64,000 nt of DNA from Chamaelirium japonicum (lineage: Eukaryota; Streptophyta; Magnoliopsida; Liliales; Melanthiaceae), in assembly GCA_947650365.1 (NCBI GenBank), contig OX393552.1, positions 18,626,351-18,690,350 of the forward strand, written 5' to 3'. A program made the position numbers and the translations under genes. Below the pieces are notes generated by a model. It had not been told where the DNA came from and ran no database searches. It saw only the letters and a list, made by a program, of their open reading frames with translations. Numbering within the stretch: position 1 is the first letter of the stretch; the number at the start of each line of letters is the position of its first letter. Shown here piece by piece: positions 1-64,000 of the stretch.

Positions 1-1540
1 ATCCATGAAATTCCTTGTAATTTATTGGAAGCTGATTATAGTTTGGATGCAATATTGTTGTATAGCTGTTGAGATACTCGATCGATGCTCTTTAGTGTGA
101 TGCATTCAGAGTATCGGGATGTATTAGTATACCTAATTATTGATTTGGATATAGGTATTTTAATTTCGATACCAAAATGATTCAATGCCACTAAGAAAGG
201 ATGAATGGTTTGTCTGATATGAAGGAATCCAAAACCATTGTTAAGTCCCAGCTAAGGGATATAGTCAGCTTATGGCCTTGGCTGTGATTGTAGGGATTAA
301 TTAGTCTCTCTTTGGATTTCAATCCAGTCATGGAATTTTGAGAGAACCAAGGTTCAAAATCTCTATTTTGGTCGAAATTTTGATCCTCTGGATATGTAAA
401 TATTTCGATAGTGTGAAAATATTGTGATTTTATAGAAATAAAAAAAATATTAATTTTTTAATAAAATTTTTTAGTGAAACTCTGAATAGTCATAAACCAA
501 GTATATGTACACACTTTGGAACACTTAGATAGTATTTGTATACTATCTATGGGTGTAAAGCTTCACATACGTGCATTCAATGTATTTGAGTCTGTGAGTC
601 TTGTACAGTCTTTTTTGTTCTGTTTTGATCTATATTTTTCTAATGGTTTTTAATATTTTTTGTGGATAAAAATATTTTCAATATAAAAATTAGTTGATTG
701 TTAAAATAATGTTTCAAACGATTTTGAAAACGAACTTAAAATAAGAAAGTTGTGTAAGTTTAAAATTGTGCAAAATTTATGTTGAAATGTGAAGCATTGA
801 TTTTTTTACTGAGTCTGGAAAAAAGAGTTTTTATATAGAAATTTTTTTACTCGTTCAAAATTTTATTTGACGGACCATGGTTTTTTAGATATACTTGTAG
901 TTCTACATCTAGTGAAATTTTTTAAGCTAAAAAGGAGTTGATTTAACCACTTTTTTCAACATGCAAATTTTATAAAAAATAAAAAAAAACTGTTTTCTCC
1001 TACTAAAACTGAAAGTATACTTTTTGATTCCTTTGGTTTTTAATTTTTTTGATATTTTTATTAAAATCAAATGAGGAGGTATTTGCTTATTTATATATAA
1101 TAATTTAAAATAAATGATATTTAAATGTTATTATTTGTAAATAAGTTACTAAGAACCAGGCCCCTAGTCCTCTTTTATAACCAGTCAGTACCAAATTTTG
1201 GTGCCAAAATATCAAAAATAAATAAAATTTCTCAAATTTTTTTAAAATTTTGACGATATTTATGTGAATTAATATCTTCTGACGTGATATATTGCGATAT
1301 TTCACGCAGACGAATTTATTGGATGAAATATCACGATGTATCGCGATATATTCGTGATTTCTATACCATCTGAGATAGCTATGAAAATTTAGTGTCGAGA
1401 TTTTGGAAAACCGAGATATTTCGTAAAATTTTCATGAAATATGTCAATTTTTAGCACCTTGGAGGGAACAATGAAAGCGGACGAGGAAAATGAGGGTGGG
1501 TGAATGGTGAAAATGGTAAATTGTACTTTTTACATTAGCC
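1..1540. other. AT-rich intergenic DNA, no gene seen
   Basis: The stretch is strongly AT-rich, with many short A and T runs and no open frame that resembles a protein. The longest frame (about 66 codons near 1105-1305, minus) has no recognisable motif. Several stretches share phrases such as 'atttcgatacc' and 'gatatttcg', suggesting an old dispersed repeat rather than single-copy sequence. I see no RNA gene or promoter. Confidence 0.6.
347..1462. repeat. Possible decayed inverted-repeat element
   Basis: The left edge reads ccaaggttcaaaat and the right edge, read on the other strand, is ccaaggtgctaaaaat, so the two ends are imperfect inverted repeats about 1.1 kb apart. The interior is AT-rich and non-coding. 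The flanks (gagagaa and agggaac) give no convincing target duplication. This would fit a non-autonomous DNA transposon, but a chance match between short ends in AT-rich DNA is also possible. Confidence 0.25.
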
Positions 1541-2521
1541 TAGGGCTTCAAATGAGTTGAGCCGAGCTTTGGTATGTTTGAGCTTGGCTCATTTATTAGA
1601 CGATCCTAAACTTTAGCTTTGGGCTTGGTCTGCTTAATAATCAAGCCAAGCCGAGCCGAGCTTTGGTCTGCTTAAGCTTGGCTCATTTATTAAATGAGCC
1701 TAAACTTCAAGCTAGGCTTCCTGCAAAAAAAAAAAAACTTCAGGCTGGGCTTCGCTCAATTAGTGATCAAATAAACTCGAACGGTCCCTTATCGAGCTTG
1801 TTCCCGAACTCTAGAATCAGTCACAAGCGTAGATTATATATGTTAGGTATATTCAAGCCTTCTATGAGTCTACTCGCGAGCTTGCTAATGAGACCTAAAC
1901 AAGTACGTTTGCAATCCAGTTTAGAGAGTTTGTTCTTTCTGTTGTCTGCTTTGTTTTCTCTCTCTGATAGTCTTGTTCTATAAAAGGTCAGGGGGCCTTT
2001 GGCATTGGTGGTTGATGCCATGCAGAAGGCATCACGGCCTACTCATGCGGAGGTTGTTGCAAACATTACCTCGGTTCTTGCAGCACTCTCCCGATCTAGC
2101 GCATTTGCTGTAGGTGATGCGACGGTTGGCGAAACGACAGAAGGAGGGGACGGATGACGACATTCCTATGGGCACCATGGTTGGGGACCCTCCTCCCTTC
2201 GCGTTTGCCTCGCGATCTGGCTTTGTGTGTGCGTGTGTGTTTCCTTTTCAGTATGGTTTTGTGTGGCTATGGCCCGTGATGCACATGTAATACCTGTGCG
2301 GACTTGTCTCCTTTTCAGGGTGTTTGGTGCGTGGCTGCATGATGCGATGCACTTGTAATGACCTCATGTGATCAATAGAGTGATCACCTTCTACCAAATA
2401 ATAATAATAATAATAATAATGTTTGCAATACCAACCGAGCTGAGCTTTGCTCAGCTTGAGCTTAGCTCGTCTATCGCGTTTGTTTACGGCTCACAAACAG
2501 TTTGGTTCGTTTGCGGCCCTA
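1541..2521. mobile_element. Old hAT-like element (GAGCCGAGC type)
   Basis: The left end begins TAGGGC and the right end finishes GCCCTA, so short inverted ends are present, as in hAT-type MITEs. The interior has repeated phrases around gagccgagctttggt (near 1558 and 1652) and reverse-strand counterparts around 2438-2470. An unrelated retroposon (1916-2420) splits it. Without that insert the element would be about 470 bp, close to the hAT MITEs further right. The 8-bp flanks (cattagcc and ctagttcc) do not match, so the ends or the family may be wrong. Confidence 0.35.
1916..2420 (+). mobile_element. Short retroposon with (AAT)n tail
   Basis: A 505-bp insert ends in an (ATA/AAT) run at about 2396-2420 and is bracketed by a perfect 9-bp direct repeat GTTTGCAAT at 1907-1915 and 2421-2429. 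A simple-sequence 3' tail with a target duplication of this length is the mark of target-primed reverse transcription (LINE or SINE). It has no credible coding frame. The body contains two similar stretches with 'ttccttttcag' and 'cttgtaat', perhaps an internal duplication. It is either a 5'-truncated LINE or a LINE-mobilised non-coding element. It lies inside the hAT-like element around it and is therefore younger. Confidence 0.6.
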
Positions 2522-2580
2522 CTAGTTCCACCTCTAATGGGATACGGCCTCAATTCTGACATGAGGTGTCAATGTAGTAA

Positions 2581-2653
2581 CTATACTATACTATACTATA
2601 AGCGGCGAGGTCCTAACTCCGCCACCCCCCCCCCCCCCCCCCCCTTTGAAGAA

Positions 2654-2723
<70 letters not shown>
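2581..2723. repeat. Clustered simple repeats: (TACTA)n, poly-C, (CT)n
   Basis: Three simple-sequence tracts sit together: ctata-type units at 2581-2600, a run of 20 C at 2625-2644, and about 32 CT units at 2659-2723. The CT tract is pure and long enough to be length-variable between individuals. Apparent open frames across it (Ser-Leu or Arg-Glu repeats) are artefacts of the repeat. Confidence 0.9.
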
Positions 2724-2726
<3 letters not shown>

Positions 2727-3026
2727 TCTCCCTCTAGGTGCCACATGCATGGCCAGCTCAATACAAGTTGAGGCCTAAGGCTAAAACTCAAAACAAGACT
2801 GTTCTTAAGCTACTTAAGCGAATTGGGACCCTTCATTTTCTATGGGGTCTAAGGCTATTTAAGTTGGTTAGGAACTTGAAGGCCTTCTTTTTATGTGGAG
2901 CCTTAGGCGACTGTCTAAATAGCCTTATAGTTGAGCCGGCCCTGGCCACATGGCAACCTCAAGAGAGGGAACATTGGCCTCTCTCGATCTCTCTGAATCC
3001 ACTGGCACTCTGTCAAGTGAGTGAGT
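2724..3026. other. Unassigned flank of element A
   Basis: About 300 bp of mixed composition with no coding signal and no recognised repeat. It contains 'gagccggccctgg' near 2933, which resembles the GC-rich ends of some hAT MITEs, but I could not find a partner end. Element A starts directly after it, preceded by TGAGT. Confidence 0.4.
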
Positions 3027-4156
3027 TGTTGGAAATATAACCGTTCTATACTAGCAAATTTAGGGATTTAATCAATTCTTAAGATTAAAAATTAATTAGC
3101 AAATGTTATTTTCGCAAACAAGGACAAATCACAAAATTCTTTTAGGAATGGTTTGCCAAGGCAGAGCGGGTTCTATGGAACCGTCATTCACCTTGCCGAA
3201 CTTTTCTAAAAGAGATAAACAATCTATCTAAAATATATCTAATTATTTAGATTTCTCTATTAGATGCAAGTCGATTATTTTAGATCTAATATTAGGACAT
3301 AAGAAGAGTTAGAAACTCTGGCCTGTGGTCGAAGCGTGCTAGGCACTGTCCCAAGAAACTTATTGCCCCCCTCGTGCGGGTCTCGTGGCAATGGTTCTCG
3401 GAGATACGGCGACCCCGGTCAGGCGACCTCCTTCTCGTCGGCACGACTCCAAGAAGGTTTTGCGAACCTCGTGAACTTTCAGGAACGCTGCGACTCGGAT
3501 GACGATCTTCTCGAATCGGGGAGGCAGCACCGCAGCAGAGCCTTGGTCCGAGAGAGGAAGTCTCTTCGGAGCAAAGGGGCAGTACAACAGCACCACGATA
3601 CAAGAGAATGGAAGAGGGAGAGGCAGTAAGCAGGGAGGAATTCCGATTTTCGGAGTGTACTCATCCCATGGCTGCACCGGGCCTTATATAGGCCTCGGGC
3701 AGTTAATGAGAGGCTGAAAGAGAGGAGCGGTTAATGGGCTGCGATTAAGCCCATTAACCTCGCATGTTACAGCTCGCAGCTAGCCTGTACGTAACGGCTA
3801 GCATGCAGCGCTTCTCGCGTAACGGCTAGTGTCCCAAATAGTAAATAATAAATAGTGGAGGACTTAAAAGCAAAAAACAAAAATAGGGCAGGTGCGGACC
3901 AGCCCATTTCGGAGGTGCTATCGTGTCCGGGTCCGCGGGTGCACACACACGCCCCGCCCAACCCATGCCCAAGCCCAAGCCCTGCCCGGCCCGGCATGGC
4001 ACGCACGCGCGCGCGTGTGTGAGCTAGTGGAGCCCCTTCTTTAGTGTGATGACTAGTGGGGGGAAGTGGGCAAATCCTTATATGTTGGTACGGGATTCTC
4101 CCCTAACCGATATGGGACTAAAAGTGTATGTGGTTTTAACACACACACACCCAACA
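3027..4156 (-). repeat. 3' LTR of Copia element A
   Basis: The segment opens with TGTTGG and closes with CCAACA, a perfect 6-bp inverted end as in LTRs, and matches 38496-39583 over almost its whole length. A polypurine tract on the minus strand lies directly inside it, which fixes it as the 3' LTR. It carries a TATA-like ccttatatagg near 3682-3692 (symmetric, usable on the minus strand). Confidence 0.9.
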
Positions 4157-4166
4157 ATCCCCCACA
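4157..4166 (-). promoter_or_regulatory. Polypurine tract of element A
   Basis: On the minus strand the bases next to the 3' LTR read GTGGGGGAT, a purine-rich primer for plus-strand DNA synthesis. Its position directly against the LTR end (CCAACA on the plus strand) agrees with a minus-strand element. Confidence 0.75.
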
Positions 4167-4358
4167 TGTGTTTAAAACCACTAAATATTAAATAATTAAA
4201 AAGTTTAAAATGTAAAATAAAAAGACTTTACTGGATTCCTTATACTACGCAGTAGGTGTAATACCTTCCGGTTTGAACCTCCACTTAGTACAGTTGTATA
4301 CATCCGTGAGGGCTTGGTGGACTACGCCTTGAACCAGCCTCATTTATCGGGTTTCTAC

Positions 4359-6495
4359 TGTTGGAAATTAATCCGTGGTCGAGGCTCGCAGCGGAAGCGA
4401 TTTGGCGGTCGAAAGACCGTTCATGGTGCACGTTACACGATTTAAACTTTCATAGAAACTAATCTACATACGTGTGCATGTGTATGCACGAGAATCGAAA
4501 AACCCCTAACGGCAATCTAGCATAATGATTAACTAGCATGGATGCAAATCATAATGCTCGCTAGATCTACATGTTAGAATACACATACCTTTCGTACAGA
4601 TCTTTTAACCGCGAAGAATTGTCTTCTTTGTCGATGGAGACGGAAGATCGTTCGCGAAGATACCGATGGTACGATTGGAGACGTTGCGTTCTTATTCACC
4701 CGATCTCACACGATGCACGGAACGTCGCTCTCGGATCTCTGAGTGCCTCCGAAGAACGACCCTTCTCCTTCTTCAGAACTCCACGCGAGGAATACGAAGT
4801 AGCAAGCGGGAAACGGGAGATAGATTAGGGAGAGAACTAGAGAGATGAGAGGAGAGGGGGTGTCGATTTTTTGCATCCATAGGGCCGACGCCCTATAGGC
4901 CCTTTTATAGGGCCAGCCTACCCCCTTGGATAAGGATCCAAGGGGATAAAGACCTCCCACTATTATCTCTCCATTATCTCCTTTTTATCTCTCGTCGTAT
5001 TTATCTGTTTTCCCACTTTTTAGGGCTCGACTTTATCTGTTTTATCGCCCTATCCCTATCTATATGGCCGGCCCTATAGATGAGGGATTCTTATCCCTAC
5101 ATCATAGGGCCGGCCCTAGCAAGGTGTCCCACTACTAGGGTCGGCCAACAGTGAGGTCCGGCAGAGTGAGGTTTTTACCAAAACGCCTTGACGCCTCATT
5201 TTGACCATTTCTAGCGTGCGATACCTAGCGGCCATTACTTAAGTGATATCTACTAGTTACCTACTATTAACTGAGGCCACCGGAGGGTGCCTCTAGCAAA
5301 GTCAACTAGTCAACACGCAACATACCCCGGTGCATCGCACCTATGCAGCGAAGTTCACTTATGGCTAGGGATTACTACATGCGACCCAGTACTAGTCTCG
5401 GGCTTAACCCATAGTACTCGTATGTAGTTACGCATCTACCGTGCTCTAGTGCCAAGCACACACGGAGCGTATACTTCTTTCTTCCTCCTAGTGCTTATGG
5501 TGTTTCGAGGAGATGGTTCGAGAACCGTACATAATGTTGATAAGGTGGAACCATCAGGGACCGGGGTTCATGGCTTCCAACTCAAGCTCGATCGACACAC
5601 TACCCGAGTGTACCATCGATCCTCTGAGCTCGAGTTAACCTGCGTAGCCACCCAGAGTGCGACGCAGGCTGCACTCCAATTCACCCAGACTTACTATGTT
5701 CTCCATCATACCCCTGCTCTCCGCTTAGTAGTGGTAAACCCGCTGTCCCTCCACTTGATGCCATGATTCACTTCGAGCGGTGAAGACTACCGTCAGACTC
5801 GAATGATCATATGACTTGGTTCCTTCCAGGTTGATCTATACATCGTACCTCTGATTACCCCGTCGAGTAATCGAACCCGGTCAACAGTCAAACTGGTGAC
5901 CACCAGGCCTGGGTTTGGTACAGTGTAAGTCACACCAAGGAACGCACCTCCCTTCAGGGGTGTGGATGGCCTGCAGGAGTGACACGCTAATGCAACGCCA
6001 GCCGGGTAACCCAATACACCGTGGTTTTGGATCACTGCATATGGATCCTCACACATTGATGCGCCAAAGCACCACGCAACTGGTTAGTCCATCAGACGTG
6101 GTTCCTTAGGGTTTAGGACCGTTTTACCCTAAGCAGAAACACGGCTTAGTGTACCAGTGTCTGCTCACTGATCTGTACACCGTGTTAGTTCCGTTCAGCC
6201 ACAGACACTGTGCCTGGTGATGACCATGGTGAAGATATCCCATGAACTATCATCGCCAACAGCTTATCATGATGAGGCGACCAACCTGATCATAGCTGCG
6301 AACTTATTTAGATTATATGGGACCAATCCACTCACTCTTCAACACAGTGGACTACCATATAACCATGGCTCTCTGTTCTTAAAAGAACACGTAACTATGT
6401 TACGCACCTATATGCATCTCATATAATAATAACTATCAATCTTAATTAGACCAAAACATAAAGTTTTACAAGCTTATAACACATCAATCCTAACA
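4359..6495 (-). repeat. 3' LTR of Copia element B
   Basis: It begins TGTTGG and ends CCTAACA, and matches 31525-33661 end to end. A minus-strand CTATAAAAGG near 4901-4910 is a good TATA box for the element's own transcript. No coding frame is supported inside it; several frames of 60-105 codons are chance. Confidence 0.92.
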
Positions 6496-6508
6496 ATCTT
6501 CCACTTGG
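6496..6508 (-). promoter_or_regulatory. Polypurine tract of element B
   Basis: The minus strand reads CCAAGTGGAAGAT immediately before the 3' LTR, the expected purine-rich plus-strand primer. It separates the end of the RNase H coding region from the LTR with almost no spacer. Confidence 0.75.
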
Positions 6509-6509
6509 T

Positions 6510-9500
6510 CTAGCAAAGCAAAACGGTTTTGACTCCCATCGCGTCCACATGTCGCTCGAATGCCTTGGTAGGTATTGCCTTTGTGAAAGGATTAGCAACA
6601 TTATCTGTAGATGCAATCTGTGTCACCGCTACTCGCCCTTGCTTTTGAAACTGCCGAATCAAGTGGAACTTGCGCTCGATGTGCTTCCCCTTTTGGTGAT
6701 GTCTTGGCTCCTTTGCTTGTGCTACCGCCCCACTATTGTCGCAGTAAAGCACAATAGGTAACTGGGCCTCTGGTACGCACCCCAAATCCGTAAGGAATTT
6801 CTTGAGCCATATCGCCTCTTTGGCTGCCTCGCACGCTGCAACGTACTCAGCCTCTGTGGTAGAGTTTGCGATGCATTTCTGCTTCACACTCTGTCAACTA
6901 ACCGCTGCTCCTCCTAGCATAAACACAAAACCTGATGTCGATTTCCTGGATTCCAAATCTGACATAAAGTCAGAATCTGTATATCCAATCGGCGTCAGTT
7001 CTTGTCCTGTATAAACCAACTCATAGTCCCTTGTTCTACGAAGGTACTTGAGTATACACTTCACAGCTGTCCAGTGATCTGGACCCGGATTCGACTGAAA
7101 CCGACCCATCATTCCTACTGCGAAACAGATATCAGGCCTTGTACAATGCATAGCATACATTAGACTACCTAATGCCAAAGCATAAGATATCTTCTGCATT
7201 TTTGCTCTCTCCTCAAGTGTCTTAGGACATTGATCCTTAGACAGTTTTACGCCATGTCTAAATGGCACAAAACCCTTCTTGGAGTTTTGCATGTCAAATC
7301 TAGCCATAACCTTATCTATATATACAGCCTGTGATAGCGAGAGAATCCTGTTCTGGCGATCACGTGTTACCTTGATCCCCAAAACTTAACTCGCTTCACC
7401 TAGGTCTTTCATATCGAACTGTGTTGACAACCAGACCTTTACCGTTGACAATGTTCCTACATCATTTTCAATGAGTAGAATATCGTCTACGTAAAATATC
7501 AAATATACTACTGTGGTCTTATCAGTCCTCTTGTATACACATGGTTCATCCTCGTTTTGAGTAAATCCATACGACTGGATTGCCTGATCAAAACGGATGT
7601 TCCAACTTCTAGATGCTTGCTTTAGTCCATAAATGGACTTCTGCAACTTGCAAACTAGATGTTCCTGACCCTCTGACTCAAAGCCTGGTGGCTGAATCAT
7701 ATAAATGTCTTCTTCCAAATTCCCGTTGAGGAATGCTGTCTTGACATCCATTTGCCAGATCTCCCAGTCATAATGGGCTGCAATGGATAGGAGGATCCGA
7801 ATAGACTTTATCATAGCCACCGGCGAGAAGGTTTCGTCAAAGTCGATTCCTTCTCTCTGGGTATAACCCTTGGCAACTAATCTAGCTTTATAAGTCTCTA
7901 TTGTACCATCGGATCCTCTCTTCTTCTTATACACCCACTTACACCCAATAGGTTTAATATTGGATGATGGTGTAACTAGAGTCTAGACAGCGTTATGGGA
8001 CATTGATGCAATTTCTGCCTCCATAGCCTTTTGCCAGTCAGAGCTTTCAGAAGCTCCCACTGCCTCATCGTAGCTCAGTGGGTCATCCTCCTGACCCTCT
8101 GGATCAACCAATAAGGTTTCTCTATAGTATCTGTCAGGAGCTCTGACGTTTCTCCCACTGCGACGAGGTGGTGGTGGTGTTACAGGATTAATAGGTTCTA
8201 CAGTATCTAGTATATTATTATCTGTAATGTCAGCTCCCACTATGCTTTCGGATGCGCTATCTGTACTAGTACCCAGCAGTTCATCCAGAACTACCTTACT
8301 AGTTGGTTTGTGGTCCATAATATAATCCTGTTCTAGGAAATAGGCATTCGTTGATACGATCACCTTCTTTTCCTCAGGATCATAAAATAGACCTCCTTTG
8401 GTCTCCTTGGAATACCCTACAAATAAGCATACTCTGGTTTTAGATTCCATATTTTCCCTCTTATCCCTTCGCACATGAGCAGGGCATCCCCATATTCTGA
8501 AATGCTGTAGCAATGGCTTTCGCTTTGACCACAGTTCTCTAGGGGTCTGAGGTACTGACTTAGACGGAACGTGATTCAGAATATAAACTACTGTTTGTAG
8601 GGCATACTCCCAAAAAGTCATTGGTAAACTGGCGTAACTCATCATGCTACGAACCATGTCCAACAAGGTTCGATTCCTTCTCTCAGAGACTCCATTCTAT
8701 TGTGGGGTACCTGGAGCAGTTAACTGGGATGTTACCCCATACTGCACCAAATACCCAAGGAACTCGTCAGATAGGTATTCACCTCCTCGATCAGATCGAA
8801 GGGTTTTTATACATTTACCTGTCTGCTTTTTTACTTCAGTCCTGAACTCTTTGAACATGTCAAAGGATTCCGACTTCCGATGCATAAGGTAAATGTAACC
8901 ATATCTTGAGTAATCATCTGTAAAAGTGATGAAGTACTCATGGCCTCCTATCGCCTTGACGCTCATGGGTCCACATACATCTGAATGGATTAACTCTAAT
9001 ACCTCAGTAGCTCTCACTCCTTTGCCTTTGAAGGCCCTCTTGGTCATCTTGCCTTCCAGGCAGGATTCACAGGTGGAAAGGATCTCCGTAGGATCTGTTT
9101 CCAGAAGCCCGGCCTTTACCAACCTATGGATCCTATCTAAGGCAATATGCCCAAGCCGTAAGTGCCACAATTGGGTTAAATTCTCCGAAGGTTTCTTACG
9201 CTTAGATGAATTAACATTAAATGCTAAAGTTATTATGTTATCTTTTTCAAATTTAGGACTGACAATATAGAGATGATTCTGAACCATTCCTCTTATTATA
9301 AAAGTTCCATTCAGTTTAAACGACACACCAGAAGCATCAAAATAAACTGAATAACCTTTATTAACTAAAGAAGAAACAGAAATCAAGTTACGTCTCAAGG
9401 ACGGTACATAAAAGACATCTCTAAGAGTCAAAGTCTTATTATTCAAAAAACTAAGAGTAACATCTCCAATAGCTTCAGCAGCAGCCACGGCCTCAGTTCC

Positions 9501-10475
9501 CATGCTCAAGGTCACCTCTCCATCAAGCAACCTTCTGCTTTCCCGAAACCCCTGAAGAGAGTTACAGGCATGGTTAGTGGATTCAGAATCCACAATCCAA
9601 CTAGCAAAAGAACTATTACTTGAAAGAAATGATTCAATAACTAAGAGTTGTAGATTACCTTTGCCAGCATTCTGAGGTTTCTTGCAGTCCTTCTTCCAAT
9701 GACCCTTCTAGCCACACCGGAAGCACTTCGTGCCCGGTTTCTTTGATTCTCCAGACCCAGAGGCCCCAGCACAGTCCTGCACAGGCAGTGACTTAGGTTT
9801 CTTTTTATGTTTCTTGCCTTGAGGTTTACCAGGCTTCTTGAAGGATCTGCGTTGTACGTGAAGTGCTTCGCCCTTCTGCTTGAAGCCATCCTCAGCTACC
9901 TGGAGAGCTCCCAGAAGCTCTGCATTTGTCATAGCCAACTTGTTCAAATTAAAGTTGGTGACAAAGCCTTCAAAGGCTCCAGACAGTGACGAGAGGAAGA
10001 TGTCTGTCATCACCTCGCCTTCTAGCACAATGTCCATGGTGGCTAGTTCGTTCTGGAACCCAAACATTTTCATCATGTGTTCCCGAACCAGCGTCCCATT
10101 GGACATCTTAGTGCCGACGAGTTTCTTGATGGTAAGGTATCGCGTAACGCGATTGTGACCTTCAAACATCTCCTTCAGATACAACATCATGTCAGAAGCG
10201 TCGGACATCTCCTCGACTTGCTTCTGCAGAGTTGTTTGCAAGGATGCTATAATATAGCATTTACATATTTCATTTGATTCCTTCCAGTCAGTGAATGCCT
10301 TTAACTGTGCCTCTGTGGCATCGGGTCCTGGCAAATCTGGCTCAGGATCATTTAGGGCTGTCATGTGTTTACCAATCCTTAGGACCAGGTACAGGTTGCG
10401 CTTCCAGTCCTCATAGTTGGGACCGGTAAGTTTGTGGTCATTAAGGATAGCGGACAGGGGGTCTAACTTAGTCAT
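6510..10475 (-). pseudogene. gag-pol coding region of Copia element B (fossil)
   Basis: Read from 10475 downwards, the parts are: a UBN2-type gag with the phrase KLTGPNYEDWKRNL and a CFRCG zinc knuckle near 9715; a protease remnant near 9600; a GAG-pre-integrase block (LWHLRLGH) near 9170; an integrase core ([17 protein letters not shown]) near 8980-8780; reverse transcriptase with DVKTAFLNG near 7750 and YVDDILL near 7490; and RNase H with STSGFVFML and STTEAEYVA near 6950-6850. The domain order protease-integrase-RT-RNase H is that of Ty1/Copia. The region is broken with about five breaks, so it is a fossil and would not give one polyprotein. Confidence 0.9.
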
Positions 10476-11462
10476 CTGAAAATAAAGATTGAATGATGAG
10501 TATGCATAAAAACTTATTTTATGGATTTTTAAAACAAGCTAATTATATCCATATGTCAACGCTACCCTCAAGCGAAGTCATTACCATGGATTAATTAACC
10601 ATGTATGTAAGATCTCGGAATCGACTGTACCTGCCCTAGGGGACATCATACAACGTCAATCCGCTTACACGGGTCTTTTTCCTTGACCCTGTCCAAATCT
10701 GCCAACTAAGGGCTGTGATAGACCATGGTTATCTTTCGGCCAGTACCACGTGATCACCGTTGTCTTCGCAACGAATACCTCACGTGTACTTAGGATGCTT
10801 ACCCACGAGCCTAAGCAATTACGACACGGGAGTTCATGCGGCCCCACTAGGGTGGGATGAAAAGCCCTTCTCTCCTGGCCTCATAATCGCCATATCCTCA
10901 GGGAGGTCATTAAGTAATTTGGCATGGAAACACACAGCTCCCACCCTAGGGGGTGTGAAGTTATGCATCCCCACCCAAACACAAAACGACTGGCCGTGGA
11001 GGCCAAAGGATCTTATAAAAGTCCTCTCTTGCATCCCTTATTATATATGAGGGTTATTTTGCGAGTATGAATTTATGCAAATGCAAAGGTAGCGACCGCC
11101 TAAATACTAGACCCTGGTCACACCATGCTCCCACTAGCGTTCAAGCCCTTCGCCTAGCATTAATCATTCTCGGAATATCATAGTCCCTGCCTCAAGCGAA
11201 TTTCTCCATTCAAGGGTCACATTACATATTCCGAGAATATCGATGCTTTGCAAAAAATGGTTATCACACTAATGCTCTGGAGCTTATCCTAGAGTCAGAC
11301 TCACTGGAAAGGACTCCCACTAGTCATGGTGCCTTGCTTATAGATTTGACAATTGATGTTTAATGGATCTCCATCTCATCTTTGATTTCGATGCTGGCCA
11401 AATAGGCACACCCGACTAGTCGGGTGCTGACCTAATAATGGCATAACCATATGTGATGGGAT
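10476..11462 (-). other. Leader of element B, gag-proximal part
   Basis: This non-coding stretch lies between gag of element B and the insertion point of element C, and it continues at 30768-31509 on the other side of C. Together they make a leader of about 1.7 kb between primer site and gag. Its gag-proximal end is AT-rich; the rest has no coding pattern. Long leaders of this kind often carry splice sites or packaging signals, but I cannot identify either here. Confidence 0.6.
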
Positions 11463-11467
11463 CCCAC

Positions 11468-14138
11468 TGTGGACGCGGAAAAAAGCGCGGGTCGTCTTTA
11501 TTGCGAATCACACGTGATTACAATTGTGGCCGGGACCCGGGTGGCTCGGGTGTAGCGAGTCCGGGTTGCGGCGAGTTTTGATCAGGGGATTGTGGGAAAG
11601 ATCTTCTGGGGGATCCCTTTGATCCGCGTCTCCACGTGGTGTTCGTGCGAGAGCTCTGAAGGGGCTGCCCAGGACAGGGGTTTTACAGGGAGAGGGTTTT
11701 GGAGAGGCTAAGGAATGTCCACCATTTCTTTGTCCCTTCCGTGCTTCGCGCTTTCTCGGCTAGGGGGTTTTCGGCTTCGTTCCTCGGTCTTCGCGTCTTC
11801 CTCGTTCCTTGCTTGACCTCGGTGTCCTTGATCGTCGGTTCGCGGCGTCGATCTAGCTTTTGGCGTTGGCTTTGGCTTTGGATTTTTGGCTTTGGCTTTG
11901 CTCCGGCGTGGCTCTGGCTTTTGCTTTGCTTTGGCGCTTGCACTTGGACGTAGCTGGGAGAGACTTGCGATGCTTTCGTTCTTCCGGACTTCGCGTCGTA
12001 TCGGCTAGAACGTGTGGTGCTTTTGCTCGTGACCGGCGTAGTCGCTTGGCTTTGGCACTTGCGTTGCTTTGGCGCGGGCTTTACTGGGGCTTTGCTTTGG
12101 CTTCTTGCGTTGGCTTTAGCTTTGGCGTCAACTCGATCTTCTTCTTCGAACGACGTGGGCTATTTCTCCGGTGCTTCGACGGTTTACGTATCGACTGGAC
12201 TTCTCTTCTTCTCCGGGCTTCTTTGGCGTGATCGGAGTCGAAGAATGGTTTCGAAGATGGTGGGGGTAGCACCGATCTCCGTGCGACGGTTGTGGCGTCG
12301 GCTTTTGTTGATGAAGACGACGAGGGCAGCGACGGTCTCCGTGTGACGGTTGTAACGTCGGCTTTTGTTGATGAAGACGATGGGGTAGCGACGCTTCAGG
12401 CGATCTGCTCCAGGCTTTCTTCTTCGTGGATGGCGCAGGTGTTAGTCGAAGACGACGGTGGTGATGACGCTTCGCTTCTCTCCTCCGGGCTTTGGGGCTT
12501 GATTGAGGATTTGTTGGAGACGACGGGGTAGTGCCGCTCCTCTTCTTCTCCGGGCTTTTGGGCTTGATCGGAGTCGAAGCCTTGTTGGAGACGACGGGGT
12601 AGTGCCGCTCCTCTTCTTCTCCGGGCTTTTGGGCTTGATCGGAGTCGAAGCTTGTTGGAGACGACGGGGTAGTGCCGCTCCTCTTCTTCTCCGGGCTTTT
12701 GGGCTTGATCGGAGTCGAAGCTTGTTGGAGGCGACGGGGTAGTGCCGCTCCTCTTCTTCTCCGGGCTTTTGGGCTTGATCGGAGTCGAAGCTTGTTGGAG
12801 ACGACGGGGTAGTGCCGCTCCTCTTCTTCTCCGGCCTTTTGGGCTTGATCGGAGTCGAAGCTTGTTGGAGACGACGGGGTAGTGCCGCTCCTCTTCTTCT
12901 CCGGGCTTTTGGGCTTGATCGGAGTCGAAGGCTTGTTGGAGACGACGAGGTAGTGCCGCTCCTCTTCTTCTCCGGGCTTTTGGGCTTGATCGGAGTCGAA
13001 GCTTGTTGGAGACGACGGAGTAGTGCCGCTCCTCTTCTTCTCCGGGCTTTTGGGCTTGATCGGAGTCGAAGCTTGTTGGAGACGACGGGGTAGTGCCGCT
13101 CCTCTTCTTCTCCGGGCTTTTGGGCTTGATCGGAGTCGAAGCTTGTTGGAGACGACGAGGTAGTGCCGCTCCTCTTCTTCTCCGGCCTTTGCTTCTGGCA
13201 TCTTCGGAGTCGAAGGGTTCTTCTTCTCCGAGCTTTCTTCTTCGTGCACGGAGTCGAAGGGATGATCTTCGTGTGCAAGGGTCTTCACATTGATGAGGAC
13301 TTTCAGTAAGCCGATCCCTCGGGACAGGCTTGACTGTGCCTCGTGAAGCCTTGGGTCGATGAAGAAGCGTCTCCTCTTCTGCAGAGTTCTGGCGTTTCGT
13401 CTTCAATTTCCCGACCATTTTTTCCTTCCCCCACCCCCTCTATTTATAGGCAAAGAGGTGGGGAGAGAGATATGGGAACTTTTTAATTTTAAATCCCTTT
13501 TGTATCTCTCTCATAATTACCCGGATTTTATTCATCTATTGATGAGGGGAATAACATTTAGTTGTTTTCCTTTTCTGGCGGGTGCAATTATGGCTGGATT
13601 TTGCGCACGAAATCGATGGCGATCGGGCGCTTCGTCTTGTGCGTTGGATCGAGGGATCGGCGCAGATCCGCGTGTGTGCAGACGTCATACGCTACCTCCC
13701 CCCGCGCATGGCGGTATTTCTTTCCTTTTCTTTTTTTTCTTTCCTTTTCTTTTCTTTCCTTTTTCTTTTCTTTCCTTTCTTTTCTTTCCTTTTTCTTTTC
13801 TTTCTTTTCTTTTCTTTCCTTGCAGGGCCGGCCGGCCCCCCATGGGGTTCGGGTCCTACTAGGGCCGGCCCCATGTGGCTCGGGTCCTAGTAGGGGCCGG
13901 CCCCATGGGGTTCGGACCCTAGTAGGGGCCGGCCCCCCTTGACGCATGGGGTCCGCTCCTCTTTGCTAGGTGCGAGTCGGGTCCGGGTCTGCATCGGTGC
14001 GCGCGAGTCGGGTCCGCGTGTCGGGTTTGCATCCACGTAGGGCCCTTTGAGTCGGGTCCGGGTCCGAGCGCGTTGGGTTTGCATCCACGTCGGCACATGT
14101 AAGTCGGGTCCGGGTCCGACAAAATTCGTGTGTCTACA
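11468..14138 (-). repeat. Left outer (3') LTR of element C
   Basis: This 2671-bp LTR starts TGTGGACGCGG and ends GTGTCTACA on the plus strand, and closely matches 28086-30762. It contains a 70-bp tandem array, a pyrimidine tract (TTTC-rich) near 13722-13820, and three GGGGCCGGCCCC-rich units near 13828-13945. On the minus strand CTATAAATA near 13441-13449 is a strong TATA candidate, placed so that transcription would run through the 70-bp array. The long Ser/Arg/Lys/Pro frames read across the array are repeat artefacts. Confidence 0.92.
12512..13200. repeat. 70-bp tandem array in left LTR of C (10 units)
   Basis: Units begin at tgttggaga and repeat every 70 bp (71 bp at two places): 12512, 12583, 12653, 12723, 12793, 12863, 12934, 13004, 13074 and 13144, then the array decays. 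Each unit contains ctcctcttcttctccggg and gcttgatcggagtcgaag. Because 70 is not a multiple of three, all three frames are open in rotation, which explains the several overlapping long frames here. Confidence 0.95.
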
Positions 14139-14897
14139 AATGCCCCCTCAAGGACGAGTGTGTCGATGAGAACGTGTCGGGTTTGGACGCGTAAGAATCG
14201 TAGAGCACTTGTCCTTGATTCCTTTTGTGGGCGGGGTCGGGTGTCTGTTTAAGGACCCCTACCCCCTTCATCCACCATTGTGCTTCTTTGCGAAGGTTCT
14301 GCCGGCTTCTGGAGACCGCTGTCGGAAGAGAGCTACCTGGGGCTGCACGCGACTTGCTCCGTCTTTCCGGTGTTGCCTCTTTCGTCTTTTTTTTTTTGGA
14401 CCACTGGAGCTGCAGTGGCAGTGGCAGGGTCGGCCAGGGCTGCGGCGGCTGGGCACGAGGCCAGCGGCGTGCGGCGCGCCAAGCTGGGTGCCGGTGCGAG
14501 CAGTTGGCTGTGGCTCTTGCTTGTAGAGAAGACCTTCGCTATGGTTTCGATCAACTTCTTCGTTGCGGACCTCTTTTGCTCCAAAGATTGCACGGACATC
14601 GAAGGTGGCCGTTGCACGGAGTTCGAGACTGGTGCGAGGGCGACTGGAGTGCGATGACGGCGACGGTGCATCTCGGTGGAGGACTGTCGCCCCTCCCTTG
14701 GTGTGGGAGCGCAATGACGAGGCCGATTGTCGACGGCGACCGTTGCACGATGTCCGAAGGCGACTTAGGAGAGACGGGAGCGTGAAGACGAAGGCAACAT
14801 GTCTCGATGTAGTCCCATGGCGGCGCGCGGATGACGAAGGCGCGAAGATGAAGGCGATGCACCCCGGCGGAGTGTTGGCGATGGTGACGCACCTCGG
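14139..14897 (-). other. 3' internal segment of C, first copy, with polypurine tract
   Basis: Directly inside the left LTR the minus strand reads CTTGAGGGGGCATT, a clear polypurine tract (14139-14152). The rest is GC-rich and repeats almost exactly at 17478-18246, showing that LTR plus adjoining internal DNA was duplicated as one block. No protein is supported; frames here are open on several strands because of base composition. Confidence 0.75.
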
Positions 14898-17477
14898 CGC
14901 GGAAAAAAGCGCGGGTCGTCTTTATTGCGAATCACACGAGATTACAATTGTGGCCGGGACCCGGGTGGCTCGGGTGTAGCGAGTCCGGGTTGCGGCGAGT
15001 TTTGATCAGGGGATTGTGGGAAAGATCTTCTGGGGGATCCCTTTGATCCGCGTCTCCACGTGGTGTTCGTGCGAGAGCTCTGAAGGGGCTGCCCAGGACA
15101 GGGGTTTTACAGGGAGAGGGTTTTGGAGAGGCTAAGGAATGTCCACCGTTGCTTTGTCCCTTCCGTGCTTCGCGCTTTCTCGGCTAGGGGGTTTTCGGCT
15201 TCGTTCCTCGGTCTTCGCGTCTTCCTCGTTCCTTGCTTGACCTCGGTGTCCTTGATCGTCGGTTCGCGGCGTCGATCTAGCTTTTGGCGTTGGCTTTGGC
15301 TTTGGCTTTTTGGCTTTGGCTTTGCTCCGGCGTGGCTCTGGCTTTTGCTTTGCTTTGGCGCTTGCACTTGGACGTAGCTGGGAGAGACTTGCGATGCTTT
15401 CGTTCTTCCGGACTTCGCGTCGTATCGGCTAGAACGTGCGGTGCTTTTGCTCGTGGCCGGCGTAGTCGCTTGGCTTTGGCACTTGCGTTGCTTTGGCGCG
15501 GGCTTTACTGGGGCTTTGCTTTGGCTTCTTGCGTTGGCTTTAGCTTTGGCGTCAACTCGATCTTCTTCTTCGAACGACGTGGGCTACTTCTCCGGTGCTT
15601 CGACGGTTTACGTATCGACTGGACTTCTCTTCTTCTCCGGGCTTCTTTGGCGTGATCGGAGTCGAAGAATGGTTTCAAAGATGGTGGGAGTAGCACCGAT
15701 CTCCGTGCGACGGTTGTGGCGTCGGCTTTTGTTGATGAAGACGACGAGGGTAGCGACGGTCTCCGTGCGACGGTTGTAGCGTCGGCTTTTGTTGATGAAG
15801 ACGACGGGGTAGCGACGCTTCAGGCGATCTGCTCCAGGCTTTCTTCTTCGTGGATGGCGCAGGTGTTAGTCGAAGACGACGGTGGTGATGACGCTTCGCT
15901 TCTCTCCTCCGGGCTTTGGGGCTTGATTGAGGATTTGTTGGAGACGACGGGGTAGTGCCGCTCCTCTTCTTCTCCGGGCTTTTGGGCTTGATCGGAGTCG
16001 AAGCCTTGTTGGAGACGACGGGGTAGTGCCGCTCCTCTTCTTCTCCGGGCTTTTGGGCTTGATCGGAGTCGAAGCTTGTTGGAGACGACGGGGTAGTGCC
16101 GCTCCTCTTCTTCTCCGGGCTTTTAGGCTTGATCGGAGTCGAAGCTTGTTGGAGGCGACGGGGTAGTGCCGCTCCTCTTCTTCTCCGGGCTTTTGGGCTT
16201 GATCGGAGTCGAAGCTTGTTGGAGACGACGGGGTAGTGCCGCTCCTCTTCTTCTCCGGCCTTTTGGGCTTGATCGGAGTCGAAGCTTGTTGGAGACGACG
16301 GGGTAGTGCCGCTCCTCTTCTTCTCCGGGCTTTTGGGCTTGATCAGAGTCGAAGGCTTGTTGGAGACGACGGGGTAGTGCCGCTCCTCTTCTTCTCCGGG
16401 CTTTTGGGCTTGATCGGAGTCGAAGCTTGTTGGAGACGACGGGGTAGTGCCGCTCCTCTTCTTCTCTGGGCTTTTGGGCTTGATCGGAGTCGAAGCTTGT
16501 TGGAGACGACGAGGTAGTGCCGCTCCTCTTCTTCTCCGGCCTTTGCTTCTGGCGTCTTCGGAGTCGAAGGGTTCTTCTTCTCCGAGCTTTCTTCTTCGTG
16601 CATGGAGTCGAAGGGATGATCTTCGTGTGCAAGGGTCTTCACATTGATGAGGACTTTCAGTAAGCCGATCCCTCGGGACAGGCTTGACTGTGCCTCGTGA
16701 AGCCTTGGGTCGATGAAGAAGCGTCTCCTCTTCTGCAGAGCTCTGGCGTTTCGTCTTCAATTTCCCGACCATTTTTTCCTTCCCCCACCCCCTCTATTTA
16801 TAGGCAAAGAGGTGGGGAGAGAGATATGGGAACTTTTTAATTTTAAATCCCTTTTGTATCTCTCTCATAATTACCCGGATTTTATTCATCTATTGATGAG
16901 GGGAATAACATTTAGTTGTTTTCCTTTTCTGGCGGGTGCAATTATGGCTGGATTTTGCGCACGAAATCGATGGCGATCGGGCGCTTCGTCTTGTGCGTTG
17001 GATCGAGGGATCGGCGCAGATCCGCGTGTGTGCAGACGTCATACGCTACCTCCCCCCGCGCATGGCGGTATTTCTTTCCTTTTCTTTCTTTTCTTTCCTT
17101 TTTCTTTTCTTTCCTTTCTTTTCTTTCCTTTTTCTTTTCTTTCTTTTCTTTTCTTTCCTTGCAGGGCCGACCGGCCCCCCATGGGGTTCGGGTCCTACTA
17201 GGGCCGGCCCCATGTGGCTCGGGTCCTAGTAGGGGCCGGCCCCATGGGGTTCGGACCCTATTAGGGGCCGGCCCCCCTTGACGCATGGGGTCCGCTCCTC
17301 TTTGCTAGGTGCGAGTCGGGTCCGGGTCTGCATCGGTGCGCGCGAGTCGGGTCCGCGTGTCGGGTTTGCATCCACGTAGGGGCCTTTGAGTCGGGTCCGG
17401 GTCCGAGCGCGTCGGGTTTGCATTCACATCGGCACATGTAAGTCGGGTCCGGGTCCGACGAAATTCGTGTGTCTACA
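14898..17477 (-). repeat. Middle LTR of element C
   Basis: A third LTR copy (about 2580 bp) matches the outer two but starts a few bases inside, at cgcggaaaaaag, joined directly to internal sequence instead of a primer site. It ends at the same GTGTCTACA followed by a polypurine tract. It has no target duplication of its own, so it came from a duplication or template switch and was not a separate insertion. Its TATA candidate is near 16794-16804 (minus strand). Confidence 0.9.
15936..16550. repeat. 70-bp tandem array in middle LTR of C (9 units)
   Basis: Units begin at 15936, 16007, 16077, 16147, 16217, 16287, 16358, 16428 and 16498. The array has one unit fewer than the arrays of the two outer LTRs (ten each), which is the only sizeable length difference I could see between the LTR copies. 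Confidence 0.93.
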
Positions 17478-19732
17478 AATGCCCCCTCAAGGACGAGTGT
17501 GTCGATGAGAACGTGTCGGGTTTGGACGCGTAAGAATCGTAGAGCACTTGTCCTTGATTCCTTTTGTGGGCGGGGTCGGGTGTCTGTTTAAGGACCCCTA
17601 CCCCCTTCATCCACCATTGTGCTTCTTTGCGAAGGTTCTGCCGGCTTCTGGAGACCGCTGTCGGAAGAGAGCTGCCTGGGGCTGCACGCGACTTGCTCCG
17701 TCTTTCCGGTGTTGCCTCTTTCGTCTTTTTTTTTTTTTTTTTTGGACCACGGGAGCTGCAGTGGCAGTGGCAGGGTCGGCCAGGGCTGCGGCGGCTGGGC
17801 ACGAGGCCAGCGGCATGCGGCGCGCCGAGCTGGGTGCCGGTGCGAGCAGTTGGCTGTGGCTCTTGCTTGTAGAGAAGACCTTCGCTATGGTTTCGATCAT
17901 CTTCTTCGTTGCGGACCTCTTTTGCTCCAAAGATTGCACGGACGTCGAAGGTGGCCGTTGCACGGAGTTCGAGACTGGTGCGAGGGCGACTGGAGTGCGA
18001 TGACGGCGACGGTGCATCTCGGCGGAGGACTGTCGCCCCTCCCTTGGTGTGGGAGCGCAATGACGAGGCCGATTGTCGACGGCGACCGTTGCACGATGTC
18101 CGAAGGCGACTTAGGAGAGACGGGAGCATGAAGACGAAGGCAACATGTCTCGACGTAGTCCCATGGCGGCGCGCGGATGACGAAGGCGCGAAGATGAAGG
18201 CGATGCACCCCGCCGGAGTGTTGACGATGGTGACGCACCTCGGCGCGATGAGGAGGAGGTGGAGCCATTGCAAGCGAGGCGAAGCTCCCCTTTTCTTTCT
18301 CTCTTTTTTTTTTTTGTGTGCGCGGAGTACAGCCTTAGCGACGGTGGCTAGCTACGGCGCGCGCGAAGGCCGGGGTGCCGCGGCGGCGGTGGCTCGCGGA
18401 GGCAGCAGCAGCAGCAGCGGCAGGCGATGGCCGAGCGGCGCGCGGGCTGCAGTGCGGGTGCCAGTGGCTCGCGGACCCTTCTTTTTCTTTCCTTCCTTTT
18501 CCTTCTTTTTCTTTCTTTTTTTTTTCTTTTCTTTTCTTCTTTTTTTTTCTTTCCTTTTCTTTTCTTTCTTTCTTTCCTTTCTTTTCTTTTCTTTCTTTCT
18601 TCTCCTTCTTCTGGTTCTGGTATGCGGGAGCAGCAGCGGCAGCGGCTGCGGCAGGCGAGCGGAGGCCGGATAGGGGCGCAGCAGCGGTGTTGGCAGTCGG
18701 AGCGCCGACCAAGCGCAGGGCCAGCGGCGGCCGGGGCCGTGCGCGCGAGGGTGGTGCGCAGGCGGCGGCGGCAGTGGCGAGGGGTGCAGCGGCGGCCGGG
18801 CGCGGAGCACGGGCGCAGCGTGCAGAAGTCGGGGCCGACGGCGGGCGCGAGCCGGGCGGTGGCGTCGGTGCGGAAGTCGGGGCCGGCGGTGGTGGCCGGG
18901 GCGTAGGCCGGGGCGCGGGCGGCGCTTGCGGGGACGCGCGCAGGTGGCACGCGGCGCGGGCGGAGGCCGTCGCCGGGGCGCGGAGCCGGAGGTCGGGCAG
19001 GGCGGCGGCGTGCACGAGTCGGGCGCGGGGGCCGGCCACGTCGGAGTCGGGCGTGGGGGCCGGCGTGCGCAAGTCGGGCGCGGGCTGCCCCCCCCCCCCC
19101 CCCCCCCGACTGGATCGGAGGAGAAGAAGGAGGAGGCAGCGGGCCCCCCCTACTCTGCTTGTCTGGTTCTCTTTGGGGGAGAGGAGGCTGCGGGCCCCTC
19201 TCTTCCTCTTAGTTTTTTTTTTTTTTTTTTTTGGGCCAATGGGGAGGAGCGCGGGCCCCAGCTGCTTCTGCTGTTCCTTCCCTTTTTTTTTTTGTTGTCG
19301 GGTGCTGATTGGGGAGGGGGGCGTGGTGCAGGCTGCTGCTGCCTCTTTTTTTTTTGGTCCGCGAAGGTGGCAGGCGGCGCGGCTGTCAGAGCAGGCAGTG
19401 GCGGCGACGGCCCACAGCGCTGGCTGCAGTATGCGCGGTGCGGGGGCCGGGAGCGAGTGGCGCGGAGGCCCGGCGTGGTCGCAGAAGCAACGAGGGCGGC
19501 CGCCGGTGCGACTCTGAGTCGGGCGGGCCCCGATTGGGTCGGAGGTGGAATGCAGTGGCAATGGCGGTGCGATTCCGAGTCGGCCGGGCATGGGGCGCAG
19601 CTGCGGCTCGGCTCGCGGGGTTGAGTGTAGGCGGCATGGGTACGTGGCGCAGACGACGGGCGTGTGGAGCGGCGCCGGCGCGGCATAGGCGGGCGGTGGC
19701 CAGGCTTCAAGCTGCGCAAGTGGTGTGCGGCG
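17478..19732. other. 3' internal segment of C, second copy, then GC-rich DNA
   Basis: 17478-18246 repeats 14139-14900. From 18247 the sequence is unique to this place: a pyrimidine-rich tract near 18479-18610, very GC-rich DNA with GCGGCGG-type runs, a C tract near 19087-19107, and several long T runs (19209-19232, 19282-19291, 19347-19356). Very long frames exist here on both strands (up to 672 codons, minus) but consist of Ala/Arg/Pro/Lys low-complexity sequence without a domain, so I do not call a protein. Confidence 0.6.
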
Positions 19733-20540
19733 CTTGAAGACGAAGGCTTCCGTCGGCTTGGAGACGAAGGCTTCCGTCGGCTTGGAGACGAAGGCTTCTT
19801 CGATGCTTGGCGACCGTCGGCGGAAGAGTACTGCCTGGGGTTGCACGAGACTTGCTCCGTCTTCCTGGTGTCGCCTCTTTCGTCGACGGCGGTGACGATG
19901 GTGCGCGTCGCTTGAAGACGAAGGCTTCCGTTGGCTTCTGGAGACCGCCGTCGGAAGAGGGCTGCCTGGGGTTGCACGCGACTTGCTCCGTCTTCCCGGT
20001 GTCTCCTCTTTCGTCGGTGGCGGCGGCGATGGTGCGCGGTGCTTGAAGACGAAGGCTTCCGTCGGCTTGGAGACGAAGGCTTCTTCGATGCTTGGAGACC
20101 GTCGGCGGAAGAGTGCTGCCTGGGGTTGCACGAGACTTGCTCCGTCTTCCCGGTGTTGCCTCTTTCGTCGACGGCGGCGGCGGCGGCGATGGTGCGCATC
20201 GCTTGAAGACGAAGGCTTCCGTCGGCTTGGAGACGAAGGCTTCTTCGATGCTTGGAGACCGTCAGCGGAAGAGTGCTGCCTGGGGTTGCACGAGACTTGC
20301 TCCGTCTCCCCGGTGTCGCCTCTTTCGTCGACGGCGGCGGCGATGGTGCGCATCGCTTGAAGACGAAGGCTTCCGTCGGCTTGGAGACGAAGGCTTCTTC
20401 GATGCTTGGAGACCGTCAGCGGAAGAGTGCTGCCTGGGGTTGCACGAGACTTGCTCCGTCTCCCCGGTGTCGCCTCTTTCGTCGACGGCGGCGGCGATGG
20501 TGCGTGGCGCTTGATGACGAAGGCTTCAGTCTTGGCGGCG
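19733..20540. repeat. Tandem array in element C, units of 131-178 bp
   Basis: Units start at cttgaagacgaaggcttc (last one cttgatgacg): 19733, 19911, 20042, 20202, 20356 and a partial one at 20510. Unit lengths are 178, 131, 160, 154 and 154 bp. Each unit holds a smaller repeat (gacgaaggcttc), 'ctgcctggggttgcacg' and a GCG trinucleotide run that varies in length. Related phrases occur once in the duplicated segments near 14300 and 17640, so the array grew out of the element's own 3' region. Confidence 0.9.
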
Positions 20541-22493
20541 AAGCATTCTTCGGCGGCTTGGAGCCGAAAGATTCTTCAGCGGAGTGTTATCGTCTTCTTG
20601 GTGCGGGAGCATAATGACAACGGCACGGCGAAAAGACGAAGCCGAGTGTGGTGGCGATCGCCTGGTGCGAGGATGAGTCGGGGGCGTTGAAGGCCAGGGA
20701 AGGTGGCTCCCTTTTTTTTTTTTTGAATTGAATTGACTTTACCTCTCGATCGGTCTTGCACTTTTCATATCCTTGCAAGATTCGTCCCCCTGAGTACCTT
20801 CCGAAGGTTGGCTAGATTATTGATGAGGTCAACCGCGGGTTTAGAGTTACTAGCGAGGTTGCACCTTTCTGGTAGCAATGTCAGCTTGAAGGACACCGAG
20901 ATGGGCATTCTGAAGAGGATGACAAGGCCACGAGCATCAACAAGGAGTAGACTGCTTTGGTTGTCTTTTGCTTGTCGATCTTGACCTTGATAACAGCTCT
21001 AGTGGTTCTTTTGGCTTCGTGGAGGTCACGAAGGCTGCGGTTGTTGTTTATGCATCCGCCATTCTTCGGGTTGCTGCTTTTGACTTCAGTGGCAGTTTCC
21101 ATCATTCAGGTGGGCCTGAGCTTTTGCATGAGCCCGGTGGATTTCAAGGCAACGACTCTTTTTCTGTGGAGCAGATGCGCACCTTCTTTGGAGGGTGGCG
21201 AGCTTCATTGCTTACAACGGTCTTCGCTGGAGGACGCTTCCTTGGGCTTAGCTGCGACTGAGGGGGAGAGACGTCAAGCATCGCTTCAGAAGCTGGAGAA
21301 CACCCGAGCGACCAAGAAGACTTCTGGAGCAGAGTTTGTGAAGCAGCGAAAAGCTGGCGACGCGTCGAGAGTTGACTGCTTCCCTACCCCTAGAATTGCA
21401 GCGCGTGTAAGCTGTTGGGAGCGAGCCACTTTGGTGCCTTAGGAACTTCGACTTGCCATACTCGTGCATCGCTTTAGAAGCTGGAGCTCCATTTGGGAAA
21501 AGCTCAAGCGATCAGGAAGACGTCTGGAGCAGAGCTTGCGAAGCAGTGAAGAGCTGACGAAGTGTCGGGAGCTGGTGCATTGATCGAGAAGGCTTCCGGA
21601 GCGACCCTTGTGACGCAGCGCATAGCTGGCGACGCGTCGGAAGTTAACGGCTTCTCTACCCCGGGAGTTGCAGCGCGTGTAGGCCGCAGGGGGCGAGCTG
21701 CTCCAGCGCCTCAAGGACTGACTTTCTTGTCATCTTTCGGTTTGCTAACTAGACTTGTGGATCTGCACTCATTCTCTTCTGGACTGGCCTTCTTGGACGA
21801 CGTTGGGATGTTTCTTTTTTTGTCTGGACTGAACCTTTGTAGGTTGCCTACGTACCCTACTGAGAGGGATCAAGTCGCACGTAGTTCGTTTATTCCCCCT
21901 TTTTTTTTTTTTTTTTGGGCAAGGGGGGTAACCTTGCGCTAGGCAAAGTACCTTTTGAGGGACTTGCCACTGGTAGGCAAAGTCGCCACTGGTTCGCAGC
22001 TATCGCCCGTCTTCTTCGCTTCAATATAGTTGGAAGTGAAGATCTTCTTGACTGGAGTTTTGATGATTGTTGGAGTTTGACTGGAGTCGATGCCCCGGCA
22101 ATTTGGAAGGATTTGTTCGCCGCTTTTGCAGAGACGAGCTTGAGTCTTTGTCAGGCGATGTGGTATTGCAGCTGAGGGTAGTGATCCCATGTGTGCCATG
22201 CTTTCTTTGCTGCGGCTGGATTTGAACATTGACTCGGTGGAGTTTTGCCCCCGAGTGTTTTCTGACTTGATTGCAAGTTGCTCAGAGCTGGTGCGCTCGG
22301 AAGACTCGGTTGAGCTCGAGATGTGCAACAGACCACGTAACGGTAGTGTCATCTCTTGCAACGTGCTGAAGTTGGCCCCGAAGAATGATAACGCTGGTTC
22401 CTTTGCTGGAGGGGAAGGCGATCGTCCTGGTTTGTGAAGCCATTGAGGTACGAGCCGCAGGACTGAAGCAACTTGAGCAGGCAACGGAATGCA
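20541..22493 (-). other. Element C downstream of the gag-protease frame
   Basis: Mixed-composition DNA between the array and the long frame. Its right part (about 21940-22490, minus) still reads as protein-like sequence related to the post-protease part of the long frame: it shares PQWL, TLQEMT, a TQxRL segment and FTSNYIEA. It therefore belongs to an internal duplication of the coding region. 20600-21900 contains two similar blocks around 21290-21480 and 21480-21720 with gcgacgcgtcg-type phrases. I recognise no further domain and no pol gene. Confidence 0.6.
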
Positions 22494-25400
22494 TCACATC
22501 GAGCTTGATTTGAAGTTGATGTGAATTTTCCGTCTTGGTGCCGGCGCTTCTTTGTCTTTGTGCGCTGTCTGGATGGAGGATGTCACTAGTTTTGCAAGTG
22601 GAGAGCTTTTGTCCATCGCAGCTGTTTTGACTTCCTGGACTTGTGGAGCTTTTGCTGGAGGAGCTTCTGCAACGAAGTCTTTGGCCTCGTAAAACTTGGC
22701 ATCAGCAAGGTGTGCTTTAGCCTTGTTGAACAGCTTGCCGTTGGCGGCGATGCTTCTCCCCATGCTTTCGATGTTAATGCTGCTTTCTTCATCGTCTTTC
22801 CGGAGCACTTGGTGAACTTCCATTATGCAGCAGGAGATCTTGAAGTTTTGACCAGCTTCAAGGAAGCAAATAGGAAAGAACTTCTGGAGTGTTACTGGCT
22901 CTAGAAAGCTTTGCTGGAGGAGATTTTTCAGATTTGCTGGTGGTACTTTGGACGTCTTTCTTCCTGGAGCTTCATTCTTTTCCTTGAAGGACTTTCTTCT
23001 GAGGAGTTTTCTTGTCGCCCGATCCTTCTCATGGTTAGCTAGGCGTGCTATCCTGTAGCTTGATCGTCGTGGCCTTCTCCTTCGAGGCGCCATAGCCCAT
23101 GTGTTAAGATCTTCCTCGCCAAGGTGAAGAACTGGTGTTGCGACTGAAGGCTCTTCCTTGATCAGAAGGACTTGCACTTCTAGAGACTGTACCGATTCAT
23201 CTTCTGATCCCCAGCTGGTTGGCTTGATTTCTTCATTTGGAATCGAAGGAGACCTGGAGTAGAGGACATAATAGTCAATTTTGCCCGATGGTTGGCCTAG
23301 CAGGTTGACTTCGGGGCTTCTTTGTTCGTCTCTAGCTTTGAGCAGGTACCGGGACGTAGTTTCGTTTGGAAGAGGGAGTGCTTGCATGAGAGACGGTTGC
23401 CCCCAAGACAGTAAGGATTTGGCCCTAGGCACTGAAGAAGTATGTCGTCGTCGTCTTCTTGGACTGCCCCCTTTCTTTGAGTCATCAACGGTGGACTGCC
23501 CCCCTTCTTCGAGGACAGGCGGGGCGTCGGGTAACTCGTCGTCCGAAGTAGAAGTTTCACCGTTGTCGGGATCCGTAATAGAGATATGATTGACGGCAGC
23601 CATGGGTGGGTGGGTGGGTGTTGAGACAAAGTCCTCGATTGGCATCCCCAGACGATTGAATGCCGACTTCTTCTTTGATTGTTTGACTGGCCCGAGCCTC
23701 TCGAACACGGATGTGCGTTTTCGATTCGACCAGTCTTTACCACCTCTGGTTTGTTTCCGGAACGAGGCTTGGCCTCGAACCCGCCGTCGTCTTCTCTTGC
23801 TGTCCGGATGGCTGAGGTAGGTAGAGCGTGCGTCGGAGATTGTCAATTCTTCGGCTGCTTTATCTGCCATTCTCGCCTCGATGTAGTTCGAGGTGAAGGT
23901 CTTCTTCGCTGCGGTTCTGATGACCAACGGAGCTTGACTGGAGCCGATGCCTCGGCGGTTCGGGGGAATTTGCTCTCCGTTTTGAAACAGCCGAGTTTGA
24001 GTTCTCGTCATCCCATGTGGAGTTGCTGCTGGTGGAAGTGTGCCCATGGCGCTTTCCTCGTTGTAGCCGGCTCTGAACAGCAACTTGGCAGCATTTTGCC
24101 CCCAACTCCCTTCCGGTTTGAATCCGAGTTGCTCGAGGTCTGCTGATTCGACAGGTCTACTTGGGTCCGGAGCTTGCGTCAGACTAGGTAGTGGCACCGT
24201 CATTTCTTGCAGAGTGATGACATTGGCCTGAGATAACGACGGGGCCAACTTCTTTGTCGGAGTAGGAGGCGATCGCTCGGATTTTCGGAGCCACTGAGGC
24301 ACGAGACTCAAGACAGGCGCTGTTTGGATTGGCAACGGGGTATGTTGCGTTGCTCTTGGCTCGAAGCTGATGCGCATCCTTTGCCCAGGTTTCGGCGTTC
24401 CTTGGACCTTGAGTTTTGGCTCATCAGAGGGTGGCACCGGATTCGCGGGAAGTGGAGTCTTGTCCTTCTTTTCTTCTTCAATTTTCTGGACTCGAGGAGC
24501 TTTAGCTGGCAGAACTTCCGCGACCAGGACCTTTGCTTGGTAGAACTTAGTGTCGGCCAGGTGTGCCTCGGCCTCGTTGAATGGCTTGTCGTCCGCAACT
24601 ATGCACCTCTCCACGCCTTCTTCGTAGTACTTGAGGCACTGGTGCCAGGTGGATACCACGATGCCGTTCTCGTGCAGCCATGGTCTTCCTAATAGGAGAC
24701 GATATGATGTCTGGCAGTCGATGATGTGGAAGAGGACCGTTGTATCCAGCGGGCCGATGGAAAGTTTCAAACGAATGATTCCGACGGTGGACTGTCTGCC
24801 CTGGTTGAAGCCTTGAATGACCAATTGACTTGGTAAGAGCTGGTCGTCGGTGATGCCGAGTTGCCGCATCGTCTGGATAGGCATGATGTTGACGGCGGAG
24901 CCACAGTCCAACAAGATTCGGTTCACCGACTTCTCCTTGATGTATCCCGAGACGTAAAGAGGCCGGTTGTGCAATCGCGTCCCGAGTTGCAGGTCCTCGT
25001 CTGAAAAGGTTATCGTTGCATCACGCGAGGCTACAGCTTTGCGCTTCTGATCGTCCTTCCTTTTCCTTTTGTAGCTATCTGGATCGGCCAAAGCCGCCGC
25101 CATTGCCAGGCGAGCCTTCTTCGGAAGATGCAAAGCCTCTACGAGCGGCATATGCAAGATTGCTTCGTCGTGGGAGGCAGTGCCCCCTTCGTCAGAATCG
25201 TCTCCCTCATCTGCGGAGTCGCCTTCTCCAGAAGTTTTGCTTTCGTTCTTTCCTTCCGACGCCTCATGGACTTCGACCATGCAACAAGACACCTTGATGT
25301 GTTGGTCCGCTGGGAGGAAGTGATCTGGGAAGAACTCTTGCAAAGTTGTCGGCTCTGGAAGACTCTGCTGAAGGATATCGTCTTGGCTTGCTGGCGGCAC

Positions 25401-27617
25401 TTTGAACGCCTTCCTTCCCGGAGTCTTGCTTTTCTTCTTGTAGGTCTTCCGCTTGGTGAATCCCCTCATCACACGGTCTTGCTTGAGCTTCTTTTCTTGC
25501 CATGGCTTTCGCCGCCGCGGTAGCATGACCCATGCTTCTTCGTCGGTGGATTCCCCTCCGCAAGGATGATAGTCGACAGCAGCAACTGGTTCCCTCGGAG
25601 GTACTTGTTCTTCTGGAGGCTCTACTGACTCGTCTTCTGATCCCCAGCCGGTGGGCTTGATTTCTTCAGCTGAAACCAATGGAGGCTTTGAATAGAGGAC
25701 GTAATAGTCGAACTTCCCTGAAGGCTGGCCTAGCAGACCGACTTCCGGATCTCCTTGCTCGTGTCTTTTCTGGAGAGCGTATTGGGACGTAGCATTGCTT
25801 GGAAGAGGTGCTGGCACTTCTTGAGGCTCTACTGGCATGTCTTCCGATTCCCAGCCGGTGGGCTTGATTTCGTTGATTGAAACGGACGGAGGCCTTGAGT
25901 AGAGGACGTAATAGTCGAACTTCCCCGAAGGCTGGCCCAGCAGACCGACTTCTGGATCTCTTTGCTCGTATCTTTTCTGGAGAGCGTATTGGGACGGAGC
26001 ATTGCTTGGAAGAGGTGCTGGCGTGAGCGATGATTGCCCCCAGGGCAGCGGTGTTTCCTCCTCGATGAGTGCGGGAGTACGTTGACGTCGCTTCGAGACT
26101 TTCAGCCGGGAAGTTAACTTAGCGATTGGTGCTTGCCGGTTGATGCGCAATTTGGGCGTGCTTCGCCGAGCGGCAACGAGTACCGGCGAGAAGGAGCCGA
26201 AGGTGATGGACGTCATGTTGGCCGTAGCAACCTCCCCGGAGTCGATCTCTATCTTTCCTTGCTTTGCGAGCGCCATGATTCTTTCCTTGAAGACGAAGCA
26301 TCTTTCGATGGGATGACTCACCATCCGGTGGTATTTGCAGAAGAGAGGGTCGTCGACGCGATGCATCTGCTCGGGCCTCTTCGAAGGAGGGAGATCTATC
26401 ATCTTCTCTTGCAGCAGTTGGTCGAACATGGAGGAGACTTCCGAGTCTGGGAAGGGGTACTCCTTGGCTTCGAGCTCCTCGAGAGTCATCCTTTGTCTTG
26501 GAGGCGGAGGCGGCGGTATGGCGGCGCCCTTCTTCTGATCTGGCTTGCCACCGATCTTGAGCGGCTTGGAGGTTGAAGCGACGTCAGCAACATTGACTTG
26601 TTTCGGTTTCGTTGCCGGTGGCTTGTCCTTCTTTTCTATCTTCAAGAAATCCTTGTTCTTCGATTCCCCGCGATTTGCTAGGCTGAGTTCCATGTCATGA
26701 GCCCGAGTTGCGAGTTCTTCGAAAGACCGAGGCTTGATACCTTTGAGGATGTAGAGCAGACCCCAATGCATGCCTTGGGTGCACATCTCGATGGCCGAGT
26801 CTTCAGACAAGCGGTCTCGTGAATTCAGCGCGAGGTTCCTCCACCTGTCGATGTAGTCGATCACTGGCTCATCCTTCCTTTGCTTGACGGCGGTGAGTTC
26901 GGTCATACTGACTGTACGTCTGGTGCTGTAGAAGCGATTGAGGAACTCCCTTTCCATCTGGTCCCAGCTGTCGATGGTCCCTGCAGGAAGATCAACGTAC
27001 CAGTCGAACGCGTTGCCTTTGAGGGTGCGAACGAATTGCTTCACCATCTCGTCGCCATATGTGCCGGCATTATTGCAGGTCTCGATGAAGTGGGCGACGT
27101 GCTGTCTCGGATTTCCCTTTCCGTCAAAGTGATGAAACTTTGGCGGCTGGAATCCGACTGGGAAGCGTAGCTGCTGGATCCTCGTAGTGTAGGGCTTCGA
27201 GTATGCTGCCGTGATCGGAGGAAGGCTACTGCCGTGGGAGCGCATCATGTCGGCTATCAATGCTTGGACTTGCTGAGCACTCATCGCAGCCGCTGTTGCC
27301 GGAGGTTGAGTGGCCACCGAGGCTGGCATAGGGGAGACGACTTCCACTGGGACGGGAGCCGAAGAGAGCGCTGGAGTAACTGCTTGAACCGTCGGAACAA
27401 CCTCTGCAGGAGCGGGAGTTGAAGACAGAACTGGAGAGGCGACGGGTTGGCTGACTGCTGCAGCGTCCTTTGCGCTTAGCTTTTGGAGCAGAGTATTGAT
27501 GTGACGATCCTTCTCCTCCATTAGCCGAGTAATCTGTGCCATGTGCTCGTTCATCTGCATGACTTGGAGCTGAAGAGCGGTCGGAGGATGGTGACGGAGA
27601 ACATCTCGGTGTTGCAT
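22494..27617 (-). CDS. gag-protease polyprotein of element C
   Basis: A 1707-residue open frame. Residues 1-55 are coiled-coil-like. Residues about 150-330 are a Ty3/Gypsy-type retrotransposon gag domain (FHHFDGKGNP near 161; DSWDQMEREFLNRFY further on). About 880-985 is an aspartic-protease-like domain with LLDCGSAVNIMP near 902 and LLGRPWLHENG near 979, both typical of plant Gypsy proteases. I see no zinc knuckle, reverse transcriptase, RNase H or integrase. A block with FDYYVLYS occurs three times (about residues 566, 636 and 1446), and the order of modules around the protease is repeated after it. The methionine at 27617 is the first in the frame; a separate short frame (27765-28025) lies between the primer site and it. 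Expected role: capsid and maturation protease for particles that need enzymes from another element. Confidence 0.8.
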   Translation of the reverse strand: MQHRDVLRHHPPTALQLQVMQMNEHMAQITRLMEEKDRHINTLLQKLSAKDAAAVSQPVASPVLSSTPAPAEVVPTVQAVTPALSSAPVPVEVVSPMPASVATQPPATAAAMSAQQVQALIADMMRSHGSSLPPITAAYSKPYTTRIQQLRFPVGFQPPKFHHFDGKGNPRQHVAHFIETCNNAGTYGDEMVKQFVRTLKGNAFDWYVDLPAGTIDSWDQMEREFLNRFYSTRRTVSMTELTAVKQRKDEPVIDYIDRWRNLALNSRDRLSEDSAIEMCTQGMHWGLLYILKGIKPRSFEELATRAHDMELSLANRGESKNKDFLKIEKKDKPPATKPKQVNVADVASTSKPLKIGGKPDQKKGAAIPPPPPPRQRMTLEELEAKEYPFPDSEVSSMFDQLLQEKMIDLPPSKRPEQMHRVDDPLFCKYHRMVSHPIERCFVFKERIMALAKQGKIEIDSGEVATANMTSITFGSFSPVLVAARRSTPKLRINRQAPIAKLTSRLKVSKRRQRTPALIEEETPLPWGQSSLTPAPLPSNAPSQYALQKRYEQRDPEVGLLGQPSGKFDYYVLYSRPPSVSINEIKPTGWESEDMPVEPQEVPAPLPSNATSQYALQKRHEQGDPEVGLLGQPSGKFDYYVLYSKPPLVSAEEIKPTGWGSEDESVEPPEEQVPPREPVAAVDYHPCGGESTDEEAWVMLPRRRKPWQEKKLKQDRVMRGFTKRKTYKKKSKTPGRKAFKVPPASQDDILQQSLPEPTTLQEFFPDHFLPADQHIKVSCCMVEVHEASEGKNESKTSGEGDSADEGDDSDEGGTASHDEAILHMPLVEALHLPKKARLAMAAALADPDSYKRKRKDDQKRKAVASRDATITFSDEDLQLGTRLHNRPLYVSGYIKEKSVNRILLDCGSAVNIMPIQTMRQLGITDDQLLPSQLVIQGFNQGRQSTVGIIRLKLSIGPLDTTVLFHIIDCQTSYRLLLGRPWLHENGIVVSTWHQCLKYYEEGVERCIVADDKPFNEAEAHLADTKFYQAKVLVAEVLPAKAPRVQKIEEEKKDKTPLPANPVPPSDEPKLKVQGTPKPGQRMRISFEPRATQHTPLPIQTAPVLSLVPQWLRKSERSPPTPTKKLAPSLSQANVITLQEMTVPLPSLTQAPDPSRPVESADLEQLGFKPEGSWGQNAAKLLFRAGYNEESAMGTLPPAATPHGMTRTQTRLFQNGEQIPPNRRGIGSSQAPLVIRTAAKKTFTSNYIEARMADKAAEELTISDARSTYLSHPDSKRRRRRVRGQASFRKQTRGGKDWSNRKRTSVFERLGPVKQSKKKSAFNRLGMPIEDFVSTPTHPPMAAVNHISITDPDNGETSTSDDELPDAPPVLEEGGQSTVDDSKKGGSPRRRRRHTSSVPRAKSLLSWGQPSLMQALPLPNETTSRYLLKARDEQRSPEVNLLGQPSGKIDYYVLYSRSPSIPNEEIKPTSWGSEDESVQSLEVQVLLIKEEPSVATPVLHLGEEDLNTWAMAPRRRRPRRSSYRIARLANHEKDRATRKLLRRKSFKEKNEAPGRKTSKVPPANLKNLLQQSFLEPVTLQKFFPICFLEAGQNFKISCCIMEVHQVLRKDDEESSINIESMGRSIAANGKLFNKAKAHLADAKFYEAKDFVAEAPPAKAPQVQEVKTAAMDKSSPLAKLVTSSIQTAHKDKEAPAPRRKIHINFKSSSM

Positions 27618-28060
27618 GTTCGCATCCTCGCCGTCATCATCGGAGACGTAGTTACGCCGACTTGCTTCTGGCTGATGATTGATGTTTGCCCCCTGCAGAG
27701 GAGGTGCAACATCTGCTGGAGAACCCGAATGGGTTCGGGGTTGGGGATGGTCCTCCCTAAACTTCTAGACATGGACTCCAGGATCGAGGCTCGTTTCTTC
27801 AAGCACCAGGGCCTCGTCGGCGCTTTGGCGAGCATCTTCGGTAGTAGCTTCCGGCACGAAGACATCCGCAAGAGTCCGTGTACGCCGAGTGTAGACGCGG
27901 ACCATTGGAGGAGCATCACCCTCCGGATTTACTGGATCACCGTGTCGGAGTAGAGGAGACTCGGCGATTGGTGAGAGGCTTGGAGCAAACGCATCGCTGT
28001 ATGTTCCGGCCATTGCAAACTTCAAGCAGCTTCTTCAACCGTACGGATGAAAGGAGAAGA
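27618..28060 (-). other. Leader of element C
   Basis: This segment lies between the primer site and the long gag-protease frame. It contains a short protein-like frame (27765-28025, minus) beginning near the primer site with MKFAMAGTYSD and rich in acidic and Ser/Pro residues. I cannot assign a domain to it. Confidence 0.5.
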
Positions 28061-28079
28061 TGTCCCACCGGGCGTGCCA
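28061..28079 (-). promoter_or_regulatory. Primer binding site of element C
   Basis: On the minus strand, six bases inside the 5' LTR (28086), the sequence TGGCACGCCCGGTGGGACA forms the primer site. The TGGCxxGCC...GTGGGA pattern is that of plant Gypsy elements of the Tat/Athila side. The middle LTR lacks such a site at its start, confirming that the right-hand LTR is the true 5' LTR. I have not assigned the tRNA. Confidence 0.7.
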
Positions 28080-29135
28080 GAAATCTGTGGACGCGGAAAA
28101 AAGCGCGGGTCATCTTTATTGCGAATCACACGAGATTACAATTGTGGCCGGGACCCGGGTGGCTCGGGTGTAGCGAGTCCGGGTTGCGGCGAGTTTTGAT
28201 AAGGGGATTGTGGGAAAGATCTTCTAGGGGATCCCTTTGATCCACGTCTCCACGTGGTGTTCGTGCGAGAGCTCTGAAGGGGCTGCCCAGGACAGGGGTT
28301 TTACAGGGAGAGGGTTTTGGAGAGGCTAAGGAATGTCCACCGTTGCTTTGTCCCTTCCGTGCTTCGCGCTTTCTCGGCTAGGAGGTTTTTGGCTTCGTTC
28401 CTCGGTCTTCGCGTCTTCCTCGTTCCTTGCTTGACCTCGGTGTCCTTGATCGTCGGTTCGCGGCGTCGATCTAGCTTTTGGCGTTGGCGTTGGCTTTGGC
28501 TTTGGCTTTTTGGCTTTGGCTTTGCTCCGGCGTGGCTCTGGCTTTTGCTTTGCTTCGGCGCTTGCACTTGGACGTAGCTGGGAGAGACTTGCGATGCTTT
28601 CGTTCTTCCGGACTTCGCGTCGTATCGGCTAGAACGTGCGGTGCTTTTGCTCGTGGCCGGCGTAGTCACTTGGCTTTGGCACTTGCGTTGCTTTGGCGCG
28701 GGCTTTACTGGGGCTTTGCTTTGGCTTCTTGCGTTGGCTTTAGCTTTGGCGTCAACTCGATCTTCTTCTTCGAACGACGTGGGCTACTTCTCCAGTGCTT
28801 CGACGGTTTACGTATCGACTGGACTTCTCTTCTTCTCCGGGCTTCTTTGGCGTGATCGGAGTCGAAGAATGGTTTCGAAGATGGTGGGGGTAGCACCGAT
28901 CTCCGTGCGACGGTTGTGGCGTCGGCTTTTGTTGATGAAGACGACGAGGGTAGCGACGGTCTCCGTGCGACGGTTGTAGCGTCGGCTTTTGTTGATGAAG
29001 ACGACGGGGTAGCGACGCTTCAGGCGATCTGCTCCAGGCTTTCTTCTTCGTGGATGGCGCAGGTGTTAGTCGAAGACGACGGTGGTGATGACGCTTCGCT
29101 TCTCTCCTCCGGGCTTTGGGGCTTGATTGAGGATT

Positions 29136-29820
29136 TGTTGGAGACGACGGGGTAGTGCCGCTCCTCTTCTTCTCCGGGCTTTTGGGCTTGATCGGAGTCG
29201 AAGCCTTGTTGGAGACGACGGGGTAGTACCGCTCCTCTTCTTCTCCGAGCTTTTGGGCTTGATCGGAGTCGAAGCTTGTTGGAGACGACGGGGTAGTGCC
29301 GCTCCTCTTCTTCTCCGGGCTTTTGGGCTTGATCGGAGTCGAAGCTTGTTGGAGGCGACGGGGTAGTGCCGCTCCTCTTCTTCTCCGGGCTTTTGGGCTT
29401 GATCGGAGTCGAAGCTTGTTGGAGACGACGGGGTAGTGCCGCTCCTCTTCTTCTCCGGCCTTTTGGGCTTGATCGGAGTCGAAGCTTGTTGGAGACGACG
29501 GGGTAGTGCTGCTCCTCTTCTTCTCCGGGCTTTTGGGCTTGATCGGAGTCGAAGGCTTGTTGGAGACGACGGGGTAGTGCCGCTCCTCTTCTTCTCTGGG
29601 CTTTTGGGCTTGATCGGAGTCGAAGCTTGTTGGAGACGACGGAGTAGTGCCGCTCCTCTTCTTCTCCGGGCTTTTGGGCTTGATCGGAGTCGAAGCTTGT
29701 TGGAGACGACGGGGTAGTGCCGCTCCTCTTCTTCTCCGGGCTTTTGGGCTTGATCAAAGTCGAAGCTTGTTGGAGACGACGAGGTAGTGCCGCTCCTCTT
29801 CTTCTCCGGCCTTTGCTTCT
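29136..29820. repeat. 70-bp tandem array in right LTR of C (10 units)
   Basis: Units begin at 29136, 29207, 29277, 29347, 29417, 29487, 29558, 29628, 29698 and 29768. The two 71-bp steps fall at the same ordinal positions as in the left LTR, so the array existed before this insertion and was copied with the LTR. Confidence 0.94.
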
Positions 29821-30063
29821 GGCGTCTTCGGAGTCGAAGGGTTCTTCTTCTCCGAGCTTTCTTCTTCGTGCACGGAGTCGAAGGGATGATCTTCGTGTGC
29901 AAGGGTCTTCACATTGATGAGGACTTTCAGTAAGCCGATCCCTCGGGACAGGCTTGACTGTGCCTCGTGAAGCCTTGGGTCGATGAAGAAGCGTCTCCTC
30001 TTCTGCAGAACTCTGGCGTTTCGTCTTCAATTTCCCGACCATTTTTTCCTTCCCCCACCCCCT

Positions 30064-30073
30064 CTATTTATAG
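30064..30073 (-). promoter_or_regulatory. TATA box in 5' LTR of element C
   Basis: The minus strand reads CCTATAAATAG within a C/G-rich flank, a near-consensus TATA box. It lies about 690 bp into the LTR in the direction of transcription, upstream of the 70-bp array, so the array would be in the transcribed part of the LTR. Confidence 0.55.
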
Positions 30074-30767
30074 GCAAAGAGGTGGGGAGAGAGATATGGG
30101 AACTTTTTAATTTTAAATCCCTTTTGTATCTCTCTCATAATTACCCGGATTTTATTCATCTATTGATGAGGGGAATAACATTTAGTTGTTTTCCTTTTCT
30201 GGCGGGTGCAATTATGGCTGGATTTTGCGCACGAAATCGATGGCGATCGGGCGCTTCGTCTTGTGCGTTGGATCGAGGGATCGGCGCAGATCCGCGTGTG
30301 TGCAGACGTCATACGCTACCTCCCCCCGCGCATGGTGGTATTTCTTTCCTTTTCTTTCTTTTCTTTCCTTTTCTTTTCTTTCCTTTTTCTTTTCTTTCCT
30401 TTCTTTTCTTTCCTTTTTCTTTTCTTTCTTTTCTTTTCTTTCCTTGCAGGGCCGGCCGGCCCCCCATGGGGTTCGGGTCCTACTAGGGCCGGCCCCATGT
30501 GGCTCGGGTCCTAGTAGGGGCCGGCCCCATGGGGTTCGGACCCTAGTAGGGGCCGGCCCCCCTTGACGCATGGGGTCCGCTCCTCTTTGCTAGGTGCGAG
30601 TCGGGTCCGGGTCTGCATCGGTGCGCGCGAGTCGGGTCCGCGTGTCGGGTTTGCATCCACGTAGGGGCCTTTGAGTCGGGTCCGGGTCCGAGCGCGTCGG
30701 GTTTGCATCCACGTCGGCACATGTAAGTCGGGTCCGGGTCCGACGAAATTCGTGTGTCTACACCCAC

Positions 30768-31509
30768 TAACATCAAAAGTCAAATAGATAATAGGCGTCA
30801 TCTAGCGGGATCCTAACCTCAAACAGTCGCTTGGATTGGAGGGGAAAGGCATCCCTCTGAAAACAGATAATCACATTATCTCATCGGGGTTCGATATGAA
30901 GCATAAATAACTAATAAAGAAAGCAACCATAAAGACTGAATTAAGTTCAGGGTCCGACCCCTGAACCTAATTTGCACAGCACATGCTTCTAGCATTCTTC
31001 GCAAGGTCCCTCGGTCCGGCTCCTCCGTCGCGCTCGCGAACACGTTGCCGGATCGTTTTCATCCTCTAGGGTTCCGCTCATGCTCCCGATGGTGGATTTC
31101 TTGGGCACATCTTTCTTCTCGATCTGTAACCGAAAATTCTAGTACGCTTCGAGCAAGTGCTTGCTCGTACACAATTTCCTAGAAAGAAGAGAAAACACAC
31201 CTAGAAAAAGGCCATGAGAAACCGAGGATGGTCTACCCCCATCACTCGCCCAATCTAAGGCTCAATTACAAATCCACACATATAGAAAGCAAATCCAGAC
31301 AATTGCTAACTCGGGGTCCGACCCCCGGTAGCAAGCACAAAACATAGATCTAGATTTTTTATAACGGTGCCCTACAAAAATAATTAATAGAACAAGCACA
31401 ATATATATATATGCATGATCTAAGCATAAGAACCCCGATGATCTCACGCATTCATCATGCACACACATATTGGTTTCATAAAAAAACGTGAAACGCACAC
31501 CACTAATGC
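30768..31509 (-). other. Leader of element B, primer-site-proximal part
   Basis: This is the continuation of the element B leader on the right of element C. It is non-coding and of mixed composition, with the phrase 'gggtccgacccctgaac' near 30950 and a related 'ggggtccgacccccgg' near 31310, perhaps an internal duplication. An (AT)n stretch lies near 31402-31413. Confidence 0.6.
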
Positions 31510-31522
31510 GGCTCTGATACCA
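31510..31522 (-). promoter_or_regulatory. Primer binding site of element B (initiator Met tRNA)
   Basis: The minus strand reads TGGTATCAGAGCC two bases inside the 5' LTR. This is the complement of the 3' end of plant initiator methionine tRNA and the usual primer site of plant Copia elements. It fixes the strand and the 5' LTR of element B. Confidence 0.93.
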
Positions 31523-31524
31523 AT

Positions 31525-33661
31525 TGTTGGAAATTAATCCGTGGTCGAGGCTCGCAGCGAAAGCGATTTGGCGGTCGAAAGACCGTTCATGGTGCACGTT
31601 ACACGATTTAAACTTTCATAGAAACTAATCTACATATGTGTGCATGTGTATGCACGAGAATCGAAAAACCCCTAACGGCAATCTAGCGTAATGATTAACT
31701 AGCATGGATGCAAATCATAATGCTCGCTAGATCTACATGTTAGAATACACATACCTTTCGTACGGATCTTTTAACCGCGGAGAATTATCTTCTTTGTCGA
31801 TGGAGACGGAAGATCGTTCGCGAAGATGCCGATGGTACGATTGGAGACGTTACCTTCTTGTTCACCCAATCTCACACGATGCACAGAACGTCGCTCTCGG
31901 ATCTCTGAGTGCCTCCGAAGAATGACCCTTCTCCTTCTTCAGAACTCCACGCGAGGAAGACGAAGTAGCAAGCGGGAAACGGGAGATAGATTAGGGAGAG
32001 AACTAGAGAGATGAGAGGAGAGGGGGGGTCGGTTTTTTGCATCCAGAGGGCCGGTGCCCTATAGGCCCTTTTATAGGGCCGGCCTACCCCCTTGGATAAG
32101 GATCCAAGGGGATAAAGACCTCCCACTATTATCTCTCCATTATCTCCTTTTTATCTCTCGTCGTATTTATCCGTTTTCCCACTTTTTAGGGCTCGACTTT
32201 ATCCGTTTTATCGCCCTATCCCTATCTATATGGCTGGCCCTATAGATGAGGGATTCTTATCCCTACATCATAGGGCTGGCCCTAGCAAGGTGTCCCACTA
32301 CTAGGGTCGGCCAACAGTGAGGTCCGGCAGAGTGAGGTTTTTACCAAAACACCCTGACGCCTCATTTTGACCATTTCTAGCGTGCGATACCTAGCAGCCA
32401 TTACTTAAGTGATATCTACTAGTTACCTACTATTAACTGAGGCCACCGGAGGGTGCCTCTAGCAAAGTCAACTAGTCAACACGCAACATACCCCGGTGCA
32501 TCGCACCTATGCAGCGAAGTTCACTTATGGCTAGGGATTACTACATGCGACCCAGTACTAGTCTCGGATTTAACCCATAGTACTTGTATGTAGTTACGCA
32601 TCTACCGTGCTCTAGTGCCAAGCACACACGGAGCGTATACTTCTTTCTTCCTCCTAGTGCTTATGGTGTTCCGAGGAGATGGTTCGAGAACCGTACATAA
32701 TGTTGATAAGGTGAAACCATCAGGGACCGGGGTTCATGGCTTCCAACTCAAGCTTGATCGACACACTACCCGAGTGTACCATCGATCCTCTGAGCTTGAG
32801 TTAACCTGCGTAGCCACCCAGAGTGCGACGCAGGCTGCACTCTAATTCACCCAGACTTACTATGTTCTCCATCATACCCCTGCTCTCCGCTTAGTAGTGG
32901 TAAACCCGTTGTCCCTCCACTTGATGCCATGATTCACTTCGAGCGGTGAAGACTACCGTCAGACTTGAATGATCATATGACCTGGTTCCTTCCAGGTTGA
33001 CCTATACATCGTACCTCTGATTACCCCGTCGAGTAATCGAACCCGGTCAACAGTCAAACTGGTGACCACCAGGCCTGGGTTTGGTACAGTGTAAGTCACA
33101 CCAAGGAACGTACCTCCCTTTAGGGGTGTGGATGGCCTGCAGGAGTGACACGCTAATGCAACGCCAGCCGGGTAACCCAGTACACTGTGGTTTTGGATCA
33201 CTGCATATGGATCCTCACACATTGGTGCGACAAAGCATCACACAACTGGTTAGTCCATCAGACGTGGTTCCTCAGGGTTTAGGACCGTTTTACCCTAAGC
33301 AGAAACACGGCTTAGTGTACCAGTGTCTGCTCACTGATCTGTACACCGTGTTAGTTCCGTTCAGCCACAGACACTGTGCCTGGTGATGACCATGGTGAAG
33401 ACATCCCATGAACTGTTATCGCCAATAGCTTATCATGATGAGGCGACCAACCTGATCATAGCTGCGAACTTATTTAGATTATATGGGACCAATCCACTCA
33501 GTCTTCAACTCAGTGGACTACCATATAACCATGGCTCTCTGTTCTTAAAAGAACACGTAACTATGTTACGCACCTATATGCATCTCATATAATAATAACT
33601 ATCAATCTTTATTAGACCAAAACATAAAGTTTTACAAGCTTAGAACACATCAATCCTAACA
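31525..33661 (-). repeat. 5' LTR of Copia element B
   Basis: This 2137-bp LTR matches 4359-6495 along its full length, with differences denser in the first 600 bp. The minus-strand TATA candidate CTATAAAAGG lies near 32067-32076. It is followed by the TCTAC target duplication. Confidence 0.92.
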
Positions 33662-34021
33662 TCTACAAGTAGTACACGTAGTACAGTTTTCGATGGTTCT
33701 AAGCGGGTTGCGCTATTAATGGCCTTGCGCATATATCTTTTCTTGTATGTTTCTAGGGAGCAGCCCTGGTCCCAAAGTTGCGCCCTCACAACGACATACA
33801 TATAGGTAAGTCCTAATAGGGGTGTGAGCAATGCGACACCCCGCCTCATGGGTCTTGGACTTATTAAGAGTTTTAAACTCATCCTACCCCTTGCTTTTAA
33901 TAAGCACTGACATCATAAGGACGGGAGCATTATTCAGTGCTCCTCATTTTTAATCACTACTATAGTTTGTTTCTACCCATTGAACCTCCGTGAGGTTGGG
34001 TTCCCACTGCGGTGATCTTTC
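33662..34021 (-). other. 3' untranslated segment of element A, right part
   Basis: This segment lies between the end of the RNase H coding region of element A and the insertion point of element B. Its counterpart on the other side is 4157-4358. It is non-coding. B therefore landed between pol and the polypurine tract of A. Confidence 0.7.
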
Positions 34022-37000
34022 TTATGGGCTTAATCCCATCCCCCTCGACGATTCTAAGACCACTGTCCTCGAGAGGCCCTTAGTTAAATGATCTGCCAAA
34101 TTCTTTTCGGATCTAACAAAGTCTAAGGCAATTATTTGATTTTTCATCTTATATCTGAGAGATCTATGTCTCATTTTCAGATATCGATTTATTTTCACAT
34201 CAGCGTTTTCTTGATTACATTTATCAATAGCTGATCGACAATCACAATGGATAGATATAGTCGGTAAAGGCTTTTCTATCAATGGGATCTCATATAGAAG
34301 ATCTTGAAGCCATTCTGCTTCTGTGCTAGTGGTATCTAGCGCTATCAATTCTGATTCCATAGTACTCCTAGCTATAACGGTCTGTTTGGTGGATTTCCAA
34401 GATATGGCTCCACCTCCTAGTAGGAATACATATCCGGTTGTGGACTTAATATCTATTGAGTCACTAATCCAGTTAGCATCAGAGTATCCCTCTAATACAG
34501 CTGGATATCCACTATAGTGGAGACCGTATGATATGGTTCCCTTAAGGTATCTAAAAATTCTTTCTAACGCATTCCAATGGGACAAATTTGGATTAGACGT
34601 ATAACGACTAAGTCTATTTACCGCGTAAGCGATATCGGGTCGAGTATAGTTTGCTATAAAACCTAGCGATCCTATGATTTGAGCATACTCGCTCTGTAGT
34701 CTAGGAAGTCCAGTATTCTTTGTCAGATGGGTATTTGGATCATATGGTGTGGATACTGGTTGGCAATCGGGGTCATAAAATTTCCTAAGGATTTTCTCGA
34801 CATAGTGGGATTGGGATAACACTAAACCATTGTTCTTCCTAATGATCTTAGTGTTCAAAATAACGTCGGCTTGTCCTAGATCTTTTATGTCGAAGTTTTG
34901 GGACAAAAAATGTTTGATAGCATTTATGATTTGTATGTTTGAACCGAATATTAGAATATCGTCAACATATAAACATAAAATGACAACATTATTACCATCT
35001 ACTTTATGGTATACACATTCATCCATTGTATTGATATCAAATCCATAGGATAAGATAACTTCATCGAATTTCATGTGCCATTGTTTTGGGGCTTGTTTAA
35101 GTCCATAGAGGGATCGAATTAACTTACACACCTTTCCCTCTTGTCCAGGTGCAGTAAATCCCTCAGGTTGGTCCATGTATATTTCCTCATTAAGGTCGCC
35201 ATTCAAGAAAGCGGTCTTAACATCCATTTGATGTATGACTAGCTTATAGATTGAAGCTAAGGCGATGGGGATCCTAATCGTGGTTATCCTAGCGACAGGT
35301 GAGTAGACATCAAAGTAGTCTACCCCTTGTTTTTGGGTAAAACCCTTGGCTACAAGACGTGCCTTAAATTTATCTATGGTACCGTCGGGTCTAAGCTTTT
35401 TCTTAAACACCCATTTACATCCTATGGTTTTACAACCAGGAGGTAAATTGGTGAGTTCCCAGGTATGGTTTTGAAGTATGGATTGGATCTCGTTATCTAT
35501 GGCTTTTTTCCAAAAAGGTGAGTCTATGGACTTCATTGCATCTGTATAGGTGGAGGGAGAGTTCTCCACCATAAGTGCATAGAAGTCATCAAAGACTTTC
35601 TCTACACAGGCACGTTTACTCCTCCTAGGTTCGGTTTGGGTTAGCGGTTCAATCTGGTCTTCAGTAACTAATTGGACGTCAGGTTTGATCTGAGTCACCT
35701 GATTAGAACTGGAGGCCTGGTTATTAGTATTAATCCTAGTGTTGATCCTAGTCTTATAAGGGAAGATATTTTCGAAGTATGAGGCATCTCTAGCTTCGAT
35801 TATGGTGTTATTGGCTATTTCGCTTATTTCAGAGTTAAACACTAAAAATCGATTAGCGTTACTATCTGAAGCGTAGCCAATAAAGATGGCATCTACAGTC
35901 TTAGGTCCTATCTTCTTTCTTTTGTTATCGGGGATTTTTACCTTAGCTAGACACCCCCACACTTTTAAATATTCTAAGTTAGGTTTTATATGTTTCCATA
36001 CTTCGTATGGGGTTAAGTCATTGTGTTTGAAAGGAATGCGGTTAAGGATAAAAAAGGCCGTCATAAGGGCTTCCCCCCATAAGTTCTCTGGCGCTCCAGA
36101 GCTTAGTAACATGGAATTGACCATGTTCATTAGGGTCCTGTTTTTCCTCTCCGCTACACCGTTGGATTGGAGAGTGTAAGGAGCTGTGACTTCATGGAGT
36201 ATTCCATAGTCATCACAGTATTCACTTAACTCATTTGAGGTGTACTCCCCTCCTCGGTCTGACCTAAGGATCTTAATGGTTTCGTCTAATTGGTTTTCAA
36301 CCAGAGCTCAGTAAATTTTAAATTTACTGAGTACTTCATCCTTAGTTTTAATAAGGTATAGGTGGCAATATTTTGAAGCGTCATCTATGAACGTTACAAA
36401 ATATCTATTGCCACCTCTCGAAGTTCTCCCAGAATCACAGACATCGCTGTGAATTAATTCAAGTATATAGGAGTCTTGATCGATGGTTTTAAAAGATTTC
36501 TTAGGTTGTTTGGCTTCTACGCATATCTCGCATTTGTCGAGATTCCTAGTATCGGATTTAGGAATAATGTTTAAGGTCATGAGTTTCTTAATAGAATTAT
36601 AATTTACATGACCTAGTCTTTGGTGCCAAGTAACCGAAGACTTAACATTCAGAATTGTAGATGAAGGATTAAAGACATTCAATTTGAATAAGCCATCACA
36701 GAGAAATCCTTTTCCAATAAAATTTGTTCATTTAGTTATTACAACTTTATTGGACTCGAATACAAGCTTATACCCATGTTGTACTAACAAGGACCCACTA
36801 ATAAGATTTCTCCTAATCTCCGGAACGTGGTGGACTCCGCGCAGGGTTAGGGTCTTCTCCGACGTCAGCTTCAAGTCGATCCGTCCTATCCCTAGCACAC
36901 GAGCCTCAGCATTGTTCCCCATGCTTACAGCTCCTCCACCTGAGACCTGATAGGTGGAAAACAAAGATTGATCAGAGTAAACATGAATGTTAGCTCCTGT

Positions 37001-38052
37001 GTCAATCCACCAATCAAATGCTTGAAAGCTTATGTTAACTTCAGGGGTGAAGAGAACAGACCTGAAAGCGGTCCCAAAAGAGCCAGCTCCAGAGGTCACC
37101 ATGTTGACTTGGGAGCCGGGTGGCATTTGACCATTCCTTCTTGGATTTGGAGGTGGTGCTGTCTTCTTGTAGAAGCATTGGTTGGTCATGTGATTGGTCC
37201 GACCGCAGACGTAGCAGCAACGCACTCCTTCCTTCTTTTGGTCCTTGGGATGGTTTGGGTTATGGTGCTATGGTATGGCTTCTTGGTATATGGCTTAGGC
37301 TTAGGGTGGAAGGGTTTCTTCTGGAACTTATGTCTAGGTTTTTGAAATGGCTTAGACGGTTGACCCTCTACGTTGTTGACCTTGGGTTTGGATTCAGAGG
37401 ATCCCTTTTCCCTGAGCCTATGTTGCTCCTCAATTCTAATAGAGTTTAGAACTTGAGTTAGGGTTAGGTCACCTTGGGTATGACTTAGGTGCTTAGAGAA
37501 CTCAGACCAAGAAGCAGGTAGTTTATCTATAAGACATGCTATTTGAAAGGTTTCATCAAGGGTGGAACCATTAGTCTTCAGATGTTGGACTAGGTTCTCA
37601 AACTCATGAATCTGATCATTCATGGGTTTGGAGTCAACCATTTTGAAGCTGTTGAAGTCTGACGCTTTGAAGCGTTTTACTCCAACATCATCTAGGCCAT
37701 ACTTACGCTCTAGGGTATCCCATAGCTCCTTAGGGTTTTGAATGGTATAGTAGATATCATATAGCCTATCAGATAAGGCCCCTAGGATCCTATGGAGGCC
37801 ATGGTAGTTGATTTCTTCTGGGGTTCTAATGGGAATGCTAGAAGTTGGTTCAGATTCAGGTTGAGAAGTGGAGGCTCGGGTACGACGAGTTTGGCTAGAC
37901 CCATTGGATACTCCTGGTGCGGTTTCACCTATGGCTGACAATAACCCAAGTGTGGTTAGCCAGAACCGCATCTGGTTTTGTCACCTCTTGATGTTAGACC
38001 CGTCAAACTTCTCGGGTTTGGCACTAAGGGTTTCACGGTTTGGTGAGGCCAT
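34022..38052 (-). pseudogene. gag-pol coding region of Copia element A (fossil)
   Basis: Read from 38052 downwards: a gag start (MASPNRETLSAKPEKFDGSN), the UBN2-type gag body (37971-37190), a CYVCGRTNHMTNQC zinc knuckle near 37200, a protease with WWIDTGANIH near 37000, GAG-pre-integrase WHQRLGHVNYNS near 36630, an integrase core near 36450, a further integrase part ([12 protein letters not shown]) near 36100, reverse transcriptase ([11 protein letters not shown] near 35400, [12 protein letters not shown] near 35210, YVDDILIFG near 34960) and RNase H ([12 protein letters not shown] near 34430). The pol type resembles Tnt1-94/Ivana-Oryco-like plant Copia proteins; the lineage is tentative. It is broken, with about four breaks; the reverse transcriptase-RNase H part is the best preserved. 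Confidence 0.9.
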
Positions 38053-38495
38053 TTCGGACCAAAGTTAGGAGTTGAAATCTGTGGATTGAAAAATGAGTTT
38101 TGTCAATTTTAAAGCACACTATATAGATTTGACTTTCAGAAGTCAAAATGAAACTTCCAAATCCTAACGGCCAGATGGGCTCCAGGTAGGAGGTGGAGCA
38201 CTAGGCTCGCTCAAATACCAAGCTACCTTGGGCAATTTAATGCCGGTTTGTCAAGCCTTTCTAGACACCGTAGGCAGTGGAATATTCCAAATAATGACTC
38301 TTATTCTTTTCTAAAATGTATGCTTTTAATTAACTTTTGTAGAAAACTAATTTTTACTAATAACTATAGCGCAACTTTTAACGACTAATAATGAAACTAT
38401 TTATTCTATGATAACAATACTAACAAAATGATTTGTACAATAGAGAATGATAAAATATAATAAACGATTTAATATTAACAATAAGTTTCTTGGAT
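38053..38495 (-). other. Leader of element A
   Basis: AT-rich, non-coding DNA lies between the gag start and the 5' LTR. Next to the LTR the minus strand reads ATCCAAGAAACTTATTG. This is not the initiator-methionine primer site found in elements B and D, so the priming tRNA is unknown. Confidence 0.65.
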
Positions 38496-39583
38496 TGTTG
38501 GAAATATAACCGTTCTATACTAGCAAATTTAGTGATTTAATCAATTCTTAAGATTAAACATTAATTAGCAAATGTTATTTTCGCAAACAAGGACAAATCA
38601 CAAAATTCTTTTAGGAATGGTTTGCCAAGGCAGAGCGGGTTCTATGGAACCGTCATTCACCTTGCCGAACTTTTCTAAAAGAGATAAACAATCTATCTAA
38701 AATATATCTAATTATTTAGATTTCTCTATTAGATGCAAGTCGATTATTTTAGATCTAATATTAGGACATAAGAAGAGTTAGAAACTCTGGCATGTGGTCG
38801 AAGCGTGCTAGGCACTGTCCCAAGAAACTTATTGCCCCCCTCGTGCGGGTCTCGTGGCAATGGTTCTCGGAGATACGGCGACCCCGGTCAGGCGACCTCC
38901 TTCTCGTCGGCACGACTCCAAGAAGGTTTTGCGAACCTCGTGAACTTTCAGGAACCCAGCGACTCGGATGACGATCTTCTCGAATCGGGGAGGCAGCACC
39001 ACAGCAGAGCCTTGGTCCGAGAGAGGAAGTCTCTTCGGAGCAAAGGGGCAGCACAACAGCACCACGATACGAGAGAATGGAAGAGGGAGAGGCAGTAAGC
39101 AGGGAGGAATTCCGATTTTCGGAGTGTACTCATCCCATGGCTACACCGGGCCTTATATAGGCCTCGGGCAGTTAATGGGAGGCTGAAAGAGGGGAGCGGT
39201 TAATGGGCTGCGATTAAGCCCATTAACCTCGCACGTTACAGCTCGCAGCGAGCCTGTATGTAACGTCTAGCATGCAGCGCTTCTCGCGTAACGGCTAGTG
39301 TCCCAAATAGTAAATAATAAATAGTGGAGGACTTAAAAGCAAAAAACAAAAATAGGGCAGGTGCGGACCAGACCGTGTCCGGGTCCGCGGGCGCACACAC
39401 ACGTGCCGCCCAGCCCATGCCCAAGCCCAAGCCCGGCCTGGCCCGGCTCGGCTCGGCTCGGCATGGCACGCACGCACGCGCGTGTGTGAGCTAGTGGAGC
39501 CCCTCCTCTAGTGTGATGACTAGTGGGGGGAAGTGGGCAAATCCTGATATGTTGGTAGGGGATTTCTCCCCTAACCGATATGG
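38496..39583 (-). repeat. 5' LTR of Copia element A, outer end missing
   Basis: It matches 3027 to about 4110 at roughly 98% apart from one short length difference, then stops matching at gatatgg and continues into unrelated sequence. It includes the symmetric TATA-like ccttatatagg near 39151-39161. Confidence 0.88.
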
Positions 39584-40082
39584 ATACTCTTGCTACATTA
39601 AAATCATGGTAGCAACCACAAAATATAGTATCACCCGATGAATAAATACTCTTTCTGATGACGAATGGATACTCTTTCTGGAGATGAATGTATACTCTTG
39701 CTATAATAGCTACAGTGAAATCATTGTAGCAATCGCTACATATATAGTGTTAATTGGTGAATGGATACTTTTACTGGAAATGAATGGATACTCTGGCTGG
39801 AGGGGCAATTTTATAATTTAAAGGATTTTTGGTTAAGGACTTGTTGTACAAACATGTCCTTCGGTAGGGACTTTAGTTAATATCCTAACAATTTGTATCC
39901 TTTAGCTTGAATAAAGATATGTGGAGGAATTTAGGACTAATTAATCCAAAAAAATACTAGCACACAACAATGAATTTTGCATAAAGTCCCGAACAAATAT
40001 TGATTTTTTTATATAAAACCTTCTCAGTTCTCAAATTTTTCCAGACAGGCATGGATAAAATGGTCATAAAAGTGACCTTGGG
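39584..40082. other. AT-rich DNA with short diverged repeats
   Basis: The phrase gaatg(g)atactctt(g/t)ct recurs at about 39582, 39645, 39664, 39690, 39760 and 39784, and a longer pair ('actcttgct...gtagcaa') occurs near 39590 and 39697. This suggests an old minisatellite or duplicated MITE remnant. No gene is seen. Confidence 0.45.
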
Positions 40083-40258
40083 ATGGTCTTGCAAAAATTA
40101 GGAATCGCGCGAGGGCTTCTTTATCTTCACGAAGATTCTCGGCTCAAGACAATTCATCGGAATATGAAGGCAAGCAACATCTTGGTACACGGGGACATGA
40201 ATCCTAAAATTTCGGACTTCGGTCTGGCAAGTCCATTCGGCGCAAACGAGACCCAGAG
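40083..40258 (+). pseudogene. CRK-type kinase fragment, plus-strand copy
   Basis: The plus strand encodes [19 protein letters not shown] followed by [10 protein letters not shown] and [18 protein letters not shown]. These are the catalytic and activation-loop regions (subdomains VIb-VII) of a cysteine-rich receptor-like kinase or related plant receptor kinase. The usual HRDLK is HRNMK here, so the catalytic Asp is replaced and the fragment could not be an active kinase even if expressed. Only about 55 residues remain, with no upstream glycine loop and no downstream APE region. It forms the left arm of an inverted repeat with the minus-strand copy at 40289-41295. Confidence 0.8.
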
Positions 40259-40462
40259 CACCTTCTCTTCATTCAATTACTTCCATACCTATACCATCAA
40301 ATATGGATCAAGTGTCATTCTCTGGGTCTCATTTGCGCCGAAAAGACTTGCCAGACCGAAGTCTGAAATTTTAGGATTCATGTCCCCGTCTAGCAAGATG
40401 TTGCTTGCCTTCAGATCCCGATGAATTATCTTGAGCCGAGAATCTTCGTGAAGATAAAGAAG
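40116..40462. repeat. Kinase-fragment inverted repeat (hairpin)
   Basis: Left arm 40116-40258 and right arm 40320-40462 are each 143 bp, read as reverse complements with nine mismatches (about 94% identity), and are separated by 61 bp. A transcript crossing it on either strand would fold into a long, nearly perfect hairpin made of kinase coding sequence. The homology originally extended further: right-arm sequence resumes at 41221-41243, after the retroposon. Confidence 0.9.
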
Positions 40463-41295
40463 CGGCGCTCTGTTTCCTTTTTCCCCCCTTTCTCTCGCGG
40501 CTAGGGTTAGGGTTCCCCCTCTCTTGGCCTCTCCGGTTGTCGGATGCGGCGCCGGGGAGGCCAGGGGATCCAATTCGGCGCTTCCTAATGGGTTGGAGCA
40601 GACCCTTCTCCTCCCCTGCACATAGGGGTCTCCCCCATCCAGACTGGCGTTTTGTTCTCGTAGATCGGGTTGCTAGGAGGCTCCCCAGCTCGGATCAACG
40701 GCTTCCACCCCCGATTCGACGGCTTCCTGGCCGACTGCAGCTGGATTTGGTGGATCCTGAACTCAGCCGAAATATGCCTTGGTTTTCAGTCCCTTAGTTG
40801 ATCGGTGGCGGAGCTGGCGATTCGAGGCGGCGACACTGGTTCGTGGCTGAGCGGAGTTCATCGGGCACCACTTCATTTCTGCCGGAGCTGGTGGTGGTGG
40901 TGGATCGATCGAAGACTCCATTTTGGTTAGCCCTCTTTTTGGATTTTCTTGGTTGAGCGATTGTTTGCTCCTTTTAGGTTGTTGGTCTAGTTTTCTCGCC
41001 GGAGATCCGGTGGTCAGTTTGGTTCGCCGGAGTGGCGACGGTTTATTCCTACTGGTGGGCAGGCTAGTTGGGTCTAACCAATTAGTGGTCTGGTTTTGTT
41101 TCGCCATCGAGTGACGGTTGGTTGTTCCTCCACCTGATGGTGGTTAATGTTGCGCCGACATGTGGCGTCTCCCGGAGGTCCGATTGAGACCTCCCCCCTT
41201 GCATCTACCAAAAAAAAAAAGAAGCCGTCGCGCGATTCCTAATATGTTCTTGTACCGAATATGCCAGTCGAGTTCCGTCTGGTGAGATTGATTAC
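40289..41295 (-). pseudogene. CRK-type kinase exon, minus-strand copy, split by a retroposon
   Basis: Read from 41295 downwards: TELDWHIRYKNILGIARRLL, then the retroposon (41217-40464), then [19 protein letters not shown] and [18 protein letters not shown]. The LDW...RY...[12 protein letters not shown]...HRDLK order is typical of DUF26 receptor kinases. The catalytic HRDLK and the DFG motif are intact. A splice-acceptor-like gctttttcttgcag ends at 41296 (minus), so this looks like the start of an internal kinase exon. After FGANETQ the homology ends, near where CRK genes usually have an intron. The DUF26 exon on the same strand (50120-49329) lies upstream in the right order for one gene. Confidence 0.78.
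40464..41217 (+). mobile_element. GC-rich poly(A)-tailed retroposon, 754 bp
   Basis: The insert starts ggcgctctgtttcc and ends in a run of A at 41209-41220. It is flanked by the 8-bp direct repeat AAAGAAGC (40456-40463 and 41218-41225) and interrupts the kinase exon, which resumes on both sides. Poly(A) plus target duplication means LINE-driven insertion. The body (ggctagggttaggg, gccggagctgg) looks like a plant LINE 5' region or a captured 5' untranslated region. No reverse transcriptase or endonuclease frame is present, so it is non-autonomous or internally deleted. Confidence 0.75.
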
Positions 41296-41468
41296 CTGCA
41301 AGAAAAAGCATAATTGACGCAAATAGTAATGCCAAAACAATACAATTAATAGGAGCTTGGCATTATCCAATGCTATTGACAATGGCTATAGAAAGAAAGC
41401 AAAAGTCGATAGAACTAATTAATCCGGATTAGGAGCTAGTCACCCAATAAACGAACATATATCTAATC

Positions 41469-41905
41469 TAGGGGTGTCAACGGGTCGGGTCGGGTCCAAA
41501 ACCCCTAGACCTGGACCCGACCCGTTTAACTAATCGTGTCTAGATCCTAAACCCGTACCCGACCCGCTAATAAACGGGTAGATCCGATAAGACCTGATAA
41601 GACCCGTTTACCACACGGGTCTATTCAGTTGACCAGATCCGACCCAATCCAACTCGACCCGACCTGACCCGATAGACCCGCTAGTACTATATATTATAGT
41701 ATCGGATTGCGGGTAGACCCGACCCGACACTACCTGTTGAATTTTAAACAGGTCTTACCAAGTCTACTGTGTCCAGACCCTAAACCCAGACCCGACCCGT
41801 TTATCAAACGTCTATCGTGTCAACCTGTTTACGACCCGAACCTGTTTATCCCTGACCCAGACCCGCTAACTTCGTGTCGGGTCGGGTCCGAAATTGCCAG
41901 CCCTA
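41469..41905. mobile_element. hAT-type MITE, copy 1 (437 bp)
   Basis: It starts TAGGGGTGTCAAC and ends TTGCCAGCCCTA (imperfect inverted ends), flanked by a perfect 8-bp direct repeat ATCTAATC (41461-41468 and 41906-41913), which is the hAT target size. The interior is full of gacccg/cgggtc units that can pair. It is non-coding. Two relatives lie at 54199 and 55114. Confidence 0.88.
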
Positions 41906-41980
41906 ATCTAATCCCTTTTTTTTTTGTTTGTATGATGGGTTACTGAGTCCGTTGTTCCCTCCAGAGAAGAATATGAATTG

Positions 41981-42650
41981 TTTTTTTTTTTTTTTAATAG
42001 TTCAAAGGGGAGATCACAGGGCCTCCGGGAGGCGCCACAGCGCGACGCAAGCACGAGCACCGCACGCCGGCGGGAAGAAGGGTCACCGGCCTTACAACAA
42101 CCCCACCACCGCACAAAGAGGGGGAACACCACCAAACACCGCCTCACACCGGCAAAGAGGGCTCCAGCGCCACCAACTCAACCACCACGACCTAAACCGA
42201 GAAACTTAAGAAAACCAGAAATCTACATAACACATACTCAAAAAGTGTCCAAAAGTCCGAATCTACACCGGATCGCCTCCTGCAGCTCCGGCGAGGGAAG
42301 CCTCTCCGCGACCTCGATCCATGAACCCGGCCCCTATACCGCGCACCGCTGGGATCCACCACTACGCAGGAGGAGGGGCTGGAGAATCCCACGACCTCAC
42401 GATCAGCCTGAAAACCCCCGATCCGCCGACGAAGGCACCGCCCGATGAGGATGCCGTAGGAAGATGCCCAACCGCCTAGTCAAGAGGGACGCCCATATGT
42501 ATAGGGGTAGGGAGAGGGCTAAATCCGACCCCCGGACACCGTCGACCATGATCTCCTGGCCTCCCCGCGGCCTCCGGCGGCCGAGGAGGCCAAGAGAGGG
42601 AGATCCCAAACCCTAGCCCCTGGAGGGAAAGGGGAACAGAGAATGGGGAG
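41981..42650 (-). mobile_element. GC-rich poly(A)-tailed retroposon, minus strand
   Basis: On the minus strand it runs from about 42650 (cattctctgttcccc, ggggctagggtttggg, ctctcttggcctcc) to a poly(A) tail at 41995-41981. The 5' part resembles the retroposon at 40464-41217, which shares ctctgtt, ggctaggg and ctctcttggcctc, so the two belong to one family in opposite orientations. The 5' edge is approximate, because no clear target duplication was found. No coding frame with a LINE domain is visible. Confidence 0.55.
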
Positions 42651-42889
42651 AGAAGGATTGTTGTAAAGGAAAATTCTTTTTGAATATTTGAACACACTCT
42701 TGGAGGGAAAGCAAAGACTTTGACTAACCTTTTATTCGAGTCTTTCAGACAACCTCAAGGCCATTCCAGCCACCGAAGCCAACTAAGAACGATCCCCAAG
42801 AATCCTATAAGAACGATCCTCTACTGCTTCGATCCTCAAGGATTTGGGTCTTAAATTTTTAATCCCAAAAATCGATTCCCAGTTCTTCA
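42651..42889. other. Unassigned DNA left of the EXO70-like fragment
   Basis: About 240 bp without coding signal, containing 'agaacgatcc' twice (near 42788 and 42811). It is not shared with the sequence outside the right arm of the palindrome, so it marks the left limit of the inverted duplication. Confidence 0.4.
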
Positions 42890-42894
42890 TACCC

Positions 42895-43205
42895 CCACTT
42901 GCTTCCATCCTCGAGCGCTCCCCCTCGACGATCCCAGCGCAGACCTCCCCGGGCTACCTCTCTGTCCTCCAGCGTCTTGAGCTTCCTCTTCGACAACTGC
43001 AATCTCGCCGTCCTCTGGCTCGACGGCATTTGTCGACTACCTCGAGGACCACTCTATCACCGACCCCAGCTCCCTCTCCGCCCTCAAGTCCTCCCTCTCT
43101 ACCTTCAAGTACGACCCCTCCCCCCTCGACAGTTGCCTCCGAGAAGTTTGAGTCCGAGTTCCGACGCCTCGTTCGACCACACTTCAGAGATATAAGCTGG
43201 GAATC
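42895..43205 (+). pseudogene. EXO70-like fragment, left arm
   Basis: Pieces such as SFLFDNCNLAVLWLDGI, YLEDHS and LSTFKYDPSP resemble the N-terminal part of plant EXO70 exocyst subunits (LTDNCGLAxxWLDDIVEYLEDH and LESEFRRLL patterns). Read strictly, the frame shifts within the fragment, for example around the WLDG and DYLEDH parts, so it is not translatable as one piece. EXO70 proteins help tether secretory vesicles at the plasma membrane, and several act in plant immunity. Identification rests on short motifs only. Confidence 0.5.
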
Positions 43206-43663
43206 AGTTTTGGGGAATAAATAAAATTTTCTTTTCAATTGACTGCTAGCAGAGTTTGACGACCATTCATTCATCTTCTTCCTCCTCCTTTGCCTATTCT
43301 ATAGGCCGGCTCAACAATGTCGTTCTTTCCCAAACTCTCCATACTCTTCCTGCACTCCCTTCTCGTCATACTCCAAATCCCTACTACTAATTATGATCAC
43401 TTCTTTGTGAAATTCTGCACACATGAAGCCAATTACACTTCAAGCAGCACTTTCCGGTCCAATCTCAATATCCTCCTTCCTTCCCTCTCCGTTGCTGCAG
43501 CCCCTGCCGGGTTTTCCAACCAAACTGATAGCCCGCTCCCGGACCAAATATACGACCTCTCCCTCTGCCGAGATGACATTTCCCCCAGTGAATGCCAGGG
43601 TTGCCTCAATACATTGATCCAAAACATCACAAGCCGATACACATCTAAAAAGAGAGTAATGAT

Positions 43664-44368
43664 TGTTGGGGTTCCATCCCCATGGAGGAGACCCAAAGGG
43701 GAGGGGAGCATAGCTCCTTCCCAATCGGACTTGCACCCGAGTCACCCGGCGCGAGACCCGACTCGCCCGGGCGAGTTCCTTAGCCACAAATGAGCAGAAA
43801 ATTCAGCAAACCCACTTGGGCGAAGTCGGGTCGGATCTGTTTTTCTGCAGACCCGTTTTGGGATGTTTTAAAGGCTCTTTGAAGGTGCTTTTGGAGTATG
43901 CTTGAGTTGGCTTTGAGAATCCTTGGAGAGGGCTTTGAGGGCTGATTTTCTAAGGGAGAAGGAGTGCTTTCTTCTACAAGGAAGGAGAAGATTTTCTTGG
44001 GGATCGATCTTCGGCGGATAGATCGGATCTAAGCTTGCAAGGAGGTATGTTCCTTGAGGCTTGCTAGGGTCTCTACTTGTTGAGCCCTAGAAAGGGGGAA
44101 AGGTGTAGATCTAGAAGGAGGAAGAAGAAGGAGTCGGGTTGTACTCTCGTCTTACTTGCCGTCTTTGATAGTGAAGCCCTCCCCTGAGCATTTGCTCACC
44201 GTGGTTTTTTCCACAAGGGTTTCCACGTAAATCCCCGAGTCATCTTCTTTGCTTGTGATTGAATTATTTTGCATTTGTGATTGGATTGTTGTTTGCTCTT
44301 TTTTTGGTTCATCTCACGGGGAAGAGATCGTCGGTTTCGTGGTTGAGCCGGTGCAGTTTTTCCCATCA
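43664..44368 (+). repeat. 5' LTR of Copia element D
   Basis: A 705-bp LTR, TGTTGGGGTTCC to TTCCCATCA, nearly identical to 48471-49175. A weak TATA-like ttttaaagg lies near 43865. It holds 'cgcccgggcgag' and other CG-rich palindromes in its first 130 bp. Confidence 0.94.
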
Positions 44369-44370
44369 AG

Positions 44371-44382
44371 TGGTATCAGAGC
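44371..44382 (+). promoter_or_regulatory. Primer binding site of element D (initiator Met tRNA)
   Basis: TGGTATCAGAGC lies two bases inside the 5' LTR, complementary to the 3' end of plant initiator methionine tRNA. Confidence 0.94.
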
Positions 44383-44432
44383 ACGGGTTGTGCACACAAG
44401 GTGTTTGTTCTTGTGTCTGTGAGAAATCAAAA

Positions 44433-47400
44433 ATGGATGAGAGCGGCGGTAGCAAGAATGAAGGGATGTTTTGCTTCAATGGTACTAATTCATGGCCGAT
44501 TTGGAAGGAGAAGATGGAAGACATCTTGTATTGCAAGGATTTGTACTTGCCGTTAGGTGGAGATTCAAAGTGCCCGGAAAGGATGTCCGATGAGGAATGA
44601 CGGGTGTTGAATCGAAAATCATGCGGCACGATTCGCAAGTGGCTAGATGTTAGTGTTTGCCATCATGTCTCTGGAGTTACGTCTGCATTCGAGATGTGGA
44701 CTCGGCTTCATGATCGGTACGAGAGGAAGACAGTTGGCAACAAGACCATGCTCATCCGCAAGCTTGTCAATTTGAAGTATCGGGATGGAACGTCGGTATC
44801 AGATCATTTGAACGAGTTCCAAAGCATAGTCAATCAATTGACCGTCACGAAGACAGTCTTGGAAGAGGAGCTTCAAGCTATGCTACTATTGAGTTCGCTT
44901 CCAAATAGTTGGAAGACACTTGTTGTGTCGGTGAGCAACTCTTCCCCGGATGGCAAGTTGACATTGTCTATTGTGCATAGTGCTTTGCTAAATGAGGAAA
45001 CAAGGCGGAAGGCGAATGGAGAAGACCATCCTCAAGCTTTGATAAATGAAGAGCGAGGCCGGAGCAAGAGTAGGAAACCTCATTGGAGGGGGAAGTCGCA
45101 AGCTCGGTCAAAATCCAAAGGTAAATCATTGACGTGCTTTTATTGCAAGAAGGAGGGGCATTTCAAGAAAAATTGCTTCAAGTTCAAGAATGATCTCAAA
45201 GAGGGTAAGGCGAAGCCTAAGGAGGAGGAAGGTACATCCGCTACCATCACCGGTGATGATGGTGTAGTTGTCTTGTTGGACAATAGGGAGTGCTATCATA
45301 CCTCCGCAAATGAGGTTGAATGGGTTGTCGACACGGGAGCATCATACCATGTCACACTCAGAAGGAACTTCTTTATGAGCTACCGGAGCGGCAATTTTGG
45401 AAATGTCAAAATGGGTAATAGTAGTGCGTCGAAGATTCAAGGTATTGGAGATGTCCAAGTGAAGACCAGTTTGGGATGCACCTTGATTCTACGGGACGTA
45501 AGGCATGTCCCGGATCTTCGACTGAATTTGATGTCAGGATTGGTTCTTGATCGAGAAGGCTATGTGAGTGTCTTCGGTAACGGAGTGTGGAAGCTAAGCA
45601 AGGGTTCGTTGGTTGTTGCCAAAGGCAAGGCTTGTTGCACACTATACAAGACGGCCACGGAGGTGCACACTCAAGAAGGTAGTGTGAATGCTAGTGAGGC
45701 CACTTCAGGGCTATGGCATCGAAGGCTTGGTCACATGAGTGAAAAGGGCTTAGAAATCTTGAGGAAGCAGAAGCTCATCACACCTCAGGTTGGCTCTATG
45801 GCTTATGGCACTTGTGATGACTGTTTGATCGGGAAGCAACATAGGGTGTCATTCTCGGGGCACTCGGAGAGGAAGAAGGAAGTGTTGGAGCTTGTCCACT
45901 CAGACGTTTGCGGGCCCATGGATGTTGCTACTCTCGGGGGACGCCGCTACTTTCTTACCTTCATCGATGACTCATCTCGCAAGGTATGGGTCTACTTCCT
46001 AGCAAATAAAAGTGATATATTTGATGCTTTCTCTAAGTTTTATGCTAAGGTTGAGCGGGAGATAGAGAAAAAACTCAAATGCCTCCGTAGTGACAATGGA
46101 GGCGAGTATGTTTCAAAGGAATTCCAAGACTATTGTGCTAGGCATGGAATTCGGCACGAGAAGAGTGTACCTCGCACCCCTCAGCACAACGGGATAGCGG
46201 AGAGGATGAATCGCACACTCATGGAGAAGGCACGTGCAATGCTATCTATGGCTAAGCTTCCTAAGACCTTTTGGGGGGAGGCAGTGGTGACCGCTTCCTA
46301 TATCGTCATCCGGTCTCCCTCGGTTCCCTTGGAGGGTAGCATTCCGGAGAAGGTTTGGAGCGGCAAGGAAGTTAGCTACCTTCACATGAAGGTGTTTGGG
46401 TGTCGGGCTTTTGTACACGTGCCAAAGGAGAATCGATCGAAGCTCGACGATCGGGGCACACCATGTGTGTTCATTGGCTATGGGGTTGAAGAATTTGGGT
46501 ATCGCCTCTATGATCCCAAGGCCAAGAAGATAGTGTGAAGCCGTGATGTTGTATTCTTTGAAGATGAAACCATTACCGATTTGGAGAAGACCATGAAGGT
46601 CCATGGTGGAGGTGTAGAGAATCCGATGATTCCACTCCCATCTCCTCTCCACCAAGCCAAGGGGTGGATGATGGAGAGGGGGAGACTCATGAAGACCCAC
46701 CGGTTGTTGAACTGATCGGTGGAGGAGCTTATGAAGACCCGGTTGATGATGCTTCTACCGATGATGAAGACGAGCTCCTACCTCCGGAAGTGCCTCAAGT
46801 CCGGAGGTCGACTAGGGTGCCTCAACCGTCGAGAAGGTACTCCTCGGAGGAGTATATTATGGTGACAGATGAGGGGGAGCCTGAAGACTTCCTGGAGGCT
46901 CTTAGTGACAAGGAGGATGCAAATTGGAAGAAGGCAATGGATGAAGAAATGGCTTCTTTGGAGAAAAATCAAACATATGAGTTGGTAGAGGCTCCGAAGA
47001 GGGTGAAAGTATTGAAGAACAAATGGGTCTTCAAGCTTAAGCGAGATAGCATCGGCAATGTTGCAAAATACAAGGCGAGGTTGGTTGTCAAGGGCTTTGA
47101 GCAAAAGCAAGGTATTGACTACACCGAAATTTTTTCACCCGTGGTGAAGATGACTTCTATTCGGGTCGTGTTAGCATTGGCAGCGAGTCTTGATTTGGAG
47201 ATCGAGCAGCTTGATGTCAAGACTGCCTTCTTGCACGGAGATTTGAAGGAGAAGATTTATATGATGCAGCCGGAAGGTTATGAGGTGAAGGGCAAGGAAC
47301 ACTTAGTGTGCCGCTTGAAGAAAAGATTGTATGGGTTGAAGCAAGCACCGCGTCAGTGGTACAAGAAGTTTGACTCCTTTATGGCTTCTCAGAAGTATAA

Positions 47401-48395
47401 GCGGACAGCGGCGGATCACTGTGTCTACATCAAGAGATTCAAAGGAGGCAAGTTCATTGTTCTTCTGCTCTATGTGGATGATATGTTGATTATGGGACAA
47501 GATGCTAGTTTGATCAAGGAGCTAAAGCGAGACTTGGCAAAGGCGTTCAACATGAAGGACTTGGGTCCTGCTCAGCATATTTTGGGCATGAAGATCGAGA
47601 GGGATCGCAGCGGTCGACGACTTTGGTTATCTCAAGAGGCATATGTTGAGAAGGTGCTCGAGAGGTTCCACATGAAGGAGGCGAAGCCTGTGAGTACTCC
47701 TCTCGCAGGTCACTTCAAGCTATGCTTAGCCTTGTCACCGAAGACAGTGAAGGAGAAAAAGGAGATGGAGTTGATTCCATATATGTCTGCCGTTGGTAGC
47801 CTCATGTATGCCATGGTGTGCACGAGGCCCGATATTGCTCAAGCCGTAGGGATGTTGAGCAAATTCATGTCAAATCCGGGCAAGGGGCACTGGGAGGCTG
47901 TGAAGTGGGTACTTAGATATTTGAAAGGGACTTCCAAATACCGGTTGTGTTTTGGCAAGGGAAGTCCGACTCTGACAGGATATACAGATGCTGATATGGC
48001 AGGAGACATTGATAGCAAGAGGTCCACGTCTGGCTATGTGTTTACCTTCTCAGGGGGAGCTGTGTTATGGCAGTCTCGTTTGCAGAAGTGTGTGGCACTG
48101 TCAACCACCGAAGATTATAGCTGTGAATGAGGCCGGCAAGGAACTTCTATGGTTGAAGAGGTTCCTCCTTGAGTTGGGGATGAAGCAAGAGGCTTATGAG
48201 CTCAATTGCGATAGCCAGAGTGCGATCGAGCTAAGCAAGAATGCTACCTACCATCCGAGGACCAAGCACATTGCAGTTCGTTATCACTGGATTCGGGAAG
48301 TGCTTGAAGATGATGAAATGGTGCTTGAGAAGATCCACACTGGCAAAAACCCGGCAGATATGCTAACGAAGATGGTGACTCGAGATAAACATTAA
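44433..48395 (+). pseudogene. gag-pol coding region of Copia element D (fossil)
   Basis: Parts in order: gag start MDESGGSKNEGMFCFNGTN at 44433; gag body to about 45120; zinc knuckle CFYCKKEGHFKKNC at 45136-45177; protease WVVDTGASYHVT at about 45320; GAG-pre-integrase LWHRRLGHMS at about 45712; integrase core (HSDVCGPM, SDNGGEY, HNGIAERMNRTL) at 45897-46220; reverse transcriptase (WVFKLKRD near 47025, QLDVKTAFLHGDL near 47210, YVDDMLIMG near 47475); RNase H (STSGYVFTF near 48030, to 48395). Domain order is Ty1/Copia. The region is broken with about three breaks, but all domains are recognisable and well conserved. Confidence 0.92.
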
Positions 48396-48451
48396 CTCTG
48401 TTGTGAGCTCATTGGCGTCACTTGATGGCTTTGAAGACGTCTTCCTCTCCA

Positions 48452-48470
48452 TGGGTCTGGAGGGGGAGAT
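48452..48470 (+). promoter_or_regulatory. Polypurine tract of element D
   Basis: The sequence GGTCTGGAGGGGGAGAT directly precedes the 3' LTR, as expected for the plus-strand primer. Confidence 0.85.
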
Positions 48471-49175
48471 TGTTGGGGTTCCATCCCCATGGAGGAGACC
48501 CAAAGGGGAGGGGAGCATAGCTCCTTCCCAATCGGACTTGCACCCGAGTCACCCGGCGCGAGACCCGACTCGCCCGGGCGAGTTCCTTAGCCACAAATGA
48601 GCAGAAAATTCAGCAAACCCACTTGGGCGAAGTCGGGTCGGATATGTTTTTCTGCAGACCCGTTTTGGGATGTTTTAAAGGCTCTTTGAAGGGGCTTTTG
48701 GAGTATGCTTGAGTTGGCTTTGAGAATCCTTGGAGAGGGCTTTGAGGGCTGATTTTCTAAGGGAGAAGGAGTGCTTTCTTCTACAAGGAAGGAGAATATT
48801 TCCTTGGGGATCGATCTTCGGCGGATAGATCGGATCTAAGCTTGCAAGGAGGTATGTTCCTTGAGGCTTGCTAGGGTCTCTACTTGTTGAGTGCTAGAAA
48901 GGGGGAAAGGTGTAGATCTAGAAGGAGGAAGAAGAAGGAGTCGGGTTGTACTCTCGTCTTGCTTGCCGTCTTTGATAGTGAAGCCCTCCCCCGAGCATTT
49001 GCTCACCGTGGTTTTTCCCGCAAGGGTTTCCACGTAAATCCCCGAGTCATCTTCTTTGCTTGTGATTGAGTTATTTTGCATTTGTGATTGGATTGTTGTT
49101 TGCTCTTTTTTTGGTTCATCTCACGGGGAAGAGATCGTCGGTTTCGTGGTTGAGCCGGTGCGGTTTTTCCCATCA
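48471..49175 (+). repeat. 3' LTR of Copia element D
   Basis: A 705-bp LTR matching 43664-44368 without any length difference. Its end CCCATCA is followed by the target duplication ATGAT and then the resumed DUF26 frame. Confidence 0.94.
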
Positions 49176-49328
49176 ATGATATGGTACGACAACTGCATGT
49201 TGCGCTACTCTGACCAAAATTTCTTCAACTTTGTTGATCCTTCGTTCATTACCGTGCTCGGCACAAGAGATTCATCGGGTTCGACGATATGTAGATGAGG
49301 ATACTTGGTTGTGTTGAATATACTCCGC

Positions 49329-50120
49329 TTATCTACTCTGTTTTAAATAATCCTGATTGACTCCGTCATCTACAGTGACTTTGTAGAAAGGATACGTCTC
49401 ATATCGAATGATGCAGCTAGAAGTTAACACCGTCGTCGCTCCTTGCTTCCAATTACAACAAGTATAGAGGAACTTGAAATAAGTTTGGAGGCAATTGTTG
49501 CACAGGCGGACCGACAAGTCTCTGGTGCACTGAACCATCCCATAGAGCTTTACATTGCTCGAATAGTTGACTTCTCCGGTGGCAAACTATCGGGCTGAAC
49601 TTTGGGTCGCCCTACTAATAAGACTTTCAAACAACTGCTCCAAATAATAACTAAATGTCGTTGAACTCGATGAATTTATTGTGCCGAGCACAGTCATGAA
49701 CGAAGGATCAACAAAGTTGAAGAAATTTTTGTCGGATCGGAGTAGCGCAACACGTAGTTGTCGTACCATATCATTGCTCTCTTTTTAGATGTGCATCGGT
49801 TTGTGATGTTTTGAATCAATGTATTGATCGAGACAACCCTGGCATTCACTGAGGGAAATATCGCCTCGGTAGAGGGAGAGGCCGTATATTTGGTCTGGGG
49901 GCCGGCCATAGGTTTGGTTGGAAAACTCAGCAGGGGCGGCAGCAACGGAGAGGTAAGGAATGAGGATGTTGAGATTGGACTATAAAGTGTTGTTTGAGGT
50001 GAAATTGGCTTCATTTGAGCAGAATTTCAAAAAGAAGTGATCAAAATTAGTAGCAGGGATTTGGAATATGACGAGGAGGGTGCGGATGAAGAGTATGGAG
50101 AGTTTGGGAAGGAACGGCAT
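49329..50120 (-). pseudogene. DUF26 (CRK extracellular) exon, right arm
   Basis: Read from an ATG at 50120: a leader, first DUF26 domain remnants (GDISLSECQGC, where the first Cys of the C-x8-C-x2-C motif is Tyr), WYDNYVLRYSD, and then a second DUF26 domain with an intact CTRDLSVRLCNNC motif near 49530. It ends RYETYPFYKVTVDDG and a stop at 49329. The coding frame is interrupted near the first motif and again around 49590-49700. Both DUF26 domains are present, so this is the more complete copy. No transmembrane segment follows. It is probably exon 1 of a dead CRK whose kinase exon may be the minus-strand copy at 41295-40289. Confidence 0.83.
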
Positions 50121-50199
50121 TGTTGAGCCGGCCTAGAGAATAGGCAAAGGAGGAGGAAGATGAATGAATGGTTGTCAAACTCTGCTAGCAGTCAATTGA

Positions 50200-50560
50200 A
50201 AAGAAAATTTTATTCATACCCCAAAACAGATTCCCAGCTCATATCTCTCAAGTATAGTCAAGGGAGGTGTCGGAATTCGGACTCGAGCTTCTCGAGTGCC
50301 GTGTCGAGGGGACAGCTGTTGAGGGGGGAGGGGTCATACTTGAAGGTAGAGAGGGAGAACTTGAGGGTGGAGAGGAAGAGGGGGTCGGTGATGGAGTGGT
50401 CCTCAAGATAGTTGACAATGCCGTCGAGCCAGAGGACGGCGAGATTGCAGTTATCGAAGAGGAAGCTCAAGATGCTGGAGGGCAGAGAGGTAGCCGGGGA
50501 GGTCTGCGCTGGGATCGTCGAGGAGGAGCGCTCGAGGGTGGAGAGGAAGAGGGGGTCTTC
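50200..50560 (-). pseudogene. EXO70-like fragment, right arm
   Basis: The minus strand reads SFLFDNCNLAVLWLDGIVN, YLEDHSITDPLFLSTLK and LDTALEKLESEFRHL, a continuous EXO70-like N-terminal segment of about 70 residues (50470-50258). It is better preserved than the left-arm copy and supports the identification. It is cut off on both sides: the right end stops at about 50560, where Gypsy fragment F begins. Confidence 0.55.
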
Positions 50561-51881
50561 ACCCTTTTGTTGTAGGCCCTCTTCAGCTACTGGACATAGT
50601 TAGCGAAGTTAGCAGCAGCTCTGTCCCTTCTCTCGTCCAGCAGGTCCAGGCTACTTATCATCCACTCATCGTTCATTCCCGAGCTAACGGCTCTGGATCT
50701 GGTCATCGAGTAGATCGCCTCCGTTGGAATTGCTGCTTCGGCCCCAAAGGCGAGGTTGAAGGGGGATTTTTGTGTAGGTTGCCGAGGTGTCGTCCAGTAG
50801 GTCCAGAGTACCCATTAAGGGCTTCATCCCAGAGCCCCTTTCGCACATCGAGCATCTTCTTTAGATTGGCGATGATAGTCTTGTTTGTCGTTTCTGCTTG
50901 ACCGTTTGCTTGTGGGTAATAAGGCGAAGAGAACTGGATCTCTATGTCGTAGTATTTGCAGTAGTCCTTTACTCGAGCCGAACTGAATTGGGGCTCGTTG
51001 TCCGCAATCAGGCTCTTGGGTAAGCCGAACCTGATGATGATGTTGTTCCACAGGAAGCGTTCCATGTCGATATCCTTTACCGTCACAAGAGGGACGGCCT
51101 CCACCCACTTCGTGAAGTAGTTCGTCGCCATCAGCAGGAACCTCTTCTTGTTGGGAGTTGCCGACAGAGGTCCCACTATGTCCAGCCCCTACTACTAGAA
51201 GGCCCAAGGAACATAGTGACTCTGGAGTTCTTCAGCGGGCTGATGGATGGCTGGTCCGTGCTTCTGGCATTGTTGGCACTTTCAGCTGAAGCTGATGGCG
51301 TCGGCTTCAAGAGTGGGCCAGTAGTAGCCTGCTCGGTTGACTTTGTGTGCCAGTAGTCTTTCTTCGGAGTGATTGCCGCATTCTCCCTCGTGTATCATCG
51401 ACAGAATCTTGTAGGCCTCTTCCGGTCCCACGCACCTTAGAAGGGACCCTTTGCTTGATCTTTGGTAGAGCACCCCCGTTGTGAGTTAGAACTTATGTGA
51501 TCTTCTCTTATCTTCTGCGCCTCAAGACAGTTCGTCGGGAGCTGCTCTGTAGCAAGGTAGGCTCTTGGCCAGAGTCCGGGATCGTCCCCAAGTTTCGTTG
51601 AGGTGATCCCGGAGATCCGTCTACCAATGAGCGTAGACTTTTGCCACCAAGTCGTCCATCCTTTGGAACAGTTTCTCTTGGTTGGCCAAGAGAACTTCTA
51701 GTAGTCGATGCGAGGGAAAAGGGGTAGGAGGATCCTGACCCTCCTAGTTCGGGCGGACCCCTTCACCAGCGTAGGAGAAGGACGTCGAAGCGACTGACTT
51801 CTCCTTGCCTTGGCGAGTTGTCACCATGGATGTAGCTTGTTAGAGAGGAAGTTGGAGTTGATCACATTAAGATGGGAGAGG

Positions 51882-51900
51882 ATCCCACAGACGGTGCCAG
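51882..51900 (-). promoter_or_regulatory. Primer binding site of element F
   Basis: The minus strand reads TGGCACCGTCTGTGGGAT, closely related to the primer site of element E (TTTGGCGCCGTCTGTGGGAT), showing that F and E are relatives. Confidence 0.75.
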
Positions 51901-52655
51901 AGAATATGGGGGGGGGGGATCCCGCCGGTCATACCCGATCGTCAAATGGAGCTGGTTGCCCTCCACTGCCTCCCCGCAGTACATGCAAAAAGACCGAGGC
52001 TCACCTTCGAGCTAAGGCCCCTCCGACGCCCAAGTCAAGAAAGGGAAGGATGTGTGTATTGTGGCCCTGGGTGTCGGAAGTGAATTGCCTCTCAAGAGTT
52101 CGAATTGCTTCTCAAGAGTTCGAATTGCTTACCTGCCCATGAAGGGGCGGTGTTTCTTTTGCAGACGTGCGTGTAATCGCTGCGATCTATCTTCCGATGA
52201 TCTCAGGATGATTATGGTAGATCCTTTCTGATCGGACGTCGTTCAAACCTTTCCTTCTATGCTCCCGCGGATTGTGGGCGTTACACCTCATCGCGGGTAA
52301 CCCTCGATCCTAACGGGCGAGATATCCTCTGGATTGCCCAGCCTAGCGGATCTCCCAGTAGTTACAGCACCTTCTGATCTTTCCTCGCTTGATGGCGGTT
52401 CTTTCTCATTATCAGGTCGGGCTACCTGTGCGCATGGGTAGTCGGGCCAAGTGTGTGACCTGTCCAACTTTGTTCCCGGCCTGGCCTTCGTCGGAGAGCT
52501 CGGGCTCCTCCGATCTTCTTCCTAGGCTCAGCCTTTAGCTGGTGGTGCAGCCTATGGAACGGGTCTAATCGACTTGGACTCGGTCTGCCCTCGGCTGGTA
52601 CTGCGTCTCTCTGCATTGGACCAAGTCGGACGGTCCAGTTGTACACATGTCAACA
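51901..52655 (-). repeat. LTR of Gypsy element F
   Basis: About 755 bp, similar in size to the 813-bp LTR of element E and sharing a short stretch around 'ccctccgacgcccaagtca' near 52019. The end near 52655 (gtcaaca) resembles the CACCAACA end of the E LTR. The inner end, next to a G run at 51909-51917, is decayed. Edges are approximate. Confidence 0.5.
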
Positions 52656-52679
52656 TCCGACGAGTGTGACAAAAAACCC

Positions 52680-52920
52680 CTTCTACACTCCTGCCATAAA
52701 TTCTCAATCACTGCATGTAAATTTTCAATAATGTGTTTGTTCCAGAACGCACAAGGTTGACTGGAGAGGCCACTCTGTGTCTATTTTGAGATGTGTCGGT
52801 GTGGATCGCCTCTAATAGATGGTTCCTAACTCTTGAGTTGGATCAGTGTGGGTTGCCACTAATAGATGTTTCCTAACTCTTGAGTTGATTTTGTTTTGGC
52901 TAGGACCAGCTTTTTTTAGA
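52680..52920. repeat. Diverged relative of the 53825-55362 duplication, MITE-free
   Basis: The sequence around ctcctgccataaattctcaatcac and ctctgtgtctattttgagat matches the flanks of MITE copies 2 and 3. Here 'ctctaatagatggttcc' runs on without interruption, that is, an empty MITE site. A second 'ctaatagatgtttcctaactcttgag' follows about 50 bp later, a small internal duplication. Confidence 0.75.
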
Positions 52921-53037
52921 ATTTGGACCTCGACCACCATGTTTGTCTGCTTACCATTTGGCTCTTGTCATCTTGTGTTACTGTCTCTTTTCTTGTTTTT
53001 TAATAGAAATAGATTTACCATCCAAAAAAACACAAGA
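52900..53037 (+). mobile_element. LINE-like 3' end, plus strand
   Basis: The stretch ends ttaatagaaatagatttaccatccaaaaaaa, a form common at the 3' ends of plant LINE transcripts, and has no coding sequence. Only the last 100-150 bp can be assigned and the 5' edge is unknown. A mirror-image tail (poly-T then gaatggtaaataaatag) lies 230 bp to the right. Confidence 0.4.
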
Positions 53038-53267
53038 ATGGTATTCAACTTAGACCCAACCCAAGAGATTGAATCCTTTGCCCAAGCTCAACCCTAACCC
53101 GAGGTCGGGTTGAAATTTCCTAGCCCAGGCCAAGCCCAACCTGTCGGGTTGGCAGGGTTGATCGGGTAGTGTGGTATGGGTTGGCCGGGTTCAACATGGT
53201 AGAGGAGGAATAATCAATATATAACAGTTCCTTTGCAATAGTACAACACATAAAGCAGTTATTTGCA

Positions 53268-53800
53268 TTCTTTTTTTTTTGAATGGTAAATAAATAGATA
53301 AATAAGAGAAGAACGGTTACAGGACACGGTTTACTCAAGGTGAGCAAGCAGAAGAGAAAAGACCACAGATACTAGGCCTTGGCATTAGACTGACCAGACA
53401 ACTCAGTTGGCCTCAAGAACAAACAAAAGACTCCACCTACACGACTGCAACAAAAGGAACTCAAATGCTCCAAGCTTAATCCGCTCTGCTACGTGTAGAC
53501 CGGTTGCAAGGACCTTTAGCTAGCTCTCGTTGATTCGCTTACCAATACGAGAAGGGCGTGCGACAGTATCCCTCATCTCCTCCACCTATTCTTTCTTAAA
53601 TTTTAGAGATGCCAAATCGGCTCCTTCATCTACTTCCCCTTTCTGCTGCACTAAATCCTCAGAAATAAAAGAGTCCCCAGAATCTAAAGGCAATGCGTCC
53701 TCTTGGAGGGCAGGATGGAATTTTTGATATGTAATGCACACCAACCATGGTCTTCGGACCTATCATTTTCTTCCGCCGTGGGCCTCTACCGTAGGATTAT
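53268..53800 (-). mobile_element. LINE-like 3' fragment, minus strand
   Basis: On the minus strand the fragment ends in a poly(A) tail (T run at 53271-53281) preceded by ttatctatttatttaccattc. Upstream, the minus strand has a protein-like stretch (EEMRDTVARPSRIGKRINES before a stop near 53522), which could be the end of a LINE open frame. No endonuclease or reverse transcriptase remains, so it is a short 5'-truncated copy at most. Confidence 0.4.
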
Positions 53801-54198
53801 TTCCAACACAATTATCACCATATAGTGGAATCAATGATGATTAACCTAAGATACAAATATGGCTAAAGAGTTTAGTTGGCATATTTGTGAAAAATTGTTG
53901 TATTCTTATCGCCCTTTCCTAGTTATTTCACTCGGGATTTTTGATCCCAAAGAGTCAAAGACACTCCTCTTGACCTAACGCCCACTCCAGCTGAATCCTC
54001 ACATACCCAATCCACTGACTTGCACAAGCCACTCTTCTCCCCTTCCGACCCTCCACTCGTTCGAACTCCGGCCATAATTTCTCAATCACATCATTTATAT
54101 TCTCAATAGCTAGTGTGTTTATTCAAGAACGCACAAGCCAGAGAAGGCACTCTGTGTCTATTTTGAGATAGGTCCGTGTGGATCGTCTCTAATAGATG

Positions 54199-54676
54199 TA
54201 GGGGTGGCAATGGGTCGTGTCGGGTTGGGTTCGTGTCGGGTCTAGTTTCGGGTCGTGTCCAAAACCCCTAGACTTGGATCCGACCCGTTTAACTAATCGT
54301 GTCTAGACCCTAAATTCGTACCCGACCCACTTATAAACAGGTAGACCCGATAAGACCCGTTTACCACACGGGTCTATTCAGTTGACCCGATCCGACCCAA
54401 TCCGACTCGACCCGACCTGACCCGATAAGACCCGGCTGGTACTACATACTATAGTATCGGATTGCGTGTAGACCCGACCCGACCCGTTGAATTTTAAACG
54501 GGTCTTCCCGGGTCTACCGTGTCCAGACCCTAAACCTGGATCCGACTCGTTTATAATACGGGTCTACCGTGTCGACCCGTTTACGACCCGAACCCATTTA
54601 ACCCAGACCCAGACCCGCTAACTTCGTGTCGGGTCGTGTCTTGTTTGCCGTGTCGGGTCCAGAATTGCTGGCCCTA
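54199..54676. mobile_element. hAT-type MITE, copy 2 (478 bp)
   Basis: It starts TAGGGGTGGCAATG and ends AATTGCTGGCCCTA, flanked by a perfect 8-bp direct repeat AATAGATG (54191-54198 and 54677-54684). The interior is rich in gacccg units, as in copy 1 at 41469. The related empty site near 52810 independently confirms the ends and the target duplication. Confidence 0.92.
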
Positions 54677-55113
54677 AATAGATGGTTCCTATCTCTGGTT
54701 CTGGATCTAGCTTTTGACTAGAGGATATCTTTTTTAAGAAGTGGAATTAGTGATGATTAACCTAAGATACAAATATGGCTAAAGAGTTTAGTTTGCATAT
54801 TTGTGAAAGATGGTTGTATTCTTATCGCCCTTTTCTAGTCATTTCACTCGGGATGTTTGATCCCAAAGAGTCAAAGACACTCCTCTTGACCTAACGCCCA
54901 CTCCAGCTGAACCCTCACGTACCCAATCCATTGACTTGCACGAGCCACTCTCTCCCCTTCTGACCCCCCACTCGTTCGAGCTCCTGCCATAATTTCTCAA
55001 TCACAACATGTATATTCTCAATAGCTAGTGTGTTTATTCAAGAATTCAGTAGCCGGAGAGCGCACTCTGTGTCTATTTTGAGATAGGTCGGTGCGGGTCA
55101 TCTCTAATAGATG

Positions 55114-55362
55114 TAGGGGTGGCAATGGGCCATGACAGGTCGGGTTCGTATCGTGTCTAGTTTTCGGGTCGTGTCCAAAACCCCTAGACCTGGACCCGAC
55201 CCGTTTAATTAATCGTGTATAGAGCCTAAATCCATACCCGACTGGCTTATAAACGGGTAGACCCGATAAGACTCGTTTACCACACGGGTCTATTTAGTTG
55301 ACCCGATCCGACCCAATCTGACTCTACCCGACCTGACCCGATAAGACCCGTTGGTACTACAT
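55114..55362. mobile_element. hAT-type MITE, copy 3 (truncated)
   Basis: It begins TAGGGGTGGCAATG after the same AATAGATG (55106-55113) as copy 2, and follows copy 2 until about 55362, where both the MITE and the duplicated unit end. It arose from the segmental duplication and not from a new insertion. Confidence 0.85.
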
Positions 55363-55374
55363 TATATTCCATTA

Positions 55375-56062
55375 TATATGATTTCCCTATTTGATCATCT
55401 CTCCTATCAGTGAACTCTTCACAGATGAGGACTCCAGAATTTATCGTTGAACAAATCTTGAGATCAACTAATGGGGATATATTTAAAGGTTTCCTTTATA
55501 GAATAGTGGATTTCATATTGAGATCTAGAGTTCTCTATAACCCTAACTCAGTCATTCAAGATATCCAGGTGTTGGTCCTTACGACCTTATTGATTGATAA
55601 ATCAAAGTAATTGGACCAAAACTTGAAGTTTGCTAGTATCTCAGGATTGAGCGCAAGTTGACTTGTGTAAGTTGTGAGAATCCATATAACCATGACAATA
55701 TAAAGGTGTCACTAGGTTTACTTACGATCCATCAATGCATCTTATGCACTAGCATCTTTGATTTTGAATCATACATTCAAATGGTTAGAGTTTTACCATC
55801 CCTGTCGGAGTCAAAGATCCTATATTTTACCTAATGAGGTGTCTACTCTTATTATAAGTTTGATCAATCCCAAATGATTAGTACCTGCGACTCATATCTC
55901 TCTTTGTTTGAATCTCATCCATACAAATGAGTCACAACTTTGATCACTTGTGGACTACCTGCTAAACCATTCATTTCATGAATATATTATAAAGCAATAT
56001 CTATTAATAAATGATTAATTAAAGAAAAACATAAATCATTGTTTGGGGGCATAGAACCCTAA
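55375..56062 (-). repeat. Probable Copia LTR remnant
   Basis: The right edge, read on the minus strand, begins TGTTAGGGTTCTATGCC, an LTR-like start. The following AT-rich sequence has the look of a plant Copia LTR or solo LTR. No partner LTR, primer site or coding domain lies next to it, and the left edge is only a guess. Open frames inside it (for example 55410-55610) are not gene-like. Confidence 0.35.
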
Positions 56063-56321
56063 CAGAAATATGTCATGTCTAATCCAAAATTTAACTTGAA
56101 TTGATTTATGATATCAATTGGTCTCACAAGCGACATGCCACACACTTGTTCGCTTACCAAACTAGAATCAAGTTTAGAGTTCACATTTGGATGCTTAAAA
56201 GTGTGAATGTCTCTCCCACACGTATGCACATTGTTGAATTTCTTTATATAAAATATTGATCCACTCCCATCGATCGAAGCGTGAACATGCCAAGAGCATG
56301 CTTCAAAAGCACAGTTTGTAG

Positions 56322-56651
56322 TTACCCCAGCTGAATTAATTTTTTAAGAACATAATTAAAACCCTTTTCAATTGCAAACTTTGCAAGTTGCAATCGGAAT
56401 TCCACAACACCACTATCAAAACTCTGACCAACATGGTTAAAAGAGAAGCTCCAACTATCACATAGCAAGTGTTTTTCATTCTTTAAAAAACTTGAAACCT
56501 TATATAATAAACCATCTTCAACATAAGAATGATCAATCAACAGTCGAACTCGACTACCTTCATCAGCAAACACATCCCCAACGACATGTTGCCCCACCAA
56601 AATAGAAATGTTAATCTGATCTGCATTAATATGTAAATGATGGCTGATCAT
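56322..56651 (-). pseudogene. Possible RNase H-like (RVT_3) remnant
   Basis: A 109-residue minus-strand frame with a C-terminal FNHVGQS...LQLAKFAIEKGF segment. This recalls the V.R..N..AH.LAKFA ending of plant RNase H-like domains found at LINE C-termini or as stand-alone relics. The AH pair is not visible and the rest is weak. It sits alone in AT-rich DNA without a start context or partner domain, so it is either a transposon relic or a chance frame. Confidence 0.25.
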
Positions 56652-58819
56652 ATTCTACATGTCAACCTCATTCCTCAATAATATGTTATGATGCCCGGAT
56701 ATAACATACATTAAGCTAACAACTTGATCTTTCAGATCAGTCCATTTATCCCACAATTCTCCAAACAAATATCCTAACTTGCCACCTCTCAAATGTAGAA
56801 CTACTGTATACGATCCATACGTACAAAAAGAAATAATATAATCTTGATTAATCGTAAATGTAGTGGATTATCTCCAAAATTTGAAGCATAAAACAAAAAA
56901 TACACAAGCAATCTTTAATATTAGTTAAATACTCTTTTGTAATAAACAAGAGTTAACATTCTATTGGTTCAAAAAATAGTTAAATATCATATACAAATTC
57001 GTGAGTATGCATATCAATAAACGAATGAAACAATTTCTTTACAAATATGTAAACAACAATATTATTTTAAAGTTGCAATGAAATATATACTTTTTATTAT
57101 TAAATTGATACTCTATATTCCTCAGTATAATTGCATATTTACTTCCATAATTTAATCAATAAGTTAACAAATAAAACTAATGTAACTACTTATATTCCAT
57201 AGTTGTACATTTTTAGAGCAAAACATACATATAAAATACAAATATATACTCTATATTTATCAAATAGATACTTTTTTTTCATATTATCTAACATGCATAA
57301 AAATCATTGTCCAATATTTTACAAAGATTGAATCACTGCGTAAACACAAATACCAATAATATTATATAAAATCTATATAGAAAATTAATAAACATATAAA
57401 AAATTATAAAATCTACACTTACCTCCTCACAATGAATACAATCAATATCTATAACACAATCCATCAAGTAAATTTACTACATTTCCATAAATAAATCAAT
57501 CGTACCAAACATTTGATCACTAGTCTGCTATATATAATATAAAACAACATATGCATCAATAAACATATGGATAATATTAAGCAAACTATAAATAATGATT
57601 AAAAAACCAACAAGATCGAAATAATTTGAAACATATATGATATTTGATAAAATTGGTCCAAACTTCAAATCGAACAATCAAAATTCATCAACAACCTTGA
57701 AAAATCCTTAAATGTGTTGATCAGATCTCATTTCCAGCAGAACGAAGCTTGTAGGTTAATAAAAAGATCAGGATATTTTAGGTATTTCATCTAGACTGTT
57801 ACTTCACGATGGCGATCACGAATTTGCCTAGGGAATTATGACTAATTAACCCTTATTTTTTTTGTTAATCAACATAGGATGAATGCAATTCAAACTTCTA
57901 ATAAATTTGGAAAGTCGAACTATTTAAGACTAAAATAATCTGCATTGGGATTTGACAAGAAAATACATAATCTCACGCAAATTCAAATATAAAATTGTCT
58001 TAACACTTGATATTTTCTGCAAAAAAGCCTGGCGAAATTCAAAAATCCTTATTTTATGCATAGAAAAAGGTATTTAAACATACAAGGGGACATACTTGCA
58101 GATATACTGTGTGTGGGGTCAGTGTTCAGTGTGTTGCACTGAATGCCCCCCCCCCCCTTCGCCTGTGTAGAACGTCCATGAGTTAGGTCCCTTGTATGTT
58201 CAAATAGCAATGCTCATATGCATAATATAGATACAAACAACTTTGAGTAGATTCCTTGGCAACAATATTAGAGGGTTCACAATAGGTGGTAACCCGTCGA
58301 AAAAATTATGGGTTATTTTGACTTTGCCCCCCAAAATTTGCCTTGAATTAGACTTTACCCCCCATTTTCATTAATTAGACTTTACCCCCCAAAACTAACT
58401 GTTCCGCTAGCTCACCCACCCTCCAAAACGAGGTCTTCGAAGCCTGAGCCTCGATTTTAGACTCCAAAAAATGGCTCCTATGAGACGATTTGGACTATTC
58501 GATCGAATAAACACTTTTTGGGATTCCATTGTATCCAAACAAACCCTCAGTCTTTTTTAGAGATTATGGGTTCATAGAATCCCAGAATCCCGTATCCGGA
58601 GCATATCCAAACAAATCCTTAGATGCCACATAAACAAAGTTGCGAGTGGGGACTGAAGAGCACTCCAACGGAGTCCTAGTGCCACTCCTATTTCCTAAAA
58701 GCCCAAAACCCCCATCCCCCCTTTTCCCGAAATGACAAAACTAAAAAAAAAAACAGAAGAAGAGGATAGAATCACAACTGCCCGATCTCATGTAAACTCT
58801 GAAAACATCGGTGAGTTTC
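56652..58819. other. AT-rich intergenic DNA
   Basis: No coding frame, RNA gene or structured repeat is recognised over most of this stretch. Near 58316-58393 the phrase ttagacttta/actttgccccccaaa occurs three times, a small diverged repeat. A C run lies at 58146-58157. The composition changes sharply at 58820, where element E starts. Confidence 0.6.
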
Positions 58820-59632
58820 TGTTCGGGGGATTTTTTGTTGGTCCGTGCGGGCCACCTGCAAGACAAAGAAAAGAGAACGTGAGAACGGCTGGCTCCCTTA
58901 GGAGCGCAGACCCTCCGACGCTCAAGTCAGTCACGGTGGCACAACGGCGAGCTGTTGTATACCAAAGTGGTAGGGAAAAGGATTTCGAACCTGTACTATG
59001 GAGCCTGGGGGTGAGCATTTATAGCAATCGGCGGCCTACCGTGGCCCGACACGTGGAGATTCTTTCCAGAGCCTTCCAGACCCCCACGTTCTGGCTCGCG
59101 TGGGTCTGACAGTCCTTGGTACTCGCGCCCTGCCATTCTGTCGTCAAGCCTGTCAGGCGGTTTGAGTGGGGGAGGGCATCTTTCTTGTCGCGGCCAGGTG
59201 GCTATTCTGGAATGTTCAAGTCTGGGCGATCTCAGGGAGGATGCAAAGGCAAGCTCGCCCGGCACTGTTCCGTCCTTTCGCCCATATCTATCAAGAGTCG
59301 GACCTCGCGGGAGCAACCTCTTCGATAAACAGGGGTCGGGGCGAGCTTGGGCGAGCTCTGGAGCGAGCTTGGTGAGCTCCTGAGCGAGCTTGGCGAGCTC
59401 CGGAGAGAGCTTAGGCGAGCTCCTGAACGAGCTTAGCGAGCTCCTGAGAGAGCTTAGGCGAGATCCTGAGCGAGCTTGGCGAGCTCCTGAGAGGGCTTAG
59501 GCGATCTCCTGAACGAGCCTTTTGCCTTGGGCCCCTTCAGCCCAATGTGGATCCCGCTCCCTGTCAAGGTGATTTGGTGAGCTCGGGGGGGGGGGGGGCG
59601 AGCTCATGGGCGAGTTTCTGCTACCACCAACA
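58820..59632 (-). repeat. 3' LTR of Gypsy element E
   Basis: An 813-bp LTR, TGTTCGGGGG to CACCAACA on the plus strand. It carries a minus-strand TATA candidate (CTATAAATG near 59017-59025) and a degenerate 24-28-bp tandem repeat of gagctcctgagcgagcttggc-type units at about 59340-59520, then a G run at 59585-59598. Confidence 0.88.
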
Positions 59633-59651
59633 TTACCCCCTCCTGAGGGAG
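59633..59651 (-). promoter_or_regulatory. Polypurine tract of element E
   Basis: The minus strand reads CTCCCTCAGGAGGGGGTAA immediately next to the 3' LTR, a good plus-strand primer. Confidence 0.75.
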
Positions 59652-59739
59652 CGACCAAGGAGACTTTGACGCTTGCTCAGGAGTCTTATTGCACACGACG
59701 GTCGAATTGGGAGTACCAGTCATTGGCGACCTCTACTTT

Positions 59740-60805
59740 GTTGGCTACGGGCTCCTGCCGTGGGTGGTCTGCGCCGAGAGCTGTGACTGCCAGTATTTCA
59801 CAAACGCTGGGCGGGCCGGGAGCATCAGCCGCGAGCGATCTCCTTCCGGTGCGAGCTTGTCACACGCGGTCAGGGTCTGCGTCGGGCGAGCTGCGGGCAC
59901 CAGCCGTGAGCGATCTGCGTCGAGAGCTTTGACTCCTAGTATTCCACAAACGCTGGGCGGGCCGGGAGCGTCAGCCACGAGCGATCTCCTTCCGGTGCGA
60001 GCTTGTCACACGCGGCCAGGGTCTGTGTCGGGCGAGCTGCGGGCACCAGCCGTGAGCGATCTGCGTCGAGAGCTTTGACTCCCAGTATTCCACAAATGCT
60101 GGGCGGGCCAGGAGCATCAGCCGCGAGCGATCTCCTTCCGGTGCGAGCTTGTCACACGCGGTCAGGGTCTGCGTCGGGCGAGCTGCGGGCACCAGCCGTG
60201 AGCGATCTGCGTCGAGAGCTTTGACTCCCAGTATTCCACAAACGCTGGGCGGGCCGGGAGCGTCAGCCACGAGCAATCTCCTTCCGGTGCGAGCTTATCA
60301 CACGCGGTCAGGGTCTGCGTCGGGCGAGCTGCGGGCACCAGCCGTGAGCGATCTGCGTCGAGAGCTTTGACTCCCAGTATTCCACAAACGCTGGGCGGGC
60401 CGGGAGCATCAGCCGTGAGCGATCTCCTTCCGGTGCGAGCTTGTCACACGCGGTCAGGGTCTGCGTCGGGCGAGCTGCGGGCACCAGCCGTGAGCGATCT
60501 GCGTCGAGAGCTTTGACTCCCAGTATTCCACAAACGCTGGGCGGGCCGGGAGCGTCAGCCACGAGCGATCTCCTTCCGGTGCGAGCTTGTCACACGCGGT
60601 CAGGGTCTGCGTCGGGCGAGCTGCGGGCTCCAGCCGCGGGCGATCTGGGTCAAGAGCTTTGACTCCCAGTATTCCACAAACGCTGGGCGGGCCGGGAGCG
60701 TCAGCCACGAGCGATCTCCTTCCGGTGCGAGCTTGTCACACGCGGTCAGGGTCTGCGTCGGGCGAGCTGCGGGCTCCAGCCACGGGCGATCTTGCGGCGT
60801 AGGCT
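59740..60805. repeat. 146-bp tandem array in element E (about 7 units)
   Basis: The marker caaacgctgg recurs every 146 bp at 59801, 59947, 60093, 60239, 60385, 60531 and 60677. Units are 95% or more alike and contain two related halves (gagcgatctccttccggtg and gagcgatctgcgtcgagag). The period is not a multiple of three, and frames are open in several registers, so it is not coding. Confidence 0.95.
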
Positions 60806-61149
60806 TTGGCTCGGCGTCTCATGGGTGAGACCTCGAGGACGATGCTGCTATGTCCAAGGAACGCAGCTCTCCGCTACTGCAAGCGTCGGGCGGGCCGGGA
60901 GCACCTTCCACGGGCGGCCTCCTTCCGGTGCGAACTAGCTGCGCACAGTCAGGGTCCACACCGGGCGGGCTGCAGATACCTGCCGCAAGCGACCTCGCGT
61001 AGGGTCTCCGGGCGGGTTACGAGCCACAGCCACGGGTTGGTCCCGGGCGGGCTGTGAGCCATGGCCACTGGTGCTTCTTCTCTCTGTGTTCTGCTCAAAC
61101 TGCCTCCCGCTACTGCCGCGTGGACAACAAACTGGTGTGGCCTTGTGTC

Positions 61150-61360
61150 GAAAGTTTTGCCGCGTCTGCCCGTGATGTCACCAGGTCGCTCAAGGAGCTA
61201 AGCTGCGTGGCATCAGGCCGCGCCTGCCCGTGATGTCACCAGGTCGCTCAACGAGCTAAGCTGCGTGGCATCTGGCCGCGTGAGGTGTCTCCGCCGCGTC
61301 TGCCCGTGATGTCACCAGGTCACTCAACGAGCTAAGCTGCGTGGCATCAGGCCGCGTGTG
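61150..61360. repeat. Three-unit tandem repeat in element E
   Basis: The phrase tgcccgtgatgtcaccagg occurs at about 61167, 61225 and 61301, each time followed by gagctaagctgcgtggcat. Spacings are 58 and 76 bp, so units are unequal. Confidence 0.88.
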
Positions 61361-61728
61361 GGGTTTCCCCGACGATCCGAGGACCATACCCCGGACGAGG
61401 TAGCTAAATCGATGAAAAATAAACGACATCGCAAAAAGATCGATATGCATGAAAATTCGATATGTGCGAAATAGTGGGGCCCTATAGCTCGACAAAAATA
61501 CAAATCGATAGAAATCGAACCAAAACAGAGCGTAAGGGCCAAAGGGTGGAAGTTCAACGAGCGATGAAAGAATCAATAAGCTAGCTACCCCCTGACCGGT
61601 TAAGGATCATCAGAACCTCGGTTTAGCGGTCTTGCCCTTCGAGGGGCAAGCCCACGCCGGGATGCTTCCGTTCATGGCAGGTGAACGCAAAGGATCCCGT
61701 TTAAGTTTAGAGTCCACTAGGCAGCAGA

Positions 61729-62060
61729 CTTGCTTTAAGTCCGCACAACGGCGGACTGCCCCGGGAAGCTCAAGGTCGCCCACTGGCTGCCTCTGAGGAT
61801 CCCGGTCTTGCTTTAAGTCCGCACAACGGCGGACTGCCCCGGGAAGCTCAAGGTCGCCCACTGGCTGCCTCTGAGGATCCCGGTCTTGCTTTAAGTCCGC
61901 ACAACGGCGGACTGCCCCGGGAAGCTCAAGGTCGCCCACTGGCTGCCTCTGAGGATCTCGGTCTTGCTTTAAGTCCGCACAACGGCGGACTGCCCCGGGA
62001 AGCTCAAGGTCGCCCACTGGCTGCCTCTGAGGAACCCGGTCTTGCTTTAAGTCCACGCAA
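61729..62060. repeat. 78-bp tandem repeat in element E (four units plus part)
   Basis: Units begin cttgctttaagtcc at 61729, 61807, 61885, 61963 and, partial, 62041. They are nearly identical. The period is 78 = 3 x 26, so the minus-strand frame (61610-62137) reads a 26-residue unit containing QRQPVGDLELPGAVRRCADL four times. Coding is possible but there is no known domain. Alternatively the frame is open only because the unit happens to lack stops. Confidence 0.93.
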
Positions 62061-62177
62061 CGGTGGACTGTTCTTTGAGGATGCTGCACGTGAGCTGATC
62101 GCGTGCGAGCTGTTCGCTGTAGATTACTATCGAGCATAGATTTGAACTAGTCCAAACACACTATCGCACAAAATGGT

Positions 62178-63456
62178 TTACAAGAGGGCGCCTACGCGCA
62201 AGGTAGGAGGCTGCTGCTGCTCGGCCATCTTCCCTCGACGATCCAGCACCACATCTTCGAGCTTAATGTGTTGTTGGACCAAGGCAAAGAGCTCGATCAT
62301 GGTGCGGGGATCAGAAATGACTATCGCGTCATGAAGCTCACCTCCTTCGGGGAGCGCGCTCCGAAAGGCACTCACGGCCGTCCGGTCTCGCCCTGCTGAG
62401 TCTCAAGAGCGAGATAGGCATTCCGGAATCGCATCGAGAAGCACCGGGGGGTCTCTCTTGCGCCCATGGTAAGACCGAACAGTGATTCGATCTGCTTCGG
62501 AGGTCGCCAATTGCACCGGTACTGTTCCAGGAACAGCCCGGATAGAGCAGTGAAGTTCGGGACCGAGCCCGGAAGTAACTTATGAAACCAGTCGAGGGCC
62601 GAACCCGCCAAGCTGCTCGGGAAGGCGCGGCACAGAACGTGGTCCTGATCCCGAAAGAATAACAACTTTCGGTAGGCCAAGAGGTGGTCCACGGGGTCTT
62701 GCGACCCGTTGAACAAAACAAACTTTGGTGGGGTCCAGTGCTGAGGGAAACCTCCCTGGTGAACCTCGTTGGTGAAGGGCGAGCTCCCTCCCCGGACGAC
62801 GAGCTCTTCTAAGAGGTCGACGGGCGTGCTAAGTAGCTGCCAGCGCTCGGGGTGATTTCCCAAAGACAGCTGCGCAGGTACCAAGCAATCATGCACGCTT
62901 CCTCGAAACCGGTTCGCAGCCTTGCTACGATTGTACTCTGGGGCGACGTCCTCTGACTCGCCCGAGTCCGCACCGGGGCTTCGTCGGCGAGGAGGGGCCA
63001 TCGGCAGGGTTGACTTGTTGCTGGAGCGCTGGGTGCCGAGTCGCTGCGGCCGCTCGAGCGCAGTCCCTCTCGTCCGGCGCGCCACTGCGTCCTCCACAGG
63101 GGGCTCCTGCTGGGATGCCCGCCATGTAGGCGCCATAGTGGGCTGATGCGATGCTGGGACAAGGGGAGGTCGCACAGGGGAAATAACCCCCGCCGACACT
63201 CCTGGACGCTGGGACGGGATCACTGACTCTTCCCTCCGCGGGGTGAGCCCGGGGGAGAGATAGTGATCCGGCTCGTCGTCGGAACCTGGCGCAGTCGCAC
63301 TATCTCGCCCACCATGGCCCGCTGAGTGGCCAACACCTTCAAAAGGAGATGGCCGTTGAGCAGGACAGGGGGTTGTGATGCTTCAGCGAGCAGCTCGCTT
63401 TGTGCAGACTCGGCGCGGGCTTTCACCCGTTTCTGCCTCCGCGTGACCGGAGCCAT
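62178..63456 (-). pseudogene. gag region of Gypsy element E (fossil)
   Basis: Starting near MAPVTRRQKRVKARAESAQ (63456), the region continues with a Pro/Arg-rich part and then a retrotransposon gag domain (PPKFVLFNGSQDPVDHL near 62720, SALDWFHKLLPGS near 62590, FLEQYRC, then ELFALVQQHI near 62290). The order and motifs (FNGSxDPxxHL, LxGxAxxWFxxLxPxS) are those of Ty3/Gypsy Tat-side gag. No zinc knuckle is seen. The region appears broken, with about two breaks. The 26-residue repeat array follows downstream on the same strand. Confidence 0.82.
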
Positions 63457-63526
63457 CCGGGTGTCTGGAGAAGCACGGCTTTCAACCGCGTGGTCGTGGG
63501 CGTTCTCGCAGGAACCAGTCGAAAGA

Positions 63527-63546
63527 ATCCCACAGACGGCGCCAAA
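63527..63546 (-). promoter_or_regulatory. Primer binding site of element E
   Basis: The minus strand reads TTTGGCGCCGTCTGTGGGAT, directly against the 5' LTR. This TGGCGCCG...GTGGG form is characteristic of plant Gypsy elements of the Tat/Athila side. Confidence 0.85.
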
Positions 63547-64000
63547 TGTTCGGGGGATTTTTCGTTGGTCCGTGCAGGCCACCTGCAAGATAAAGAAAAG
63601 AGAACGTGAGAACGGCTGGCTCCCTTAGGAGCGCAGACCCTCCGACGCTCAAGTCAGTCACGGTGGCACAACGGCGAGCTGTTGTATGCCAAAGTGGTAG
63701 GGAAAAGGATTTCGAACCTGTACTATGGAGCCTGGGGGTGAGCATTTATAGCAATCGGCGGCCTACCGTGGCCCGACACGTGGAGATTCTTTCCAGAGCC
63801 TTCCAGACCCCCACGTTCTGGCTCGCGTGGGTCTGACAGTCCTTGGTACTCGCGCCCTGACATTCTGTCGTCAAGCCTGCCAGGCGGTTTGAGTGGGGGA
63901 GGGCATCTTTCTTGTCGCGGCCAGGTGGCTATTCTGGAATGTTCAAGTCTGGGCGGTCTCAGGGAGGATGCAAAGGCAAGCTCGCCCGTCACTGTTCCGT
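63547..64000 (-). repeat. 5' LTR of Gypsy element E (partial, window edge)
   Basis: It starts TGTTCGGGGGATTTTTC and matches 58820-59273 until the window ends; about 360 bp of the LTR lie outside. The minus-strand TATA candidate is near 63743-63752. Confidence 0.88.

Follow-up and report, generated by a model that had tools for sequence, protein, structure and literature searches.

A decayed CRK-type receptor-kinase pseudogene of Chamaelirium japonicum that appears to carry a fold-back copy of its own exon 4

Introduction

In a 64,000-nucleotide window of the Chamaelirium japonicum genome (C4:18626351-18690350; by the window we mean the whole stretch of DNA analysed), two receptor-kinase fragments face each other and could pair almost perfectly, which arrangement raises the question of whether the locus is a nascent source of small RNAs, a passenger of transposons, or the remains of one gene that was folded back upon itself. 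We approached this question through searches of the window and of the genome assembly (1.52 Gb, 3253 contigs). For sequences of the window we use CRK, LTR element, and copia as labels, which we presume to fit.

Results

Extent and Stability of the Hairpin

The inverted-repeat search of the window identified two arms of 144 nt (40115-40258 and 40320-40463) that are 94% complementary, differ at nine sites in their alignment, and lie 61 nt apart, so that the near-perfect hairpin placed at 40116-40462 by a preliminary description is real. As RNA, the 347-nt stretch folds with a minimum free energy of -247.7 kcal/mol, as compared to a mean of -82.0 (sd 5.4) for shuffled sequences (z = -30.8); and, since 0 of 100 shuffles were equally stable, chance is excluded. 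This energy agrees with the earlier statement that any transcript across the arms would become a long double-stranded RNA, in whose stem the uninterrupted runs of duplex measure 35, 25, 20, and 19 nt. The Rfam scan of the window gave no match at the gathering scores.

Arms of 143 bp had originally been described, and that core repeat exists; but a third inverted pair (40097-40127 with 41213-41243) carries the homology outside 40115. The left arm in its full length accordingly spans 40097-40258 on the plus strand, 162 bp without a break, and its additional 18 bp (40097-40114) pair with sequence beyond a 0.75-kb insertion by a retroposon that splits the right arm. With 60 nt as the minimum length, seven inverted pairs were reported in the entire window: the hairpin, five pieces of an ectodomain repeat considered below, and one retroposon pair.

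The Gene of Origin

Both arms align with exon 4 of a kinase gene, which result supports the inverted duplication of a kinase fragment that had been proposed, and the arms do span HRDLK to DFG as claimed. The Pfam search, covering seven kinase and ectodomain pieces, recognised a kinase domain in sequence from each arm; both arms derive from a protein-coding gene, as is the case in MIRNA or siRNA loci born by inverted duplication. The right arm, on the minus strand, corresponds to the parent exon: its inner part (40320-40463) holds the HRDLK-to-DFG segment, while its outer part (41218-41295, with pairing up to 41243) includes the exon start at 41295, behind a CTTGCAG splice acceptor, and the exon reads GNQSHQTELDWHIRYKNILGIAR and then, past the insert, 47 residues. 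The left arm is the inverted copy, where HRN replaces HRD, the loss of the catalytic Asp being as first described.

When the genome was searched with the hairpin, 20 places were matched among the best candidates: the hairpin itself and 19 single exon copies, most of which were listed on both strands solely because the query is palindromic. The closest over the full arm among the matches listed was a paralogue at C6:42478692 (L008; C6:42.47-42.48 Mb), whose kinase exons are open in frame and which has a PF01657 ectodomain about 12 kb upstream. Exon 4 of this paralogue is 88% identical to the right arm and 83% identical to the left. The loop (40259-40319, minus strand), far from being unrelated sequence, proved to be part of the same gene structure: its bases at about 40302-40319 are the last that are kept of exon 4, and from 40301 leftwards the segment 40257-40301 corresponds to where intron 5 ends and exon 6 begins in the paralogue, with 79-82% identity. 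Only 34-45 bp are covered by that match, whose E-value was 0.014 when exon 6 was compared with the window and 3e-5 when the arm plus loop was searched against the fetched loci; its order and strand, however, are those expected for the gene. For exon 5, and for the kinase exons that precede exon 4, nothing in the window matched above background. Since the loop holds the beginning of exon 6, exon 5 was lost; and, in view of the order and strand of the loop match, the right arm and the loop belong to one gene with exon 4 joined to exon 6.

That gene is no longer an intact CRK receptor kinase with an ectodomain and a complete kinase in one open gene: exon 4 is split, exon 6 is matched over only about 34 bp, the other kinase exons are unmatched in the window, and the minus-strand copy of the ectodomain is interrupted by stops and frame changes. 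Exon-4 and exon-6 remains are likewise found in the genome's ordinary CRK-type paralogues and its pseudogenes; what sets the hairpin locus apart is that its own exon 4 is also present as an inverted copy. From these comparisons we read the hairpin as a single CRK-type pseudogene on the minus strand, part of whose exon has been duplicated in inverted orientation, and not as two stray fragments. The previous reading, of two facing kinase fragments, was right as to their kinase derivation, but overlooked that arms and loop have a common source in one wrecked gene.

To judge from a protein search with the exon of the paralogue, inspected by eye for the best 150 of 704 candidates, the hairpin locus has the only pair of kinase matches on opposite strands within 5 kb, none of the other 148 scored matches having such a partner. 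A foldback element or MITE would recur in several copies with the same ends; the 20 places found (best candidates) comprise a single hairpin locus, the other 19 being lone exon copies, which argues against a repeated foldback element.

The Retroposon and the Flanking Repeats

The right arm breaks off at 40463 and resumes at 41218. Between those positions a plus-oriented, poly(A)-tailed retroposon (40464-41217) is inserted, flanked on both sides by a target-site duplication, AAAGAAGC, which we read by eye at 40456-40463 and 41218-41225. The insert ends in a run of A, and the genome repeat search revealed its family to be dispersed, with at least 44 matches (the best 40 of 632 candidates scored), several of them nearly full length and sharing common ends. 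Because the left arm runs uninterrupted across the corresponding site, it was copied from an uninterrupted exon.

On the left, a dispersed repeat occupies 39584-39954, and for 39955-40096 no origin was found. The LTR at 38495-39583 would be expected to drive transcription away from the hairpin, since the retrotransposon-like frames at 34022-37980 lie on the minus strand; the retroposon, too, appears to point away from the arms. Elsewhere in the window, the direct repeats 3026-4115/38495-39583, 4359-6495/31525-33661, and 11467-14138/28085-30762 (with a third copy at 14898-17477) resemble the LTR pairs of nested elements; tandem arrays occupy 59744-60812 (period 146, 7.3 copies) and 61729-62070 (period 78, 4.4 copies); and a repeat rich in GGGTCGGGTC-like motifs occurs at 41485-41888, 54248-54640, and 55164-55362.

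Divergence of the Two Arms

With the C6 paralogue as the outgroup, eight of the nine mismatches were assigned to the left arm and one to the right (two-sided p 0.039). At 40150, 40161, 40185, 40188, and 40234 the right-arm base is shared by at least 16 of 19 paralogues, this one among them; 40164 has the left-arm base in 12 of 19, and 40214 and 40235 are mixed. As only five of the eight changes have the backing of at least 16 paralogues, the bias toward the left arm is merely suggestive. By the same polarisation, seven of the eight left-arm changes are non-synonymous, among them HRD to HRN, while the single right-arm change is silent, which pattern supports the notion that the left arm evolves as non-coding sequence and agrees with the earlier view that any function of this arm would be at the RNA level. 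Possible explanations are a later death of the right arm, its conversion by a paralogue, or errors made when the left arm was copied. As a possible footprint of methylation, differing CpG sites made up 2 of 9 between the arms versus 51 of 443 in four less-divergent local repeat pairs, numbers too small to speak for or against methylation decay, as were the transition counts from the same sets.

Potential Reach of the Arms

Among the 19 fetched kinase loci, which had been chosen by their similarity to the hairpin, the right arm contains a 21-mer within one mismatch of 18 (exact in 4) and the left arm one within one mismatch of 15 (exact in 0). The similarity of the arms to these candidate targets is an extended one, as in MIRNA or siRNA loci that arose by inverted duplication. 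The same exon piece of the ordinary C6 paralogue, however, reaches 12 of the 18 other loci, and since the loci were also pre-selected, much of that reach would be due to the conserved motif rather than to the hairpin. Of the suggested action on many CRK members, then, the part that stands is that the sequence would permit wide targeting, the reach itself being largely that of the motif.

A Second Inverted Repeat in the Window and a Palindrome on C12

A second CRK-type inverted repeat starts 1.6 kb from kinase exon 4. Its plus-strand copy of the ectodomain (PF01657) lies in two pieces (42891-43663 and 49174-49294), separated by an LTR element whose LTRs (43661-44369 and 48468-49176) are 98.3% alike; its minus-strand copy extends over 49651-50556, the gene homology continuing on to about 49365. 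These arms are 88.4% alike over 893 aligned sites. Because the divergence of the hairpin arms (9/144) and that of the ectodomain arms (104/893) are not clearly different (p 0.060), both repeats could possibly have come from one complex event. In both ectodomain arms a sequence is fused upstream of the ectodomain (50258-50599 on the minus strand, with the frame FDNCNLAVLWLDGI...), parts of which recur in the genome and which is without a Pfam match at E 0.01.

A PF01657 scan, in which 107 of 107 candidates were scored with 90 matches, displayed by eye matches on opposite strands within 10 kb both in the window and at C12:33.46 Mb, two loci in all. In the C12 palindrome (L045, C12:33459214-33460489) the arms share 87.7% of 868 sites and are separated by about 0.4 kb, and an open frame of 204 residues survives in one copy. 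In a tree the ectodomain arms group within each locus (the C12 pair with a support of 84), and the matches on C12 start far inside the query taken from the window and lack the part upstream, for which reasons separate origins of the two palindromes are favoured; conversion between arms could yield the same grouping by locus. A further candidate (L047, C2:102062477-102063112, at C2:102.06 Mb) was rejected as a palindrome, its opposite-strand pieces covering different parts of the gene, as in an inversion.

Discussion

Alongside the observed anatomy, gene of origin, missing exon, insertion in one arm, and rarity among the scored matches, we consider it quite probable that the locus is a decayed CRK-type pseudogene carrying its exon 4 a second time as a fold-back copy, and persisting as a neutral relic with no function of its own. 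A receptor-kinase gene on the minus strand would have decayed into a pseudogene; a fold-back or template-switch repair would then have laid an inverted 162-bp copy of exon 4 just behind the start of exon 6, with exon 5 and its introns presumably being lost in the same event or at another time; and the poly(A) retroposon would have landed afterwards in the parent arm. The foldable product would since have drifted, most likely functionless. If any transcript did cross it, plant Dicers would be expected to cut that RNA into small RNAs resembling many kinase mRNAs, in which sense the hairpin would be raw material for a silencing locus.

Three observations sit uneasily with a neutral relic. The 8:1 skew of the mismatches poorly fits a drift of both arms, and could reflect lasting constraint on the right arm or its conversion after the copying; the long perfect runs of duplex persist; and two CRK inverted repeats occur at one locus, though such pairs are very rare among the matches seen, which coincidence chance does not explain well.

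We judge it rather unlikely that the locus is already a working young silencing locus, whose transcript would fold and be cut by Dicers into RNAs of 21-24 nt that repress or methylate intact CRK genes. The long, near-perfect duplex, the 21-mers that approach most of the fetched loci, and the silencing by partial inverted gene copies reported for Populus and soybean (PMC9636151, PMC3534067) speak for such a role; but the retroposon and the LTR at 38495-39583 seem to point away from the arms, the targeting reach is mostly common to an ordinary exon, and the base of the stem now holds a retroposon. Highly speculative is the extension whereby the exon-4 hairpin and the ectodomain repeat would form a nascent two-hairpin locus from one CRK gene, able to damp the family via both domains, with the C12 palindrome as a parallel fold-back birth in this family of immune receptors.

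That a transposon with a captured kinase fragment, or a foldback element, brought the hairpin here is more improbable still and already largely refuted: transposons do surround the locus, and on its left side a dispersed repeat reaches to about 39954; but no second copy of the hairpin appeared among the 20 places found as best candidates, and the loop and right arm retain the exon order of one gene, with a splice acceptor upstream, as would be expected of an origin in place. Inverted copies are a known sequencing artefact, but we give an assembly or library fold-back almost no weight, the arms differing at 9 of 144 sites and one of them carrying a 0.75-kb insertion with its target-site duplication.

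On the preferred reading, in which an exon of a pseudogene was copied by fold-back, the parent exon, the inverted copy, the exon lost from between them, and the later insertion are all readable at one locus. If transcribed, the hairpin would show, in a form that can be traced, an early step in the birth of small-RNA genes by inverted duplication; if never transcribed, it would be an ordinary pseudogene and a caution against calling every hairpin of gene fragments an siRNA locus. Inverted partial CRK copies are present at two loci of the genome, two in the window and one on C12, which count might reflect up to three events. The open-licence literature yielded no paper on such a CRK hairpin, which is weak evidence about what is in print.

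The stem of a usual MIRNA is shorter than arms of 144-162 bp, in which respect, and in being known from sequence alone, the hairpin differs from a MIRNA born by inverted duplication. The model of such births by Allen and colleagues, described in PMC3237417, has adjacent facing segments of one protein-coding gene whose arms keep an extended similarity to the family, as we find here, and the same paper ties a pseudogene context like that of the hairpin to inverted duplication; the hairpin has the anatomy that this model calls for, and is as a silencing locus a candidate only. For the inverted partial duplicates of ARR17 in Populus, PMC9636151 reports 24-nt siRNAs and methylation of the target; those duplicates and the CRK hairpin are alike in consisting of inverted gene fragments that can form a hairpin under a relaxed coding constraint. 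The aquaporin and CHS inverted repeats of soybean (PMC3534067) share with the hairpin the inversion of part of a member of a multigene family, but the aquaporin repeat measures 621 bp, with copies about 1,000 nt apart, and has siRNAs mapped to it, whereas the shorter CRK arms (144-162 bp) are a matter of sequence. Since the anatomy fits the model (PMC3237417), and the silencing loci reported elsewhere are made of similar fragments (PMC9636151, PMC3534067), what the comparison warrants, rather than a conclusion of silencing, is the mapping of small RNAs to these arms, which effort we consider worthwhile.
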